Positions 1 through 64,000 of a DNA stretch of 64,000 nucleotides are shown piece by piece. The position numbers were made by a program, and so were the translations under genes. Numbering within the stretch: the first letter of the stretch is position 1; every line of letters starts with the position of its first letter. The notes below the pieces were generated by a model, which was not told the origin of the DNA, ran no database searches, and saw only the letters and a program-made list of their open reading frames with translations. Origin of the DNA: an uncultured Kordia sp. (GTDB lineage Bacteria; Bacteroidota; Bacteroidia; Flavobacteriales; Flavobacteriaceae); NCBI RefSeq assembly GCF_947496985.1, contig NZ_CANMEZ010000002.1, forward strand, positions 620,001 through 684,000, written 5' to 3'.

Positions 1-4
1 TCTC

Positions 5-40
5 AAAGATCGACAATGTATTTTGTCGATCTTTTTTGCT
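5..40 (+). terminator. Rho-independent terminator of an upstream gene
   Basis: An 11-bp perfect stem (AAAGATCGACA with TGTCGATCTTT, arms 5-15 and 24-34) is followed by a T run. It must end a transcript entering from the left of the window. Confidence 0.75.
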
Positions 41-207
41 TTTAATCGATAATTAAAGTATGTTTGCCATCCAAATCTAAATCAATATATGTTACGTAAA
101 TCCATAGATTAATAGCTAGTACGTATCATATAAGAGCTAAACAGAAAATGCTATACACCCAAACCTAGTTTTAAATAGTTTTAATCTATGGAAATTATAG
201 CTGATAG

Positions 208-243
208 AAATGTCCAAATGTAATGTTTGGACATTTTGTTTTT
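208..243 (+). terminator. Orphan terminator-like hairpin
   Basis: Eleven-base arms at 208-218 and 226-236 with a 7-nt loop and a T-rich tail. It sits about 130 bp before the next gene and about 170 bp after the previous terminator, with no coding sequence in between. Confidence 0.55.
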
Positions 244-353
244 AGTGAAATTCTATTTTGGGAAGTTTATCTAAAAGCGTAACTACCGAATATCTAACAG
301 CGTTAGCTGCCTAACTTCTAATAACATTACAATTTATTTAACATACTTTATGT

Positions 354-361
354 TATCTTTG
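354..361 (+). promoter_or_regulatory. -7 box TATCTTTG for the TPR gene
   Basis: TATCTTTG is an exact match to the Bacteroidota -7 element TAnnTTTG. No TTG (-33) is present about 20 bp upstream. If used, transcription starts near 366, which excludes an ATG at 350 and supports the ATG at 377. Confidence 0.45.
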
Positions 362-376
362 AACAAAAGCTTTTTT

Positions 377-2161
377 ATGCGCTATATTTTATGTTTACTT
401 ATCAGTTTGGGAATGTACAGCACTGCATTTGCACAAAATGATGCGTTAGCACGCCAATATTATGAAAAAGGCGAATACAAAAAAGCCATTGTCGCTTTTG
501 AAAAACTCTACAAACAATCGCCACGTAAAATAAATTATTTCATTGCAGTAGTCAATAGCTATCAGCAAATGGAAGATTTTGATTCGGCTGAAAAATTATT
601 ACTTGAGGCAATTCAAAAACCAAAATCGAATCCAATTTTATTAGTGGAAACAGGTTTTAATTATGATTTAAAACGAGATTCGCTTAGCGCGAAAAAATAC
701 TACGAAACTGCAGTTCAATATACTGAATCAAAAATCTCTGCTTCTTACATTGTTGGCCGGTCTTTTGAAAAAAAATCATTACTTGATTATGCCTTGAAGG
801 TATACCAACAAGCACGTGTTGCCAATCCTAACTATAATTTCTTAACTAATATTGCCAGAATTTATGGGGAAAAAGGGGAAGTTGAAAAAATGTTTTCTAC
901 GTATTTAGATTTAATCAAAAATCGCGTAGAACAAAAAGGATATGCACAACGAATTATTAGTCAGTTTTTACGAAATGACCCAAATGATGAAAACAATATT
1001 TTATTTCGAAAAATATTACTAAAACGCAATCAACAACAACCTGATTTATTATGGAATGAGCTATTAAGTTGGTTATTTATTCAACAAAAACAATACAAAA
1101 GAGCTTTTATACAAGAAAAAGCAATTTATATGCAAGGTGAGGCTTCCTTGCAACGTATTTTTGACTTGGCGCGTATGAGTATGGAAGATAATGACAATGA
1201 AACCGCACGTGAAGTATTAACGTATATCATTGAAAAATCTAGTCAAAACGAAACTATTATTCGTGCTTCGCAACTAATCATACAACTTGATATTGAAGCA
1301 GTAACTGATGGAAACTACAATGAAATCCAAAAACGATTTGACAACCTATTCACTGAATATCCGCGTGATTATAGAACAGTTTTGCTACAGCGCGATTATG
1401 CAAATTTTATGGCTTTTCAGAAAAATCAGCCAGATGCGGCCATTGCATATTTAAAAGAAACGGTTCAACAACCACTAAACAAACGTCAATTAGCAACTGT
1501 TAAGCTCGCACTTGGAGATATTTTAGTATACCAAGAGCAATTCAACCAAGCATTAATATACTTTTCGCAAGTTCAAAAAGCATTAAAAAATGATGTTATT
1601 GGACAAGACGCACGCTACAGAGTTGCACGTACAAGTTATTATAAAGGTGATTTTGCATGGGCAGAAACACAACTGAAAGTATTAAAATCTTCAGTTTCTC
1701 AATTAATTGCAAATGATGCTTTAAAACTGAAATTGATTATCTCGGACAATTCTTTAGAAGATTCTACACAAACGGCATTAAAAAAATATGCGAAAGCTGA
1801 TTTATTAGCGTATCAATTAAAAGATACGGAAGCCATTAGTAAATTGGAAGAAATTTTGCAAAATCATAAAGGTGAAAAAATTGAAGATGAAGCCTTGTTA
1901 ATGCAAGCTGGACTCTATGAAAAAAGAGGAGAATTTGACAAAGCACGTTTAAACTACAAAAAAATTATTCAGTTTTTCAAAGATGATATCTTAGTAGATG
2001 ATGCCTATTTTGCAATGGCAAAACTATATCTAAATCAATTTGATGATCCTGACACTGCAAAAGATTACTTTGAAGAAATCATTTTTAATCATCAAGACAG
2101 TATTCATTATGTAGAAGCACAAAAAGCTTATCGGAAACTTCGTGGCGACAATATAAATTAA
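377..2161 (+). CDS. Secreted tetratricopeptide-repeat protein
   Basis: About 594 residues with a cleavable signal peptide (hydrophobic core then A-F-A before QN), so it is predicted to be periplasmic or outer-membrane associated. TPR-like helical pairs run through most of the length, clearest in the first ~100 residues (YYEKGEYKKAIVAFEKL) and the last ~90 (YEKRGEFDKARLNYKKI). No enzyme motif is visible. TPRs suggest a scaffold or assembly role, but no function is claimed. An in-frame ATG lies at 350. I prefer 377 because an exact -7 promoter box covers codons 2-4 of the longer frame and because the signal peptide starts there. It begins a co-directional run through DUF4286, a small membrane protein, rsmA and mgtE. 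Confidence 0.8.
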   Translation: MRYILCLLISLGMYSTAFAQNDALARQYYEKGEYKKAIVAFEKLYKQSPRKINYFIAVVNSYQQMEDFDSAEKLLLEAIQKPKSNPILLVETGFNYDLKRDSLSAKKYYETAVQYTESKISASYIVGRSFEKKSLLDYALKVYQQARVANPNYNFLTNIARIYGEKGEVEKMFSTYLDLIKNRVEQKGYAQRIISQFLRNDPNDENNILFRKILLKRNQQQPDLLWNELLSWLFIQQKQYKRAFIQEKAIYMQGEASLQRIFDLARMSMEDNDNETAREVLTYIIEKSSQNETIIRASQLIIQLDIEAVTDGNYNEIQKRFDNLFTEYPRDYRTVLLQRDYANFMAFQKNQPDAAIAYLKETVQQPLNKRQLATVKLALGDILVYQEQFNQALIYFSQVQKALKNDVIGQDARYRVARTSYYKGDFAWAETQLKVLKSSVSQLIANDALKLKLIISDNSLEDSTQTALKKYAKADLLAYQLKDTEAISKLEEILQNHKGEKIEDEALLMQAGLYEKRGEFDKARLNYKKIIQFFKDDILVDDAYFAMAKLYLNQFDDPDTAKDYFEEIIFNHQDSIHYVEAQKAYRKLRGDNIN

Positions 2162-2186
2162 CTGTAATAAATACATTTAAAAAGCG

Positions 2187-2194
2187 TAATTTTG
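2187..2194 (+). promoter_or_regulatory. -7 box TAATTTTG before the DUF4286 gene
   Basis: Exact TAnnTTTG match 24 bp before the ATG at 2218. No clear -33 TTG is present. It would give the DUF4286-rsmA-mgtE run its own promoter. Confidence 0.45.
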
Positions 2195-2217
2195 CAGTAT
2201 AATTACAAAATAAATCT

Positions 2218-2529
2218 ATGTACATTTATAATGTTACCATAAACGTTGATGATAGTATCCAACAAGATTTTTTAACTTGGATAGAAGCACACATTCCTGA
2301 TGTATTAGCAACAGGAAAATTTACAAATGCCCGACTTGTACAAGTGTTGGTAGAAGAAGAAATGGGAACAACTTACGCTGTACAATACACAGCAACATTA
2401 AAAGAAAATATAGAAGCATATTACAAAGAAGATGCTCCTAAATTACGAGAAGATGGTCTAAAAAAGTTTGGTGATAAAATGCTTGCCTTCCGCACTGAAT
2501 TAAAAGTAATCAAAGACTTTACTGCCTAA
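2218..2529 (+). CDS. DUF4286 family protein
   Basis: 103 residues, an alpha-beta ferredoxin-like small protein starting MYIYNVTINVDDSI, typical in length and start of the DUF4286 family widespread in Bacteroidota. It is probably cytoplasmic, since no signal peptide or membrane segment is seen. The family has no assigned reaction. Its position just upstream of rsmA is common in flavobacteria as I recall, but this does not reveal function. The next gene follows after 19 bp, suggesting co-transcription. Confidence 0.8.
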   Translation: MYIYNVTINVDDSIQQDFLTWIEAHIPDVLATGKFTNARLVQVLVEEEMGTTYAVQYTATLKENIEAYYKEDAPKLREDGLKKFGDKMLAFRTELKVIKDFTA

Positions 2530-2548
2530 TTGATGTTTTACTAAGGAT

Positions 2549-2992
2549 ATGAAAGAGAAAAGATATTATTCGCAATTTTTATACTTTATCAAAATACTAT
2601 TCATTGTTATTTTACTTGGATTAGCGTTTTATTTCATAACGGAAGTATCAGATCTTATCGCTGAAAAAATTAGTAGATCATTGCGAAAAAATATGGTCAT
2701 CACAGAATATGTTTTAAATTCAATTGTTGGGCTTATTTTATTTCTTGCTATCCTTTTAGTAATTGTCAGAGGAAAACCGCAAGTTACCATTAATGATAAA
2801 ACACTCAGAACAAATCGTTTTAAAAGAGACTTTTCTGAAATAAAATCATATCATAAAGGCAGAGGCGGAAGCGAACCTTATATAATTTCTCACGATGGAA
2901 AACAATTGGACATTGAATTGTCGTGGTTTTCTAAAAGAGATAGAAACGAAATTGAATCAATCATCATTCGTCAAATAGAAGCCGCGAACTAA
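2549..2992 (+). CDS. Small two-TM membrane protein
   Basis: 147 residues. Two hydrophobic segments (about 12-32 and 53-72) are followed by a ~75-residue soluble tail of short beta-like stretches (KPQVTINDKTLRTNRF...). This arrangement resembles the small membrane proteins with a PH-like tail found in flavobacteria, but I do not recognise a specific family. It lies 13 bp before rsmA and is probably in the same transcript. Confidence 0.65.
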   Translation: MKEKRYYSQFLYFIKILFIVILLGLAFYFITEVSDLIAEKISRSLRKNMVITEYVLNSIVGLILFLAILLVIVRGKPQVTINDKTLRTNRFKRDFSEIKSYHKGRGGSEPYIISHDGKQLDIELSWFSKRDRNEIESIIIRQIEAAN

Positions 2993-3005
2993 CGAAACCT
3001 AGCAA

Positions 3006-3788
3006 ATGACAGATAAAGTAAGAGCAAAGAAACACTTAGGACAGCATTTTCTAAAGGATGAAGAAGTTGCCCAACGAATTGCAGATACGCTTACGTTAAA
3101 CAATTATAAAAACGTTTTGGAAATTGGCCCAGGAATGGGTGTATTAACAAAATACTTGTTAGACAAGCCAATTACAACGTATGTATGTGAAATTGACACA
3201 GAATCTGTTACCTATTTACAAGCACACTATTTGCAACTTTCTGATCGAATTATTGAAAAAGATTTTTTAAAATACGATCTATCACAAACATTCAAGCAGG
3301 AACCATTTGCCATTATTGGAAACTTTCCATACAATATTTCTACGCAAATTGTATTCAAAACCCTAGAATTGCGCGATCAAATTCCAGAATTTAGCGGCAT
3401 GTTTCAAAAAGAAGTAGCACAACGTATTTGCGCTCCACATGGAAACAAAACCTATGGAATTCTCTCTGTATTAACACAAGCTTTTTACACTGCTGAATAT
3501 CTATTTACGGTTCCGCCAGATGTATTCAATCCACCACCAAAAGTAGATTCAGGCGTAATGCGACTCATTCGAAAAGAAAACTATACACTTCCGTGTGATG
3601 AAAAACTATTCTTCAGAGTGGTCAAAACAGCTTTTCAACAACGAAGAAAAACACTTCGTAACAGTTTAAAAACATTCAATCTTTCCGATAATTTAAAAGA
3701 AGATACTATCTTTGGGCTTCGACCTGAACAATTACCTGTTCAAGGATTCGTAGATTTAACCATCAAGATAGCAAATGATTCCATTTAA
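3006..3788 (+). CDS. rsmA: 16S rRNA (adenine1518/1519-N6)-dimethyltransferase
   Basis: RsmA/KsgA dimethylates two adjacent adenosines in the 3'-terminal helix 45 loop of 16S rRNA using SAM. It is 260 residues, normal for the family. The N-terminal KKHLGQHFL signature (8-16), SAM-binding motif I EIGPGMG (39-45), and the catalytic motif IV NFPYNIS (106-112; usually NLPY) are all present. The C-terminal domain carries the usual [13 protein letters not shown] stretch. It overlaps the start of mgtE by 14 bp, so the two are translationally linked. Lack of KsgA classically gives kasugamycin resistance. Confidence 0.96.
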
Positions 3789-5127
3789 ACTCAGTGATGA
3801 ACTCATTGCGCAAGTAGCACAGCACATTGAGCAAAAAAAAGATTCGTTACTTCTAGAATTACTAGAAGAGCTTCACTATGCGGATATTGCAGAGATTATT
3901 GATGAACTAAATCTTAATGAAGCTACATATATCTTCAAACTACTTGATAGCGAAAAAACATCTGATGTTCTAACAGAAGTCGATGATGATGTTCGTGAAA
4001 AAATACTTAAAAATCTTTCTGCCAAAGAAATTGCCGAAGAAATTGACGAACTCGATACCGATGATGCGGCTGATATAATTTCGGAACTTTCTGATAAACG
4101 AAAGCAAGAAGTAATCTCCGAATTAGAAGACAGAGAACATGCCAAAGAAATTGTAGAATTACTTCGTTATGATGAAGATTCTGCTGGTGGTTTAATGGCA
4201 AAAGAACTGGTAAAAGTAAACGAAAACTGGAATGTACTTACCTGTGTAAAAGAAATGCGAAAACAAGCAGAAGAAGTTACACGTGTGCATTCTATTTATG
4301 TAGTAGATGATGAAGATATCCTCAAAGGAAGATTGTCATTAAAAGACTTATTAACAACGTCTACACGAACTAATATTAAAGATGTTTACATTCCGAAAGT
4401 TGATTATGTAAATGTTGATGACAAAGCGGAAGACGTTGCTAAAGTAATGTCTAAATATGATTTAGAAGCCATTCCTGTAGTTGACGAAATGAAACGTTTG
4501 GTTGGTCGTATTACTATTGATGATATTGTAGATGTCATTAGAGAAGAAGCTGAAAAAGATTACCAATTAGCGGCAGGTATTACACAAGATGTAGAGGCCG
4601 ATGATAGTATTTGGGAACTTACACGTGCACGCTTACCTTGGTTATTTTTAGGATTACTTGGCGGAATTGGCGCTGCAGCTATTATGGAAGGCTTTGAAGG
4701 AATGATTAGCAAACATGCAATCCTATTTTTCTTTACACCTTTAATCGCTGCTATGGCTGGAAATGTTGGTGTACAATCGAGCGCTATTATTGTGCAAGGA
4801 TTAGCAAACGACGACTTAAAAGGAAGCATCAATAATCGCCTGATAAAAGAAATGTTATTAGCCACACTAAACGGGATTATATTAGCAATTATACTATTTG
4901 TTGTAGTTTCCATATGGAAAGAAAATTACCTTTCAGCATTAGCAATTTCGGCTTCTTTGGTTATTGTTATTATTGTTGCAGGAATTATAGGAACATTTAT
5001 TCCTTTATTTTTAGACAAGCGCGGTATTGATCCTGCCATTGCTACTGGTCCATTTATTACTACCAGCAATGATATCTTCGGAATTTTAATCTACTTTATG
5101 ATTGCCAAACTTATTATTGGTATCTAA
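3775..5127 (+). CDS. mgtE: Magnesium transporter MgtE
   Basis: 450 residues with complete MgtE architecture. It has an N-terminal acidic helical superhelix (about 5-130), a CBS-domain pair (about 140-260) that senses Mg2+, a linker helix, and five C-terminal membrane helices (about 285-450). The pore signature [16 protein letters not shown] is seen at 328-343. It is an inner-membrane Mg2+ channel gated by cytoplasmic Mg2+. The start overlaps rsmA by 14 bp. A weak hairpin follows the stop. Confidence 0.95.
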
Positions 5128-5130
5128 AAA

Positions 5131-5156
5131 AAGCGAACCAAAGCTCGCTTATCTTA
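5131..5156. terminator. Weak hairpin between mgtE and the minus-strand peptide gene
   Basis: AAGCGA (5131-5136) pairs with TCGCTT (5145-5150). An A run precedes it and a short T-rich stretch follows, so it can serve the two converging genes. The stem is only 6 bp. Confidence 0.5.
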
Positions 5157-5175
5157 CTATTATTTCCTGTCAATT

Positions 5176-5361
5176 TTAACACACAAATAAACTGTCGCAT
5201 GAGAAATTGATTGAAGGATGGCAAATAATGGCATTACTAGTACACAACGTATCTGCCTGTGTTTTTACAGTCATTCCTCCTTTAACAGCATTCGAGTTTT
5301 GCGCGTTTAATTCTGAAACGACAGCTTTGTTTAATGATAATGTTTTTAAACTTTTTTTCAT
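5176..5361 (-). CDS. Class I lanthipeptide-like precursor peptide
   Basis: 61 residues. The leader has the repeated window motif (K-x-L-x-L-N-K-x-x-V-S-E-L ... V-K-G-G) ending at the GG at about 28-29. The 32-residue core contains 4 Cys and several Ser/Thr, the residues needed for (methyl)lanthionine rings. In Bacteroidota such leaders are dehydrated by LanB-type enzymes and cleaved at GG. No such enzymes lie nearby. It is separated from the similar gene at 5688 by 326 bp with a terminator, so it is probably transcribed on its own. Confidence 0.72.
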   Translation of the reverse strand: MKKSLKTLSLNKAVVSELNAQNSNAVKGGMTVKTQADTLCTSNAIICHPSINFSCDSLFVC

Positions 5362-5687
5362 GATATATATTTTTTGATTATCATAAACTTAAAAAAGAAA
5401 GAGAATTTTATTTTACGGTATTCCCATATTTATAATCTTTTTAACATTACATAAAAAAAGCGAACCATAAAAGTTCGCTTTTAAAACCTAGTTTCTGTCA
5501 TGAGAATAATTGTGGTTTTTAATGTATTCGTTTGTTAAAATAGTACACAACCATCATCTAGTAACTGAAATTAGGATAATATATAATTTGACAATAGTCA
5601 TTACATATAATAAATTAATAATGTAAAAAATGAATCAAAATCCGCCTTTTACAAATTAGTTTACATGTTAGTTATTCTAACTAAATA
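5362..5687. other. Spacer between two precursor genes
   Basis: AT-rich, with no coding frame. It contains the terminator of the upstream precursor (5456-5482) and then the presumed promoter region of the precursor at 5176. Confidence 0.5.
5453..5482 (-). terminator. Terminator of the precursor gene at 5688-5879
   Basis: Ten-base arms AAAAGCGAAC (5456-5465) and GTTCGCTTTT (5473-5482). Read on the minus strand the stem is followed by a T run. It is about 205 bp after the stop codon. Confidence 0.7.
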
Positions 5688-5879
5688 CTAACAGTCAATT
5701 GTACGAGGACAATTCCATTGCGTTAAAGGACATCCCCAACCTGTTAAACATCCAGGCTGATTTGTGTTACAAAATGTTCCTGCTCCTGTTTTTCCACCTT
5801 TAACTTCTCCAGCGTTCTCTAAACTTAATTCTGAAACTACTGACTTGTTTAATTTTAAACCTTTGTTCTGTTTTTTCAT
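5688..5879 (-). CDS. Class I lanthipeptide-like precursor peptide
   Basis: 63 residues. The leader (K-G-L-K-L-N-K-S-V-V-S-E-L ... V-K-G-G) closely parallels the precursor at 5176 and those at 29.7-34.8 kb. The core after GG has five Cys spaced fairly evenly (C-x6-C-x5-C-x5-C-x5-C) with Thr residues between, and is rich in Gly, Trp and Pro. A near-consensus -7 box (TTCTTTTG, minus strand, 5913-5920) lies 34 nt before the ATG. No modification enzyme is adjacent. Confidence 0.75.
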   Translation of the reverse strand: MKKQNKGLKLNKSVVSELSLENAGEVKGGKTGAGTFCNTNQPGCLTGWGCPLTQWNCPRTIDC

Positions 5880-5955
5880 AATATTATAATTTTTAAATCG
5901 TTAATGTTGAATCAAAAGAAGTGCTATTTTTACAGTAAAAAAAAGAAAGCAAACG

Positions 5956-6074
5956 GCGATTATCGAATTAAAGGACTGAAAATCAGCATTTTAATCAGAT
6001 CTTCGAAATAACATAACACACTGAAATTCAATTGTATAGAATAAAAAACTAACCTGCAATTATCGAATCCAAGG
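5956..6074. repeat. Imperfect 19-bp direct repeat, copies exactly 100 bp apart
   Basis: Copies at 5956-5974 (GCGATTATCGAATTAAAGG) and 6056-6074 (GCAATTATCGAATCCAAGG) match at 16 of 19 positions. They lie in the 206-bp divergent region between a precursor peptide and the GNAT gene. They may be a duplicated regulatory site or simply residual similarity. Confidence 0.4.
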
Positions 6075-6085
6075 TTCAAAAAGGA

Positions 6086-6607
6086 ATGGAAAATCATATT
6101 ATACGAAAAGCGATTCCCGCTGATGCAAAATTTATATCATTATTGGCAAAAATTAACTTTTCTGAATCTTTCGGTAATTTATTTGTTTCCGAAGAAGAAC
6201 TCCGACAGTATATTGATAAAAAATTTTCCATAGAAAAGATGAGGAATTCACTTCTAAAGAAAGAAAATGTTTTTTGGATTGCCTATGCACAAACACTTCC
6301 TGTAGGATATGCAAAATTAAAAAAAGACATTCCTGTTCCCGATACAGACTATATTGAAGCTGCTGAACTTCAAAAACTGTATATCCTAAAAGATTATATT
6401 TTGGAAGGAAACGGTTTAAAACTAAAAATAGATTTTTTTGAAGAAATTCAAAAACTCAGCATCAAACGTATTTGGCTCAAAGAACTCCACACTGACCAAC
6501 ATGCATTGAATTTTTATAAAGCACAAGACTTTCATAAACATCATACACAATCATTCACCATCGGAAAAGAAGATTTCGTTTTTAACATTATGATGAAAAC
6601 TTTCTAA
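6086..6607 (+). CDS. GNAT-family N-acetyltransferase
   Basis: 173 residues with acetyltransferase layout. The N-terminal IRKAIPADAKFISLLAKIN is the typical GNAT strand 1/helix 1. A central beta region (FWIAYAQTLPVGYAKLKK) leads into the acetyl-CoA site, where ELQKLYILKDYILEGNGLKLK occupies the place of the usual R/Q-x-x-G-x-G/A loop in diverged form. A C-terminal LHTDQHALNFYKAQDFHKH is the usual N-x-x-A-x-x-F/Y-Y-x-x-x-G/D-F element. The substrate is unknown. It is followed after 23 bp by the cupin gene, suggesting an operon. Confidence 0.85.
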   Translation: MENHIIRKAIPADAKFISLLAKINFSESFGNLFVSEEELRQYIDKKFSIEKMRNSLLKKENVFWIAYAQTLPVGYAKLKKDIPVPDTDYIEAAELQKLYILKDYILEGNGLKLKIDFFEEIQKLSIKRIWLKELHTDQHALNFYKAQDFHKHHTQSFTIGKEDFVFNIMMKTF

Positions 6608-6630
6608 AAAATTCCTCGTAATTTAGTTGC

Positions 6631-6996
6631 ATGAAAGCAATCAATATCAAAGAAAAATTAGGTCTCGTTAATAAGCAATGGCATCCACATCAAATTGCTA
6701 TAGTTGACGACATGCAAGTGATTTTGGCAAAAATTCAAGGCGAATTTGTATGGCATTCGCATGAAAATGAAGATGAATTATTTCAAGTAGTCAGAGGAAC
6801 CTTATATATGAAGTTTCGCGACAAAACAGTCACCTTAAATGAAGGCGAATTGATCGTGGTTCCAAAAGGAGTAGAACATTGTCCAGCAACTAAAGATGGT
6901 GAAGAAGTGCATTTGTTACTATTTGAAAAACTATCAACAGCGCATACTGGTAATGTACAACATGAAAAAACACAAACTGAATATCCTAAAATTTAA
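6631..6996 (+). CDS. Cupin-domain protein
   Basis: 121 residues, a single cupin barrel. Cupin motif 1 is visible as WHSHENEDELFQVVRG (H-x-H-x(4)-E) and motif 2 as GELIVVPKGVEHCP (P-x-G-x-x-H), so the metal-binding His and Glu are present. It is cytoplasmic. Single-domain cupins of this kind include isomerases and small-molecule-binding proteins, and no substrate can be assigned. The next gene starts 14 bp downstream with GTG. Confidence 0.85.
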   Translation: MKAINIKEKLGLVNKQWHPHQIAIVDDMQVILAKIQGEFVWHSHENEDELFQVVRGTLYMKFRDKTVTLNEGELIVVPKGVEHCPATKDGEEVHLLLFEKLSTAHTGNVQHEKTQTEYPKI

Positions 6997-7010
6997 ATAA
7001 AACATTTCCT

Positions 7011-7949
7011 GTGAAGATCTTACATCTTGATGAAAATCATCCATTACTCATTTCACAATTAGCAGATTTAGGTCATACAAATCATGAAGATTACACGTCC
7101 TCTAAAGCTGAAATTGAAGCAAAAATTCATACCTACGATGGTTTTATCATTCGTAGTCGATTTCGCATTGATGCAGTTTTTTTAGCAAAAGCAACCAACT
7201 TAAAATTTATTGGAAGAGTTGGCGCTGGTTTAGAAAATATTGATTGTGATTTCGCCTCAACACAAGGTATCAAACTTATTTCTGCTCCTGAAGGAAACCG
7301 AAATGCAGTTGGAGAACATACACTTGGAATGATTCTTTCACTATTTAACAAATTTAACAAAGCAGATAGTGAAGTTAGAGAGGGAAAATGGCTGCGCGAA
7401 GCTAATAGAGGTTTTGAATTAGACGGACAAACTGTTGGACTTATTGGATATGGAAACATGGGAAAAGCATTTGCAAAAAAACTACGTGGTTTTGATGTTG
7501 ATGTCATATTTTATGATTTAAAAGAAAACATAGCAGATGAAAATGCTATACAAGTTTCTCTTTCAGAATTGCAGGAGAAAAGTACAGTTTTGAGTTTACA
7601 TACTCCACAAACACCACTGACGATCAATATGATTGATCAAAAATTCATAAAAGCATTCAAACATCCGTTTTGGTTGATCAATACAGCACGTGGAAAAAGT
7701 GTAGTAACAACAGATTTAGTGGAAGCATTACAAACTGGAAAAATTTTAGGTGCAGGTTTAGACGTATTAGAATATGAAAAAAGTTCATTTGAAAATCTAT
7801 TCCATGACGATCAAATGCCAGTTGCTTTTCAATACCTAATTCAAGCTAAAAACGTATTACTATCTCCACATGTTGCCGGTTGGACAAAAGAAAGTAAGGA
7901 AAAACTAGCACAAACCATTGTGGATAAATTCAAAGGACACTTTCATTAA
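7011..7949 (+). CDS. D-isomer-specific 2-hydroxyacid dehydrogenase
   Basis: 312 residues, a two-domain NAD-dependent dehydrogenase of the phosphoglycerate dehydrogenase/D-lactate dehydrogenase superfamily. The Rossmann motif GYGNMG is at 146-151. The catalytic Arg (INTARG, ~227), Glu (DVLEYE, ~254) and His (SPHVAG, 287) are in place. The lack of an ACT or extra regulatory domain makes it a short form, so SerA is possible but not certain. It starts with GTG 14 bp after the cupin gene. The next gene begins one base after its stop codon. Confidence 0.88.
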   Translation: MKILHLDENHPLLISQLADLGHTNHEDYTSSKAEIEAKIHTYDGFIIRSRFRIDAVFLAKATNLKFIGRVGAGLENIDCDFASTQGIKLISAPEGNRNAVGEHTLGMILSLFNKFNKADSEVREGKWLREANRGFELDGQTVGLIGYGNMGKAFAKKLRGFDVDVIFYDLKENIADENAIQVSLSELQEKSTVLSLHTPQTPLTINMIDQKFIKAFKHPFWLINTARGKSVVTTDLVEALQTGKILGAGLDVLEYEKSSFENLFHDDQMPVAFQYLIQAKNVLLSPHVAGWTKESKEKLAQTIVDKFKGHFH

Positions 7950-7950
7950 A

Positions 7951-8385
7951 ATGAAAAAGACAATTTTCATTTTCACAACTTTAATCATTGCATTGCTGAT
8001 ATTATTCCAACTCAGCAAATTTTCCATCATGCAAGGGAATTCATCGTTGGAATTTATAATTGCAACAATTGCAATCATTTTTTTATTCATTGGCATTTAC
8101 ATCAACAAACAAAAAGAAACTTCTAAAAAAGTTACAGAATCAACTATAGCCAATGAAAAAGTTAATTACACAAAAATTGAAGCTTTAGGATTAAGTAAAC
8201 GCGAATATGAAGTTTTATGTAAATTGGCACAAGGACATACAAACAAAGAAATTGCTTCACTCCTATTTATCTCCGAAAGTACTATAAAAACGCATGTTTC
8301 TAAGGTGTATTCAAAACTTGATGTAAAACGCAGGACACAGGCTATTCAAAAAGCGAAAGAGTTGGAAATATTACCAATTTCCTAA
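7951..8385 (+). CDS. Membrane-anchored LuxR-type HTH regulator
   Basis: 144 residues. Two N-terminal membrane helices (about 4-22 and 34-52) are followed by a cytoplasmic linker and a GerE/LuxR HTH (about 80-136; LSKREYEVLCKLAQGHTNKEIASLLFISESTIKTHVSKVYSKL). There is no receiver domain, so it is a one-component DNA-binding protein held at the membrane. The start was chosen at ATG 7951, next to the dehydrogenase stop, rather than an in-frame ATG at 7918 inside that gene. Its target is unknown, and the DUF4199 gene 100 bp downstream is a candidate. Confidence 0.82.
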   Translation: MKKTIFIFTTLIIALLILFQLSKFSIMQGNSSLEFIIATIAIIFLFIGIYINKQKETSKKVTESTIANEKVNYTKIEALGLSKREYEVLCKLAQGHTNKEIASLLFISESTIKTHVSKVYSKLDVKRRTQAIQKAKELEILPIS

Positions 8386-8485
8386 AATTACTACCTTAGT
8401 ATGATCAAATTGGTACTTTCGTATGAGTAGTAGTTTACAACATCATCATACATTTGAAGTGTTCAATTTTAAAACTTTCTAACAT

Positions 8486-9001
8486 ATGAAAAACACTGTA
8501 CTTAGATATGGATTCTATGGTTTCTTAACAGCCGCTATCTTATTCTTTATCGCATTATATTTTGGTCAAGGTCTCTCATTTAAAACACAAAAAATTGTTG
8601 GATACGCCACTATGGTAGCTTCATTAAGTTTTGTCTATTTTGGAATAAAACATTATAGAGATCACGAACTCAATGGAGAAATCAGTTTTAAAACGGCTTT
8701 TATAGTAGGTGCACTAATTTCCATATTTACTGCAATTGGTTTTGGACTTATAGATGTTATATACATTACAAAAATCAATCCTGAGTTTTCAGAACAATAT
8801 TTGGCTTACAATTACGATCTTTTAGATGCGCGAACCGATTTATCATTAGAAGATATAAAATTTGAAAAACTATCACTTCAAAAGCAAAGTGAAGCCTTCG
8901 AAAACCCAATAGTCGTATTTTTTATAATGACAATGATGGTTTTTGTAATTGGCGTTATCATTTCATTACTTTCAGCATTACTATTACATAAAAAAGAATA
9001 A
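8486..9001 (+). CDS. DUF4199 membrane protein
   Basis: 171 residues with four hydrophobic helices (about 11-26, 35-53, 69-90 and 143-166) and a charged loop between helices 3 and 4 (KINPEFSEQYLAYNYDLLDA). Length and pattern match DUF4199, a Bacteroidota-specific inner-membrane family of unknown function. It is followed after 18 bp by the VOC gene. Confidence 0.75.
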   Translation: MKNTVLRYGFYGFLTAAILFFIALYFGQGLSFKTQKIVGYATMVASLSFVYFGIKHYRDHELNGEISFKTAFIVGALISIFTAIGFGLIDVIYITKINPEFSEQYLAYNYDLLDARTDLSLEDIKFEKLSLQKQSEAFENPIVVFFIMTMMVFVIGVIISLLSALLLHKKE

Positions 9002-9019
9002 CTACAAAATAACGATACG

Positions 9020-9406
9020 ATGAAAAATAGAGTAACAGGTTTAGGCGGATTTTTCTTTAAAACTGAAGATCCAAAAGGGCTCAAAAACTGGTATGGAAAA
9101 CACTTAGGTTTACCTGTAGATGATTACGGATGTACATTTTGGTGGAAAGATAAAGATGGAAACGATTGTTCTACACAATGGAGTCCGTTTGCAAAAGATA
9201 CTACCTATTTTAAGCCTAGTGAAAAACAATTCATGATGAATTTCAGAGTTGAAAATTTAGTAGAATTGTTAGCAGTTTTAAAAGAAGAAGGAGTAACAGT
9301 TGTTGGTGATATAGAAGAGTATGAATATGGTAAATTTGGTTGGATTCTTGATCCTGAGGGGAATAAAATAGAACTATGGGAACCTAAGGATGATGCTTTT
9401 AAGTAA
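9020..9406 (+). CDS. VOC-family (glyoxalase-like) protein
   Basis: 128 residues with the two paired beta-alpha-beta-beta-beta units of the vicinal oxygen chelate fold. It starts with GLGGFFFKTEDPKGLKNWYGKHLGLP and ends with the metal-binding Glu region GWILDPEGNKIELWEP. VOC proteins include glyoxalases, dioxygenases and resistance proteins, and no substrate can be read from the sequence. It is cytoplasmic. A 53-bp gap precedes the repeat protein. Confidence 0.88.
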   Translation: MKNRVTGLGGFFFKTEDPKGLKNWYGKHLGLPVDDYGCTFWWKDKDGNDCSTQWSPFAKDTTYFKPSEKQFMMNFRVENLVELLAVLKEEGVTVVGDIEEYEYGKFGWILDPEGNKIELWEPKDDAFK

Positions 9407-9459
9407 AAAATTCAAAAAAAAACTTTATTTTTAGAACTACAATCAGAAAAAACCGAATC

Positions 9460-10116
9460 ATGAGTGAAGAAAACAAGGAACTAGACAAAAAAATAGAAGA
9501 CACTGCAGAAACTACTAAAAATGTAGTTGATGATGTAAAAGAAGAAGTTAAAGAAGCTTCGGAAGCAGCCGAAAGTAAAGCTGAAGAAATTAAAGGCGAA
9601 GCGAAAGAAGCATTTGAAAATGCAAAAGAAAAAGCTACTGAATTTGCAGGTGAAGCTAAAGAAAAAATTAGCGAATATGCTGATGTCGCAAAAGAAAAAG
9701 CAGCCGATTTTGCTGAAGACGCGAAAGAAACCTTTGGTGATGTAAAAGAAAAAGCAACCGAATTTGCAGGTGAAGCTAAAGAAAAAATTGAAGAATACGC
9801 AGACATAGCACAAGAAAAAGCAGCTGACTTTGCAGAAGACGCAAAAGAAGCATTTGGTGATGCGAAAGAAAAAGCTACTGAATTTGCAGGTGAAGCCAAG
9901 GAAAAAATTGAAGAATACACAGAAGTTGCCAAAGAAAAAGCGAGTGAAATTGGCGAAGAAGTCAAAGAAACTTATGAAGATGTAAAGGAAAAAGTAAGCG
10001 AGTTTGCTGAAGAAGCTGGTGAACGTTTGGAAGATTTGGCAGAAGAAGCCAAAGAAACCATTGAAGAAACAACTAAAAAAACAAAAAGTTTCTTTCAACG
10101 ATTATTCGGCAGGTAA
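9460..10116 (+). CDS. LEA-like/apolipoprotein-like helical repeat protein
   Basis: 218 residues, almost entirely Ala, Glu, Lys, Asp and Phe, predicted to be one long amphipathic helix. Three tandem units of 40 residues (120 bp; DNA copies start near 9611, 9731 and 9851) contain KEKATEFAGEAKEKI-EEYAD and EKAADFAEDAKE-FGD. Degenerate units lie on both sides, and an 11-residue sub-period like group 3 LEA proteins is visible. The C-terminus is basic (KKTKSFFQRLFGR). There is no signal peptide or TM segment. LEA proteins stabilise membranes or proteins during desiccation or cold, so a stress role is an inference. It has its own strong terminator. Confidence 0.75.
   Translation: MSEENKELDKKIEDTAETTKNVVDDVKEEVKEASEAAESKAEEIKGEAKEAFENAKEKATEFAGEAKEKISEYADVAKEKAADFAEDAKETFGDVKEKATEFAGEAKEKIEEYADIAQEKAADFAEDAKEAFGDAKEKATEFAGEAKEKIEEYTEVAKEKASEIGEEVKETYEDVKEKVSEFAEEAGERLEDLAEEAKETIEETTKKTKSFFQRLFGR
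9611..9970 (+). repeat. Three tandem 120-bp coding repeats
   Basis: Units starting near 9611, 9731 and 9851 share long near-identical blocks such as GAATTTGCAGGTGAAGC. They encode the 40-residue repeats of the helical protein, so copy number may vary between strains. Confidence 0.7.
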
Positions 10117-10165
10117 CAAATACTTTAATTGAACAAAATTGATGTTCATTAAAATAAAAAAGCAG

Positions 10166-10197
10166 AAAAGCTGGAAACATTTCCAGCTTTTTTTTAT
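10166..10197 (+). terminator. Terminator of the helical repeat gene
   Basis: Stem AAAGCTGGAA with TTCCAGCTTT (arms within 10167-10190), followed by a run of eight T. Confidence 0.85.
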
Positions 10198-10230
10198 CTT
10201 TATTGTAATATTACATTCTAATCTAAATTT

Positions 10231-10563
10231 ATGGGAATTACAAAAAATCACATCTTTGATGACTATCAAAATGAAACGGCACTTATCACTAAAGTTTTAG
10301 GACATCCTGCTCGAATTTCCATCTTACAACATATTAGCAAAAATGAATACTGCAATTGTAACGAATTGGTAAAAGCTACAGGTTTGGCGCAACCAACAGT
10401 TTCGCAACATCTCTCAGAGATCAAAAGAATAAAATTGCTCAAACAAAAAAATAAAGGGAAAAATATATTCTATGCAATTGATACAGAACTTTTAAATCAA
10501 TACCGTAGAACGATCAACGATTTCTTTGTTAAAATTCAAGTTAACTGCCAGTCTAAAAGCTAG
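10231..10563 (+). CDS. arsR: ArsR-family metalloregulator
   Basis: 110 residues, a winged-helix ArsR/SmtB repressor. The recognition region GLAQPTVSQHLSEIKR is clear. The alpha-3 helix carries YCNCNEL, matching the ELCVCDL-type As(III)-binding Cys pair, so arsenite is the likely inducer. A third downstream Cys near the C-terminus (VNCQS) may also contribute. It is probably cytoplasmic and would bind upstream of itself and of the arsenate reductase gene 175 bp downstream. No arsenite pump (arsB/acr3) follows within the window. Confidence 0.88.
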   Translation: MGITKNHIFDDYQNETALITKVLGHPARISILQHISKNEYCNCNELVKATGLAQPTVSQHLSEIKRIKLLKQKNKGKNIFYAIDTELLNQYRRTINDFFVKIQVNCQSKS

Positions 10564-10644
10564 TTAAACACTAATTTCACTTCATAACAATGTTAAATAA
10601 TAGTATTTTGTCGAAAAAGTAAATACTATAAAAACACTTCTACT

Positions 10645-10652
10645 TACTTTTG
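10645..10652 (+). promoter_or_regulatory. -7 box TACTTTTG before the arsenate reductase gene
   Basis: Exact TAnnTTTG match 86 bp before the ATG at 10739. No -33 TTG at the usual spacing, so recognition may need an activator or relief from ArsR. Confidence 0.4.
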
Positions 10653-10738
10653 TGTAGATTAATAATTAATTTTTGAAGACTCCTTACTGATGCATTTGTA
10701 TGTTCTTCAATCATTAATAACAAACCTACCATAAAATT

Positions 10739-11158
10739 ATGAAAAATGTACTTGTACTTTGCACAGGGAACTCTTGCAGAAGTCAAATGGCAGATGGATA
10801 TCTAACACATTTTGCCAAAGAAAAAGCCACAATCTATAGTGCTGGAGTTGAAACTCATGGCTTAAACCTGCAAGCAGTTGCCATTATGAAACAAGATGGT
10901 ATTGACATTTCTAAAAATACATCAAATAACGTTTCTGAATATCTTACTATCGATTTTGACTTCATCATTACGGTATGCGATCATGCACATGAAAACTGCC
11001 CATATATTCCAAGTAAAAACGCCAAACGGATTCACCAAAATTTTTCTGATCCATCAAAAGTAACAGGTTCTGAAGAACAAATTTTTAATGCTTTTAAGAA
11101 AACAAGGACACAAATTAAAGCGTTTTGTGAAGAGTTTGTAACTACAGAATTGTCTTAA
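10739..11158 (+). CDS. arsC: Thioredoxin-coupled arsenate reductase
   Basis: 139 residues of the low-molecular-weight phosphatase fold. The P-loop CTGNSCR (C8-x5-R14) starts at residue 8. Two further Cys (C80 and C87, VCDHAHENC) are spaced exactly as the redox pair C82/C89 of the thioredoxin-linked ArsC type, so it should reduce As(V) to As(III) through a Cys disulfide cascade rather than act as a tyrosine phosphatase. The arsR neighbour supports this. No efflux pump is visible here. Confidence 0.87.
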   Translation: MKNVLVLCTGNSCRSQMADGYLTHFAKEKATIYSAGVETHGLNLQAVAIMKQDGIDISKNTSNNVSEYLTIDFDFIITVCDHAHENCPYIPSKNAKRIHQNFSDPSKVTGSEEQIFNAFKKTRTQIKAFCEEFVTTELS

Positions 11159-11289
11159 TTTAGCTATAAGTTGTTCTCTAAAAGTTAATTTTCTAGCATA
11201 ACTGTTAATAGAAATGTATGGTTTCGACTAAAAAGCTTCTTTTCCTGCGAAAATTAAAATATTTTTGATCGGAATTAGTTTAGTTGTAG

Positions 11290-14200
11290 ATGAAGTCATT
11301 CTTGTTATGTTTTTGTATTGCTATGTTTTTCACTGTTTCAGTACAGGGACAAACAGACAACCGTCGTACAAAAAAGCTAGCAATTAAAGATTCTATTGTA
11401 TTAGATTCGGTAAGCATCAATCCGTATAAATTTCGGCTGACCGATAAAAAAAATAAACAACTAGATAGCACTGCGTATCGAATTGACTTTCAAAAAGCAA
11501 TTTTATATTTAAACCTTTCAAAAATTTCAACCGACTCCATTCGCGTAAGCTATACACAATACCCAACATTTTTAACGAAGAAATATACTGGTTTTAATAA
11601 AGATGTAATTGTTCAAAATCCGATTGATATTGATAAAATTGTTTCATTAAAATCGAATCGAGAACCTGCTAACACACGTTTGTTTGATGGTTTAAATACG
11701 TCCGGAAGCATTTCACGTGGTGTTACGGTTGGAAACAATCAAAATACAGTATTAAATTCTGAACTTGATTTACAGATTTCTGGGAAAATATCTCAAAACG
11801 TTACACTTCGTGCGTCTATCCAAGATGCAAATATTCCAATTCAAGAAAGTGGGTATTCACAACGACTAGATGAATTTGATCAAGTATTTATAGAACTCGA
11901 AAGTAAGAACTGGAAAATTCGAGCAGGAGACGTGAATTTGGAGAATACTGAAACCAATTTTATGCGCTTTCAGAAAAAAGTACAAGGTGTTGGCGTTGTG
12001 GTTAATTTGCCACATGAAAACAGCAAAACAACCATTTTTGGTTCTGGTGCATTGGTACGTGGACGTTATACACAAAGTAGATTTCAAGGTCAAGAAGGAA
12101 ATCAAGGTCCGTACAAATTAACAGGTCCTAATGAAGAATTATTCATCTTAATTGTTTCCGGAAGTGAAACCGTTTATGTCAATGGATTGCCTGTAGAACG
12201 TGGAGAAAACAATGATTATGTGATTGATTATAATGCAGGAGAAATTACATTTACTTCTAAATATCCGATCACTTCCGAAATGCGAATTAGTGTTGAATAT
12301 CAGTTTACAGATAATAATTACACACGATTTGTAGCATATGGAGGTGCAAAATATGAGCAAGAAAAGTTTAACATTGCTGGATATCTTTATTCTGAAAATG
12401 ATTCTAAAAATCAACCTATTCAACAAAATTTATCAGATGAACAAGTTGCTATTTTAAGAGATGCTGGTGATGACAGACAATTGATGACAGCACCTTCTGC
12501 AGTAGAGCAAGCGTTTTCGGAAAATAGAATTTTATATAAAAAAGAAATCGTTGGTGGTGTGGAAACTTTTGCGTTTTCAAACAATCCGGACGATACTTTA
12601 TTTGATGTTCGTTTTTCACTCGTTGGCGATAATCAAGGAAATTATGTTTTAGCAAATGCTGCTTCAAATGGTAGAATTTACGAATATGTAGCACCTATTG
12701 CGGGTGTTATGCAAGGAAATTACGAACCTATCATTCAATTGGTTTCTCCTACCAAAACTCAAGTTGCTGTAGTAAAAGGAGCCTACACGCCAAGTGAAAA
12801 AACAGATGTGCAATTTGAAGTTGGTTTTAGTAATAACGATCAAAATTTATTCTCAGCTATTGATGATGATGACAATCAAGGATTGGCAGCGCAAGTAAAC
12901 GTACAGCAACAATTATTAGATAAAAATTGGAAGATTCGCAGTTTTGCTAATTTCAATTATATTGATGAAAAGTTTCAAACTATTGAACGTTTATATTCTA
13001 TTGAATTTAATCGTGATTGGAATTTAGACAATACATTCAATGCTGGAGATCAACAATTTCTGGCCACAGGATTAGATTTTTCTAATGAAAAAAACGGAAC
13101 TGCTCGCTACAGTTTTGAATATTTAGATTTTACCAATAATGCTACAGGAAATCGTCATATATTATTATCTGATTTAACGTTTGGAAAGTTAAAACTACAA
13201 ACTAATGGAAGCTTACTTACCAATGAAACTACCACAACAACTTCCGACTTTTTACGAATGTATGCGCGTTCTACTTATAGCTTTAATAAAAGTTGGGTTG
13301 GCGCACAATTGAGCTTGGAAAGTAATGAACAACAAGAAATTGCTACAGAGAATTTCACACCTTTAAGTCAACGTTTTAAAGCTTATACAGGTTTTGTAGG
13401 AGTTGGAGATAGTTTAAAAATTCATGCTGAAATTGGATACACATATCGTGTAAATGATAGTTTGCGTAATAACAATTTGGAAAAAGTAAATACATCAAAT
13501 ACCTATTTCTTAAAGTCTAAATTGATTCAGAATAAAAACACGCAACTTTCACTTTTTGTCAATTACAGAACTTTACAACAAGAAGATGAAGATATTGAGG
13601 ACGAACAATCGCTAAATTCTCGTTTGGTGTATCAACAAAAGTTATTCAATCAAATTGTATCGTTGAATACGGTGTATGAAACCAATTCAGGAACCTTACC
13701 ACAACAGGAATTTACCTATGTACAAGTAGATCAAGGACAAGGTGTGTACACTTGGAATGATTACAATAATAATGGCATTCAAGAATTAGACGAATTTGAA
13801 TTGGCACAGTTTCCTGATGAAGCCATTTATGTACGTGTGTTGCTGCCTAATCAGATTTTCATTAAAACACATCAGAATAAATTTAGTCAGGTAGTTACCT
13901 TAAATCCTGCACAATGGAGTAACAAAAAAGGATTTCAAAAGTTTTTATCGCATTTTTACAATCAATCTTCATTTTTAATAGATAGAAAGATTAGAAGAGA
14001 AAACAATGATTTCAATTTTAACCCTTTTGACAATAGCGAAGGTGACAATGTATTAGGCTTGAATCAAAGTCTTCGAAATGCACTTTTTTACAATCGCGGG
14101 AAGCAAAGATATACGACTTCATATACCTATTTAAATGCCAAAGCAAAGAATTTATTATCTATTGGTTCACAGGAGAATATAAATACTTCGCATCAGCTTC

Positions 14201-14703
14201 AATTTACACATAAGCTTGGGAAATTTTGGCTTACAGATCTTATCACGAGTACCGGAAAAACAGAAAGTATTTCAGAAAATTTCTTGAATAAAAACTTCGA
14301 AATAGACCTATTTAAAGTAACGCCAACACTTTCTTATATCTTTAGTAGAAATAGTCGATTTAGCGTTTTTTATAAATATGAACAAAAAGAAAATAAAATT
14401 GGTGATTCGGAATCATTGACTCAGCAAAAAATGGGTGTTTCTTTTGCCTATAGCAATCAACAAAAAGTAGCCTTAAATGGTGAATTTAGTTACTTCCAAA
14501 ACGATTTTACAGGAAATGCTTTTTCTCCTGTAGGCTATCAAATGTTAGAAGGTTTACAACCTGGAACTAACTTTACTTGGAATGTAATCATACAGAAGAA
14601 ATTGACAAAATTTCTAGATTTAAATCTCTCCTATTTTGGTAGAAAGAGTGAGACTTCGCGTACTATTCATACAGGAAATGTACAGTTGCGCGCTTATTTT
14701 TAA
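11290..14703 (+). CDS. Large outer-membrane beta-barrel-like surface protein
   Basis: 1137 residues with a signal peptide (cleavage near G20-Q21). Residues about 138-215 (SRGVTVGNNQNTVLNSELDLQ through LRASIQDANIPIQESG and the following D-E-F-D-Q-V-F-I-E-L) strongly recall the early domain of the giant gliding/T9SS translocon protein SprA. The protein is less than half SprA length. The remainder alternates short amphipathic strands and turns to a C-terminal aromatic residue (LRAYF), as in outer-membrane barrels. It has no T9SS tail and no TonB box I can see. The function is unknown, and a role as an outer-membrane channel or assembly factor is an inference. Confidence 0.7.
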   Translation: MKSFLLCFCIAMFFTVSVQGQTDNRRTKKLAIKDSIVLDSVSINPYKFRLTDKKNKQLDSTAYRIDFQKAILYLNLSKISTDSIRVSYTQYPTFLTKKYTGFNKDVIVQNPIDIDKIVSLKSNREPANTRLFDGLNTSGSISRGVTVGNNQNTVLNSELDLQISGKISQNVTLRASIQDANIPIQESGYSQRLDEFDQVFIELESKNWKIRAGDVNLENTETNFMRFQKKVQGVGVVVNLPHENSKTTIFGSGALVRGRYTQSRFQGQEGNQGPYKLTGPNEELFILIVSGSETVYVNGLPVERGENNDYVIDYNAGEITFTSKYPITSEMRISVEYQFTDNNYTRFVAYGGAKYEQEKFNIAGYLYSENDSKNQPIQQNLSDEQVAILRDAGDDRQLMTAPSAVEQAFSENRILYKKEIVGGVETFAFSNNPDDTLFDVRFSLVGDNQGNYVLANAASNGRIYEYVAPIAGVMQGNYEPIIQLVSPTKTQVAVVKGAYTPSEKTDVQFEVGFSNNDQNLFSAIDDDDNQGLAAQVNVQQQLLDKNWKIRSFANFNYIDEKFQTIERLYSIEFNRDWNLDNTFNAGDQQFLATGLDFSNEKNGTARYSFEYLDFTNNATGNRHILLSDLTFGKLKLQTNGSLLTNETTTTTSDFLRMYARSTYSFNKSWVGAQLSLESNEQQEIATENFTPLSQRFKAYTGFVGVGDSLKIHAEIGYTYRVNDSLRNNNLEKVNTSNTYFLKSKLIQNKNTQLSLFVNYRTLQQEDEDIEDEQSLNSRLVYQQKLFNQIVSLNTVYETNSGTLPQQEFTYVQVDQGQGVYTWNDYNNNGIQELDEFELAQFPDEAIYVRVLLPNQIFIKTHQNKFSQVVTLNPAQWSNKKGFQKFLSHFYNQSSFLIDRKIRRENNDFNFNPFDNSEGDNVLGLNQSLRNALFYNRGKQRYTTSYTYLNAKAKNLLSIGSQENINTSHQLQFTHKLGKFWLTDLITSTGKTESISENFLNKNFEIDLFKVTPTLSYIFSRNSRFSVFYKYEQKENKIGDSESLTQQKMGVSFAYSNQQKVALNGEFSYFQNDFTGNAFSPVGYQMLEGLQPGTNFTWNVIIQKKLTKFLDLNLSYFGRKSETSRTIHTGNVQLRAYF

Positions 14704-14806
14704 TTAAAATAAATCTAAATAAGACGCAACCCTTTTTAAAATTGTGTATCTACAAATGGTATGGTTCTTGTTAATTAAGCCACAACAACATTATATACCA
14801 ATTATT

Positions 14807-15367
14807 ATGAAAAACAATTACTTTAAAAGCCTTTTGCTTTTTTGCCTTTTAGTAGGCTTTCAATCATTCGTACAAGCTCAAGAAAATGATGACCAATTTG
14901 GTGTTGGTGATCGTCAAAATGAAATTCGTTTAGACGTTTTTGATGCTGCATTTTTCTCCGCAATTGATCTTAGTTATGAACGCGTAAATGATACCGCCAT
15001 CGGTTATGGAGCATCTCTATTTGTAAATTTTAGAGATAGCAATGATGGTGGTTATTACGAAAATTTTGCATTTACACCATTTTTCAGATTTTACTTTTTT
15101 AATAAAGAAGATTACGGAGCTAAAGGACTTTTTCTAGAAGTGTTTTCAAAATTTGCTTCTGGAGAAGATTTTGAATTTTTTAATAATGTAGAAGAAGAAG
15201 TGGATTATTTTGATGCTGCCTTAGGTATAGCCATTGGAAAAAAATGGGTAAACAAAAGAGGGTTTATGTTAGAAATTTCTGCTGGTGGAGGACGAAACAT
15301 TGGGTTAGATGATAATTCTCCTGAATTCACTTTCAGAGGTGGAATTTCATTAGGATACAGGTTCTAA
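14807..15367 (+). CDS. Secreted/outer-membrane beta protein, hypothetical
   Basis: 186 residues from ATG 14807, chosen because it starts the signal peptide (MKNNYFKSLLLFCLLVGF...VQAQ). An in-frame ATG at 14744 would add 21 residues that fit no signal peptide. The mature part is aromatic and beta-rich, ending GGISLGYRF with a terminal Phe as in small eight-strand outer-membrane barrels. No specific family is recognised. It is convergent with the DUF2339 gene and shares a terminator with it. Confidence 0.7.
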   Translation: MKNNYFKSLLLFCLLVGFQSFVQAQENDDQFGVGDRQNEIRLDVFDAAFFSAIDLSYERVNDTAIGYGASLFVNFRDSNDGGYYENFAFTPFFRFYFFNKEDYGAKGLFLEVFSKFASGEDFEFFNNVEEEVDYFDAALGIAIGKKWVNKRGFMLEISAGGGRNIGLDDNSPEFTFRGGISLGYRF

Positions 15368-15398
15368 TAGGAATCTTACTAAAAATTATATGAAAAAG

Positions 15399-15427
15399 AA
15401 AAAAGCGACTAAAATAGTCGCTTTTTT
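15399..15427. terminator. Bidirectional terminator
   Basis: Arms AAAAGCGACTA (15401-15411) and TAGTCGCTTTT (15415-15425) with a 3-nt loop. It is flanked by an A run on the left and a T run on the right, serving both converging genes. Confidence 0.88.
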
Positions 15428-15444
15428 TATATCTATTTTGAGAT

Positions 15445-17829
15445 TTAAGCTTCATTAGAAACTTCTTCAAATATCTTGTTTTTGTATTTATTATATAAAA
15501 ATGAAATAATTAATAATAAAACACCTAATGAAACAAACACAATCGTTTTTGCAATAGTAGTTAAGTGTGCAATATCATATAAAAACAGTTTCACAAGTGT
15601 AATTCCGAAGAGAGCAATGGCGCCAATTCGCAAATATTTATTTCTTTTCCAAATACCGAGTACAATCACAAATAATGCATATGTACCCCATAAAATACTT
15701 AATCCGAGTTTATCAGACGCTGCATTAGAAGCAATGTCTAACCAATGAATCAATTCACTACTCAGGATACATAAAATTGTGATGTGAAATATTCCATAAA
15801 AAATTATTTTCAGGTTCTTTTTAATAAATTCTTGACGCACATACATACGTGTAATCATCAATAATGATATCACAAATACATAGGATATGTATCTAATTAA
15901 AATAGCAAATACAGTAGTATCTGTTGATTGTTGAATGTAAGCATCTCTTAGTTCGCTTAATGCGAATAATCCTTGTGTTAGAAATACAAAAATGGCAAGC
16001 ACATTCAATACTAAGTTTACATAAGCAAGTATTTCATGTTGTATCTTTTTAATATTTATGTACGAAAGAATAGTTAAGAAAAGTAGCGAATAATTAATAA
16101 TCCAGGTATTCTTGAATTCTAATAAATTATAGTTTAAATTTTTAAGTCCATCAAATTTATCAGTTCCTGCTCTAAAACCTGAATCAATATGTAGTTGATT
16201 CCAATAGTTTGCAATTTCTATTCTAAATGAATAGTAGATCGCAAAGAGTAACATCCCAGGAATGGCAATTGCTAGAAATTGAGAAATCGTTTTAGATAAT
16301 TTTAAAGGTGATGTATATTCTTTTTTATAGAATAGATACGTACTATATCCAAACGAAAGCATAAATAGCAACGAACCTAGGAAATTCATATTTATAATTG
16401 GTAGAATTCTCTTTTCTTCCCTATAATCATATGAATCTATGTATAAACTTCCCCAATCATGCGCTAAACTAAAAAAGGCTAAAAACATTACGGGATGTGC
16501 TAATTTCTCGTAAATTTTAATTCCTTTTGTACGTCCAACCCAAAATAACAATGTGGCTTCAAAAACCCATAAAATTGTCACCCAATTTCCATCAAGTTCT
16601 ACAGGAATGGCAATGGTTACAAACGTAATAACCAATCCGAATACTAAATATAATAAGTTCTTATCTGAATCTTTTCGTGTGTATAAAATGTAGCTTACGA
16701 TTAAATGTACAAATGCAATTGATAAAGTAAAAACACCTAAAAATTGTTTTCCAATAGCATGTTCCAATAGTATAGAATATCCTATTCCATAGGTTATGAA
16801 TGTATTAAACAATAATAGTACAATATCAATACCTGTATATACTTCTTTTTTAATGAGTTTATAAGCTAAAATAGTTGTGTAGAAAATGGCAAAAAACACA
16901 AATAAGAATGTCAGTGCAATTCCAAAATGATCATCTATTTTATATTCTGTAATAATCCATGAAAGATAAATTAGCCATGTAATCCCAAATGCAGAACCCA
17001 ATAATGATTTCCAATACTTTTTGAAAGAAATGGTTAAGATTCCAATATTAATAATAGTCATGTATGTAAATAAAACCAATACGTTCCCAGAGTCTGTACT
17101 AACTAAGAATGGAACTCCGTACGCACCAACCAATCCAATATGCGCAATGACTTGTCGGTTGTATTTTATGGCTGCATACACTCCGGACACTGTAAATATC
17201 ACCATGAGTATAAACGCGAGCATCTGGGGAATTAAATTGTAAAAACTAAATGCCGCATAGGTAATAAAATACAGCACTGCAATAGCTCCACTGACCAAAA
17301 CAGCACTGTAATTTTCGTATTTCTTTTTTAATTTAATGCCAAAACCTAACAATCCTATTCCGCTTAAATATCCTAGAATAATTCGTGTTGTTGGTGTAAT
17401 GAGTTCATGTTCTATTGAATATTTTACACCAATTGCGACACCAATAATGGTAATAATAATTCCTATTTTGTTTAATAAATTTTCACCAATAAACTTCTCA
17501 AGATTTGATTTTTGATCTAATACTTCTTCTATCTTATTTGGTTTAGGGATAAACGCAGGTGTTGATTTTTCCGAAACTACTTTTGGCGTAGAAACTGTTT
17601 CTTTAATTTCATTTTTAGTAGTTTCAAAAACAACTTCTGAAATTATGTTTGATGCTTTTTTTTCCTCTTTTGCTTCTTGCGTTTTAACAATAGCGTCCCA
17701 TCTTGCTAGTTTTAAGTTTTCAATTTGAAAACGTAAATCATTGATTTCTCTTGAAAATTGTTGCTGTTTTTGTGATAACAATTCTAGTTTTCGCGTAAGT
17801 TGCCGTATCGTTTCTGAATGATCTTGCAT
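15445..17829 (-). CDS. DUF2339 polytopic membrane protein
   Basis: 794 residues. A coiled coil (about 1-55, HSETIRQLTRKLELLSQKQQQ) is followed by a low-complexity linker and then more than 20 hydrophobic helices from about 115 to 785. This is the DUF2339 layout, a large inner-membrane family with no assigned activity. A TTG-N20-CATATTTG promoter lies upstream. It is monocistronic, ending at a shared terminator. Confidence 0.82.
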   Translation of the reverse strand: MQDHSETIRQLTRKLELLSQKQQQFSREINDLRFQIENLKLARWDAIVKTQEAKEEKKASNIISEVVFETTKNEIKETVSTPKVVSEKSTPAFIPKPNKIEEVLDQKSNLEKFIGENLLNKIGIIITIIGVAIGVKYSIEHELITPTTRIILGYLSGIGLLGFGIKLKKKYENYSAVLVSGAIAVLYFITYAAFSFYNLIPQMLAFILMVIFTVSGVYAAIKYNRQVIAHIGLVGAYGVPFLVSTDSGNVLVLFTYMTIINIGILTISFKKYWKSLLGSAFGITWLIYLSWIITEYKIDDHFGIALTFLFVFFAIFYTTILAYKLIKKEVYTGIDIVLLLFNTFITYGIGYSILLEHAIGKQFLGVFTLSIAFVHLIVSYILYTRKDSDKNLLYLVFGLVITFVTIAIPVELDGNWVTILWVFEATLLFWVGRTKGIKIYEKLAHPVMFLAFFSLAHDWGSLYIDSYDYREEKRILPIINMNFLGSLLFMLSFGYSTYLFYKKEYTSPLKLSKTISQFLAIAIPGMLLFAIYYSFRIEIANYWNQLHIDSGFRAGTDKFDGLKNLNYNLLEFKNTWIINYSLLFLTILSYINIKKIQHEILAYVNLVLNVLAIFVFLTQGLFALSELRDAYIQQSTDTTVFAILIRYISYVFVISLLMITRMYVRQEFIKKNLKIIFYGIFHITILCILSSELIHWLDIASNAASDKLGLSILWGTYALFVIVLGIWKRNKYLRIGAIALFGITLVKLFLYDIAHLTTIAKTIVFVSLGVLLLIISFLYNKYKNKIFEEVSNEA

Positions 17830-17901
17830 GGTTGATTTTTATAAATACTCCGTTCACGAGAATTTCTAAGTGAATATAAGTATCTCTTGTTGGTTTACAT
17901 A

Positions 17902-17932
17902 CAAATATGACAGATCATTTTGTTTCGTTCAA
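17902..17932 (-). promoter_or_regulatory. Promoter for the DUF2339 gene
   Basis: On the minus strand TTG (17932-17930), a 20-nt spacer, then CATATTTG (17909-17902). This is one mismatch from the Bacteroidota TTG-N19-21-TAnnTTTG promoter. It gives a leader of roughly 65 nt. Confidence 0.5.
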
Positions 17933-18033
17933 TTCAAATTTTGAATAAAACTGACGATATTACCAAACACAAAGAAACATAAAAACCTAAATATCATATA
18001 TTTACACAATTAAAAACAGACGGTATTATTAAC

Positions 18034-18063
18034 AAAAAAGCAATGCGAATGCATTGCTTTTAA
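18034..18063 (-). terminator. Terminator of glyS
   Basis: Arms AAAAGCAATGC (18036-18046) and GCATTGCTTTT (18051-18061), 4-nt loop. On the minus strand a T run follows. It lies 22 bp after the glyS stop. Confidence 0.85.
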
Positions 18064-18084
18064 AATAGTATATGTGTCTATAAA

Positions 18085-19626
18085 TTACATTTTCATCAAC
18101 CAAGCGCGCATATCAACTTCCTTCATGATAATACTACGTACATCTTCAATTTTTACGCGTTGTTGTTCCATTGTATCTCTATGGCGAATAGTTACCATGT
18201 TATCTTCTAACGTATCATGATCAACCGTAATACAAAATGGTGTTCCTGCAGCATCTTGTCTTCTGTAACGACGTCCTACAGCATCTTTTTCATCATAAAT
18301 TACATTGAAATCAAACTTTAAGTCATCTATTATTTTACGTGCAATTTCTGGCAAACCATCTTTTTTCACTAATGGTAAGACAGCTGCTTTTGTGGGTGCT
18401 AATACTGCTGGCAATCGTAAAACAGTACGCTCTGAGCCATCCTCCAATGTTTCTTCTATTAAAGAGTTTGAAAAGATTGCTAAAAACATACGATCCAATC
18501 CAATAGAAGTTTCTACTACATACGGAACGTAACTTTCCTTTGCTTCATGATCAAAGTATTGTAATTTTTTACCAGAATGCGTTTCATGTGCTTTCAAATC
18601 GAAATCTGTACGCGAATGAATTCCTTCTAATTCTTTAAAACCGAATGGGAATTTGAACTCAATATCTGCAGCAGCGTCTGCATAGTGTGCTAATTTTTCA
18701 TGATCATGAAAACGGTAATTGTCTGCGCCCATTCCTAATGATAAATGCCACTTCATACGGTTTTCCTTCCAAGCTTCGTACCATTCTTTTTGTGTTCCTG
18801 GCTTTACGAAAAATTGCATTTCCATTTGTTCAAACTCACGTTGTCTAAAGATAAACTGACGTGCTACAATTTCATTACGAAATGCTTTTCCTGTTTGTGC
18901 AATTCCGAAAGGAATCTTCATACGACCCGTTTTTTGGACGTTTAGAAAGTTTACAAAAATACCTTGTGCCGTTTCTGGACGTAAGTATAAATCCATTGCT
19001 GTGTCTGCGGAAGCTCCTAATTTAGTTCCAAACATCAAGTTGAATTGCTTTACTTCTGTCCAGTTTTTTGAACCCGAAACAGGATCTGCAATTTCCAACT
19101 CTTCAATTAACGCTTTTACATCATCTAAATCTTCATTTTCTAAAGATCTCCCTAAGCGTGAAAGAATTGTATTTATTTTTTCTTGGTAGCCTAAAACACG
19201 TCCGTTTGTAGACACAAATTCTTCTTTATTGAATGTATCACCAAAACGTTTTGCTGCTTTTTTGACTTCTTTTTCAATCTTAGCTTCAATTTTAGCACAG
19301 TAATCTTCTACTAAAACATCTGCACGATATCTTTTTTTAGAATCTTTATTATCAATTAAAGGATCATTAAACGCATCAACGTGGCCAGAAGCCTTCCAAG
19401 TAGTTGGATGCATTAGAATTGCAGCATCAATCCCTACTATATTCTCGTTCATCTGCACCATTGCTTTCCACCAATAGTCGCGTATATTTTTCTTTAACTC
19501 TGCTCCATTTTGAGCATAATCGTATACAGCACTTAACCCATCATAAATTTCACTTGATTGAAAAATATAACCGTATTCTTTTGCGTGCGATACTACCTTC
19601 TTAAATTGATCGTCTTGTTTTGCCAT
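18085..19626 (-). CDS. glyS: Glycyl-tRNA synthetase, dimeric type
   Basis: 513 residues, the homodimeric class II glycyl-tRNA synthetase that charges tRNA-Gly. Motif 2 is seen in GKAFRNEIVARQFIFRQREF with the E-x-E-Q-x-E-x-Q-F-F glycine-binding strand. Motif 3 is seen in ETSIGLDRMFLAI. An anticodon-binding domain occupies the C-terminal ~120 residues (APTKAAVLPLVKKDGL to the end). An exact promoter sits only 4 bp before the ATG, implying a leaderless or near-leaderless mRNA. Confidence 0.96.
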   Translation of the reverse strand: MAKQDDQFKKVVSHAKEYGYIFQSSEIYDGLSAVYDYAQNGAELKKNIRDYWWKAMVQMNENIVGIDAAILMHPTTWKASGHVDAFNDPLIDNKDSKKRYRADVLVEDYCAKIEAKIEKEVKKAAKRFGDTFNKEEFVSTNGRVLGYQEKINTILSRLGRSLENEDLDDVKALIEELEIADPVSGSKNWTEVKQFNLMFGTKLGASADTAMDLYLRPETAQGIFVNFLNVQKTGRMKIPFGIAQTGKAFRNEIVARQFIFRQREFEQMEMQFFVKPGTQKEWYEAWKENRMKWHLSLGMGADNYRFHDHEKLAHYADAAADIEFKFPFGFKELEGIHSRTDFDLKAHETHSGKKLQYFDHEAKESYVPYVVETSIGLDRMFLAIFSNSLIEETLEDGSERTVLRLPAVLAPTKAAVLPLVKKDGLPEIARKIIDDLKFDFNVIYDEKDAVGRRYRRQDAAGTPFCITVDHDTLEDNMVTIRHRDTMEQQRVKIEDVRSIIMKEVDMRAWLMKM

Positions 19627-19630
19627 GCCG

Positions 19631-19661
19631 CAAATATAAAACGTTTGTGAATCAGCTACAA
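19631..19661 (-). promoter_or_regulatory. Consensus promoter abutting the glyS start codon
   Basis: On the minus strand TTG (19661-19659), a 20-nt spacer, then TATATTTG (19638-19631), a perfect Bacteroidota promoter. The -7 box ends 4 bp before the ATG at 19626, so transcription should begin at or next to the start codon. Confidence 0.65.
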
Positions 19662-19662
19662 G

Positions 19663-20217
19663 CTATTTTTTAGCGATATACACAAAAGCTGGTGGAATAT
19701 TAAAAGCTTCAAAGGATAATTTTACATTATCATGAAATACTTCTTTCAGTTTTTTGTAATAGGTAAGACTGTATTGATATTGAACAAATAAGCTATCTTT
19801 TTCCATTGCTGCATAAGAATTGTCTAGGATTCGATCACTTATTTCTGTAGGAATATTGGTTAAAGGTAAGCTCGAAATAATACAATCTGCTTTGTCATAT
19901 CCATGTTTTTTTAGAATTGGCGTAATGTCTTCTGCAGATACTTTTTCGATAATTAATTGAGAATGTTTGATTTTATCTAACGATTCAATAAACTTTTCAT
20001 TTATTTCAAAAGTAATCAGTTTTGTATGTGGTTGAATTCTTTTTAAAATTTCTTTGGTAATGATTCCATTTCCTGGGCCGAATTCCACAATTACTTTTAC
20101 TGTAGAAAAATCAATGTTGTTAACGATTCTGCGTGATAAAAATCGTGAACTTGGAAAAATAGTTCCCGAAGTTTTGATATCACGTATCGCTTCTCTAAAA
20201 AATTTTAATCTATCCAA
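19663..20217 (-). CDS. SAM-dependent methyltransferase, phospholipid N-methyltransferase-like
   Basis: 184 residues. SAM motif I VEFGPGNGIITKEIL lies at about 43-57, and an acidic strand-2 residue follows in TFEINEKF. A motif IV-like IISSLPLTNIP lies at about 113-123. The architecture (short N-terminal helix with GTIFPSSRFLSRRIV, then an RsmA-like core) matches the PmtA-like/COG3963 phospholipid N-methyltransferase group rather than true RsmA, because N-x-P-Y is replaced by S-L-P-L. The substrate is not proven. It is 36 bp upstream of the glyS start in the same direction. Confidence 0.72.
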   Translation of the reverse strand: MDRLKFFREAIRDIKTSGTIFPSSRFLSRRIVNNIDFSTVKVIVEFGPGNGIITKEILKRIQPHTKLITFEINEKFIESLDKIKHSQLIIEKVSAEDITPILKKHGYDKADCIISSLPLTNIPTEISDRILDNSYAAMEKDSLFVQYQYSLTYYKKLKEVFHDNVKLSFEAFNIPPAFVYIAKK

Positions 20218-20368
20218 ACGAGGAGATTTTTAATATGACTGATGAATGTTTTTGAATCTAACGCGAAGTAAAGAAAATATTCAGAATATCATGCCTTTTT
20301 TAAGCTATTCTTTACATTTTTGATTGTAAGAATTGGTAAGTGCAGAAAATTACTACTGAAAAACAGGG

Positions 20369-20740
20369 TTACATAGCTCCGTCAAACTTTCGCTGCAATT
20401 GTCTATTCGTTTTTCGCAATGTGAGTAATTGTTTTCGGTAACTAATAATACTATCGTAGTCTAAAACAGATTTTTCTACTTTTTTTAGTAACTCCTTAGC
20501 TTTCCTCCGTTCAGATTTTAAAATAGACCGATCCGTAGTATTTAGTTTAGCTAAATGATCATAGTTTTTAATGATATCCATTAACTCTTCACGCATCAAT
20601 ACTTTTTCAGTATCCAGATAATCGTTCATTTCTCTATTATCATTATAATTAAAAATAGAGATAAGTACCATTGAGACAGTCATCGCTGCTAAAGCAATCA
20701 GTAATATTTTCTGAATTGTATCTTTTGTGACGCCACTCAT
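20369..20740 (-). CDS. Small membrane-anchored coiled-coil protein
   Basis: 123 residues. One N-terminal TM helix (about 10-31) is followed by a charged helical tail with heptad character to the C-terminus (KNYDHLAKLNTTDRSILKSERRKAKELL...). I do not recognise a family. It is divergent from comF by 52 bp. Neither neighbour suggests a function. Confidence 0.6.
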   Translation of the reverse strand: MSGVTKDTIQKILLIALAAMTVSMVLISIFNYNDNREMNDYLDTEKVLMREELMDIIKNYDHLAKLNTTDRSILKSERRKAKELLKKVEKSVLDYDSIISYRKQLLTLRKTNRQLQRKFDGAM

Positions 20741-20792
20741 AAAAAAAGTAGTACTTTTAGTCTGGTATATGTTAAAATATTAATGTTTCAAG

Positions 20793-21482
20793 TTGGTAAA
20801 GATATTAAATTATATTGTTTCTTCCTTTTTTCCCGCGGTTTGCTTAGGTTGCTCTGATAAATTATTACATCAAGAACTTCATATCTGTACACATTGTCGG
20901 CATAATTTACCTTTTACTTCTTATCATAAACATGCACAAAATCCTGTAATGAATAGCTTTTATGGTCGTGTTTTGCTCGAAAATGCAACAGCATTACTTC
21001 ATTACAAGAAAAATGGAATGGTACAACAATTAGTGCATCAATTAAAGTATAAAGGACAACAAGAAATTGGTACTGTATTTGGAAATTTACTTGGAAACGA
21101 TTTAAAAAATGAAACTTCGTATCAAAGTATTACACATGTAATTCCCGTTCCTTTACACAAAAAACGATTCCAAAAACGCGGTTATAATCAGGTAACTACG
21201 TTTGGAAAACAATTGGCTACACATTTACAAGCGAATTATGTGGATGATGTATTGGTAAAAGTAAGCAACAACAAAACACAAGCCTTTAAAAAGCGTGCAG
21301 CACGTTGGATGACGACACAACATTCTTTTGAAATTGAAAATGCTGAAAAATTGGAACACGCACATATTCTTCTTGTAGATGATATTATTACGACAGGAGC
21401 AACGTTGGAAGCTTGTGCGAATGCGCTTAAAAAAATACCAAATATTAAAATTAGCATCGCAACTATGTCAATAGCGAGTTAA
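20793..21482 (+). CDS. comF: ComF-family phosphoribosyltransferase-like protein
   Basis: 229 residues with a TTG start. No ATG fits, because the nearest in-frame upstream ATG is cut off by a stop and the next internal Met would remove the zinc ribbon. A four-Cys zinc ribbon (C17-x2-C20 and C32-x2-C35) precedes a type I phosphoribosyltransferase domain with the PRPP loop ILLVDDIITTGATL (about 189-202). ComF/GntX proteins are linked to DNA uptake and recombination. In Bacteroidota the exact role is unproven. Confidence 0.9.
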   Translation: MVKILNYIVSSFFPAVCLGCSDKLLHQELHICTHCRHNLPFTSYHKHAQNPVMNSFYGRVLLENATALLHYKKNGMVQQLVHQLKYKGQQEIGTVFGNLLGNDLKNETSYQSITHVIPVPLHKKRFQKRGYNQVTTFGKQLATHLQANYVDDVLVKVSNNKTQAFKKRAARWMTTQHSFEIENAEKLEHAHILLVDDIITTGATLEACANALKKIPNIKISIATMSIAS

Positions 21483-21543
21483 AACGTTCGTATGTACCAA
21501 AAATAATTAGTTTATTTGTACCATATTATTTTAGTTATCATTA

Positions 21544-23160
21544 ATGAAACATCGTTTATTATTTTTCAGTATTGCAGCACTTCTCTTTTTATCATTGATA
21601 AATTGTGCCAAACGAGGCGTTCCATCAGGTGGAGATCCTGACACAGAGCCTCCAAAAATGGTAAAGTCGCAACCTGAAGAATTTACTACTAATTTTGACC
21701 AGAAACGTATTCGGATTTATTTTAATGAATATATTAAAGTAAAAGATATTCGAAAACAATTAATTATTTCGCCACCAATAAAGGAAGGTGGTTATACTGT
21801 ATACCCACAAAGTGGCGCTAGTAAATATATTGATATCCAAATTACAGATACACTTCAAAAAAACACTACATATTCCTTTAATTTTGGACAAAGTATTGTA
21901 GATAATAATGAAGAAAATCCATATGAATATTTTAAATATGTATTTTCTACTGGTGATTATATTGATTCGTTAGAAGTTGGTGGAGCGATTAAAGATGCAT
22001 TGGATAAAAATCCTGAAACTTTTGTTTCTGTGATGTTATATGAAATTGATTCTACATATAACGATTCTACCATTTATAAAAAAGTACCAACGTACATCAC
22101 AAATACTTTAGATAGTGTTTCAGACTTTAAGCTTTCAAACTTACGTGCAGGAACATATAAGTTGGTTGCTATGAAAGATGTTGCTAACAATTATTTATTC
22201 AATCCAAAAACAGACAAAATTGGTTATGTGGAAGAAGAAGTAACTGTTCCTACAGACTCTTTGTATACAATCACTTTGTTTAAAGAAATTCCTGCTTTTA
22301 AAGCTACACGTCCAGCGCAAATTTCTAAAGAAATGATTGCTTTTGGCTATGAAGGTAAAAGCAAAGACATGAAGATTGACTTAGTATCAAAAGTATCTGA
22401 CAGCTTTCGATATAAAATTACACAAGACCCTAAAAAAGACACACTTCGATATTGGTTTAAGCATTTAACGCCGAAAACAGATTCATTGATTTTTAATGTT
22501 TCTAAAGGAACATATGCTAAAGAATTTACTGTAAAACTGAAAGATTTAGAAGGTGATTCTTTACAATTAAAAACAAGTCACAGAGGTGGAATTCCATTAA
22601 ATGCCGATTTTAGTATTAGCGCTAATACACCAATTGTTGCTATTGATAAAAATATTATTTCGATTCAGAATAAAGATTCTGTTGCAGTAGAATTTACGTC
22701 AAAATTTAATGAAGAAAAAAATCGTTTAGATATCTTATTCGATAAAGAAGAAAGTCAGCGTTATACGGTAACTATGATGCCCAAAACAATTACGGACTTC
22801 TATGAAGAAGCCAATGATACCTTAAATTACACATTGACGACAAAAGCTAAAACGGAATATGCAAATATTAAATTGACACTCCAAAATGCTAAAGAATATC
22901 CATTAATTATTCAAATTGTCACTGACAAACTTGAAGTCATTGCTGAGAAATATATTACAGAACCTAAACCTACATACGATTTTCTAAACATTGAGCCTCA
23001 AAACATTTTCATTAGAGCAATATTTGACACTAATAAAAACGGAAAATGGGATACTGGAAATTTCTTGAAAAATATTCAACCTGAACGTGTTGCTTATATT
23101 CAAAAGAAAATTGAATTAAGAGCCAATTGGGATTGGGATGAAACGTTTATTTTTAAGTAA
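21544..23160 (+). CDS. Ig-like (Big_5) domain lipoprotein
   Basis: 538 residues. A lipoprotein signal peptide ends at the lipobox L-I-N-C (Cys ~21). The mature N-terminus (RGVPSGGDPDTEPPKMVKSQP) leads into a bacterial Ig-like Big_5 domain (about 40-140, IRIYFNEYIKVKDIRKQLIISPP, then YSFNFGQSIVDNNE). Beta-rich repeats continue to the C-terminus. It is probably an outer-membrane-anchored lipoprotein conserved in flavobacteria. No enzymatic motif is seen. Confidence 0.82.
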   Translation: MKHRLLFFSIAALLFLSLINCAKRGVPSGGDPDTEPPKMVKSQPEEFTTNFDQKRIRIYFNEYIKVKDIRKQLIISPPIKEGGYTVYPQSGASKYIDIQITDTLQKNTTYSFNFGQSIVDNNEENPYEYFKYVFSTGDYIDSLEVGGAIKDALDKNPETFVSVMLYEIDSTYNDSTIYKKVPTYITNTLDSVSDFKLSNLRAGTYKLVAMKDVANNYLFNPKTDKIGYVEEEVTVPTDSLYTITLFKEIPAFKATRPAQISKEMIAFGYEGKSKDMKIDLVSKVSDSFRYKITQDPKKDTLRYWFKHLTPKTDSLIFNVSKGTYAKEFTVKLKDLEGDSLQLKTSHRGGIPLNADFSISANTPIVAIDKNIISIQNKDSVAVEFTSKFNEEKNRLDILFDKEESQRYTVTMMPKTITDFYEEANDTLNYTLTTKAKTEYANIKLTLQNAKEYPLIIQIVTDKLEVIAEKYITEPKPTYDFLNIEPQNIFIRAIFDTNKNGKWDTGNFLKNIQPERVAYIQKKIELRANWDWDETFIFK

Positions 23161-23233
23161 AAAGTATTTTTTAACACTTCAAAACCATTCTTTTTTTGTA
23201 ATTCATTGTTTTAACCTTTTAAAGAGATATGAA

Positions 23234-24016
23234 TTACGACAACACAAAAGCATCTTTATCATCTAAAAACTTCAACTTATTTCGATAGGTTTCAATGTTC
23301 GATTTTGTAAGCGTTATTATTGCTGTTTCTTCCGTGTTGGGTTCAATACTTGTTAGTTTTTCACCTAAAACATCATACGCTGCACAATGCCCAGGATATT
23401 CATGCGAATTTGCGTCAAGCCCTACTCTATTTACACCAATACAATAACTCATGTTTTCTATAGCACGTGCTTTCAACAACGCGTCCCAAGCACTAATTCT
23501 TGGTTTTGGCCAATTAGCAACATATAGCAATACATCATAACTTTCTACATTTCTAGCCCAAACAGGAAAGCGCAAATCATAACAAATTAATGGGCAAATT
23601 TTCCAACCTTTATAGGTAATGATATTTTTTTCAGCTCCAGCTGTATACACTTCATGTTCACCTGCTAGTGTAAATGTATGTCGCTTATCATAGGTTTCAA
23701 CAACTCCAGATGGCAACACAAAAATGGATCTATTATAATGATTTCCATGTTCAGTAATCACTAAACTTCCTGTAATTGCAGCATTCTTTTCTTTAGCTAA
23801 TTTTTTCAACCAAGTTAGTGTTTCACCTTCCATTTCTTCAGCAACTTGTGCTGGATTCATAGTAAAACCAGAGGTAAACATTTCTGGTAAAACAATTAAA
23901 TCGACAGATGTTGAAATAGCTTTTATTTTTTGGTCTAACTGCAAACGATTTTCTGCTGGATGTTCCCAAACAAGATTGGTTTGTATCAATGCTACTTTTA
24001 ATTCTTGGTTTTCCAT
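23234..24016 (-). CDS. Omega-amidase / carbon-nitrogen hydrolase
   Basis: 260 residues of the nitrilase superfamily with the full catalytic triad: Glu45 (LPEMFTSGF), Lys111 (YDKRHTF) and Cys145 (PLICYDLRFPVW). The context around Cys145 is that of the omega-amidase (YafV/Nit2) branch, which hydrolyses alpha-ketoglutaramate and alpha-ketosuccinamate, products of Gln/Asn transaminases. A methionine aminotransferase of the matching kind is encoded at 32.7 kb, so a shared methionine-salvage role is plausible. Confidence 0.88.
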   Translation of the reverse strand: MENQELKVALIQTNLVWEHPAENRLQLDQKIKAISTSVDLIVLPEMFTSGFTMNPAQVAEEMEGETLTWLKKLAKEKNAAITGSLVITEHGNHYNRSIFVLPSGVVETYDKRHTFTLAGEHEVYTAGAEKNIITYKGWKICPLICYDLRFPVWARNVESYDVLLYVANWPKPRISAWDALLKARAIENMSYCIGVNRVGLDANSHEYPGHCAAYDVLGEKLTSIEPNTEETAIITLTKSNIETYRNKLKFLDDKDAFVLS

Positions 24017-24154
24017 TTGCTTCGCAAGTTTTAGTACGAGGCATGAAATTACAAAATATCTACAGCATAACGCAAATGTTAAGTATGGTTTTTCCGTAAC
24101 TGATTCGTAGTATGTTTTTATAACTTGAAAATCATTAACCTAAAATCAAATCTT

Positions 24155-24289
24155 ATGTTAAAAAATATTGAAAAGATTGGGAAACCATTAAGCAAAAAGG
24201 AACAACAAGCAATTAATGGAGGAGGAATTTGTTGTAACTATTCTCCAGAGAGAAATTGTTGTCATCTTACAAATCCTTGGGATGATTAA
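24155..24289 (+). CDS. Bacteriocin-like double-glycine leader peptide
   Basis: 44 residues starting MLKNIEKIGKPLSKKEQQ and reaching A-I-N-G-G-G. This is the classical double-glycine bacteriocin leader common in flavobacteria and unlike the L-x-L-x-K lanthipeptide leaders elsewhere here. The 20-odd-residue core has two vicinal Cys pairs (ICCNYS and RNCCHL), suited to disulfides. A UUCG-capped terminator follows within 6 bp, so the gene is monocistronic. It is divergent from the omega-amidase and convergent with the LytTR operon. Confidence 0.7.
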   Translation: MLKNIEKIGKPLSKKEQQAINGGGICCNYSPERNCCHLTNPWDD

Positions 24290-24294
24290 TTTTT

Positions 24295-24320
24295 AAGTGA
24301 ACTTCGGTTCACTTTCTATT
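24295..24320 (+). terminator. UUCG-loop terminator of the 44-residue peptide gene
   Basis: Arms AAGTGAAC (24295-24302) and GTTCACTT (24307-24314) enclose a TTCG tetraloop, with a T-rich tail. Confidence 0.75.
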
Positions 24321-24325
24321 TTCTA

Positions 24326-25030
24326 TTATTTTACATTAATATCCAGTACTTCAAATAGTTTCGCTTTAAAAGTTCTACCTATTGGAATGCGTTTATCGTG
24401 AATATACACTTCATTTCCAGTAATTTTATCTACGTGTTTTACATTAATCACAAACGATTTATGAATTTGAATGAATTGCTGTTGTGGCAACTTCTCTTTC
24501 CATGTACGCAAACTTGCAATGAATGATAACTTTTGTTGTTTACTTACTAAGGTTAAATAATTTCGTTCCGATTCTACATAATAAATATCTTGAAACTGTA
24601 TTTTATGAAACGTCTTATCAACATTTAAAAACAAGGTGTCTGAAGGTGTTTTTGGTGTTTCTACCTGTAATACTTTTGGTTGATTTCGTTGTGTTTTTTG
24701 AATTGCTTTTAGAAAACGTTCCAACGAAAATGGCTTGACCAAATAATCAATAATTGTTTCAAACTCAAAACTCTCCACTGCATAATCAGGATATGCCGTT
24801 GTCATAATAATGGTTGGCGGATTTTTTAGCGTTCGCAGAAAGCTTAAACCAGAAATATCAGGTAAATTAATGTCTAAAAAAATCAAATCGATTTCTTCAG
24901 AATATAATGTATCATATGCTTTTAATGCTGCATTGAATGTGTCAACTAATTCTAAATGTGATACTTTATTAATATAATTCTTTAGAATGCGCTGTGCAGG
25001 AATTTCATCTTCTATTATGATACATTTCAT
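24326..25030 (-). CDS. LytTR-family response regulator
   Basis: 234 residues from the ATG at 25030. The receiver domain has acidic pocket E7-D8 and phospho-acceptor Asp53 (IFLDINLPD), Thr in MTTAYPDYAVESF, and Lys in VKPF. A LytTR DNA-binding domain (about 135-232) carries FIQIHKSFVINVKHV. The start overlaps the kinase stop as ATGA, so translation is coupled. LytTR regulators of this type usually control small sets of envelope or virulence genes. Confidence 0.93.
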   Translation of the reverse strand: MKCIIIEDEIPAQRILKNYINKVSHLELVDTFNAALKAYDTLYSEEIDLIFLDINLPDISGLSFLRTLKNPPTIIMTTAYPDYAVESFEFETIIDYLVKPFSLERFLKAIQKTQRNQPKVLQVETPKTPSDTLFLNVDKTFHKIQFQDIYYVESERNYLTLVSKQQKLSFIASLRTWKEKLPQQQFIQIHKSFVINVKHVDKITGNEVYIHDKRIPIGRTFKAKLFEVLDINVK

Positions 25031-25995
25031 GAGAGTTGTAGTTTCAAAGTGACACAATATTTTTCATCAGCAGCGATCATAAGTTCATATTTATCTTTAT
25101 AAATTAATTCCAAGCGTTTCTTTAAATTTTGCAATCCAATCTTGTCTTCTTCTGTTTCCTTTGTTGGATCAAATTCATTTGTACACACACATTCCAATTC
25201 ACCATTTTGTACATTTATATGCAAATCAATTATGCTATCAATAATACTGTGTTTAAATGCATTTTCAATAATTGTAATTAACAACAATGGTGCTACTTCA
25301 TAGTTTGTACGATCTGTCTGCTTCGTATATTCAATCGTTTTGATGCCTTCTGTGCGAATCTCTTGAAATTTAATATAATTGTCAATAAAAGTGAGTTCTT
25401 TTTCTAACATAACAAACGTAGCATTGCTTTCATACAATACATGTTTCAAATTATTGGACAACATTAAAATTAAATCAGGAACTTGTCCTGGTTTTTCTAA
25501 TGAATAGGAATAAATCGTATTTAAATTATTGAACAATACATGTGGATTTATCTGCGATTTTAAAAACTTTAGCTCCATTTCCGTATGTTTTCGTTCAATA
25601 GCTTCTACTTCATCCTTCTTTTTTAAATAACGAAATAACATCCAAATAAAAGAGAAAAAGATAATTGGTACAATTGTTTGCCACACATAATCCGACAAAC
25701 ATTTTACCACACTACAGCCACATTGCGCAAATACATTACAATATAGTTGCGTTGCAAAAAAACTGATGAGTGTTATGACCAAAATATACAATGTATACCA
25801 TTTTTTCTTTTCAAAAAAAGGCAGCAATACGAAGTCGTTTACATATACAATGGTTACTAAAATAGATAAGTATTGTAAAAAGGGATTTTCTGTCCAATAG
25901 TAATGAGAGAAGTAAAATAACGAAACAAAAATGAACAACGCCCAGAATAAAATGTGAATCAGGATTTTAGAAATTCTATAGCTAAAAAAGTTCAT
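25027..25995 (-). CDS. LytS-type sensor histidine kinase (His_kinase family)
   Basis: 322 residues from ATG 25995. An in-frame ATG at 26067 would add 24 residues of unlikely sequence. Four membrane helices (about 11-30, 41-58, 68-86 and 106-122) precede a His_kinase domain with the phospho-acceptor His152 (KSQINPHVLFNNLN) and a HATPase with N-box IIENAFKHS. There is no periplasmic sensor domain. It probably phosphorylates the LytTR regulator with which it overlaps by 4 bp. Confidence 0.9.
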   Translation of the reverse strand: MNFFSYRISKILIHILFWALFIFVSLFYFSHYYWTENPFLQYLSILVTIVYVNDFVLLPFFEKKKWYTLYILVITLISFFATQLYCNVFAQCGCSVVKCLSDYVWQTIVPIIFFSFIWMLFRYLKKKDEVEAIERKHTEMELKFLKSQINPHVLFNNLNTIYSYSLEKPGQVPDLILMLSNNLKHVLYESNATFVMLEKELTFIDNYIKFQEIRTEGIKTIEYTKQTDRTNYEVAPLLLITIIENAFKHSIIDSIIDLHINVQNGELECVCTNEFDPTKETEEDKIGLQNLKKRLELIYKDKYELMIAADEKYCVTLKLQLS

Positions 25996-26218
25996 ATTGT
26001 AGTTTTTACAAGCATTCAAAGTACTAAGAAACCTAGAATTGTTCAAATATAAATGGACAAAATACATTCTTTACTGTATAAACTTCTCTTTTTGATACAA
26101 GAAATACATCTTTTCCTAAAATGCTTTTCATAAAGGTATTCGCGCATGCTGTACATTTTTTTAGCAAACCTTTTTGGGTTGAACGAGTTTTGAGGTATCA
26201 ATTTAAAATAACCAAAAA

Positions 26219-27109
26219 ATGAACAGACTTTTTACAACACTACTAACACTTTTTTTATGTCAAATTTTGCTTTCGCAAGAACTCAATCAAGTTACAAAAG
26301 ACACTAGAGGACGTGAAAAAATGTTAGGAGAAATTAATAAAAGTGGGCTTACGCAAAACTCTTTTAATACATGGTTTACTCCAAATTACGAAGCGTACGA
26401 ACCGAATGTAGAAATTACAGAAAAACTACAACGAAAACTCAAAAAATATACAATTACTGTTTTTATGGGAACTTGGTGTGGCGATAGCAAACGTGAAGTC
26501 CCAAAGTTTTATAAAGTATTAGAAGCTGCCAATTTTCCTGAAAGTAATTTGCGTGTTGTCGGACTTAATAATGGTCGCGAACATTACAAACAAGGACCTA
26601 ATGGTGAAGAAATAGGCATGAACATTCATCGAGTCCCTACGTTTATTGTATATAATAAAAGAGGAAAAGAAATTGGACGTATTGTAGAACATCCTGTGGA
26701 AAGTTTTGAGGCCGACTTATTAAAAATTTGTCGCAAAAAATCATACCAACACAAGTATCAAGTTGTCACTGAATTAGATAATATATTTAAGAAAAAAGGA
26801 GAAAATTATGTTACTAAAAACACAGAAAAAGTGATTTCTAAATTAAAGCCTTTTTTAAAAAATTCAAGAGAATTAAATACGTATGGATATATGTTGCTTC
26901 GTTCAAAAGCAAAAGAAATTTCAAAAGCTATTACCGTTTTTACTATTAATACACAACTCTTTCCAGAAGATAAAAACTGTTATGATAGCTTGGCTGAAGC
27001 ATACTATGAAACAAAAGAATATGAAAAAGCAAAAGAAAATTACGCCAAAGTGTTGGCTTTAGATGCAAATGACGCAAATGCAAAAACAATGCTAGCAAAA
27101 ATGCAGTAA
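26219..27109 (+). CDS. Secreted thioredoxin-fold protein with C-terminal TPRs
   Basis: 296 residues. A signal peptide (1-20) is followed by a thioredoxin-like domain (about 65-170) whose active site is W86-C-G-D-S90. This is a C-x-x-S site rather than C-x-x-C. The cis-Pro region is IHRVPTFIVY. The last ~80 residues form a TPR pair (LAEAYYETKEYEKAKENYAKVLALD). A single Cys at the active site favours a mixed-disulfide or isomerase-like role over a classical reductase. It is probably periplasmic. Confidence 0.83.
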   Translation: MNRLFTTLLTLFLCQILLSQELNQVTKDTRGREKMLGEINKSGLTQNSFNTWFTPNYEAYEPNVEITEKLQRKLKKYTITVFMGTWCGDSKREVPKFYKVLEAANFPESNLRVVGLNNGREHYKQGPNGEEIGMNIHRVPTFIVYNKRGKEIGRIVEHPVESFEADLLKICRKKSYQHKYQVVTELDNIFKKKGENYVTKNTEKVISKLKPFLKNSRELNTYGYMLLRSKAKEISKAITVFTINTQLFPEDKNCYDSLAEAYYETKEYEKAKENYAKVLALDANDANAKTMLAKMQ

Positions 27110-27138
27110 TAATTACTTATCAACGCAAAGTTTGTTTG

Positions 27139-27184
27139 AAAAGCGACGCTTCTCCTTGTGAGATTATAGCGTTGCTTTTTGTTT
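27139..27184 (+). terminator. Terminator after the thioredoxin-TPR gene
   Basis: Twelve-base arms AAAAGCGACGCT (27139-27150) and AGCGTTGCTTTT (27168-27179) with one G-T pair, then a T run. Confidence 0.75.
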
Positions 27185-27226
27185 TTAAACACAGTATCCT
27201 ATTTTTATTATTCTTATTTTAGACGC

Positions 27227-27247
27227 AATTCGTTTTTATGACGAATT
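27227..27247. promoter_or_regulatory. Inverted repeat upstream of the first TPR-AraC regulator
   Basis: Arms AATTCGT (27227-27233) and ACGAATT (27241-27247) sit about 80 bp before the regulator ATG, flanked by an outer GCAATT/AATTGC pair. It may be an operator or an mRNA hairpin. Confidence 0.4.
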
Positions 27248-27328
27248 AATGAAATTGCGCTACCACGATTTCTACGTGCCTTTAACACATAACTTATATT
27301 GAATTACATTTCTTAAAAAAAGAGGTTT

Positions 27329-29035
27329 ATGACGCGAATAGTTGCTAATTTTTTGACTTCGATCATTATATGTACACTTACTTTTTCTTTTTCAGCGCAA
27401 GCGCAACAACTCTCAGAAAATGCTTCCTTTTCGGAAATATACGAGTTGATTTTAGAACAAAAATTTTCAGATCCAGAAACAGCACAACAAAACGCAAAAA
27501 TATTACTTCAGAAAAGTGAAACAGCTAAAAGTCTAGAATATACTTTTAAAGCTTATTACCAACTTGCACGAATTGCCAATATTCAAGGAGATTATAAAAT
27601 AGGAATCAAGTATGCTACACGCGCTGAAGATATCGCAAAAGTATTAAAAAATGATGTGTTTCTATCTGAGGCATTACTTACTAAAGGAAACGCGTATGTA
27701 TATCTTGGCGATGATAAAAAATCTTTAATATACTATTTGGAAGCTTTAGACTACGCTAAAAAAAGTGAACATATTCGAAATCAAATAAAAGCACGTGGCA
27801 ATATTGCAAAAGTAAAACGCAATGTTCATTTTAATGAAGAAGCGTTAAGAATGTTTCAGCAAAATTTTAAGCTCTGTAAAGAATTTGGAGTCGAAAAAGA
27901 AACCATTGGAATAAACACCTATTTAGGTCTTACAGGTACGTTTTTAACCTTATCAGAACCAGATTCTACACTGTTTTATGCAACGCCAGGACTCACGTAT
28001 GCAACCGAAAATAATGATGTAGAAGGAGAAAGTTATTTTTATATTGATATGGGCATTGCCTATTTCATGAAAAGTGAATTCAAAAAAGCGATTACCTATT
28101 TGAAAAAAGCAGAAATAATTACACTAAATCTAAAGAACAAAAAAAGATTAGTAGAAGTGTATTATTATATAGGGAAGTCATATGAAGGATTGAAAAATTA
28201 TGAAAAAGCAATTCATTTTTTAGCCCTTACAAAAAAAACTTTTTCCCAAGAGAATAAAAATAATGATGTACTAAAGTTCAATCCGCATATATTATTAAAG
28301 ACACATGAAACTTTAGCTGATGTTTATAAAAAACAAGGTGATATTAAAAAATCGAATGCCAGTTTTGAACAATACAAAGCGTTAGACAAACTAAAAGATG
28401 TCGATCGCACCAATGTATATGAAGCTCTATTAGATAATGTCCATAAGGAAAAAGAAGAATTAAGTACTTCTGAATCTCGCTTAAAAGATACCGTTAAAAT
28501 TATTTCAATTGCTGCAGTATTAGCATTACTTTGTTGTATTTACTTTATTTGGAGATTTATAAAAGTGCGTAAAAAAAATAAAATCATTTTTGAGCAGTTG
28601 ATGCAAAAGATTGAAACAGAAAGTCATCAGAAAAAGAAAACAGATGTAACTATTCAAGATAAAAAAGTGCAGGAAATTTTAACACGTTTGGACAAACTTG
28701 AAGCTTCTCTTTATTTTTTAAATAGTAATTGTTCTTTACAAAATGTTGCCAAAAAGATTAAAACCAATACGAGTTATTTATCAAAAATCATTGGTTCACA
28801 TAAGCAGAAAAAATTCACAGAATACATCAATGAATTACGGATTCAATATGTATTAAAACGTTTAAAGGAAGATTCAAAATTCAGAAAATATTCTATTAAA
28901 AACATCGCTGAGGAGATTGGCTATAAAAGCACCAATTCATTTACAAAACATTTTAAATCACACACTAAATTGTATCCTTCTTTTTACATTCAAAATTTAA
29001 ACGAAAAAGAGAAAAAGAATAACTCAAATTTATAA
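27329..29035 (+). CDS. Membrane TPR sensor with AraC-type HTH (paralog 1)
   Basis: 568 residues. A signal peptide (1-26) and about six TPRs (about 30-355) predict a periplasmic sensor. One TM helix (about 391-411) leads to a cytoplasmic AraC-type double HTH (about 455-558; FLNSNCSLQNVAKKIKTNTS, then IAEEIGYKSTNSFTKHF). This is a one-component membrane transcription factor. Its C-terminal half is nearly collinear with paralog 2 at 30119. It is followed by a palindrome that contains its stop codon and then a GG-leader peptide 90 bp downstream. The obvious hypothesis is that it controls that peptide and responds to a periplasmic ligand, perhaps the peptide itself. Confidence 0.83.
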   Translation: MTRIVANFLTSIIICTLTFSFSAQAQQLSENASFSEIYELILEQKFSDPETAQQNAKILLQKSETAKSLEYTFKAYYQLARIANIQGDYKIGIKYATRAEDIAKVLKNDVFLSEALLTKGNAYVYLGDDKKSLIYYLEALDYAKKSEHIRNQIKARGNIAKVKRNVHFNEEALRMFQQNFKLCKEFGVEKETIGINTYLGLTGTFLTLSEPDSTLFYATPGLTYATENNDVEGESYFYIDMGIAYFMKSEFKKAITYLKKAEIITLNLKNKKRLVEVYYYIGKSYEGLKNYEKAIHFLALTKKTFSQENKNNDVLKFNPHILLKTHETLADVYKKQGDIKKSNASFEQYKALDKLKDVDRTNVYEALLDNVHKEKEELSTSESRLKDTVKIISIAAVLALLCCIYFIWRFIKVRKKNKIIFEQLMQKIETESHQKKKTDVTIQDKKVQEILTRLDKLEASLYFLNSNCSLQNVAKKIKTNTSYLSKIIGSHKQKKFTEYINELRIQYVLKRLKEDSKFRKYSIKNIAEEIGYKSTNSFTKHFKSHTKLYPSFYIQNLNEKEKKNNSNL

Positions 29036-29043
29036 ATTTGAGT
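29022..29043 (+). promoter_or_regulatory. Perfect 22-bp palindrome spanning the regulator stop codon
   Basis: Arms ACTCAAATTTA and TAAATTTGAGT, with the TAA stop at the centre and no T run after it. A counterpart follows paralog 2 at 31802-31825 with the same CTCAAATT/AATTTGAG core. It may be an attenuator, an RNase site or an operator between regulator and peptide. Confidence 0.55.
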
Positions 29044-29125
29044 CGCAGCTATACTACAGCATAGAACGTACGATGTAAAATATGTTTATTTTCAAACCGA
29101 AAACATAAACTTTAAATAATCAATT

Positions 29126-29293
29126 ATGAAGAAAAAAAACTTAAAAACCATGCATTTGAAAAAACGTTTAATAGCTAATATGGTAACGAATCAAGTAGAT
29201 GCTATGAAAGGTGGTACACGCACACAATTTAACTCTGTTGAGCTTACCATTTGCCCAGGTCAATTATATTGTCAATTTAACACTTCTGAATAA
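29126..29293 (+). CDS. GG-leader peptide with KGGTRT junction (module 1)
   Basis: 55 residues. The leader (MKKKNLKTMHLKKRLIANMV...) ends M-K-G-G, followed by T-R-T. The core has two Cys (TICPGQLYCQ). The leader departs from the L-x-L-N-K pattern of the other precursors. Its closest relative here is the peptide at 31897, which also follows a TPR-AraC gene and also reads KGGTRT. This pairing suggests a regulator-cognate peptide. The gene has its own terminator at 29331. Confidence 0.68.
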   Translation: MKKKNLKTMHLKKRLIANMVTNQVDAMKGGTRTQFNSVELTICPGQLYCQFNTSE

Positions 29294-29330
29294 GCGTTTT
29301 TATAAGTATAAAGCCCTAATATTAAAGTAT

Positions 29331-29360
29331 AACCAGAAGATTCTCTTCTGGTTTTTTTGT
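29331..29360 (+). terminator. Terminator of module 1
   Basis: Arms AACCAGAAGA (29331-29340) and TCTTCTGGTT (29344-29353) with a 3-nt loop, then seven T. It separates the module from the following precursors. Confidence 0.88.
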
Positions 29361-29464
29361 GCGCAAATTCATAAATATTTCAAGAATATACTCACATATT
29401 TCTATTAATCCTTTCATTTCTTATCTATCTTGAAATGATTAACAAATCATAAAAACTCATACTC

Positions 29465-29662
29465 ATGAAGAAAAAGAACCTAAACAAAGAATTCACTTTT
29501 GATAAACTTGAATTTAAGAAAGAAAAGATTTCTGCTATCACACCAAGAAGTACAAGTAATGTTAAAGGAGGAAATATGTGTCATGATACTAATTGCACAA
29601 TGGATCCATGCCCACCGTTTTTAACAACACGTATTTACAGTGGAGGAAGTATGCCTGAGTAA
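29465..29662 (+). CDS. Lanthipeptide-like precursor peptide
   Basis: 65 residues. A Lys-rich leader ending N-V-K-G-G (35-36) and a 29-residue core with three Cys and several Thr/Ser (CHDTNCTMDPCPP, LTTRIYSGGS). The leader lacks the L-x-L-N-K core of its neighbours and has F-x-F-x-K instead. A -7-like TATCTTG lies about 33 bp before the ATG. It lies 60 bp upstream of the next precursor and is probably co-transcribed with it. Confidence 0.7.
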   Translation: MKKKNLNKEFTFDKLEFKKEKISAITPRSTSNVKGGNMCHDTNCTMDPCPPFLTTRIYSGGSMPE

Positions 29663-29722
29663 GTGTTTAAACAAACTAATTTTCAAAACACAAAAATTAA
29701 TCACATTTAAAAATCTAAACTC

Positions 29723-29911
29723 ATGAAAAAACATCTTAAAAAATTATCATTAAATAAAAAACAAGTAAGTCAATTAGGTCAAGATTCCCTTAAAGGAGGA
29801 TTTACGTTACCTTGGCAAACACCAACACGTTCATGCTTTGGATGTGAAGGACCAACAACAGGACAAACAGGATCGTTATGTTTAACAGGAAATCAAACAA
29901 ACTGTCAATAA
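29723..29911 (+). CDS. Class I lanthipeptide-like precursor peptide
   Basis: 62 residues. The leader K-K-L-S-L-N-K-K-Q-V-S-Q-L ... L-K-G-G is the typical form in this window. The 36-residue core has four Cys and ten Thr/Ser (SCFGCEGPTTGQTGSLCL), which is rich ring-forming potential. It is followed by a strong palindromic terminator, closing a two-gene unit with 29465. Confidence 0.75.
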   Translation: MKKHLKKLSLNKKQVSQLGQDSLKGGFTLPWQTPTRSCFGCEGPTTGQTGSLCLTGNQTNCQ

Positions 29912-29933
29912 CATACACTTTTTATATAGTTAT

Positions 29934-29964
29934 AAAAGCTTCTCAATTGAGAAGCTTTTTTTAT
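29934..29964 (+). terminator. Terminator of the two-precursor unit
   Basis: A 26-bp palindrome centred on CAATTG (arms AAAAGCTTCTCAA and TTGAGAAGCTTTT, 29934-29959) with a T run. Confidence 0.85.
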
Positions 29965-30118
29965 GCAGAAAAATGACAAAACGAGATGAATATATTTTAT
30001 TATTACTATTTTTAACTCCTTTATGTTCTTTGTAAAAAGTCATCACTAAAATTTTCTACCAACATTTTAATGTGCTTTTCAAAAAAAGAACAAGGTATTT
30101 TCCATTAAAAAGAGTTTT

Positions 30119-31813
30119 ATGATACGAAAGATGGCGAAATTTTGGAGTTTTATTGGTTTCGTACTTCTGACTTCTAACATCTTTGCTCAGGAAATGCCCG
30201 AAGACGCTTCTGCCAAAGAAATGCTCACTTTTATCATTCAACAAAAACATTCCAATCCAGATTTAGCTAAGAAATATGCACATATTTTGCTTAAAAAAAG
30301 TAAAAATACAAACGACATAAACAGTGTTTATACTGCATATTTTCAACATGCACGGATTGCCAATATTGAAGGAAATTATGAACTAGCAATCAAGTATTGT
30401 GATTCTGCAATTGCAACTGCAAAACACTTAAAAGATGAAATTTCAGTGGCTGAATGTTATTTAACTAAAGGAAATGCTACTGTATATCTTGGGGATAATA
30501 AAGAAGCATTAGCAAGCTATTTAAAAGCACTAGAAATTGCGAACAAACGAAATGATATTGAGTTAAAAATCAGAGCGAAAGCAAATATGGCAAAGATCAA
30601 AAGACGGATGGAGTTTTTTGAAGAAGCTTTAGAAATTTATAAAAACAATGCACAGTTAGCAGAGCAATATCAATTTGAAGATCAACTGATTGTGATTAAT
30701 TCTTATATGGGGATTGGCGGTACTTTTTTACGATTACATCAACCTGATTCTACGTTGCATTATGCTAAAATTGGTTTGCAAAAAAGTTTAGCAATTAATG
30801 ATGATGAAGGTGTTAGTTATTTTTATATCGATATTGGTATTGCATATTTTATTAAAGGTGATTTTAAAGTCGCTATTGAATATTTAACAAAAGCCGAAAA
30901 GATTACCAAAGGTTTAAACAATCAAAATCGTTTGACGGAAATCTACTATTATATTGGCAAATCGTATTATGAGCTGAAAACATACGACAAAGCAATTACA
31001 TTCTTAAAAAATGTAGAAACAATCGTTTCAAACAAAAATACAATTGCAAGTAATAATTTCAATCCGCCAGAATTACTTGGCACATATCACACTTTGGCAA
31101 ATGCTTACGAAAAACTTGATCAATACAAAGAACATTTGGCCTATACATCAAAATACATAGAACTCAATAAGCACAATAAAGTTCAAAATATTGAGGTTAT
31201 TAAAGATTTGTATGAAACTGTTCGGAAAGAAAATAACGATTTGTCTTCGCTGACTTCTAGGTTAGAAAATAGTTTACTATATGTAATTTTGTTCACAGCT
31301 TTTGTACTTGGTTTGTGTGGTTTCTTTTTGTTTAAGTTCATTAAAATTAGAACACAAAATAAAGTCATTTTTCAAAAATTAGTTTCACAAATAGAAGCTA
31401 AAAAAGAACCTGAAAAGAAAGCTGATTTCACGATAAAAGATAAAAAAATAGAAGCCATTTTAGAAGGTTTGGAAAAGCTAGAGCACGCATTATATTTTCT
31501 AAATAGTAATTGTAATTTGCAAAATATGGCAAAAAAAGTAAAGACGAATACAACTTATTTATCTAAGATAATAAGAACCTATAAACAGAAGAAATTTTAC
31601 GAATACATCAACGAATTACGTATTGAGTATGTATTAAAACGGCTTAAAGAAGATTCAAAATTTCGCAACTATTCCATTAAGCATATTGCCGAAGAAATTG
31701 GATATAAGAGCACAAATTCGTTCACTAAATACTTCAAAGCGCACACAAAGCTCTATCCTTCTTACTACATTAAAAATCTAGAAGATACCGATAAAAATAT
31801 TACCTCAAATTAA
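30119..31813 (+). CDS. Membrane TPR sensor with AraC-type HTH (paralog 2)
   Basis: 564 residues. A signal peptide (1-24), TPRs (about 28-350), one TM helix (about 383-405) and an AraC HTH (about 450-553) repeat the architecture of 27329. Long identical stretches include YVLKRLKEDSKFR and IAEEIGYKSTNSFTK. The TPR parts differ more, as expected if ligands differ while the DNA-binding specificity stays close. Its stop codon lies in a hairpin like that of paralog 1, and an KGGTRT peptide follows 83 bp later. The two modules look like a segmental duplication. Confidence 0.83.
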   Translation: MIRKMAKFWSFIGFVLLTSNIFAQEMPEDASAKEMLTFIIQQKHSNPDLAKKYAHILLKKSKNTNDINSVYTAYFQHARIANIEGNYELAIKYCDSAIATAKHLKDEISVAECYLTKGNATVYLGDNKEALASYLKALEIANKRNDIELKIRAKANMAKIKRRMEFFEEALEIYKNNAQLAEQYQFEDQLIVINSYMGIGGTFLRLHQPDSTLHYAKIGLQKSLAINDDEGVSYFYIDIGIAYFIKGDFKVAIEYLTKAEKITKGLNNQNRLTEIYYYIGKSYYELKTYDKAITFLKNVETIVSNKNTIASNNFNPPELLGTYHTLANAYEKLDQYKEHLAYTSKYIELNKHNKVQNIEVIKDLYETVRKENNDLSSLTSRLENSLLYVILFTAFVLGLCGFFLFKFIKIRTQNKVIFQKLVSQIEAKKEPEKKADFTIKDKKIEAILEGLEKLEHALYFLNSNCNLQNMAKKVKTNTTYLSKIIRTYKQKKFYEYINELRIEYVLKRLKEDSKFRNYSIKHIAEEIGYKSTNSFTKYFKAHTKLYPSYYIKNLEDTDKNITSN

Positions 31814-31825
31814 GTAATTTGAGGT
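31802..31825 (+). promoter_or_regulatory. Hairpin spanning the stop codon of paralog 2
   Basis: Ten-base arms ACCTCAAATT and AATTTGAGGT around an AAGT loop. It includes the TAA stop (31811-31813), has no T tail, and shares its core with the palindrome at 29022. Confidence 0.55.
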
Positions 31826-31896
31826 GTAAATACCACACAACAACTATATTAATAACCTATCTTTCTTGTACAGAAAACAACCATAAAACAATATTT

Positions 31897-32052
31897 ATGA
31901 AAGTGAAAACTTTACAAAAGATGTATTTTAAAAAATCAACGATTGCTAAAATCAATCAAGTTACAGCTCAGCAGTTGAAAGGCGGAACGCGTACACTTGA
32001 CGAAGAAGAAAGCGGACTTGGAACCCATTGCGGTCCGTATGTTTGTTTTTAA
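31897..32052 (+). CDS. GG-leader peptide with KGGTRT junction (module 2)
   Basis: 51 residues from ATG 31897, aligned with the leader start of the other peptides. An in-frame ATG at 31819 lies in the regulator-downstream hairpin and gives an unlikely N-terminus. The leader (MKVKTLQKMYFKKSTIAKIN...) ends L-K-G-G followed by T-R-T, as in module 1. The core is acidic in the middle (LDEEESG) with two Cys near the end (THCGPYVCF). It is followed by its own terminator. Confidence 0.7.
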   Translation: MKVKTLQKMYFKKSTIAKINQVTAQQLKGGTRTLDEEESGLGTHCGPYVCF

Positions 32053-32076
32053 CTTACACACTTATTAATTCACATG

Positions 32077-32110
32077 AAAAATCGGAAGTACTGCTTCCGA
32101 TTTTTTTATT
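32077..32110 (+). terminator. Terminator of module 2
   Basis: Arms AAAAATCGGAAG (32077-32088) and CTTCCGATTTTT (32094-32105), 5-nt loop, then T run. Confidence 0.88.
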
Positions 32111-32224
32111 TCTTAGTAAAACACAACTTTATTTACACTTACCTCAATTCCTTTAATTTTTAGATTTCTTGAGTTATCAAACTTTGGAAAGGCAGGTTTT
32201 CCAACATACTTTTAAATAACAAAA

Positions 32225-32261
32225 TTCACGAAATTTTACTTACATATTTAAGTAGCGTGAA
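32225..32261. promoter_or_regulatory. Inverted repeat upstream of the precursor at 32289
   Basis: TTCACG (32225-32230) and CGTGAA (32256-32261) flank an inner ACTTA/TAAGT pair. The right arm is 28 bp before the ATG. A possible operator. Confidence 0.4.
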
Positions 32262-32288
32262 TTAGTAAATAACCTAAAACATTAATTT

Positions 32289-32447
32289 ATGAAAACTCAA
32301 AAAGTAAAGTCGCTAAAATTAGTAAAGGCATCAATTGCAAATTTAGATGTTGCAAAACAAGATAGAATTGTTGGTGGTGGAACACGCGCTTGGACAGGTT
32401 GTAATACCTTCAATTCTTTATGTCCAACTTCTTGCCATGCACACTAA
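32289..32447 (+). CDS. GG-leader peptide, GGGTR type
   Basis: 52 residues, too short for most gene callers. The leader (MKTQKVKSLKLVKASIANLD...) ends I-V-G-G-G, and the core begins T-R, echoing the KGGTRT peptides of the two regulator modules although no regulator precedes it directly. The core of about 22 residues has three Cys and several Ser/Thr (TGCNTFNSLCPTSCHAH). It is 33 bp upstream of the next precursor and shares its terminator. Confidence 0.7.
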   Translation: MKTQKVKSLKLVKASIANLDVAKQDRIVGGGTRAWTGCNTFNSLCPTSCHAH

Positions 32448-32480
32448 AAATTACATTTATTAACTATTAAATTTTAAACC

Positions 32481-32678
32481 ATGAAAAAAAAGAATTTAAA
32501 AAATTTATCGCTAAACAAGAAATCCGTTTCCGCTTTAACGAATGAAGATGTAAAAGGTGGAAATTTCTCTTATGGCAGTCCAATTTGTAATACACAAGAG
32601 CCAGAATTTTGCAACTGGACTTACAACAGATGGTGCTACAATACTGGATCTCCAGGAATTTGTACTGCTCCAAAATAG
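32481..32678 (+). CDS. Class I lanthipeptide-like precursor peptide
   Basis: 65 residues. The leader MKKKNLKNLSLNKKSVSALT ... V-K-G-G is the canonical form in this window. The 38-residue core has four Cys, several Ser/Thr and many aromatics (NWTYNRWCYNTGSPG). It is the second gene of a two-precursor unit with 32289 and is followed by a terminator shared in position with the convergent aminotransferase gene. Confidence 0.77.
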   Translation: MKKKNLKNLSLNKKSVSALTNEDVKGGNFSYGSPICNTQEPEFCNWTYNRWCYNTGSPGICTAPK

Positions 32679-32703
32679 TAGTAACGATAACTAGATAATT
32701 AGG

Positions 32704-32736
32704 AAAGCTCTTGAAATTCTCAAGAGCTTTTTTTTA
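32704..32736. terminator. Terminator between the precursor unit and the aminotransferase gene
   Basis: Arms AAAGCTCTTGA (32704-32714) and TCAAGAGCTTT (32720-32730) with a T run to the right. It mainly serves the plus-strand unit. Confidence 0.82.
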
Positions 32737-33879
32737 TATCCTATTCAAAATTTCTGCGGCTTGTTTTAGTGTTTCTTCTGTTTTTGCAAAGCAGAAACGC
32801 AGTAATTTATGATCTTCTTTATTGGTATTGAATACTGAAAGAGGAATGGACGCAATTTTATGTTCACGTGTCAATCGTTTTGCAAATTCTGTATCCAATT
32901 CGTCTGTGATGGCATCATAAGATAATACCTGAAAATAAGTTCCTTGTGCGGGTTTCCATGTAAAACGAGAATCTTTAATAGCGTTTAAAAAATAGTCTCG
33001 CTTTTGCTGAAAAAATACCGGAAGTTCTTCATAATGTGCTGGGTTTTTAAGATAATTCCCAATACCGATTTGCATTGGATGATTTACAGAAAACACATTG
33101 AATTGATGCACTTTTTTAAATTCGTCCATGAGTTCTTTTGGCGCAACACAATAGCCCATTTTCCAACCTGTATTATGAAACGTTTTCCCAAAAGAAGCTG
33201 TGATAAATGCACGTGCTGCAAGTTTGGGATATATTGCTGCGCTTTCATGTTTTGCTCCGTCAAAAATAATATGTTCGTACACTTCATCACTAAGTAAAAT
33301 GATGTTTGTGTTTTCAAGAATTGAAGACAATGTGTGCATATCCGTTTTTGACAATACTGTACCACTTGGATTGTGTGGCGTATTGATAATCATCAACTTC
33401 GTTTTATCATTGATATTGTTTCGTACTTCGTCCCAATTCACCGAAAATTCTTTTCCTTGAAGTTGAATAGGTACAACTTTCCCTCCATTTACCTCTATTG
33501 CTGGCGCATAACAATCGTATGCAGGTGTAAATATGATGACTTCATCATTTGGACGCACAAATGCACTTATAATGGTATAAATAGCTTGTGTTGCTCCTGC
33601 AGTAACTACTATTTCCGTATGAGGATTGTAATTACGTTGGTACAAATACTCCATTTTTTCGGCAATTGCTTCTCGTAACACTGTTGCGCCAGGCATTGGT
33701 GCATACTGATTGTAGTTTTCTCGCAACGCTTGTTGAACCATTTTAATCAGTTTTGGGTCAGAAGGAAAGTTAGGAAATCCTTGCGACAAATTAATTGCTT
33801 TTTCCTTAGCAGCCAATTGACTCATTACTGTAAATATTGTAGTCCCTACAGTTGGAAGCTTTGAAGTATGTTGTATCAT
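32734..33879 (-). CDS. Methionine (PLP-dependent) aminotransferase
   Basis: 381 residues, class I/II fold-type I aminotransferase of the methionine/kynurenine/glutamine transaminase K group. The PLP-binding Lys232 is in SFGKTFHNTGWK. N170-P171 (NTPHNPSGT) and D198 (LLSDEVYEH) contact the cofactor. The N-terminal INLSQGFPNFP is characteristic of the group. It likely transfers the methionine amino group to keto acids, and the omega-amidase at 23234 would complete methionine salvage. It interrupts the precursor cluster on the opposite strand. Confidence 0.9.
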   Translation of the reverse strand: MIQHTSKLPTVGTTIFTVMSQLAAKEKAINLSQGFPNFPSDPKLIKMVQQALRENYNQYAPMPGATVLREAIAEKMEYLYQRNYNPHTEIVVTAGATQAIYTIISAFVRPNDEVIIFTPAYDCYAPAIEVNGGKVVPIQLQGKEFSVNWDEVRNNINDKTKLMIINTPHNPSGTVLSKTDMHTLSSILENTNIILLSDEVYEHIIFDGAKHESAAIYPKLAARAFITASFGKTFHNTGWKMGYCVAPKELMDEFKKVHQFNVFSVNHPMQIGIGNYLKNPAHYEELPVFFQQKRDYFLNAIKDSRFTWKPAQGTYFQVLSYDAITDELDTEFAKRLTREHKIASIPLSVFNTNKEDHKLLRFCFAKTEETLKQAAEILNRI

Positions 33880-33975
33880 TTGATTGGTCTTTGTTCTTTG
33901 TTAAAAGTCGTGATTTTGCTTGATTTTCAAAAACATAATATGACAGTATTTTTCAAAATACTAAAAATCAACTTA

Positions 33976-33995
33976 TTACGGCAATCCCGTAACTG
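33976..33995. promoter_or_regulatory. Palindrome TTACGG-N5-CCGTAA upstream of a precursor
   Basis: The right half reads CCGTAACTG and begins 60 bp before the ATG at 34047. The same 9-mer begins 61 bp before the ATG at 24155. A candidate shared operator. Confidence 0.45.
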
Positions 33996-34046
33996 GTTTT
34001 AGAATTATTTACCTACTATTATACTCATAACCAAAAACTTAATATC

Positions 34047-34199
34047 ATGAAAAAGCAACAATTAAAAACATTAAAGCTTAACAAAAGTTCTATTTCTACA
34101 TTGGAGAGTAATACTGTAAAAGGTGGTTGTCCATCCTTGTATTGTCAGAGATCTAGAGATGCAAGTTGCATTTTATCATGCAATGGTATGTGTCAGTAA
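34047..34199 (+). CDS. Class I lanthipeptide-like precursor peptide, Cys-rich
   Basis: 50 residues. The leader MKKQQLKTLKLNKSSISTLE ... V-K-G-G is canonical. The core of only 23 residues begins with Cys and has five Cys plus four Ser (CPSLYC, then SCILSCNGMCQ), the highest Cys density of the set. Ser/Thr barely cover all five Cys as lanthionines, so disulfides are also possible. It has its own terminator, and a palindrome lies about 55 bp upstream. It is divergent from the aminotransferase. Confidence 0.74.
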   Translation: MKKQQLKTLKLNKSSISTLESNTVKGGCPSLYCQRSRDASCILSCNGMCQ

Positions 34200-34221
34200 A
34201 ATTATTAGCATGCTAAAATAG

Positions 34222-34253
34222 AAGCTTCAACTTAAAAAATTGAAGCTTTTTTG
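34222..34253 (+). terminator. Terminator of the precursor at 34047
   Basis: Arms AAGCTTCAA (34222-34230) and TTGAAGCTT (34240-34248) followed by T residues. Confidence 0.78.
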
Positions 34254-34576
34254 AGTTCATATACCTACTTTTTCTTCATGTATTAAAAAGCATAGTTCAT
34301 TATTAAAAATTAGTATGATATTTTATAAAACATCATTTATCTATTTAAACAAAAACAAATAATGACCATACAACGAAAATAAAATTAAACAACTGACTAC
34401 AAACATCTTACCTGTATTTATATTTTTCAATATATCACAAAAAAAGCATTTTTTATTCATTAAAAAATAATCTCTCTTTTTTCATATTGATGCTTTATAA
34501 AACGTCATATACTTGTCTTGGTTTGTGTATTTTTTTGCTATTTCTTTGAATCATGTTAAACTAAAACTCAAACATT
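34254..34576. other. AT-rich spacer, presumed promoter region
   Basis: No coding frame or RNA gene is visible in these 323 bp. A near-consensus -7 box TTTCTTTG (34541-34548) lies 28 bp before the precursor ATG at 34577. Confidence 0.5.
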
Positions 34577-34849
34577 ATGAAAAAAAAGAATTTAAGTAAG
34601 ATCGCATTAAACAAGAGAACAGTTACAGCTTTCAATAGTTATAATGTTAGTGGAGGTAGACATTTGCCTTCTAACTATGAAAATCATGGACAATACAGTG
34701 ATGTACACTCAGATTTAGTTACGCTTCCTGTAGCAACTAATTGTCCAACTGACACTTTTGAATTGTCATGTATTTGTGGAGGAATTAACAACAACACAAC
34801 AGGAGCAACTCCAGTTCAGCAAGCACCTGCATCTCCAGCACGTAATTAA
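34577..34849 (+). CDS. Long GG-leader precursor-like peptide, atypical core
   Basis: 90 residues. The leader MKKKNLSKIALNKRTVTAFN is of the same family but ends N-V-S-G-G instead of K-G-G. The core is the longest of the set (~63 residues). Its first half is Cys-free and rich in His, Ser, Tyr and Asp. Its three Cys lie in the middle (TNCPTDTFELSCICGG). The C-terminus is a Pro/Ala-rich tail (QQAPASPARN). It may be a larger lanthipeptide, a different RiPP class, or a non-RiPP secreted peptide using the same leader. A strong terminator follows. Confidence 0.68.
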   Translation: MKKKNLSKIALNKRTVTAFNSYNVSGGRHLPSNYENHGQYSDVHSDLVTLPVATNCPTDTFELSCICGGINNNTTGATPVQQAPASPARN

Positions 34850-34860
34850 TAACTTTATAT

Positions 34861-34897
34861 AACTACAAGCAAATGAGGGTTTGCTTGTAGTTTTTTT
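34861..34897 (+). terminator. Terminator of the long precursor
   Basis: Thirteen-base arms (AACTACAAGCAAA 34861-34873 and TTTGCTTGTAGTT 34880-34892), loop TGAGGG, then T run. Very stable. Confidence 0.92.
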
Positions 34898-34905
34898 AAT
34901 AGAAA

Positions 34906-35514
34906 TTATTTAAACGTTTCTAAAATTTCTTCTAAGTTTTCAATAATTGGATCAACTTCTTTGTTGTTCTTTTTTTGCTTTTTTCGCATCATAATAAAAC
35001 CTACAAGTAGTATCCAAACATAGGTTAAACTATACGCAATTAACTTTGTTTGAAAGCTTGTTTCCTGCAAAACATCTTGAAAATAAATAGTCATCCCTAC
35101 AGCTAGCATTACTAAATAAACTGGCATAAAAACATTGGTAATCCATCTGAAATAGCGTAGTTTTTTCAACATTTTTACCGCAAATGCTTTCATGTTTTCC
35201 GAAATATCATTCGGCGTACGCCAAAATAATACACGATACCACATCATCACTAATGTTACCGTTAATAAGGCAAACATAAAACTAAGTCCTAAGTAAAAAT
35301 TGTCGGAACGTTCTTTGAACAAGTTTGCGTTCCACAACCAAATAAATACGGTAAATACTGCTGTAAATGAAACGCTCATAAGTAGGTTTCCAAAAATAAT
35401 TTTTCGCTGTAGTTTTCTGAGTTTCTCAAACAACGAATTGCTTACATCTGTCATTTTAATTTCTTCCGAAGAAACCGATTTCCAATCGTTTACGATATCG
35501 TCAAAATCATTCAT
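34906..35514 (-). CDS. Putative anti-sigma / sigma-linked membrane protein
   Basis: 202 residues. A cytoplasmic N-terminus (about 1-38, DFDDIVNDWKSVSSEEIKM) is followed by four TM helices (about 39-62, 72-97, 118-140 and 155-174). It overlaps the ECF sigma gene by 8 bp, the usual arrangement for a sigma factor and its membrane-bound regulator. It shows no recognisable zinc anti-sigma (H-x3-C-x2-C) motif. The role as anti-sigma is inferred from context only. Confidence 0.65.
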   Translation of the reverse strand: MNDFDDIVNDWKSVSSEEIKMTDVSNSLFEKLRKLQRKIIFGNLLMSVSFTAVFTVFIWLWNANLFKERSDNFYLGLSFMFALLTVTLVMMWYRVLFWRTPNDISENMKAFAVKMLKKLRYFRWITNVFMPVYLVMLAVGMTIYFQDVLQETSFQTKLIAYSLTYVWILLVGFIMMRKKQKKNNKEVDPIIENLEEILETFK

Positions 35515-35998
35515 TATTGTATATTTTTAAAAGTCGTTTTTTAATTCTGTTTATTCGAACTCCTACGTTATTGGATTCGATTCCGATGATGTCTGCAATT
35601 TCTTTGTAACTCAGTTCTTCTAAGACCAAACTGATGATTAGACGTTCGTCTTTTTTGAGTTTTTGCACACATTTCATGAGTTTGTTGACACGATTTTCTT
35701 TGGCTTGTCGTTCCGTGTCTATCACTTCTTCAAAAGTATCTGGCAACTCACTGTTGAACAATTGCACATGCTTTTTAGCATGTCTGTTAAACGTAATTGT
35801 CGTATTGAGCGTAACTCGATATAACCACGTAGTTAACTTTGAGTTTCCTTTAAAGTTTTTGAGTCCATTCCAAACGTTGATCAATACTTCTTGGTACAAA
35901 TCATCTACCAACTCTTTTTCGTAGAGATAGGCTAAACAAATTCTATAGATTTTGTCTTTGTGCTCTGTGACGATTTCTTGGAAATAATCTTCTCGCAT
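35507..35998 (-). CDS. ECF-type RNA polymerase sigma factor
   Basis: 163 residues with sigma region 2 (about 5-75; YEKELVDDLYQEVLINVWNG and TTWLYRVTLNT) and region 4 (about 105-158; LVLEELSYKEIADIIGIESNNVGVRINRIKKRL), without regions 1 or 3. This is the extracytoplasmic-function group. It lies 9 bp downstream of the alpha/beta hydrolase and overlaps the downstream membrane protein gene, so the three probably form one operon and the sigma factor may be autoregulated. Confidence 0.93.
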   Translation of the reverse strand: MREDYFQEIVTEHKDKIYRICLAYLYEKELVDDLYQEVLINVWNGLKNFKGNSKLTTWLYRVTLNTTITFNRHAKKHVQLFNSELPDTFEEVIDTERQAKENRVNKLMKCVQKLKKDERLIISLVLEELSYKEIADIIGIESNNVGVRINRIKKRLLKIYNNE

Positions 35999-36007
35999 TG
36001 ATTTGAT

Positions 36008-36886
36008 TTACTTTTTAATAAAGTTTGAAACTTCTTGGTAAAATGTTGTTGGATTATCGAGCATGATAAAGTGCTCTGCTTTGTCTACAATTTTTACCGT
36101 ACACGAACTGCAATTTTCATATTGCTGTTGATACATTTTTAGTTTATCAGCTTCGGTAAAGTTAGGAAATTGTGAAACAGTTCCATTCCAATTTGTTAAA
36201 ACCAATGTTGGCGTTTTGATACTTTTTATGTCGTCGCGGATGTCTGTGCTCATCATTTCAAACATAGTATACCCTAGTGTTCTACGATCTGATTTTGCTG
36301 CATCATTTAGTACAAATGTTACTTTTTCTTTGTTACGCATCATTCCGTTTAGTGTTTGTTTTAGCGTATTTCGTAATGTAATACTATCCATTGGCATATA
36401 CATTTGTTTGAGCATTCCGTAAGAAGATTTTACCAACTCCTCTGTCATTGCTGGATTTGAAGCGCCTGCCAAAAAAGGTAAACTGTCTACAATAATTATT
36501 TTTGAGACTAAGTTTTCTTCTTCTATTGCCATTAATAAGCTTGTAAATCCGCCAATACTATGTCCAATGAGAATGCTTTTGTCCGTTTTCTGTTTTTTGA
36601 TGTATTCAATTAATTGTGTTTTTACTTCTTGTAGAATTGTTTCTGATGCAATTGGTTTTGCTCCTCCATATCCTGCTAAAGTGATAACATGTATTTGATA
36701 GTTTTCTTTGTACTTGGTTACCATATCATTCCAAACATTTCCTGAACAAGACGCGCCTGGAATTAAAAACATAGTATTTCCTTTTCCATGTATGGATACT
36801 TCAAATGCTGTTGGTTTTGTGTTTTCTTGTGCTTGTATATTCGCGAAAGCAAAGAAAAATAAAAGAGTAGATAGAATCGTTTTCAT
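36008..36886 (-). CDS. Secreted alpha/beta hydrolase
   Basis: 292 residues. A signal peptide (1-20) precedes an alpha/beta hydrolase fold. The nucleophile elbow GHSIGG has Ser110. The oxyanion region LIPGASCSG is at about 41-49. A catalytic His is likely in KAEHFIMLDNP near the C-terminus. The substrate is unknown, with esterase, lactonase or peptidase all possible. It is the first gene of the hydrolase-sigma-membrane protein operon, which suggests a role tied to envelope signalling. Confidence 0.83.
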   Translation of the reverse strand: MKTILSTLLFFFAFANIQAQENTKPTAFEVSIHGKGNTMFLIPGASCSGNVWNDMVTKYKENYQIHVITLAGYGGAKPIASETILQEVKTQLIEYIKKQKTDKSILIGHSIGGFTSLLMAIEEENLVSKIIIVDSLPFLAGASNPAMTEELVKSSYGMLKQMYMPMDSITLRNTLKQTLNGMMRNKEKVTFVLNDAAKSDRRTLGYTMFEMMSTDIRDDIKSIKTPTLVLTNWNGTVSQFPNFTEADKLKMYQQQYENCSSCTVKIVDKAEHFIMLDNPTTFYQEVSNFIKK

Positions 36887-37116
36887 CGTTTTTGATTTTA
36901 TATTTCCCTTTTAGTACAGACATGTTTTATTTATTACACTTTTTTTTGAAAAAAATTAAAATAGGCAATGAATGAAGGATTATAAACTTAAATGTTTTCT
37001 ATAGAAAATTCCTTGAATTGTCGTTTATTTAAGTTCTCAACTACACTCCAAACGACAAATAATTATTTTTTTAAATAGGTCTACATCTAATGTTAAGATT
37101 TTACAATAAACTCATA

Positions 37117-37683
37117 TTAATTCAAATGCTTAGGCTCTAACATTTCTAGGAAGAGTTCTTTGAGAATATCGTTTTCTACATTGTTAATATAAATTACTTG
37201 AAAGTCTTTTTTGAACGATTGAATTTTGGTGGAAGTTGTTTTTTTGAAATGCGTATCACGACTTACTTCATGCCAAATTTGCAACAATCTACCAATGAGT
37301 TTTTTGTTCGATTCAAATTGTTGATTGAGCTGACTTAGCATACTTTTGGTATAACTTTTAAATAATGGCATTCCCGCTAGTTTTTGCATGGAAGCATTCA
37401 TAAATCGTTGTATTTCGCGTTCATTTTGAAATGAAAAGAAACGATATCGATCTTCCGTTTTACATTTTTTACAAGCAACAATTGCAAAGGTGTCTTTGAT
37501 CAATTGGGTACAATCGTATGAAGATTCGTAGTAAATTTCTAGACCTAAGTTGGTATTAATTATCAACACTTCATCACGCAATAATTCTGCTAGAAAGTTT
37601 TTGAATGTGACCACTTGCTGATGCGAAATCAGTAATTGCTTCTTGTGATGCTTTTCGTTGATATGAAGATATTTTAATGCCAT
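37117..37683 (-). CDS. Hypothetical cytoplasmic protein
   Basis: 188 residues, mixed charged and helical, with no signal peptide and no TM. A C-x-x-C-like pair occurs in IVACKKCKTEDRYRF (about 74-76), which could bind metal but is isolated. I recognise no family. It stands alone, 230 bp from the hydrolase gene and 165 bp from the MutS-family gene, with no clear operon partner. Confidence 0.55.
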   Translation of the reverse strand: MALKYLHINEKHHKKQLLISHQQVVTFKNFLAELLRDEVLIINTNLGLEIYYESSYDCTQLIKDTFAIVACKKCKTEDRYRFFSFQNEREIQRFMNASMQKLAGMPLFKSYTKSMLSQLNQQFESNKKLIGRLLQIWHEVSRDTHFKKTTSTKIQSFKKDFQVIYINNVENDILKELFLEMLEPKHLN

Positions 37684-37848
37684 GTAGTTAACAAACTCGA
37701 AAGTAAGACATTAAGATATTGAAAAATAATGAACTAGATTGTTTGATATGATTTTAATATAAGAGAAATCTATATCGCTAATAACAGAAATCAACGATTT
37801 ATCCGAAATGTTTAGATTCTAAAACCTAACTACAAGTTCAACAAAAAG

Positions 37849-39624
37849 CTACTCTACTATCTCCATTTTCTTTAGTAAGAACGAAGCATTCATGTTAGAA
37901 CAAATTCCTTTTTTGAGGAGATATCCAAAGAATAATTCATCATTAATAATCTCTGCATCAAAGAAGTAATTTTTGACTTGATCAACTTCTTTTTCTAATT
38001 CGCACAAGCTTAGATCGTGTGTTGCAATGATTCCTGCAGCGTTTTGTGAGGCTAATTTTTGAACAATTTTTTTAGAACCCATTGCTTTGTCATGACTGTT
38101 GGTTCCTTTTAAGATTTCATCTAAAATAATGAAATACGTATCTTCTTCTATTTTGTCTACAATCATTTTTAAGCGTTGTAATTCTGAAAAGAAATACGAA
38201 GCACCTTCTGCTAACGAATCGGTCGTACGCATGCTTGTAATGAGCTTTATAGGCGAATATGTGGCGTTGTTGGCACATATAGGCAATCCAACATTAGACA
38301 TTACAATACTTAAAGAAACGGTACGCAAAAAGGTACTTTTTCCAGCCATATTTGCACCAGTTACTATATAAAACTCTGAATTTCCAATGTTGAAGTCATT
38401 ATCAATTCTGTTCTTAGTTCGTAATAACGGATGTCCTAATTGTGTGGCATTGATAACTTGTGAAGCATTCTTTTCGACTGTAGGATAGTTAAATTTTGGA
38501 TGGTTGAATGCAAAGTTACCTAAACTGTTGTACGAATCAAAAAAGGTGACAACTTCAAACCATTGTGCTACTTTCCCTTTGTGTGTTTCAATCCACGTTT
38601 CAATATGATACGATTTTGAGATATCCCACAGTAATAATCCATTTAAAAAGATCGCAACTAACATATTGTTTCGATTGTCTAATGCGTCTATACGTTTTGA
38701 AAATTCACGCACTAAGGTTGATGCTTTTTGTACATCGCTGTGAATGTTTTGTTGTTTTTCCTGTAATAATTTTGTGGCAAATGTAGTTTCTTCTATACGT
38801 TGTAATAAGTGTCCGTATTGCTGAAATGTGTCTTTTGATTTGTTTGCATTGATAGATAGTTGATTGATACTTTTTAAGAATTTTGCTGTGATGAGCAATC
38901 CTAAACCTATCCACATGAGCAAGTATAGAAACGGGATGATTTCCAAAAACGACAAAGTGATGATGATCGCTGATAGTATTGAGAATACCATTGGCAAAAA
39001 ACGAATTGCTTTTGGAACGAATGCTTTGTATTCATGCAACCATTTGGTAATACTTTTAGACGTAGTTTCTACTTTAATAAGCAATGCAATGGCTGAAAAA
39101 TGCTGTCGCCAATCTGCTTTTTCTGCTAATTCTTGTATGGCTTCTTGTCGTGCAGTTATGTCTGAGATGTCATTACTAGCTAAGAGTTGAGCCAATTCAT
39201 TTTTACCTTCTCGCGTAGTTGCTCTGTTTAGATATTGAAAAAAAGAAGCATTTCCAAAGAGATCTATATCATAACTAAATTCGTGTGCAGCGTCTAGGAA
39301 TTCTTCGCCTGTTGGCAATTTGGAAAGGTCGCCGTTGATGACATCAATTTCAAGCTGATTGTATTGAATTAACGCTTTTAACTTGTTACTTTGATAGACT
39401 AAATCTGAATGTCTGAATACTAAAAACAGGAAGATTGCCATTCCTACTACGGCAGCTAATACGATATAATGCCATTGACCAAATAAGAGGTATATCGCGA
39501 AAGCTATACTTAAAAAAACGAGCAAACGTAAGATACTTGATTGATTGAGTTTACGCTTTTGAATTTTTAATGCTGCTTCAAATTTAGCTTTTTGTTCTGT
39601 ATAAAAAGTAATCGGGTCTTGCAT
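37849..39624 (-). CDS. Membrane-anchored MutS-family ATPase
   Basis: 591 residues. The C-terminal third is a MutS domain V ATPase with Walker A GANMAGKS (423-430), Walker B FIILDEILKGTNS and the switch His (ATHDLSL). The mismatch-recognition domain I is absent. Four TM helices are present instead (about 32-48, 52-70, 210-228 and 232-250). This is the membrane MutS-like family seen in Bacteroidota. It lacks the Smr nuclease of MutS2. A repair role should not be assumed, and its function is unknown. Confidence 0.85.
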   Translation of the reverse strand: MQDPITFYTEQKAKFEAALKIQKRKLNQSSILRLLVFLSIAFAIYLLFGQWHYIVLAAVVGMAIFLFLVFRHSDLVYQSNKLKALIQYNQLEIDVINGDLSKLPTGEEFLDAAHEFSYDIDLFGNASFFQYLNRATTREGKNELAQLLASNDISDITARQEAIQELAEKADWRQHFSAIALLIKVETTSKSITKWLHEYKAFVPKAIRFLPMVFSILSAIIITLSFLEIIPFLYLLMWIGLGLLITAKFLKSINQLSINANKSKDTFQQYGHLLQRIEETTFATKLLQEKQQNIHSDVQKASTLVREFSKRIDALDNRNNMLVAIFLNGLLLWDISKSYHIETWIETHKGKVAQWFEVVTFFDSYNSLGNFAFNHPKFNYPTVEKNASQVINATQLGHPLLRTKNRIDNDFNIGNSEFYIVTGANMAGKSTFLRTVSLSIVMSNVGLPICANNATYSPIKLITSMRTTDSLAEGASYFFSELQRLKMIVDKIEEDTYFIILDEILKGTNSHDKAMGSKKIVQKLASQNAAGIIATHDLSLCELEKEVDQVKNYFFDAEIINDELFFGYLLKKGICSNMNASFLLKKMEIVE

Positions 39625-39655
39625 GATGGTATTCTGAGAAATATGTTGCCAAGAA

Positions 39656-39690
39656 ACAAAAAAAAACGCAAACCAAATAGGTTTGCGTTC
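39656..39690 (-). terminator. Terminator of the T9SS-substrate gene
   Basis: Arms AACGCAAACC (39665-39674) and GGTTTGCGTT (39680-39689). On the minus strand a run of nine T follows. Confidence 0.88.
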
Positions 39691-39737
39691 GCTAGTATTT
39701 CATCCTAAGAAAAGTTTAACAATTACCTATGTCAAAT

Positions 39738-40496
39738 CTACTTTTTAATAAACTTCAACACTCTTTTTTCTAGTTGAATGAAATAAATTCCTTTGGTTAG
39801 TTTTTGCACGTTTAGTTTTTCATTTTGTTTTATGATTCCTTCCATAACTTTCTTTCCAGAGATATCAAGTATGGTATAGTTTTCTGCTTGTTTTAAATTT
39901 GTAAGCTGAATAATGTTTGTTGTCGGATTTGGATATACACGCACTTCCACTTTACTGTTTTCTATATTTTCAATACTTAATGTAGAGTTATCAATATTTA
40001 CTGAGAACGCCAAATGTTCTCCTGGTCGCTCTACACCATTCACATACAAAGAACCGCCCACATAATTTGGAACCCAAGGTGTATTGAACCCACGTCCTGT
40101 TAGGGTTGGCAGTGTAAAATCGGATACTATTATTGTATATTGTGAAGAAGTATTTATTGAAATCATCAATGCAGAAAAGTCAAAAGTACTACTAGCACCT
40201 ATGTCAGTAATATTTAATGTACCCAATACAGTTCCTCCCAATCCGTCGCCTTCATACAAACGTACGATAGCTTGACCAATCATATTGTCAGGACTTGCTG
40301 GTATGACAGAGAAACCTGAATTGAATGTGATGCTAGTTAATATTCCACCACAAGTTCCATCTGTAGTAAAAGAGATTCCTGTTGAGTTTCCTGCAGAATC
40401 AAAATTTGCATTGTCACCGTAAGAAGGTCCACATTGGGCATTTAGAAATAATGTTGCGCTTATAAACGCACAAAAAACGAGTAGTTTTTTAGTCAT
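39738..40496 (-). CDS. T9SS type A sorting-domain protein
   Basis: 252 residues. A signal peptide (1-20, LFLNAQ) precedes a Gly/Ser/Thr-rich beta domain (about 25-175). A C-terminal type A sorting domain (about 184-252; VRVYPNPTTN ... YTILDISGKKV ... LTKGIYFIQL) targets it through the Type IX secretion system to the surface or medium. The function of the beta domain is unknown. A TATCTTTA box (one mismatch) lies about 40 bp before the start. Confidence 0.87.
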   Translation of the reverse strand: MTKKLLVFCAFISATLFLNAQCGPSYGDNANFDSAGNSTGISFTTDGTCGGILTSITFNSGFSVIPASPDNMIGQAIVRLYEGDGLGGTVLGTLNITDIGASSTFDFSALMISINTSSQYTIIVSDFTLPTLTGRGFNTPWVPNYVGGSLYVNGVERPGEHLAFSVNIDNSTLSIENIENSKVEVRVYPNPTTNIIQLTNLKQAENYTILDISGKKVMEGIIKQNEKLNVQKLTKGIYFIQLEKRVLKFIKK

Positions 40497-40625
40497 AACA
40501 TGTAAAATTTTAGGTTAAGAATCTAAAGATATTCAACTTCATCCTTACTTTTTTCTATATGTTCTGAATAGCTTTATTTATGTTCTGTAGCTTCTATTTT
40601 TTGTTTCTTGCAAAATGGTAGCAAT

Positions 40626-40657
40626 AAAAAATGCAAGCTTTTTGGGCTTGCATTTTG
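40626..40657 (-). terminator. Terminator of the phosphoesterase gene
   Basis: Arms AAAATGCAAGC (40628-40638) and GCTTGCATTTT (40646-40656). On the minus strand the T run follows. Confidence 0.85.
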
Positions 40658-40678
40658 TTTTCTTGATTTTGAATCTAC

Positions 40679-42394
40679 TTAAAATTCTCCACCTGGAATA
40701 TGTTGAATGATACTCTTTATGTATTCCATAGCGCCTCCTACAGTAGCTACATTTTCAATATCTTTCGCATTTTCTGTTAAATTTTCCGTATTTGAATTCA
40801 TACTTGCCGTATGGTGTGCTCCAGTCAGAATAGATTTTTGTAAATCATTCAATGGATCTTTTGTATAATCAGCATTCGATTCTAGAATTTTTGGTTCTGG
40901 AATATCTGGAAAGCTACTTCTTTTTTGAGCTGAAAAAACATGTGAAAAAGAGTTTGCATTTTTATCTCTATCTGTTAAATTATCCATTTCCCATTTTTCA
41001 CACATCGTTTTTATAAATGAGGTATGATCAAATATATCATTGATAATTGTATTCTTTTCAATATGAGATGAAACCATTACCATTGGCACACGCACTCCCA
41101 AACGATCAAACTTGAAACCTTTTTCTCCAACCATATTTGCTTTTGGAGGTACTGCTTTTGGTGGTGGTACATGATCAAAGCAACCTCCATGTTCGTCATA
41201 TGTAATGATTAATAATGTATTATCTCTGTAGGTATCACTATTCTTAATCGCTTCGTATACATCCCAAATTAATTTTTCGCCTAATAATACCGTTCCTGCA
41301 CGTGTTTCTCCAAATAAAGAACTATCTACTGAAGAAGGATGTTGATCATTGTGTTCGTTCAAAAACTTAGGTTCTATAAACGAGTATTGTGGTAATGTTT
41401 TATTATTGATATCATCAAAAAACGGATCTAATGGTGAATTGGAACCTGGTGAAGGAGTTTTAATATGCACCTTAGATTCTGTAATGATAGACATATCTTG
41501 TGCATTTCTTGGGTCAAAATTAGGATTAGGCTTCTCAACTGTATACACTAAACTCCTACTTCCTGTTATGAATTGTGTTAGAGATACTTGTTCAGCATAG
41601 ATGTTGTATGTAATTCCCTTTTCTTTCATTAAATCAAAAAGGCTTTTTTGAGACCATACTGATTTAGTCCATTGTCTAAATGCTTCACCGTTTCCTACTA
41701 AATTTTTAATTGATTGTATAGGGTGTAATATGCTTACTTCTAACGGAATTTCCTCTCCAATTGGATTGATCACAAATTCACCTGAAGCTGCCGCATGCCA
41801 AAATGCTCTATTGCACCAAGTTTGACTAGGAACGGAACAAAACCAATGGTCAAATACTGCAAATTCTTTTGCTAATGTAGATAGTACATTGACACTTTCT
41901 GGCGTAAAGCATTTCATAATTTTATTATACTGCTCCTTAGTTGGTTTATTATAGTTTTTCCCTTCTTTGCCGTCTAGCGCTTGTAAAGTATTGATGTAGT
42001 CATTTACAAATCCATTCATAGGAGGATTATCTACACCATCATTTGGCAAATTGAAAGGAGCTATCATTTTAGACGCATCAACATCTATGTTTTCAGCATC
42101 AACTGTATTGTATAGTTGTGTATTTACATGTTGATATACTTCTCCTGGATCTGGATATGGTTGATGGTAATCATCCGTTGGTGTTGGTGAAATTTTTGCA
42201 CCTTCTGTATAGTCTACAGCACGTTCAGGCACAGGATTTTCATAGTTTCCATTTTGTAGTCCTTCGAACTTTTTTCCTTCCGGAACTCCATCTTTATAGA
42301 GATATCCTAATAAATTATCAAACGAACGATTCTCTAGCATGAGTACAACCACATGATCAAAACTATCTAGTGGATTTGGGGTTTTTGCTTCCAT
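40679..42394 (-). CDS. Phospholipase C / acid phosphatase-like phosphoesterase
   Basis: 571 residues of the phosphoesterase family (PF04185). The N-terminal signature DSFDHVVVLMLENRSFDNLL (11-30) includes the metal/nucleophile region E-N-R-S. Further on, PSQTWCNRAFWH and ITYDEHGGCFDHVPPP supply metal ligands. The family includes phospholipases C and AcpA. No signal peptide is visible, which is odd for a usually secreted family. It may use an unrecognised signal, act in the cytoplasm, or have a mis-set start. It is monocistronic. Confidence 0.85.
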   Translation of the reverse strand: MEAKTPNPLDSFDHVVVLMLENRSFDNLLGYLYKDGVPEGKKFEGLQNGNYENPVPERAVDYTEGAKISPTPTDDYHQPYPDPGEVYQHVNTQLYNTVDAENIDVDASKMIAPFNLPNDGVDNPPMNGFVNDYINTLQALDGKEGKNYNKPTKEQYNKIMKCFTPESVNVLSTLAKEFAVFDHWFCSVPSQTWCNRAFWHAAASGEFVINPIGEEIPLEVSILHPIQSIKNLVGNGEAFRQWTKSVWSQKSLFDLMKEKGITYNIYAEQVSLTQFITGSRSLVYTVEKPNPNFDPRNAQDMSIITESKVHIKTPSPGSNSPLDPFFDDINNKTLPQYSFIEPKFLNEHNDQHPSSVDSSLFGETRAGTVLLGEKLIWDVYEAIKNSDTYRDNTLLIITYDEHGGCFDHVPPPKAVPPKANMVGEKGFKFDRLGVRVPMVMVSSHIEKNTIINDIFDHTSFIKTMCEKWEMDNLTDRDKNANSFSHVFSAQKRSSFPDIPEPKILESNADYTKDPLNDLQKSILTGAHHTASMNSNTENLTENAKDIENVATVGGAMEYIKSIIQHIPGGEF

Positions 42395-42524
42395 AATTAA
42401 TAAAAATTAAATTAGTAATCAGTTACTTTTAAAGTAAGTTATAGATTACTTTTTACGAATAAGCAAAAATGTTATGAGCTAAGTGAGATTTGTTCTAAAT
42501 ACACGAAAGTTTGTTCTTACATTT

Positions 42525-43247
42525 TTACAGTAGATTGATTTTTCCTAGTAAATCTTCTTTGTATTTTTTTCCAATTGGAATCGGTTGTTTTTCAATAACA
42601 ATAGTATTGTGATCTATTTGCTCTAAGTAGTCTAGGTTAACAATATAACTACGATGTACGCGTGCAAATTTTTGATTTAGTTTCGTAATAATTTTGTTTA
42701 GATTGCCACGAATAACATGTTTTTGATTATTTTTTAGTTGAATTTCCGCGTATACATGTTCGCTTTTGATGAATAGAATTTCTTCGAATCTCAGTTTTAT
42801 GAATATATTTTTGTCCTTAATAAAGAAAGCATCCTTTATGATTAATTCTTCTTCATCGACTTCTCCCACACGTTTTGAATAGTTATAGAGTGCTATTTCT
42901 ATGGATGTATATAATTCATCTTTTGTAAATGGTTTTACCAAATATGCTGGCGGCATCACCTTTTTTGCTTCTGAAACCGTTAACGGATCTGAGTTTGAAG
43001 TTAGAAATATGAATGGAAAGTCATAGTCTTTTCTAATTTTCTCAGCAATGTCAATTCCTGTTTTACGTCCTGATAGTTGAATATCCAAGATTGCTAAATC
43101 GGGTTTTTCAGCTTCTATCATTGTAATTGCTTCTGTATAGTTGATAGCTGGCTCTAAAGCTTCGTATCCTAAATCGTTTAGTGTATCACATAAATGATCG
43201 GCAATGATGATTTCGTCTTCAACTACTAATATTTTTACTGTATTCAT
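42525..43247 (-). CDS. LytTR-family response regulator
   Basis: 240 residues. The receiver domain has phospho-acceptor Asp55 (LAILDIQLSG), acidic residues E10-D11, and LVKPF. The LytTR domain (about 140-237) carries RFARVHRSYIVNLDYL-like DNA-binding sequence (K-F-A-R-V-H-R-S). It starts 7 bp after the kinase stop, so the two form one operon. It differs from the other two LytTR pairs in this window in having a HisKA_2-type kinase partner. Confidence 0.92.
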   Translation of the reverse strand: MNTVKILVVEDEIIIADHLCDTLNDLGYEALEPAINYTEAITMIEAEKPDLAILDIQLSGRKTGIDIAEKIRKDYDFPFIFLTSNSDPLTVSEAKKVMPPAYLVKPFTKDELYTSIEIALYNYSKRVGEVDEEELIIKDAFFIKDKNIFIKLRFEEILFIKSEHVYAEIQLKNNQKHVIRGNLNKIITKLNQKFARVHRSYIVNLDYLEQIDHNTIVIEKQPIPIGKKYKEDLLGKINLL

Positions 43248-43254
43248 CGTTTGG

Positions 43255-45222
43255 CTAGTCTAATAATGCTCTTGTATTTGTATCTTTAAATGTAATTTCA
43301 AACATTGCGCCTTCCACATTGTTTATGGTAAATTTCCCTTGCAATTGTTTTGTTAATCGCTTTACTAAACGTAATCCTAAACTTTTCACTTTGGCTAAGT
43401 CCATAGCATCGTCAATTCCTTTTCCATTGTCAGCGACTACTAATTTGTATTCTTCTTCGTTGAGTTTATTGATAGAGATGTTTAGTTGATTCTCTTTTGT
43501 GACATCAAACGCATATTTGTAGGCATTTGTGATAAGTTCATTTACTATTAAACCTAAAGGAATTGCTGTGTCAATATCAAATTGCACATTTTCTGCATTA
43601 ACATTGGTGATTACTTCTTTATCAGAAGCATACATATTTGACAGTTCTTTTACGAGTGTATGAATGTACTCATTAAAGTCAATTAACCCTGAATCATTTT
43701 GATATAGTTTTTGATGAATTAACGCCATCGATTTCACTCTATTTTTTCCTTCATTAGCTAAACTCAGGGCTTTTTTATCTTCAATACCTTTGGTTTGCAA
43801 TTCTAATAAACTTGAAACTATTTGGAAGTTGTTTTTAACTCTGTGATGTACTTCTTTGAGCAATAATGCTTTTTCTTTTCCTTCTTTTAAAATTGCATCT
43901 CTTTGCTCTTCAATTTTTATGTTTTTTTGTTTCAGTTCCTTTGCTTGCTTCAGCACTTTATATACAATAAATATTAAAATTATAAATGCAAATACGAGCA
44001 CAAATGCTATAATTATATATAAATTCGCTTTATTTTTTTGATGTTCAATCTCTAATTCTTTTCGTTGTATTTCTTGCTTCGATTCATAATCGTATAAAGA
44101 GCTTGCTAAGTCTTCAGAGTATATTTTTTGATTGAGTTCAATACATTTTGATTTATATGTTATTGCTTCATTTAAAAACCCTCTTTTTTGCAATAATCTT
44201 GAGCTTTGACTCAATACAAAATACAATCTATTAGAATCGAGAACATCAACACTTTCTGCTTCTATTTTTTTACAAAAATCAATAACATTATCTACTCCAA
44301 ATTGAGCAAGTATTTTTTGATTCATCGGATCTGAAGCCTCTATATTTCTAAGAAAGTTAGCATACAACGAATAACTAAAAGCTCTAGAATCAGTAGAGTT
44401 ATAGAGCTCTTCTAGCAATTTTAATGCTTCTTCATTTTTGTTTCCTATGAATAAATAGCCATCTATTAGTTTTTCAATTGTAGATTCGAAAAGAACCGTT
44501 TTAACAGGCAAGCTTTTTTCTATAGCAATACTTTCTTCTCCTGCCGTTATAAACGCGTTTATATCCCTATCAATAGAAGAATGAATATCGCATAAATAGC
44601 TTAGATATAACGCTTGTATTTCTTTATCTCCAATTTTTCTAGCTAATTCTAAGTTCTGAATACAAATGTTTTTACCCTTTTCATCTCTTTGAATTATACT
44701 TAAAACAACAGCATGAATATCTAATAATAATTTAGCTCTTGTGTAGTTCGAATCATTTGTATTGTATACGTTTATATAATCTGCTAATTTTTGGTTTTCA
44801 ATATTAGCTTTTTCAAGTTGAGCTATATCACGTAACCTTGTTATATAAAGCCATTTCGTATATACATAGTCTAAATCAATTTGTTCGTTGTCACTTGGTG
44901 CTGGAATACTTTCGATATATTTAAAAAAGTTAATATCTCTAGACTTCGAATGATTTTTGAATATTCTTGTAGAAAATAAAGAGTAATGATTGTACGAAGG
45001 AGTTTCGTCAGCGGCTAATACTCGTAAGGTATTTATATACGGATCAACTTTTTTTTGATCTAGTAGATTTATATAGTATGTAGCAGAATCTTTTTGATTG
45101 TTTAATATATGATCTTCTACTGTAATTATAGATTTTCGATCTAAATTTTGAGACCAGCTATTTATATTGAGAAAACAACATATGAGAATGAAAATTATTC
45201 TAGTTTTCTGATGTTTAGACAT
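43255..45222 (-). CDS. Sensor histidine kinase with periplasmic helical repeats
   Basis: 655 residues. A signal peptide (1-24), TPR-like helical repeats (about 35-390), one TM helix (about 401-423) and a coiled coil (425-450). A HisKA_2 dimerisation domain follows with the VHHRVKNNFQIV motif (His459/460), then a HATPase (about 550-650; LGLIVNELITNAYKYAF and KSLGLRLVKRL). It senses periplasmic signals and phosphorylates the LytTR regulator downstream. Its TPR sensor resembles that of the TPR-AraC regulators in layout. Confidence 0.9.
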   Translation of the reverse strand: MSKHQKTRIIFILICCFLNINSWSQNLDRKSIITVEDHILNNQKDSATYYINLLDQKKVDPYINTLRVLAADETPSYNHYSLFSTRIFKNHSKSRDINFFKYIESIPAPSDNEQIDLDYVYTKWLYITRLRDIAQLEKANIENQKLADYINVYNTNDSNYTRAKLLLDIHAVVLSIIQRDEKGKNICIQNLELARKIGDKEIQALYLSYLCDIHSSIDRDINAFITAGEESIAIEKSLPVKTVLFESTIEKLIDGYLFIGNKNEEALKLLEELYNSTDSRAFSYSLYANFLRNIEASDPMNQKILAQFGVDNVIDFCKKIEAESVDVLDSNRLYFVLSQSSRLLQKRGFLNEAITYKSKCIELNQKIYSEDLASSLYDYESKQEIQRKELEIEHQKNKANLYIIIAFVLVFAFIILIFIVYKVLKQAKELKQKNIKIEEQRDAILKEGKEKALLLKEVHHRVKNNFQIVSSLLELQTKGIEDKKALSLANEGKNRVKSMALIHQKLYQNDSGLIDFNEYIHTLVKELSNMYASDKEVITNVNAENVQFDIDTAIPLGLIVNELITNAYKYAFDVTKENQLNISINKLNEEEYKLVVADNGKGIDDAMDLAKVKSLGLRLVKRLTKQLQGKFTINNVEGAMFEITFKDTNTRALLD

Positions 45223-45256
45223 AGGAAATCTATTTCATGGTTAGTTTGGGTTCTTA

Positions 45257-45264
45257 CAAAAATA
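45257..45264 (-). promoter_or_regulatory. -7 box TATTTTTG for the kinase-LytTR operon
   Basis: Exact TAnnTTTG on the minus strand, 34 bp before the kinase ATG. No -33 TTG at the usual distance. Confidence 0.45.
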
Positions 45265-45284
45265 CTACATGTTTTTAAACATTA

Positions 45285-45327
45285 AAAGGAGAGCTACTTT
45301 ATTATAAAATAGATCTCCTTTTTTTAT
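45285..45327 (-). terminator. Terminator of the VCBS-repeat T9SS gene
   Basis: AAAGGAGA pairs with TCTCCTTT (stem extended by CTA/TAG across one mismatch) in 45286-45322. It is flanked by A and T runs and lies between two minus-strand genes. Confidence 0.65.
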
Positions 45328-45346
45328 ACTGATATTCTGTTTTTTT

Positions 45347-46672
45347 TTAGTTTACCGTAATTTTTTTAACGACAGTTTTATTGTCATCACTTTTTATTTT
45401 TAAGAAATACAATCCTGAAGTTAGTTGAGATACATCAATTTTTATAGCTCTATTGTTTTGAATAAGTTTATTACTTCCATATACCATTTGCCCTGTAATA
45501 GTATACATCGTTATGTTTGTTTTATTAATTTGATTGCTTTCAAATTGTATCGTTAACAAATCACTTACTGGGTTTGGACTTACATTTACTTTTACAGCAA
45601 AGTCTTCTTCTTCAATACTCAATGGCGTTGTCAATACACCTTCAAACCATGCAAAATACCCAGGACTGAATGATCCTAAAATAGCATCTAATACACCATC
45701 ATTATTTATATCTCCAAAACTAACCGTTGCAAACTGTCCGAAATCAAATGTTTCTAAATCTCCTGGCATATTTTGATATGCATAGGTACCAAAATCTGGT
45801 GCCATAGCTGTACCTACATTCTCTACCCAACGTACAATTCCTGTGTCAGTTCCCATAATTAAATCAAAGTCACCATCACGATCTACATCTTGAAAATCAG
45901 GAAACGTCACCAATATGTCACCGTGTGGCCAGTTACGATCTAGTACTCCTATGCCAGGATCCATATCCCACGGATTGTTTAACTGCAATCTACGTTCAAA
46001 CATTGGTACCAGTTTAGTTCCTGTATTTTCAAGGTATGATATAGAATCACTTCCCATACCGACCATATCTAAATCATCGTCATCATCTAAATCAACAAAA
46101 CCAAGACCTGGAAAGTTTGCTATATTTTGATTTAAAATCCCAGGAATCGTAGATTCTACAAAATTTGGCGCTGTAGCTGATCCCGTATTTTCAAAATAAT
46201 GGATATCATTAAAGTTATTTTGATTTATATCATTTTTAGTCGCCAAAAATAAATCAAAATCACCATCATCATCAATGTCTACAAATTGACCTTTTGTTTC
46301 ATTATTTCCTCCTGGAGCAATGGCAACAGCATCTAATGCTGGCTGTGCTGTTTGCACCCAATTTGGCGCTGTGGGAGAACCTGTATTTTCATAATAAAAT
46401 AATTTTCCCAACGCAGATTGTGCGCCAGAAACCATGTCTAAATCGCCATCTCCGTCTAAATCTACCAATACTGGTGCGCTTAGCCTTCCAGTTAATGTTG
46501 GTAAAACGGCTACATCTAAACCAGCAGGATTAGGCCCTGGAGCAGGTACTACGCCTACATCGGGAGCACCAGAATTTATTCCTCGAAATTCGAATGTATC
46601 AGGAAATACAGCTTGTGCTGTTGCGAAGTATGCACTTAGTATGCATACTAGAAAAAGTAGTTTTTGTTTCAT
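45347..46672 (-). CDS. FG-GAP/VCBS-repeat protein with T9SS sorting domain
   Basis: 441 residues. A signal peptide (1-20) precedes a series of D-x-D-x-D-G-D calcium-binding repeats (DLDGDGDLD, DIDDDGDFD, DLDDDDDLD, DVDRDGDFD, DINNDGVLD), typical of VCBS/FG-GAP beta-propellers. A type A sorting domain ends the protein (about 365-441; VNVSPNPVSD ... LTSGLYFLKI). It is predicted to be secreted or surface-attached through T9SS, perhaps an adhesin. A TATATTTG box lies at 46712-46719 on the minus strand. Confidence 0.9.
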   Translation of the reverse strand: MKQKLLFLVCILSAYFATAQAVFPDTFEFRGINSGAPDVGVVPAPGPNPAGLDVAVLPTLTGRLSAPVLVDLDGDGDLDMVSGAQSALGKLFYYENTGSPTAPNWVQTAQPALDAVAIAPGGNNETKGQFVDIDDDGDFDLFLATKNDINQNNFNDIHYFENTGSATAPNFVESTIPGILNQNIANFPGLGFVDLDDDDDLDMVGMGSDSISYLENTGTKLVPMFERRLQLNNPWDMDPGIGVLDRNWPHGDILVTFPDFQDVDRDGDFDLIMGTDTGIVRWVENVGTAMAPDFGTYAYQNMPGDLETFDFGQFATVSFGDINNDGVLDAILGSFSPGYFAWFEGVLTTPLSIEEEDFAVKVNVSPNPVSDLLTIQFESNQINKTNITMYTITGQMVYGSNKLIQNNRAIKIDVSQLTSGLYFLKIKSDDNKTVVKKITVN

Positions 46673-46711
46673 TATTGCTTAGATTTGAGTATTTATTGAA
46701 GGTTAGTAAAG

Positions 46712-46719
46712 CAAATATA
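46712..46719 (-). promoter_or_regulatory. -7 box TATATTTG for the VCBS-repeat gene
   Basis: Exact consensus, 39 bp before the ATG at 46672. TTG triplets upstream are at spacings of 12 and 25 nt, not the favoured 19-21. Confidence 0.45.
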
Positions 46720-46800
46720 TACTGAAAAGCACAAGGCAGTTTCACAAATGTTCTGAACGTTTTCTATAATGTTCTAAATCGCTTTATAGCGTTATGAAAC

Positions 46801-46833
46801 AAAAAAAGCGAATACCCATTACGATATTCGCTC
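46801..46833 (-). terminator. Terminator of the M28 peptidase gene
   Basis: Arms AGCGAATA (46807-46814) and TATTCGCT (46825-46832). On the minus strand a run of seven T follows. Confidence 0.75.
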
Positions 46834-46854
46834 TTGATTTTTACTTGATTTTAC

Positions 46855-47787
46855 TTACAATGAACTATTATCTACTATTTTAAAAAAAGAGAGGATTGTT
46901 TGCACTGCATTTGTATAGAATGTTGGATGAATGTTTTCAAAATCGTCGGTTGGTTTGTGATAATCTTCATGATCTTCTACACCAAAATAAATAAACGGAA
47001 TATTAGCTTGATGAAATCCAGCATGATCGCTCATATGTGTCCATTCTTTATGACCAATTTTTAGGTCTAAATTTCCTCTTGTTTTAGTATTTTCAATAAT
47101 TGATTTGTATTTTGGGTAATGTTGCGGACCAACTGCATACAATTCTTTTTTATCACTTCTACTAATCATATCCATATTGATATTTAGCTTTAGCTGTATG
47201 TTTTCCACTATTGGATTTTTGACATAGTAAAACGAACCTACCAATCCTTTTTCTTCTGCATCAAACGCTGCTAATATTACAGAATGTTTTGGCGGATGTT
47301 TTTGAAAATATGCTGCGAAAGCGAACAAAGCGCTAATTCCAGAAGCATCATCATCTGCTCCATTGTAAATTTTACCACCTTTAATCCCTTCATGATCGTA
47401 ATGTGCAGATATTACTATGTATTCATTAGGTGTTGAGCTTCCTTTTATATATCCTAAGATATTTTCACCTTGTTCAATTTTCTTGCTTTCAGGCAATGGA
47501 AACACTTGTTCAAAAGATTCTCCTAATGGTTTTACTCCTAATTTTTCAAACTCAGCTATGATGTACTTTTTAGCTTTTATAGCGCCAGCAGTTCCTGTTT
47601 CACGACCTTCATAACTATCAGAGGAAAGTTCTTTTACATGATTTAACAACGTTGTTTTATCAAAATCATATGATAATTCTGTTTGTGCTTGCGTTTCTGT
47701 TTGTGCTACGTCTTTTGAATTTTTACTTTTTTTACAACTTATAAAAAGAGTAAGTATAACGATAAAGAGGATTTTTGATATTTGCAT
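46855..47787 (-). CDS. M28-family metallopeptidase lipoprotein
   Basis: 310 residues. A lipobox L-F-I-S-C gives Cys18. The dizinc peptidase domain (about 55-305) has the expected ligands His129 (SAHYDHEG), Asp145 (NGADDDASG), Glu178/179 (DAEEKGL) and Asp206 (NMDMISR). A C-terminal His is in EDHEDYHKPTDD. It should be an aminopeptidase anchored in the envelope and acting in the periplasm or at the surface. It is monocistronic with its own terminator. Confidence 0.92.
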   Translation of the reverse strand: MQISKILFIVILTLFISCKKSKNSKDVAQTETQAQTELSYDFDKTTLLNHVKELSSDSYEGRETGTAGAIKAKKYIIAEFEKLGVKPLGESFEQVFPLPESKKIEQGENILGYIKGSSTPNEYIVISAHYDHEGIKGGKIYNGADDDASGISALFAFAAYFQKHPPKHSVILAAFDAEEKGLVGSFYYVKNPIVENIQLKLNINMDMISRSDKKELYAVGPQHYPKYKSIIENTKTRGNLDLKIGHKEWTHMSDHAGFHQANIPFIYFGVEDHEDYHKPTDDFENIHPTFYTNAVQTILSFFKIVDNSSL

Positions 47788-47847
47788 ATTATTTTGAATG
47801 ATGTGATATTAGAAGTTTCAAAATACACTAAATCATGTAATCTAACT

Positions 47848-47881
47848 AAAAAATCCCAAGTGTTAACACTTGGGATTTTGA
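47848..47881 (-). terminator. Terminator of the sdh operon
   Basis: A perfect 30-bp palindrome (47850-47879, arms AAAATCCCAAGTGTT and AACACTTGGGATTTT) 26 bp after the sdhB stop. Confidence 0.9.
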
Positions 47882-47904
47882 TATTTATTATATGTAATTA
47901 AAAT

Positions 47905-48651
47905 TTATCCTTTAAAAGATGCTTTTAAATACTCACTATTCATACGTGCTATATTTTCAAGAGAAATTCCTTTCGGGCATTCAACTTCACAAGCTCCTGT
48001 GTTTGTACAGTTACCAAATCCTTCTTCGTCCATCTGTTTTACCATATTCATTACACGGTCAGTTGCTTCAACTTGACCTTGTGGCAATAATGCAAATTGG
48101 GATACTTTTGCCCCAACAAATAACATTGCAGATGAGTTTTTACAACTTGCTACACATGCTCCACAACCGATACATGTTGCTGCTTCAAAAGCAGTATCAG
48201 CATCTTGTTTGTTTACAGGAATTGCATTGGCATCAATTGTATTTCCAGAAGTGTTTACAGAAATAAATCCACCAGCATGTTGAATACGGTCAAAAGCACT
48301 TCTATCTACTACTAAGTCTTTTATTACAGGAAACGCTTTTGCTCTAAATGGCTCAATGTAAATTGTATCACCATCTTTAAACATACGCATGTGCAACTGA
48401 CAAGTTGTTACGCCTCTATCAGGTCCGTGCGCTTCTCCATTTATATATAATGAACACATTCCACAGATTCCTTCACGACAATCGTGATCGAATGCTACAG
48501 GTTCGTCTCCACTATTGATAAGTTGTTCGTTTAATACATCTAACATTTCAAGGAAAGACATATCAGGAGAAACATCACTGATTTTATAATCAACCATTTT
48601 CCCTTTATCGTTAGCGTTTTTCTGACGCCATATTTTTAACGTTAAATTCAT
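47905..48651 (-). CDS. sdhB: Succinate dehydrogenase/fumarate reductase iron-sulfur subunit
   Basis: 248 residues. Cys58, 63, 66 and 84 (CREGICGMC and TTCQ) bind the 2Fe-2S cluster. [13 protein letters not shown] binds the 4Fe-4S cluster. [16 protein letters not shown] completes the 3Fe-4S site. It passes electrons from the flavoprotein to the membrane cytochrome b and menaquinone. It starts 10 bp after sdhA and is last in sdhCAB. Confidence 0.97.
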
Positions 48652-48661
48652 AGTCTTCCTT

Positions 48662-50674
48662 TTATTTGTAACTTCTTTGTTTTAATTCTATATCCTTGAA
48701 TTCTAATTCTTCTTTATGTAATACTGCATCACTTGGTTCTCCTTTGTATTCCCAAGCAGCTACATAAGCAAAGTCTTCATCATTACGTAATGCTTCTCCT
48801 TTTTGCTCTCCGTCTAGTTCTACAGAGTCTTCTCTAAAGTGTCCACCACATGATTCTTCACGAACTAACGCATCTTTCGCAAATAACTCTCCTAATTCAA
48901 GGAAATCTGCTACTCTACCTGCTTTTGCTAATTCTTCATTTAATTCTTCGTTTGTTCCTGGAACACTTACTTCTTTCCAGAATTGCTCACGAAGTGCTTT
49001 AATTTCAGCAATAGCTTCTGTTAATCCTTTTACATTACGAGACATACCAACTTTGTTCCACATGATTTTACCTAATCGTTTGTGGAAATAGTCAACTGAA
49101 TGTTTTCCTTCATTATTTATAAAGAAGTCTAATTTTTCTTTTACTGATTTTTCAGCTTCTTCAAATTCTTTTGTATCTGTTGAAATTGGTCCTGTACGAA
49201 TATCATCTGATAAGTAATCACCAATTGTATAAGGTAATACAAAATATCCGTCTGCTAATCCTTGCATTAATGCAGAAGCTCCAAGTCTGTTAGCTCCATG
49301 ATCAGAGAAGTTTGCTTCACCAATACAATAAAGTCCCGGAACAGTTGTCATTAAGTTATAATCAACCCAAACACCTCCCATAGTATAGTGAACTGCAGGA
49401 TAAATCATCATTGGTGTTTCATATGGATCTTCATCTACAATTTTGAAATACATTTGGAATAAGTTTCCATATTTAGCTTTTACAACTTCTTGTCCTAGTT
49501 TTTTAACTAAAGCTGTATCGTTTCCATCTAATCCTTTAATGTATGCTTGTTCTTTTCCGTAACGTTCAATTGCAGAAGCAAAGTCTAAGTATACTGCTTC
49601 ACCAGTGGCATTTACACCATAACCAGCATCACAACGCTCTTTTGCTGCTCGCGAAGCAACATCACGTGGTACTAGGTTTCCAAATGCAGGATAACGACGC
49701 TCTAAGTAATAATCTCTATCTTCTTCTGCTATTTGAGTTGGTTTAAGTTTTTTAGCTCTGATTGCCTCCACATCTTTTATGTGCTTTGGAACCCAAATAC
49801 GTCCATCATTACGTAATGATTCTGACATCAATGTTAATTTCGATTGATGATCTCCAGAAACAGGAATACATGTTGGGTGAATTTGTGTGTAACAAGGGTT
49901 TGCAAAGTATGCTCCACGTTTGTGAGCTTTCCAAGCAGCTGTTACGTTACTTCCCATTGCATTTGTTGATAAGAAGAATACATTTCCGTAACCACCAGTT
50001 CCTAATACTACTGCATGCGCTGAATGACGCTCAATTTCTCCAGTGATTAAGTTACGTGTTATAATTCCTCTTGCTTTTCCGTCTACTTTTACAACGTCAA
50101 GCATTTCATGACGATTGTACATTTTTATTTTTCCACGACCAATTTGACGGTTCATCGCAGAATATGCTCCTAATAGTAATTGTTGCCCTGTTTGACCAGC
50201 TGCGTAAAAAGTTCTTGAGACTAATACTCCCCCAAATGAACGGTTATCTAACAAACCTCCATATTCACGAGCAAAAGGAACTCCTTGTGCTACACATTGG
50301 TCAATAATATTTGCAGAAACTTCAGCCAAGCGATATACGTTTGCTTCACGCGAACGGTAATCTCCTCCTTTTACCGTATCATAAAATAAACGGTACGTTG
50401 AATCTCCATCTCCTTGATAGTTTTTTGCTGCGTTAATTCCACCTTGTGCTGCAATTGAATGCGCACGACGTGGAGAATCTTGAAAGCAAAATGCTTTTAC
50501 ATTGTATCCTAATTCAGCTAATGTAGCTGCCGCAGATCCTCCTGCGAGTCCTGTTCCTACTACAATTACATCAATAAGACGCTTGTTGGCAGGGTTTACA
50601 AGATCAATTGTATTTTTATGCTTAGTCCACTTATCTGCTAGTGGTCCTTGAGGTATTTTTGAATCTAAAGCCAT
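48662..50674 (-). CDS. sdhA: Succinate dehydrogenase/fumarate reductase flavoprotein subunit
   Basis: 670 residues. The FAD-binding Rossmann motif is [17 protein letters not shown]. The covalent-FAD His is in [14 protein letters not shown]. Catalytic residues lie in the [10 protein letters not shown] region. The Bacteroidota form is long, with a C-terminal domain ending in ELKQRSYK. It oxidises succinate in the TCA cycle on the cytoplasmic face of the inner membrane. It starts 15 bp after sdhC. Confidence 0.97.
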
Positions 50675-50689
50675 AGTACTGATAAGTTT

Positions 50690-51349
50690 TTAGTGTGCGA
50701 AATGATGATATAATGCGATAAAAATAAATCCTACTGGAATTCCTATAGAATATACTTTACTTACACCTTTTAATGCTTTTGTGTATTTGTTATTCGCTCC
50801 AATTGATTGGAATGCTGAATTGAAACCGTGTAATAAGTGTAATGCTAAAAATACAAATGCAACTATGTATATGCCTACGATTACTGGGCTTTCAAAATGT
50901 TCCACTAGTTCATGATAGTAACGTGTTGGATCCTCTTTCATAGGACTGATATACTTTACTGTTATTTCATGCCACCAAAGTTGAGACATGTGAACAATAA
51001 GAAAAGCTTCAATAAGTAATCCAGTCCAAATCATGTTTCTACTCATCCAAGTAGAATTAGCATTTCCATTATTTTTGGCATATTTAACTTGGCGTGCTCT
51101 TCTATTTTTCAATTCTAAAATGATTCCCATTGTAAAGTGGAATACAATTCCAATAATTAGAATCGGTTGTAGAATAAATTGTACTGCCCAAAACGTTCCC
51201 ATGAAGTGTGAAGCTTCGTTAAAAGCATCAGGACTAAACACAGAAAGGATGTTAATTGCAAAATGTTGTAAAAGAAAAAACATTAGGAAGAGTGCTGAAA
51301 GTGCCATCGCAAACTTTCTTCCAATCGAAGAATTTAAAATTCCGCTCAT
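50690..51349 (-). CDS. sdhC: Succinate dehydrogenase cytochrome b subunit
   Basis: 219 residues with five membrane helices, the type-B single-subunit diheme anchor that reacts with menaquinone. Several His residues in the helices are candidate heme ligands (FLLQHFAIN, FHFTMGII, LIVHMSQLWWH, LHLLHGF). It is the first gene of the operon, behind a perfect TTG-N20-TATATTTG promoter. Confidence 0.95.
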   Translation of the reverse strand: MSGILNSSIGRKFAMALSALFLMFFLLQHFAINILSVFSPDAFNEASHFMGTFWAVQFILQPILIIGIVFHFTMGIILELKNRRARQVKYAKNNGNANSTWMSRNMIWTGLLIEAFLIVHMSQLWWHEITVKYISPMKEDPTRYYHELVEHFESPVIVGIYIVAFVFLALHLLHGFNSAFQSIGANNKYTKALKGVSKVYSIGIPVGFIFIALYHHFAH

Positions 51350-51376
51350 TATAATTGTGATTAATTATTTGTTTCA

Positions 51377-51407
51377 CAAATATACGGCGCACTCAGTAGG
51401 TCTACAA
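51377..51407 (-). promoter_or_regulatory. Consensus promoter of sdhCAB
   Basis: On the minus strand TTG (51407-51405), a 20-nt spacer, then TATATTTG (51384-51377), a perfect Bacteroidota promoter. The leader is about 22 nt. Confidence 0.7.
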
Positions 51408-51448
51408 ATTTTAAACCTTCTTTTGGAGTCTATTTAGAATCGATTTAA

Positions 51449-52681
51449 TTAAAAATTGAATCTAGGATTAACAATAGAATTGTAAATTGATCCAAATGAA
51501 TAACTAAAACCAATTGTAACCCAATAATTATAACCAGACTGCAATTGTTGTTGTTGAAGTAATAATTCTTCTAATGATACATTTCCAGCAGGAAGATTGA
51601 TTTGATTTCTGGTGATTCTATAGTTTCCTCCAACGTCAAAACTAAAACCTTTAAACACTCTAATGTTAGCACCTAAATAGAACCCTAAAGAGTTCAATGT
51701 TGTGTTGTGTAAGTACTGATTAAAAGATACTTCTCCATTAATGTTTCCCCATTCTTGACGAACACTTCCACCTAATAAAATTGAGTGTTCAAATAAGAGT
51801 TCTTTCTCTTCACCAAATACGGATCGTTCTATATAATCATTAAAAACTAATCCATTTCGATATGATAAAATGAGTTGTTTTGTTGCAGATTGTTCATACT
51901 TAAAAAAGTTATATTCTATTGCTGGTCTAAACCTCCAAAACAAGTTATAATTACTGTAAGTAGAAGTTCCAATGTCTGCAAAGAAACCATACGACCAATG
52001 ACTATTTATACTCAAAACATCACTTATATTTAAAGACTTATTGTTGTTAATAGCTACAATATCATCTCCATCAAAAGTAAAGGTCGATCTGTTTTCACTA
52101 AAACTAGCTCTTATTGAAAATTTATTTTTTTCTGTGACTCTTTTGGCTGATATATTAAAATTTAAATTACTCGATTTATTTGTTTCTTCTCCATTAAAAT
52201 AACCACGAGCACCAAGCCTGAATACCCAAAAATCCCAAGCATCTCTTTCTACAGTTTCTGTTTCATTTTCTGGACTAGGAACAGTAACCATTATATTGGT
52301 TGTATTTCCATTTTCTATCCAAAACCGAACAAGTCCCAGTTTTATATGTTTTAAAATTTCATTTCTGACAACATCTCTGGTCATATCCGTATTTGTAGAG
52401 AATTTTACTTTATAGTTGATGTTTTCAAACCTATTTTTACCAATAAAGTCAATCTCATATAAGCGCCCGCCACTTCCGTTTGCTTGTGTAACAAAAAATA
52501 AATGAACGTCACCCAAACCTTGATCTCTCACAAACTGAACATTGCCCAAATTTTGTTTAATGTAAGTATGATCACAAATATTACAGTCGAGAAATATTTT
52601 GACATCATCATTTAAATTATCTTGTGAAAAAGTAATAGAAGAGATCAACATTATTAGAAGCAATGAAATAGATTTTAGCAT
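51449..52681 (-). CDS. Outer-membrane beta-barrel-like protein, hypothetical
   Basis: 410 residues from ATG 52681, where the signal peptide begins (MLKSISLLLIMLISSITFSQ). An in-frame ATG at 52732 would add 17 unlikely residues. After an N-terminal globular part (about 25-145, with CNICD and an F-V-T-Q-A-N-G-S-G-G strand), the rest alternates aromatic beta strands and short turns to a terminal Phe (VNPRFNF), as in outer-membrane barrels. No specific family is recognised. Confidence 0.7.
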   Translation of the reverse strand: MLKSISLLLIMLISSITFSQDNLNDDVKIFLDCNICDHTYIKQNLGNVQFVRDQGLGDVHLFFVTQANGSGGRLYEIDFIGKNRFENINYKVKFSTNTDMTRDVVRNEILKHIKLGLVRFWIENGNTTNIMVTVPSPENETETVERDAWDFWVFRLGARGYFNGEETNKSSNLNFNISAKRVTEKNKFSIRASFSENRSTFTFDGDDIVAINNNKSLNISDVLSINSHWSYGFFADIGTSTYSNYNLFWRFRPAIEYNFFKYEQSATKQLILSYRNGLVFNDYIERSVFGEEKELLFEHSILLGGSVRQEWGNINGEVSFNQYLHNTTLNSLGFYLGANIRVFKGFSFDVGGNYRITRNQINLPAGNVSLEELLLQQQQLQSGYNYWVTIGFSYSFGSIYNSIVNPRFNF

Positions 52682-52879
52682 AATTTTAAATTTATTGGCT
52701 AAGCTAAATTGCCCTTCGACAAGTAATGTCAAAAAAATGTAAAAGAAGTGTCAATCATTGTGAAAAATCAATAAAATCGAATGCTGTTTATTGTAATTCA
52801 GTAATTATTTATGTTTTTATTAAATATGTGTTCTTTTTTAAATGAAGAAAGTTTACTTATTTCATATTCTTGTCTAGTA

Positions 52880-53752
52880 TTAATTAGAAACCGAAGGAAT
52901 TAATCCTCGTAGTCCCATATCGACAGGTTGTTCACCAATAGCAGGTTCGTATTTTCCATCCGCATTGATCTCTGTCCATTCAAAACTATTGTTTACAGAG
53001 AATGAAAGTGTTACTTCTATATTTCCTGTTTCGTTTCCAGTAATCGTAAATGCATTTGCAAATTGCCCTGTAACTACACATGAACCTTGTGGTACTGGTG
53101 ATGTGTTGAATAACGGATTCGGAACTGTAGTTGCTCCTGCTGGCGCTTGTCCTTGCGTTGTAAGCCCTAAAGCTTCAAATGCCCAAAATCCTTGTAATTT
53201 ATTTTCATTAATGTCGAAGGTACTTCCGTTTACATCAAAACTAGTGATATAACTATTGTACCCAACAAAACTTGCCAAAGTTCCTGTAATATCATTTCCG
53301 TTTTGCAATAGATTGATGCTTCCTTCTTGATATGCCAATGAAACACGCACCCAATTGTAAGTTCCTTGTGCAACTTCTTCTAAAGGAATACTTATGAAAA
53401 TATCATCATTTCCTGCAAATTGTGCTGCCTGAAAGTCTATTGCCATTTCTCCTCCTTGTGTTGTTTCGGCACCATTGTAAATGATTTCTCCAGCACCTAA
53501 GAGTGTATTCGCGCTTGACGCAAATTCAATATAATTAGCACTCATGCGTGCAAAATTGGGTGATTGTGCTGCATTTCCTGCTGGAATTATTGCAGGCTGA
53601 CCTAAATTATCCAACCGATCTTGCGCTGGGTCAAATTTAAATTTTATGATCAGATTGCCCGTTTCAAGATTTGGCGTGCAACAATCTTCATCAGACTTAC
53701 ATCCCAAAAATAATATTCCACACACAATAAGAATCCAACTATATTTTTTCAT
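52880..53752 (-). CDS. Hypothetical lipoprotein
   Basis: 290 residues from ATG 53752 (an ATG at 53806 would precede the signal peptide by 18 residues). The signal MKKYSWILIVCGILFLGC gives lipidated Cys18. The mature part begins KSDEDCC and is beta-rich, with no known domain. NLETGNLIIKFKFDPAQDRL recalls MbnP-like fold proteins that follow a partner enzyme in Bacteroidota, but I cannot confirm this. It is monocistronic and divergent from rimK. Confidence 0.65.
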   Translation of the reverse strand: MKKYSWILIVCGILFLGCKSDEDCCTPNLETGNLIIKFKFDPAQDRLDNLGQPAIIPAGNAAQSPNFARMSANYIEFASSANTLLGAGEIIYNGAETTQGGEMAIDFQAAQFAGNDDIFISIPLEEVAQGTYNWVRVSLAYQEGSINLLQNGNDITGTLASFVGYNSYITSFDVNGSTFDINENKLQGFWAFEALGLTTQGQAPAGATTVPNPLFNTSPVPQGSCVVTGQFANAFTITGNETGNIEVTLSFSVNNSFEWTEINADGKYEPAIGEQPVDMGLRGLIPSVSN

Positions 53753-53951
53753 TGAACAAGTTTTATAAAACATCATAACGATTGAGCTGTATGAGTTCGT
53801 ATGCAATGTACTAAGAATTATATATTTTAAGCTTCTTTTTCATACACAAAACGCTTTCTAAATCAACAATTTATTGTTTTTTAATATGAGATTGTTTTAA
53901 ACTAAAAAAGTTTACTTATTTTTAAGAAATCTTACTTGATTCAACCCTATA

Positions 53952-54845
53952 ATGAATATTTATATTCTCTCGATCAACTCCCGAATTTATTCTACGAATA
54001 GATTGTATCATGAAGCTGCAAAAAAGGGGCATAATGTGCGCGTGGTAGATCATACCAAATGCGCCGTGATTCTTGGTGACGAAGCGAAACCTCAAATTTA
54101 TTTAGGTCCAGAAAATATTACAAATGGTGTAGATGCTATTATTCCCCGTATTGGAACCTCTGTAACACGACATGGTGCCGCCATTGTAAAACAGTTTGAA
54201 ATGAATGGTGCGTTTACCACTGCAAAATCTCTCGGAATTATTCGTTCTCGAAACAAATTGCGTACGATGCAAATTTTAGCAAGAAAACGTATTCCTATTC
54301 CAAAAACGCTATTTGCAAAAGATACTTCTAACATTAAAGAACATATAAAATTATTAGGTGGCGCGCCAATTATTATCAAGTTGCAAGAAGGCACACAAGG
54401 ATTGGGTGTAATGATTGCCGAAAGTAAAAAATCGGCAAAATCAATTATTGAATCTTTGTATAATATGAACGTGAACATTATTTTACAAGAGTATATTGAG
54501 GAAGCTAACGGAGAGGATATTCGCGTGTATATTGTAGGGAATAAAATTGTAGCGTCTATGATGCGTACCAGCACAGAAGAAGATTTTAGAAGCAATGTAC
54601 ATCGTGGTGGCACTATGAAGTCGGTGACTTTAACAGATTACGAAAAGAAGATTGCTATTCACACAGCAAAAGTGTTAGGATTGCCTGTATGCGGCGTTGA
54701 TATTATTCGTTCCAAGCGTGGCCCTTTGGTTATTGAAGCCAATTCTTCCGCAGGTTTGGAAGGTATTGAAACACATACGAAAGTGAATGTAGCAGGAGAA
54801 ATTATTAAATTTTTAGGAAAGAATGTTCGAAGATTCGGGAAATAA
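53952..54845 (+). CDS. rimK: Ribosomal protein S6-L-glutamate ligase (RimK-like)
   Basis: 297 residues, an ATP-grasp ligase of the RimK group. The central ATP-binding region shows II-KLQEGTQGLGV and ILQEYIEEANGEDIRVYIVG. Metal-binding residues are in VDIIRSKRGPLVIEANSSAGLEGIE. It adds glutamates to the C-terminus of S6 in the classical case, but many relatives act on other substrates. It overlaps the following desuccinylase-like gene by 23 bp, so the pair is co-translated. Confidence 0.88.
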   Translation: MNIYILSINSRIYSTNRLYHEAAKKGHNVRVVDHTKCAVILGDEAKPQIYLGPENITNGVDAIIPRIGTSVTRHGAAIVKQFEMNGAFTTAKSLGIIRSRNKLRTMQILARKRIPIPKTLFAKDTSNIKEHIKLLGGAPIIIKLQEGTQGLGVMIAESKKSAKSIIESLYNMNVNIILQEYIEEANGEDIRVYIVGNKIVASMMRTSTEEDFRSNVHRGGTMKSVTLTDYEKKIAIHTAKVLGLPVCGVDIIRSKRGPLVIEANSSAGLEGIETHTKVNVAGEIIKFLGKNVRRFGK

Positions 54846-55806
54846 AACCATTACTATTTACGGAGAATCCGTGAAACCAGGCGAAGATAAATGGATTAAG
54901 ATTCCTATTGATCGTTTACCCACAGGAACACTGATTGATATTCCAATATATGTGTTCAATGCTGAGAAACCAGGACCAACTTTATTGGTACAAGGCGGTT
55001 TGCATGGTGATGAAATTAATGGTGTGGAAATTATTCGTAGAATGTTGTACGATAATAATTTTAAAATCAAAAATGGCGCTGTAATTGTCTTGCCTTTGCT
55101 GAATATTTTTGGTTTTATTCACTTTTCACGTCAAGTACCTGATGGCAAAGATGTAAATCGTAGTTTTCCTGGTGTTAAAAATGGTTCGCTTGCTGCGAGA
55201 ATTGCCTATCAAGTGACACATGAAGTGTTACCACAAGTAGATTTTGGCATTGATTTGCATACAGGTGGCGCACAACGTCACAATCATCCTCAGATACGAT
55301 TTACCGATGATTTCCTTGAAAGTAGAACCTTAGCAAAAGTGTTTAATGCACCTTTTTATTTTGCAACTTCATTGATTCAGAAATCATTTCGAAAAGCTGC
55401 GTATGATCGAAAGATTCCGATTATTGTATATGAAGGTGGCGAAAGCATGCGTTTTGATGAATATGCTATTAAAGAAGGAATTCAGGGCGTATTGAATGTG
55501 ATGAAATACGTTGGTATGATTGACAAAATTGACCCAATGTTGATTGAACGTGAAGTCAGCGAATTTCTTACTAAACGCAAATGGTTACGCGCCCCAACGG
55601 CTGGTATGTTTGTTCCGCAAGTATTGAATGGAAGTTCTATTAAAAAAGGAGAAGTTCTCGGTTTTGTGACGGATACTTTTGCCGATTATTGTAAAGAAGT
55701 AAAAGCGCCGTATGATGGTTTTGTGTTTTGCATCAACAACCAAGCCGTTGTGAATCAAGGAGATGCGTTGTTTCATATTGGTGCTTCGACAGGCTCAGTA
55801 ATCTAA
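54823..55806 (+). CDS. Succinylglutamate desuccinylase/aspartoacylase-family metallohydrolase
   Basis: 327 residues. The M14-like zinc site is visible as GGLHGDEING (His and Glu) and IDLHTGG (His), and a catalytic Glu lies in IIVYEGGESMRF. The C-terminal ~75 residues form a biotinyl-like beta region. The AstE/AspA family removes acyl or amino-acid groups. Its overlap with rimK suggests it processes or reverses the ligase product. The pairing of ATP-grasp and AstE-like genes is common in marine bacteria. Confidence 0.87.
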   Translation: MFEDSGNKTITIYGESVKPGEDKWIKIPIDRLPTGTLIDIPIYVFNAEKPGPTLLVQGGLHGDEINGVEIIRRMLYDNNFKIKNGAVIVLPLLNIFGFIHFSRQVPDGKDVNRSFPGVKNGSLAARIAYQVTHEVLPQVDFGIDLHTGGAQRHNHPQIRFTDDFLESRTLAKVFNAPFYFATSLIQKSFRKAAYDRKIPIIVYEGGESMRFDEYAIKEGIQGVLNVMKYVGMIDKIDPMLIEREVSEFLTKRKWLRAPTAGMFVPQVLNGSSIKKGEVLGFVTDTFADYCKEVKAPYDGFVFCINNQAVVNQGDALFHIGASTGSVI

Positions 55807-55848
55807 CTTTTTTCAAGTTTGCAGCAATCTGTTTGTTTAATAAACACA

Positions 55849-55916
55849 CGTCATCTTGAACTTGATTCAAGATCACATAATCGTGAGTGAGATGCTGAAT
55901 CAAGTTCAGCATGACG
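55849..55916. repeat. Double-hairpin intergenic palindromic element
   Basis: Inverted arms beginning CGTCAT and ending ATGACG span 68 bp between two converging genes. Each arm is itself a hairpin: CTTGAA-N5-TTCAAG (55855-55871) and GCTGAA-N5-TTCAGC (55894-55910). The two arms differ only by paired changes that keep these inner stems, suggesting selection on structure. It resembles the CGTCATGCTGAA-type REP-like elements common in flavobacterial intergenic regions. Confidence 0.6.
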
Positions 55917-55921
55917 TTTAA

Positions 55922-56614
55922 TTACTCCTTCAACAACAACTTCATAAAGTCCGTTTTGTAGGTTTGCCCAATAGGGATTTTGGTATTGTTGATAATGATT
56001 TGATTGCCAGAAACACTGTTTAGTTTCTTGAAATTGATAGCAAAAGATTTGTGTGTACGTATAAATTGATTGCTTGGCAATTGTTCCAACATATTTGTAA
56101 ATGTACTATTCGTAACAATGAATTTATCATCTAAATGGATTTTAACATAATCGCCCAGCGCTTCTACATATAGAATGTTTTGCAGATTTACTTTGTGAAG
56201 CGTTTTGTTTTCTTTTATATAAATTGCTTCCTCTTCTATTGTATTTTCAGAAGTTTTTACAGCATCAAATGCTTTGTTGACAGCCGCAAGGAAACGATCA
56301 AAAGAGAACGGTTTTAATAAATAATCTACCGCATTGACTTCAAAACCATCAATGGCATATTCGGCGTAAGCCGTTGTAAAGATAACAGCTGGCGAATTTT
56401 TCAAGGATTTATAAAACGTCATTCCTGAAATATTAGGCATATTGATATCTAAAAACAACAAATCAATATGTGTGTATTTTCGCAAAGCTTCCAAAGCATC
56501 CGTTGCATTGTTACAGACTTCAACTAAGTGTAGTGATGGTACTTTTTCTATAAATACATTGAGTACTTTTTGTGATGAAGGCTCGTCATCTATTATGATA
56601 CAGTTTAGCTTCAT
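55922..56614 (-). CDS. LytTR-family response regulator
   Basis: 230 residues. The receiver domain has D9/D10, phospho-acceptor Asp56 (LLFLDINMPN), TTAYAEYAIDGF and LLKPF. The LytTR domain (about 130-228) carries FIRTHKSFAINFKKL. Its ATG overlaps the kinase stop as ATGA. It is a near twin of the regulator at 24326 in length and motif spacing. Confidence 0.93.
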   Translation of the reverse strand: MKLNCIIIDDEPSSQKVLNVFIEKVPSLHLVEVCNNATDALEALRKYTHIDLLFLDINMPNISGMTFYKSLKNSPAVIFTTAYAEYAIDGFEVNAVDYLLKPFSFDRFLAAVNKAFDAVKTSENTIEEEAIYIKENKTLHKVNLQNILYVEALGDYVKIHLDDKFIVTNSTFTNMLEQLPSNQFIRTHKSFAINFKKLNSVSGNQIIINNTKIPIGQTYKTDFMKLLLKE

Positions 56615-57681
56615 TTGCTGTTTTCTTTTTGAGTAATTTGAAGTGAAACCGTAAAGGTTTCGTCCATTTCTTTTATGTGAAATGTATGTTTGTTAGGATA
56701 TACAATTTCTAAATTGTGCTGTATATTTTCAAGCCCAACACCTGAATATTCACTGTTGCTTTTTTGCTTGGAAGTGTTGTTATGATTTACAATTTGGAAA
56801 CCAAAACTTGTCCCTTCTTGCGTAAGCGTTATTTTTATGAATGCCTGTTTCGCTTTTGTTTCCATTCCGTGTTTGAAGGCATTTTCCACTAATGGTAAGA
56901 GTAACATTGGGTAGATTTCAAAGTCTTCGTTTTCCATATTAATCTCAAATGTAATGCCTTCCAAACCGTGCGTTCTAAATTTCTGAAAAGCAATGTAGTT
57001 TTTTAGTAATACAACCTCATCCTTGAGTTTGATTCGATCCGAATCGGCGTCATAGATAATGTGTCGTAATACATCTGATAGTTGTACAATAGCTTCTGCG
57101 GTTTCTTCTTTTTTTTCAATCGCTAAAGCGTAAATTACGTTTAATGAATTGAATAAGAAGTGCGGATTTATTTGCGCACGTAAGTGTGATAGCTGTATTT
57201 GTATCCGGTGATTTTCTGTTTGTAAACGTTTGTTTTGCTCAGCATTGAAATACAACCAACTTTCAAAAATCCGTAGCAACATCGATACTATTAATAGTAA
57301 GATGAATTTTGTAATGGCTTGTAAGTTGGTTTGATACGATATGAAATAGTGATTAGAAAAAACAGCATCTATTAATGATTGAAAGCAGTGTGTATATGAT
57401 TGCCAAAATACGATTATGATAACAATAAAAGATACTGAAAACGCCACATACTTTCCTTTTTGCAATAGTCGTGGCACTAAGAAATATGTATTTATAATGA
57501 TTGGAATTGCCATTACAACTAAGAAACTGATAGTATAGATGTAATCAATTTTTAAAGGCATTTTTCCTTGCGAAAAGATAAAGAGTAACACAATGTAATA
57601 AAGAAACCACAATACAATGTTGAACACTGTATTGCGTTTCTTTTTGAATATGTAGTTCATATTTGCGTTAAGGCTTTTCAT
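56611..57681 (-). CDS. LytS-type sensor histidine kinase
   Basis: 356 residues. Four membrane helices (about 20-38, 49-69, 79-95 and 121-142) precede a coiled linker. The His_kinase domain follows with His174 (RAQINPHFLFNSLN), N-box LLPLVENAFKHG and G-box GVGLENIQHNL. It overlaps the regulator by 4 bp and the upstream lipoprotein gene by 14 bp. An alternative start at 57660 would remove the overlap. The three genes are likely one operon. Confidence 0.9.
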   Translation of the reverse strand: MKSLNANMNYIFKKKRNTVFNIVLWFLYYIVLLFIFSQGKMPLKIDYIYTISFLVVMAIPIIINTYFLVPRLLQKGKYVAFSVSFIVIIIVFWQSYTHCFQSLIDAVFSNHYFISYQTNLQAITKFILLLIVSMLLRIFESWLYFNAEQNKRLQTENHRIQIQLSHLRAQINPHFLFNSLNVIYALAIEKKEETAEAIVQLSDVLRHIIYDADSDRIKLKDEVVLLKNYIAFQKFRTHGLEGITFEINMENEDFEIYPMLLLPLVENAFKHGMETKAKQAFIKITLTQEGTSFGFQIVNHNNTSKQKSNSEYSGVGLENIQHNLEIVYPNKHTFHIKEMDETFTVSLQITQKENSK

Positions 57682-58324
57682 GGATTTGTTTTAGTGTAAT
57701 TTGATCCGACGAACCCCAAATTTCATCATTGTTGGATGCTTCAAATTTTTCTAAAAAAGCGTAGAGTTCTTTTGAAGTAGCTGTTAGTACATAGTCGCCT
57801 TCAATACTTATTTTTTCGTGTTGTAAACGGATTTTCTGCTCTTTTTGAAGTTTTTTTATTTTTGATTCATCCAACCATTTAAAACGTATTTCTTTGTTTT
57901 TGAGTCGTTCTACTTTTGCTATGGAATGTGTGCGAATTAAATGTTGCGCCAAGAGTTGATTGGTATTTTCTAATCCATCATTAAAAGGAGTAAAATCTAC
58001 AAAAAGCTTTCCATTTACTTGAAAAGGAATTACGATAAATGTAGCTTCATTATCTTTTTTTGTGTAGGATACAACATAGGCTTCTTTGTATTTGTCTAGT
58101 AAGATTTTATCGTTTTCAGACAGTTTGGGATCTTCTCTATCACTTTTAAAAAGTGTTTTAAACGAAGCTATATTCCAGCTTCCATTTTCAGGATCTTCCC
58201 AGTTTCCGATAAGATCTTCTTGATAACTAATGGCTTTGGCAATGTAAAAAGGCTGTATCGATTTTAGGATGCATGAGTTTAGTAGTAGCAAGCCTCCAAG
58301 TAATAAAATGATTCTCGTTTTCAT
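57668..58324 (-). CDS. Hypothetical lipoprotein upstream of a LytTR pair
   Basis: 218 residues from ATG 58324, which begins the lipoprotein signal (MKTRIILLLGGLLLLNSC, Cys18). An in-frame ATG at 58399 lies upstream of it. The mature part is charged and mixed alpha-beta (LIGNWEDPENGSWNIASF), perhaps lipocalin-like, but no family is certain. The 14-bp overlap with the kinase suggests it could be an envelope sensor or target of that two-component system. Confidence 0.65.
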   Translation of the reverse strand: MKTRIILLLGGLLLLNSCILKSIQPFYIAKAISYQEDLIGNWEDPENGSWNIASFKTLFKSDREDPKLSENDKILLDKYKEAYVVSYTKKDNEATFIVIPFQVNGKLFVDFTPFNDGLENTNQLLAQHLIRTHSIAKVERLKNKEIRFKWLDESKIKKLQKEQKIRLQHEKISIEGDYVLTATSKELYAFLEKFEASNNDEIWGSSDQITLKQIHEKP

Positions 58325-58445
58325 AACTGTTGTCGTTTTAAGTTTACGATTCAAAACAAGTGTATTCGCGAAAGCATGACAACTAATTTCGTCCAACACG
58401 GAGCAACTCGGGTCGTATCTGTTAAAAGTATGTTTTTTTTATTCA

Positions 58446-58856
58446 TTACCAAGTTCCGCTTGGTGAAAAAAGAAAGTCAATATCTCCTGCTTTTGTTTGC
58501 TCGTCTAACCATTGATATCCACTGCAACCTTCGTTGGTAAATGGTTTGATTAATTCAATTATGTGTTCGTATCCGTCAGTGTTTAATTTGCAAATGAATT
58601 CGTCTTCGCTCAATCTAGTGATTCCGTTATTAGCATGATCTTTGGCTAAAATCAGTTTACAGTTCATTGGGTTAACGAACTCTTCTTGATCAAGAAACAA
58701 CTTTATCGCATACGAATTCTTTACAAAGTCATGAATTAAATCCTGAAATTGTTTTGCTTCTTTTGAGTTAAACTCCCAAAGTCGAATCAAATTTTCACTA
58801 ACGACATCTTTGAATTTTCCATTAGCAGTCATGTCATGTAAGTACTCCAATTTCAT
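58446..58856 (-). CDS. Hypothetical small protein
   Basis: 136 residues, acidic and soluble, with no signal peptide. Recognisable only by its composition and a C-terminal GDIDFLFSPSGTW. No family is assigned. It stands alone with AT-rich flanks. Small proteins of this look are sometimes immunity proteins, but nothing here supports that. Confidence 0.5.
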   Translation of the reverse strand: MKLEYLHDMTANGKFKDVVSENLIRLWEFNSKEAKQFQDLIHDFVKNSYAIKLFLDQEEFVNPMNCKLILAKDHANNGITRLSEDEFICKLNTDGYEHIIELIKPFTNEGCSGYQWLDEQTKAGDIDFLFSPSGTW

Positions 58857-59051
58857 TTTTTTCTAATCTGTTATAGTATGTGTACTCTTATAATTCATAA
58901 AGCTATAATTATCTTTGATAAGATCAAAATGACAAAACCACCGCACAAAAATTACTTCCTGTACAGTGGCAAATCAAGCATGAGAATGCTTCTTTATACT
59001 ATTACTTAGGGTTTTACGTGCGCTCTGCGAGCTTCATAAAATCGAGTTTTA

Positions 59052-61016
59052 CTAAAATAAATCTAAGTTTGGCCAAAATTTAATTGCTTTGATTCCGTCT
59101 TCTAATGCTTTTTTCATAGCGCCAGCTTGTCCACTACCATTTCCTGTAGCGTTGGTTAGAAATACATAGCTTACACCATTGTCCATTTTTTTGATCAAGG
59201 TGCTTGTTCCATCCATTCCGCCACTGTGAGACCAGTTTCCGCCACTTACTGACCAACCTTTGGCATACCCTGATACCGATGATTTTGTTGTCATCGTTTT
59301 AACAGTGCTGCTTTTTAAGATGTCTTTTTTAGAATTCTGTCCGTCTACACGTACCATGAAGCGCATTAAATCTACTGAAGAAGCTATCCAACCGCCATGA
59401 CTGTCCATTCTGCTCATTTGTAAGTTGTAAGCATCACCACCATTTGCATAGTATACTACTTCTTTGTATTTACGATCCTTTTTCTTATTTGCACCAATAT
59501 ACATTTGAGAGATTCCACATTGTTTTAAGATATTGTTTCGTAAGTAACTTTGGTAACTTTTCCCAGTTTTCTTTTCAATAATTCTTCCTAATAGACAGTA
59601 TCCATAGTTTGAGTATTTATAAACCGTTCCTGGTTTGTGACTCGGATCACGATCGTCTAAAACCCAACCGATCAATTTTTTCTGACTTAACTTTTTCTTT
59701 TGAAACATAGGTGGTCCCCAAGTATCGGTTTCCTCAGGTTTCCAGTTGTGATCCCAAGCATCACCGCCTGCCGTATGTTCTAGCAATTGTTGAACCGTTA
59801 TTGCTTTTTCTCGGCTACTTAAGTTCTTTTTTCCATAACTGCTTCCTAAAATGCTATTTTTACCAAACACTTTATCGCTCAGTTTTAGTTTCTTTTGTTC
59901 TACCAACTTCATGATAGCTACGCTTGTAATTGGTTTTGACACACTTGCCAATCGCATTAAACTTGTTGCAGATGCAATGGTTTTGTCTTCTTTGACTCCA
60001 TAACCATATCCTTTTGCATAGACTAGTTTTCCATCTTTTACAATTCCGATCGTTGTCCCTGGAATTTTATAATCTTTCATTACTTTGCGGATTTTACTAT
60101 CTAATTGATTAACATCTCTACTTTTCCAACTTGTTACATTTTTGAAAGCCGCTGCATATCCCGCTGATTTTCCTGCATCATGTCCACTTACAGAGATTGG
60201 AATAGCTCCTTGATAGTAATGATTCTCTACTTCTAGTTGATAGTTTTTTGAATTCATCTTATGACGTGCGCTAAATCGTCCTGATTTCTTTTCCATGATA
60301 CAAGCATAATATATTTTGTTTCTTACATCATAACTATCTACTTGTGTCACTACATACCCTTGTTTCCAATACTTGGCTACTGTTTCTTGGTATTGTTTGC
60401 TTGATAATCTATGACGCGCAACATATCCCGACGCATTTCCTTTTTTCCAAATGGCAGCATAGTAATCTTTTCCTTTGACTCCATAACCGCTGACATGCAC
60501 CAAACGATAGCCATCATTTTTGTTCTTTCTAAATTCGGCAGTATATTGTTTACTTGTTAAACCGTGACGCGCTCGTAATCCACGTGTACTTTGCTTTTCC
60601 CAAATAGCGGCATACAATGCTTTTTTTCCATTAGAATACCCATCAACATGTACGAGACGAAAGCCCTTGTCATGATTTTTTCTAAATTCAGCTTGGTATT
60701 GTGTTTCTGTTAGATTGTGACGCAATATTTGTTGTGATGGATCTCCTTTTACCCATAATCCTGCAAATTTTGTTTTCCCGTTTACATAATAACCATCTAC
60801 ATAAGCAAGTTTGTATCCTTTCCCTACATAGTTGTTTACTTCTGTTTGATATTGTGAAGATGAAAGTCCATGACGTGATGCATAGCTTTTTAATGTTTTT
60901 ACTGCAAAAGGTTTTTCTTCATTGTTGGCGTTTTCGCTTTTTTTTGTTCCTGCAAAAGAGAATGAGATTAGTAGCATCATTCCCAATATTGCCAATTTTG
61001 TTTTTGAATTCATCAT
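59052..61016 (-). CDS. BTRD1-repeat serine hydrolase (beta-lactamase-like)
   Basis: 654 residues. After a signal peptide (1-22) come five tandem ~50-residue repeats (about 45-297), each with R-H-x-L/M-x-S-x-x-Y-x-x-E, G-Y/F-x-L/V-x-x-V, G-Y and Y-A-A-x-W-x-K, matching bacterial tandem repeat domain 1 (PF17660). A class C beta-lactamase/DD-peptidase domain follows (about 300-645) with S358-V-S-K361, the Y-x-N equivalent YKYSNYGY and HSGG. The same two-part layout is found in fungal polyglycine hydrolases, as I recall, so a protease or peptidase role is possible. A TAGGTTTG promoter with a CGGGAC repeat lies upstream. Confidence 0.87.
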   Translation of the reverse strand: MMNSKTKLAILGMMLLISFSFAGTKKSENANNEEKPFAVKTLKSYASRHGLSSSQYQTEVNNYVGKGYKLAYVDGYYVNGKTKFAGLWVKGDPSQQILRHNLTETQYQAEFRKNHDKGFRLVHVDGYSNGKKALYAAIWEKQSTRGLRARHGLTSKQYTAEFRKNKNDGYRLVHVSGYGVKGKDYYAAIWKKGNASGYVARHRLSSKQYQETVAKYWKQGYVVTQVDSYDVRNKIYYACIMEKKSGRFSARHKMNSKNYQLEVENHYYQGAIPISVSGHDAGKSAGYAAAFKNVTSWKSRDVNQLDSKIRKVMKDYKIPGTTIGIVKDGKLVYAKGYGYGVKEDKTIASATSLMRLASVSKPITSVAIMKLVEQKKLKLSDKVFGKNSILGSSYGKKNLSSREKAITVQQLLEHTAGGDAWDHNWKPEETDTWGPPMFQKKKLSQKKLIGWVLDDRDPSHKPGTVYKYSNYGYCLLGRIIEKKTGKSYQSYLRNNILKQCGISQMYIGANKKKDRKYKEVVYYANGGDAYNLQMSRMDSHGGWIASSVDLMRFMVRVDGQNSKKDILKSSTVKTMTTKSSVSGYAKGWSVSGGNWSHSGGMDGTSTLIKKMDNGVSYVFLTNATGNGSGQAGAMKKALEDGIKAIKFWPNLDLF

Positions 61017-61042
61017 TTTGATTTTTAAAATTAATAACGATG

Positions 61043-61077
61043 CAAACCTAGTATTGGCAATAGTCCCGAGTGTCCCG
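61043..61077 (-). promoter_or_regulatory. Promoter with tandem CGGGAC repeat
   Basis: On the minus strand CGGGAC-ACT-CGGGAC (61077-61063) lies 12 bp upstream of an exact -7 box TAGGTTTG (61050-61043), in place of a normal -33. A direct repeat at this position suits an activator such as the AraC/GAF protein encoded just upstream. Confidence 0.5.
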
Positions 61078-61088
61078 TATTATTGAAT

Positions 61089-62771
61089 TTAAAGGAATTG
61101 GGACTCGTATGGGTGTTTTTCCCGAAAGACCGTGGGTGACATTCCTGTGTGTTTTTTGAAGGAGTTGTAAAAAGCCGATTTGGAATTGAACCCAGCTTCT
61201 AATCCAATAGATAATACTGGATATTCTATAAAAGCCGGATGCGATAATTTAGATTTTATTTCTTTGATTCGATAACTGTTTACAAAATCAGAAAAATTAT
61301 GCCCACTTAATGCATTGATTAGTTGAGAAAGGTAATTTGCACTAATGTTTATTTCTTTGGAAAGTGTCGCTAGTTTTATTTCTGGATCTCGGTAGCGTTT
61401 TTCATCTTCCATTAATGCACAGATTTCTTTGTAATACGAATTATCATTTGTAATACTAATTCCTTTTTTCTGTTGCTGTACTTGTACTAATTTGTTTTCG
61501 GTCAGTTTTGCAATGAGTTGAAATAGATATAGATGGTTTTCTGTAAAGAAATTATGTTTCGAATGTTCAGCATCTAATACACCTTTGATTGTCCCGTTTA
61601 CATAGATAGGAACCGCCAATTCTGACAATCGGGCCTTATCATCTATTATGTAACGCTTGTCTTTGCGTGTATCTTTGATGAATTCATAGTTTCCTGTTTG
61701 AGCAACACTTCCTACAATGCCTTCTCCTACAGGTATTTTTTTAGGTTCATGAATTTCAAATGCATCTTGTTTTTTGTTCCCAAATGCCGCTTCTTGATGT
61801 AAAACTTGCTTTTTTTCATCTAACAGATATAATACACAGTCTTCTAATTGAAGTTTGGAAATACAGTTTTCTATGATATCCCAAAGAACTTCTTTTGTTT
61901 TGTTTTTATCAAATAGTGATGTTGCAAAATAGCTAAGAATAGCAATGACTTGCGATTGGTTTTGTTTTAGTATTTGTAATCCTTTTGGCTCAAATAACTT
62001 ATCCAATCCTGAGAGATTGAAAACCGCTTCTTCTTCGTTTCTTTCTTGTTGTATTCTTTGTAAATGTGCGCTACTTTTTACATAAAACACATAGTAACAT
62101 GCTAAGTAAGCAATCCATAGAGGATAATAGTTATGATTTCCACTTACATTTATATTGGTTTTTATGTATAGAAGCGTGAGTAGCCAAAAAACACTGAGTA
62201 AAATGAGCGTCATGTATATGTTTTTCAACCATTTTGTTTTTCTAATAACAGCTGAGTACGATAGCTCTCCTAAGTCTTTTTCATAGTTTTTGATGATATT
62301 GTAATTCCAGATACCTATGACAAATGTGAATAGTAATGCTAAATTTTCATTCCATTCCGCACGAATGTTTCCAACCCTTTTCCGTGATAAGATAGCGTAA
62401 TCGACAAAGACATTTATCTTCACCACAGTGTAAATAAGAAAGAATGCAATAAACGGAATTAATAGATAGTATTTATACTTTTTGAAGAGTTGTTCTTTTT
62501 GTAAATATGCGCAGGTAAAGGCTGTAAAGATCACGGGCGCTAGAAACTCAAACGGAAAAAAAAGTAATGTAATCGCTCTATATTTTTGTGATATTTTAAT
62601 ATCAAATGATATATATTGTAAAATAGCAATTGCCGTTATCATGAGAAACCAAAAAAAATAACGCGCGGTTTTGTCATGAATTTTCCTTGTGAATACATGA
62701 TAGGCTACTAATACTAAAAGTCCGATAGCGCCTATGAAGATTGTTGTGTTGTATAGGTTCCAGTTTAACAT
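61089..62771 (-). CDS. Membrane AraC-family regulator with GAF domain
   Basis: 560 residues. Seven or so membrane helices (about 8-235) precede a GAF domain (about 265-415; IPVGEGIVGSVAQTGNYEFI and LAVPIYVNGTIKGVLDAEHS) and a C-terminal AraC HTH (about 455-553; LATLSKEINISANYLSQLIN and GLEAGFNSKSAFYNSFKKHTG). It is a one-component membrane regulator. It is immediately upstream of the BTRD1 hydrolase in the same direction, 72 bp away, so that gene is the leading target. A 10-bp-arm inverted repeat overlaps its start codon. Confidence 0.88.
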   Translation of the reverse strand: MLNWNLYNTTIFIGAIGLLVLVAYHVFTRKIHDKTARYFFWFLMITAIAILQYISFDIKISQKYRAITLLFFPFEFLAPVIFTAFTCAYLQKEQLFKKYKYYLLIPFIAFFLIYTVVKINVFVDYAILSRKRVGNIRAEWNENLALLFTFVIGIWNYNIIKNYEKDLGELSYSAVIRKTKWLKNIYMTLILLSVFWLLTLLYIKTNINVSGNHNYYPLWIAYLACYYVFYVKSSAHLQRIQQERNEEEAVFNLSGLDKLFEPKGLQILKQNQSQVIAILSYFATSLFDKNKTKEVLWDIIENCISKLQLEDCVLYLLDEKKQVLHQEAAFGNKKQDAFEIHEPKKIPVGEGIVGSVAQTGNYEFIKDTRKDKRYIIDDKARLSELAVPIYVNGTIKGVLDAEHSKHNFFTENHLYLFQLIAKLTENKLVQVQQQKKGISITNDNSYYKEICALMEDEKRYRDPEIKLATLSKEINISANYLSQLINALSGHNFSDFVNSYRIKEIKSKLSHPAFIEYPVLSIGLEAGFNSKSAFYNSFKKHTGMSPTVFREKHPYESQFL

Positions 62772-62798
62772 CTTTAGGTAGGTTTAGTTACCTAAAGA
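62771..62798. promoter_or_regulatory. Inverted repeat overlapping the AraC/GAF start codon
   Basis: Perfect 10-base arms TCTTTAGGTA (62771-62780) and TACCTAAAGA (62789-62798) around 8 nt, touching the ATG. It fits an autoregulatory operator or a start-sequestering mRNA hairpin. Confidence 0.5.
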
Positions 62799-62841
62799 TA
62801 CGCGAAAAAGCTATTGATTCCCCTGATTTTCTTTTGATTGG

Positions 62842-63123
62842 TTATGAATTTTGTATCAATTGTAGATTCGCTTTGATTCCTTTTAATAGATATTTTTGAA
62901 ATAAATACACTACCAAGCGAAATGGTATATGCATTAATGTTCCTATGATTCCATTTAGTTTGTAGTTGCTTGCTAGTATCTGTTTCATTCCGTTTTGCTG
63001 TTGCTTTAATTCGTATCCGTTAGTCTGAATTTCAAATGGTCCGCTGGATAAATTTATAAAGTGCCCTACTGTAAAGTTATCGTAGGATTGAACTTGAAAC
63101 GGTATTTCTTATAAAGCTCTCAT
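62842..63123 (-). pseudogene. Remnant of a small gene broken by a nonsense codon
   Basis: From ATG 63123 the frame reads M-R-A-L then TAA (63111-63109), then runs open for about 88 codons (E-I-P-F-Q-V-Q-S-Y-D-N-F-T-V-G-H-F-I-N-L onward, ending N-L-Q-L-I-Q-N-S) to TAA at 62842. Codon use and the balanced amphipathic sequence look like protein. The single stop at codon 5, consistent with a Tyr or similar codon changed to TAA, suggests recent decay. No family is recognised. Confidence 0.6.
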
Positions 63124-63259
63124 TCTAATATTTCCTGATGAAATTCAGTTTTGTTTGAGAAACTTGCAATTCTGTAACCACCAACTCCTTTTTTTATGAT
63201 TTCTGCTGCCAATGGTTTTAGTATTCCAATTAGAGAAAAGAACCATGGAAATTTGAAGT
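63120..63259 (-). pseudogene. Truncated C-terminal gene remnant
   Basis: A reading frame ending K-T-E-F-H-Q-E-I-L-E-stop overlaps the next remnant as ATGA, a coupled-operon signature. Only about 45 codons (F-P-W-F-F-S-L-I-G-I-L-K-P-L-A-A-E-I-I) survive before running into the stop region of the gene at 63266, with no start. It looks like the tail of a larger gene whose front was deleted. Confidence 0.5.
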
Positions 63260-63265
63260 CACAAT

Positions 63266-64000
63266 TTACAATTCATTTTCTAGTAAGTAAAAATAACCTT
63301 TAAGCCCGTATGAATACTTGTTTTCGTCAGCTCCTAAGGTTTTGAATTCTTTTTTTAAGACAGCTATTAAATCTTGTTTTATATTTTTTCCTTCAATTTT
63401 TGCACAATTGAGTTTTACCCAATGAATTTTAGACGAGTTTGGAAAATCGATTAATGCTTTTGTCAAATCAGGATTATCATATGTGTTTTTATCTGCTAAT
63501 CCTATGAAATAACTGATCGCAAATTTTTCACTTTTGTATTCATTCCAACCCTTTTTATCCGTTTTAGCAGAAACACGTCCTGTTGTAATTGCTTCTAGAT
63601 ATGCATATATGTTTAGCAATTCTTCATCTTTATGTTTGTCTGCTAAAGCAATCATTTCTTCTCCTCTTTTTTCAAAGAATGTAGCTTCATCTATGAGTTC
63701 ATTCATAAATGCTACTCTTAATAAGTCTGAAGCAATTTTACCATGTACTGGCATTTCATTGTTTTCAAGGATCAACTTTGCATCTAGAAATGCTGTTTTT
63801 AGGGTATTCCCAATACTAAAATCTTTAGAGAGTTGTTTTATTTTTTTGTATGCTGCTACTTGTTGGCACACTGTACTTTTTGCTCCAAAAACACTTTTGA
63901 TCGTCTCTAAGTCTTTTTCTAAAAAGTATTCTTGCACATAGGTATTCCACCAATCTAATTCCCAATTCATGTCAAGATAAATCAACTCATACGCGCTTTT
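63266..64000 (-). CDS. Hypothetical protein, 5' end probably beyond the window
   Basis: At least 244 residues, and the frame stays open to the right edge, so the N-terminus is probably missing. Internal start options are TTG 63985 and ATG 63970. The visible part is helical and charged, with no signal peptide or TM (LDWWNTYVQEYFLEKDLETI, later AYLEAITTGRVSAKTDKKGW), resembling alpha-helical solenoid proteins. The lone C-terminal LKGYFYLLENEL does not identify a family. Confidence 0.5.
   Translation of the reverse strand, partial: KSAYELIYLDMNWELDWWNTYVQEYFLEKDLETIKSVFGAKSTVCQQVAAYKKIKQLSKDFSIGNTLKTAFLDAKLILENNEMPVHGKIASDLLRVAFMNELIDEATFFEKRGEEMIALADKHKDEELLNIYAYLEAITTGRVSAKTDKKGWNEYKSEKFAISYFIGLADKNTYDNPDLTKALIDFPNSSKIHWVKLNCAKIEGKNIKQDLIAVLKKEFKTLGADENKYSYGLKGYFYLLENEL

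Follow-up and report, generated by a model that had tools for sequence, protein, structure and literature searches.

What do two neighbouring, paralogous genes for membrane regulators have to do with the small peptide genes behind them? The window analysed here, the whole stretch of 64,000 nucleotides of Kordia DNA, contains two such regulator genes. Each is followed by a palindrome across its stop codon, then by a gene for a KGGTRT peptide and then by a terminator, and this observation of the initial annotation was borne out (Table 1). The locus thus raises the question of whether regulator, palindrome and peptide belong to one unit, and which signal such a unit would serve.

The best explanation, to which we assign a probability of about 0.8, is a regulator–operator–precursor module. 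A membrane-anchored one-component regulator, predicted to have a periplasmic TPR superhelix, a single membrane helix and a cytoplasmic AraC-type HTH, would be encoded just upstream of a precursor of the class I lanthipeptide type, and the precursor would be transcribed from its own promoter. The putative operator is a palindrome of 22–26 bp with its centre ~80 bp before the precursor ATG. The -7 box would follow 43 bp further downstream, or one helical turn beyond that, so that the palindrome would occupy the position of an activator. The regulator would bind the palindrome and switch on the peptide gene, and sometimes also unlinked ones that carry this palindrome. The peptides would then pass through a common LanB/LanB'/LanC set, and a C39-type exporter would cut the leader at the GG.

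Table 1. Positions of the two modules and of further precursor genes in the window
Feature	Position	Strand	Remarks
Regulator 1	27329..29035	+	568 aa; signal peptide, TPR, membrane helix, C-terminal AraC-type HTH (predicted)
Operator 1 (predicted)	29022..29043	.	palindrome ACTCAAATTTATAAATTTGAGT; covers regulator 1 stop codon (29033-29035)
Possible -7 box, peptide 1	29081..29088	+	TATGTTTA; 48 bp from dyad centre
Peptide 1 precursor	29126..29293	+	55 aa; leader, then KGG|TRTQFNS...
Terminator-like hairpin and T run after peptide 1	29331..29358	+	intrinsic-terminator-like
Further GG-leader precursor	29465..29662	+	65 aa; similar one at same position in L057, L058
Further GG-leader precursor	29723..29911	+	62 aa
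Regulator 2	30119..31813	+	564 aa; architecture as regulator 1
Operator 2 (predicted)	31802..31825	.	palindrome ACCTCAAATTAAGTAATTTGAGGT; covers regulator 2 stop codon (31811-31813)
Probable -7 box, peptide 2	31858..31865	+	TATCTTTC; 44 bp from dyad centre
Peptide 2 precursor	31897..32052	+	51 aa; KGG|TRTLDEEESGLGTHCGPYVCF
Intrinsic-terminator-like hairpin after peptide 2	32076..32106	+	
Second precursor, module 2	32289..32447	+	reads GGGTRA
Third precursor, module 2	32481..32678	+	65 aa

The regulators, their peptides and the possible signal

Regulators 1 and 2 are 52% identical. TPR and HTH_18 Pfam matches are found in both, and PF12833 scores above its cut-off in both, which assigns them an AraC/XylS DNA-binding domain. 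A kinase domain is not among the Pfam matches of the window regulators, and TPR and HTH are located on one polypeptide. The predicted structure of regulator 2 (mean pLDDT 84.3) is composed of a short N-terminal signal-type helix, a TPR superhelix (32–332), a long helix (336–427) in which the membrane span could lie, and an HTH domain at the C-terminus; the architecture of regulator 1 is given by homology to this model. As the N-terminus resembles a signal peptide (judged by eye), the TPR should be periplasmic and the AraC HTH cytoplasmic. The same arrangement had been claimed earlier, and it fits the sequence and the model of regulator 2. According to the comparison of the model with PDB folds, LGN TPR domains are the best matches, and Rap with the peptide CSF is at rank 38 (E 2e-6). 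TPR folds are common, and these matches prove nothing on ligands.

In the source genome, the protein search gave 45 matches, and 38 were counted as full-length TPR-TM-AraC genes. A GG-type peptide gene is located downstream of 34 of them, at 49–155 bp in 33 cases and at 293 bp in one. These downstream genes are short; the leaders that they encode are rich in lysine and end in GG in most cases, in GKG or GA in others. Four regulators have no peptide close by: one precedes another such regulator, one precedes a secreted-type protein, and two have nothing obvious within 900 bp. Ten other Kordia genomes hold 220 regulator matches, and 105 of these were examined, namely the first 80 by E-value among the matches listed outside the loci studied, 24 further intact ones within those loci, and L070. 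The pairing rule was set after the source-genome peptides were known and before the 80 were examined. Seventy of the 80 pass this rule, and the median spacing among them is 91.5 bp. The ten failures, sorted by eye, are five peptides with changed cleavage motifs, four proteins (~260 aa) whose N-terminus is of signal type, and one protease-like gene. Once the changed motifs are counted (five added by eye), 75/80 precede a peptide. The rule is also passed by all 24 further intact relatives (24/24); L070 is a frame with stops and has no peptide.

As a control, none of the 37 other genes in the window passes the rule. Over all loci, 14 of 212 control genes pass, nine of which are TPR-AraC genes absent from the exclusion list; after their removal, five of at most 203 remain (L032, L042, L171, L229 and L236), in loci that were chosen for holding regulators, peptides or LanB. 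At regulator loci outside Kordia, a GG-type peptide is found behind the regulator in 11 of 30 (10 by the rule, L194 by eye). The dedicated regulator–peptide pair proposed for the window therefore recurs throughout the genus and beyond it, and a regulator–operator–precursor module far wider than the two window copies is well supported. In a regulator tree obtained by a quick method (66 rows, many deep forks weak), peptide pairing appears on several branches. Since the tree mixes the source genome with other genera, the multiplication was not one simple burst.

All ten orthologues of regulator 2 have both the palindrome and a peptide downstream. In L055 the palindrome departs by one base, and in two of the ten the gene end differs, yet the palindrome is retained. 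A second peptide is found at +432 to +503 in all ten loci orthologous to module 2. The likeness in GG-T-R was taken at first as special to the two KGGTRT peptides, and it extends to the second precursor of module 2 (Table 1). GG[TS]R, the signature by which the initial annotation proposed to survey such modules, is present in only 16 of 128 module peptides; the regulators of all 16 are closely related either to regulators 1 and 2 or to the L004/L068 pair, and the signature was not upheld. T-R anywhere in the core is enriched (51/128 module peptides versus 20 expected from shuffles), for example as TTRPDSL in one subfamily.

The regulator family is not peptide-only, because five of the 80 relatives' regulators and one source-genome regulator precede other proteins. 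In L019, L153, L157, L166 and L167, a similar secreted-type protein follows ~100 bp after the regulator, with a palindrome near GTTTAAATTTATAAATATGAAC. Another regulator branch (L191, L202, L203, L204 and L207) has a palindrome near ACCCTAAATTTATAAATTTAGGGT close to the regulator. At these five loci a protein of ~135 aa with an N-terminal membrane-type helix replaces the peptide (cut off in L203).

Which signal the TPR domain would receive was approached by partial rank correlations. Operator likeness follows the HTH (0.276) slightly better than the TPR (0.219). For peptide-core likeness, the values are 0.127 against the TPR and 0.158 against the HTH. A coupling of peptide core and TPR beyond the co-descent of the module was sought in this way and not found. 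Because core likeness is tied to the TPR no more closely than to the HTH, the correlations lend no specific support to a pairing of peptide and TPR. The same module would also work if the regulator sensed the envelope state, a nutrient or the peptides of neighbours, and the peptides were effectors only; the chance of this falls not far short of even. Such a role would agree with the lack of preferential coupling between core and TPR, with similar regulators in front of non-peptide proteins (in other genera, in front of the ~135 aa membrane-type protein), and with the presence of one operator type also before unlinked peptides with different cores. However, it would require 34 distinct cues for the 34 modules of one genome. 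The peptides, moreover, are the only module-private product of exported type that is seen; this counts against other signals, and if one input is to be named, the peptide is the most parsimonious.

The likeliest single signal is thus, tentatively, the mature peptide (or a piece of it) inducing its own gene, with the odds somewhat against this. Caution on peptide sensing is in order, because unlinked peptides share one operator and some regulators precede other proteins. It is rather unlikely, though conceivable, that each Kordia genome runs tens of parallel private circuits, in which each TPR-TM-AraC protein would recognise, in the periplasm, the modified and GG-processed peptide of its own module, and would activate the promoter of that peptide through a module-specific palindrome. 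If this were true, a LanB-cluster regulator would have given rise to a family of one-component peptide-signalling proteins in Gram-negative bacteria.

The palindrome and the peptide promoter

For the 125 modules whose peptide is no more than 200 bp away, the top-scoring dyad was compared with dinucleotide-type shuffles, resulting in a mean score of 8.0 versus 4.5; a score of at least 10 was reached in 27% of the modules versus 0.5% of the shuffles. The dyads were also compared with single-base shuffles in a separate test. The centres of strong dyads (score at least 10) lie 74–93 bp before the peptide ATG with an sd of 5.9 bp, and their distance to the stop codon is more variable (sd 13.2 bp). 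The palindrome, once thought to be tied to the stop codon, therefore keeps its position more closely with the peptide start.

A clear dyad is present in 73 of the 125 modules, and 52 are below the dyad criteria. The -7 box was scored as a near-match to TAnnTTTG, the Bacteroidota -7 box consensus. Counted from the dyad centre, its start is at exactly 43 bp in 26 of the 73 modules and at 53–55 bp in 15; the other offsets, ranging from 15 to 74 bp, are found in at most five modules each. Judged from the spacing, these two offsets are what an activator site phased by one helical turn would give. A weak -33 signal is observed at the peptide promoters. In the half-sites, TT at -4 and -3 is common (97% and 93% of 148), and the outer arms differ. 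In the window, the -7 box of peptide 1 is a weak match, as its distance is out of the usual 43/53 register.

The window operator motif, CTCAAATT-N(2-6)-AATTTGAG, has 20 sites in the 11 whole Kordia genomes, and the reversed pattern has none in the same genomes. Nineteen of the 20 sites are located 74–97 bp before a GG-type peptide gene. Twelve are at modules of regulators 1 and 2 that were known when the motif was written. Among the eight new sites, seven precede peptides without a TPR-AraC gene within the surrounding 3–5 kb, and one is without a peptide. Four of the seven unlinked peptides (L250, L251, L265 and L268) lie behind genes with a conserved FTLDGNELAY. A second motif, CCTTAAATT-N(2-6)-AATTTAAGG, belongs to another subfamily and has five sites in the 11 genomes. 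Each site falls in a regulator module of this subfamily and lies 81–97 bp before the peptide; as the motif was written from modules already known, it shows absence elsewhere and makes no new prediction.

The initial annotation had described the palindrome as a hairpin at the stop codon. As RNA, it could be an attenuator, a weak terminator or a stabiliser of the 3' end of the regulator mRNA, and this appears very improbable, although both window palindromes out-fold most shuffles. Palindrome 1 folds with -7.4 kcal/mol (z -2.4; 5/200 shuffles equally good) and palindrome 2 with -11.7 kcal/mol (z -4.0; 0/200), and palindrome 2 has one terminator-like match on the minus strand. On the coding strand, however, no terminator match is found at either palindrome (in 28900–32800, two sites were found, which are those after the peptides), and there is no Rfam match in 26500–33500. 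In the dyads, A-C mispairs (24) are as frequent as G-T mispairs (23), therefore a DNA site is expected rather than an RNA stem. The constant spacing of 43/53 bp from the -7 box, the anchoring at the peptide start and the identical motif at seven peptide genes without a regulator gene in front also speak against an RNA element. Thus, neither an RNA role of the hairpin nor a link to the stop codon is supported, and the palindrome is best read as a DNA operator.

Taken as a DNA operator, the palindrome is most likely bound by the adjacent regulator, which would activate the peptide promoter; position, phasing, the weak -33 signal, adjacency and the recurrence of the motif point to this. Such a promoter–operator grammar predicts which peptide genes have a common regulator, and therefore the induction of silent peptides becomes directly testable.

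Lanthipeptide-type precursors and LanB clusters

In the passages of Walker et al. (2020; PMC7268733) drawn on here, class I lanthipeptide precursors of Bacteroidota are described with an LxLxKx5L leader with GG (NF038153). The leader of peptide 2 scores 19.0 bits against NF038153 (cut-off 22), and peptide 1 has no match to this model. The cores of the module peptides are rich in Thr, Ser and Cys, and in sequence the module peptides resemble class I lanthipeptide precursors. A leader profile built from 32 module leaders gave at least 150 matches at E<=1 and at least 131 at E<=0.001 in the source genome (150 of 402 candidates scored). Elsewhere in the window (24125–24289), a small ORF with a different leader reads INGGGICC and resembles another GG peptide. 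It adjoins a response-regulator-like ORF and a sensor-like ORF (24326–26067; by eye).

Exactly one LanB (PF04738) match is found per genome in the 11 Kordia genomes, and a TPR-AraC match lies within 2 kb of it in 11/11. In the source genome, the order at this locus is LanC, LanB, LanB', TPR-AraC and peptide, and the opposite strand encodes an HlyD/C39 exporter pair. PF05147 and PF14028 are present beside the LanB, so the genome is counted as one with both LanB and LanC. Three more LanC-like genes of the source genome (C1:153182, C15:11873 and C5:310319) are located away from the LanB locus. This one enzyme set would modify the peptides, which would then be exported. The module would explain how more than 100 precursor-like genes stand behind one enzyme set and are still switched in small groups.

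In a family survey of 249 genomes, LanB was found in 21, the regulator in 50 and both in 20; the regulator is thus present in 20/21 LanB genomes versus 30/228 others, and the absences are soft because at most five candidates were scored per genome. Among the 20 LanB loci of other genera, eight consist of a single run of LanB, LanB', regulator and one GG peptide. Two loci (L229 and L233) have the regulator near LanB in a different order, and ten are without a regulator in the stretch. The full runs are those of L231, L235, L237, L239, L240, L241, L243 and L244, from eight genera. No LanC match was obtained in any of the eight genomes holding the full run, and the peptides of these clusters contain 0 to 2 Cys after the GG. 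Therefore, the product may be dehydrated and not ring-closed by a cyclase. A clear dyad (score at least 10) is found in three of the eight clusters.

As it is also present in LanB clusters outside Kordia, the regulator seems to be an ancient companion of LanB, and in Kordia it would have been multiplied along with the precursor. The run LanB-LanB'-TPR-AraC-peptide, in eight genera without LanC, can also serve as a marker for little-studied flavobacterial peptide clusters. Chance adjacency of two abundant gene families, which 38 regulators and at least 131 leader-like matches (E<=0.001) in one genome might suggest, is in effect refuted by the pairing at narrow distance in 34/38 and 75/80 against 0/37 window control genes, and by the gene order retained in eight other genera.

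Relation to known systems

In the passages covered of PMC10352776, PMC7477175, PMC10734526, PMC7268733 and PMC10434189, the pairing of regulator, operator and peptide was not found described; this search did not extend to papers behind a subscription, among them the first description of the pinensins. TPR-domain genes are mentioned in two Bacteroidales RiPP clusters in the passages of PMC10352776. The Kordia modules are similar to the class I lanthipeptides of Bacteroidota in the leader type, the GG end, the split LanB, the C39 exporter and the cores rich in Thr, Ser and Cys. They differ in that most modules are far from the single LanB, that the module leader scores just under the curated cut-off or is not matched, and that eight other genera have the gene run but no LanC match.

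In the case of the prochlorosins, one LanM serves many dispersed precursors. In gene content alone, Kordia is prochlorosin-like, with one modifying enzyme set, many scattered precursor-like genes and diverse cores. Prochlorosins are mentioned in the passages used of PMC7268733. The Kordia enzymes, however, are class I (LanB/LanC), whereas those of the prochlorosins are class II, and dozens of the Kordia precursors have their own regulator and operator.

The RRNPP proteins (Rap, PlcR and NprR) are cytoplasmic, with an N-terminal XRE-type HTH or Rap helices and a C-terminal TPR. The Kordia regulators share with them the TPR superhelix and a small peptide gene after the regulator. On the other hand, the Kordia-type TPR is predicted to be periplasmic, the HTH is C-terminal and of AraC type, and the peptide has a GG leader. 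The initial comparison with this group holds as a TPR analogy at most. Membership is ruled out by the domain order, the HTH type and the location (signal-type helix, TPR at 32–332 and C-terminal HTH_18).

Self-induction of the nisin type runs through NisRK/SpaRK, which are two-component systems. A regulator in the lan cluster, a peptide of exported type and an extracytoplasmic sensor domain are common to NisRK/SpaRK and the Kordia modules. While NisRK consists of a histidine kinase and a response regulator, the Kordia regulator is a one-component TPR-TM-AraC protein. By analogy, the module may be self-induced as nisin is, through a one-component sensor.
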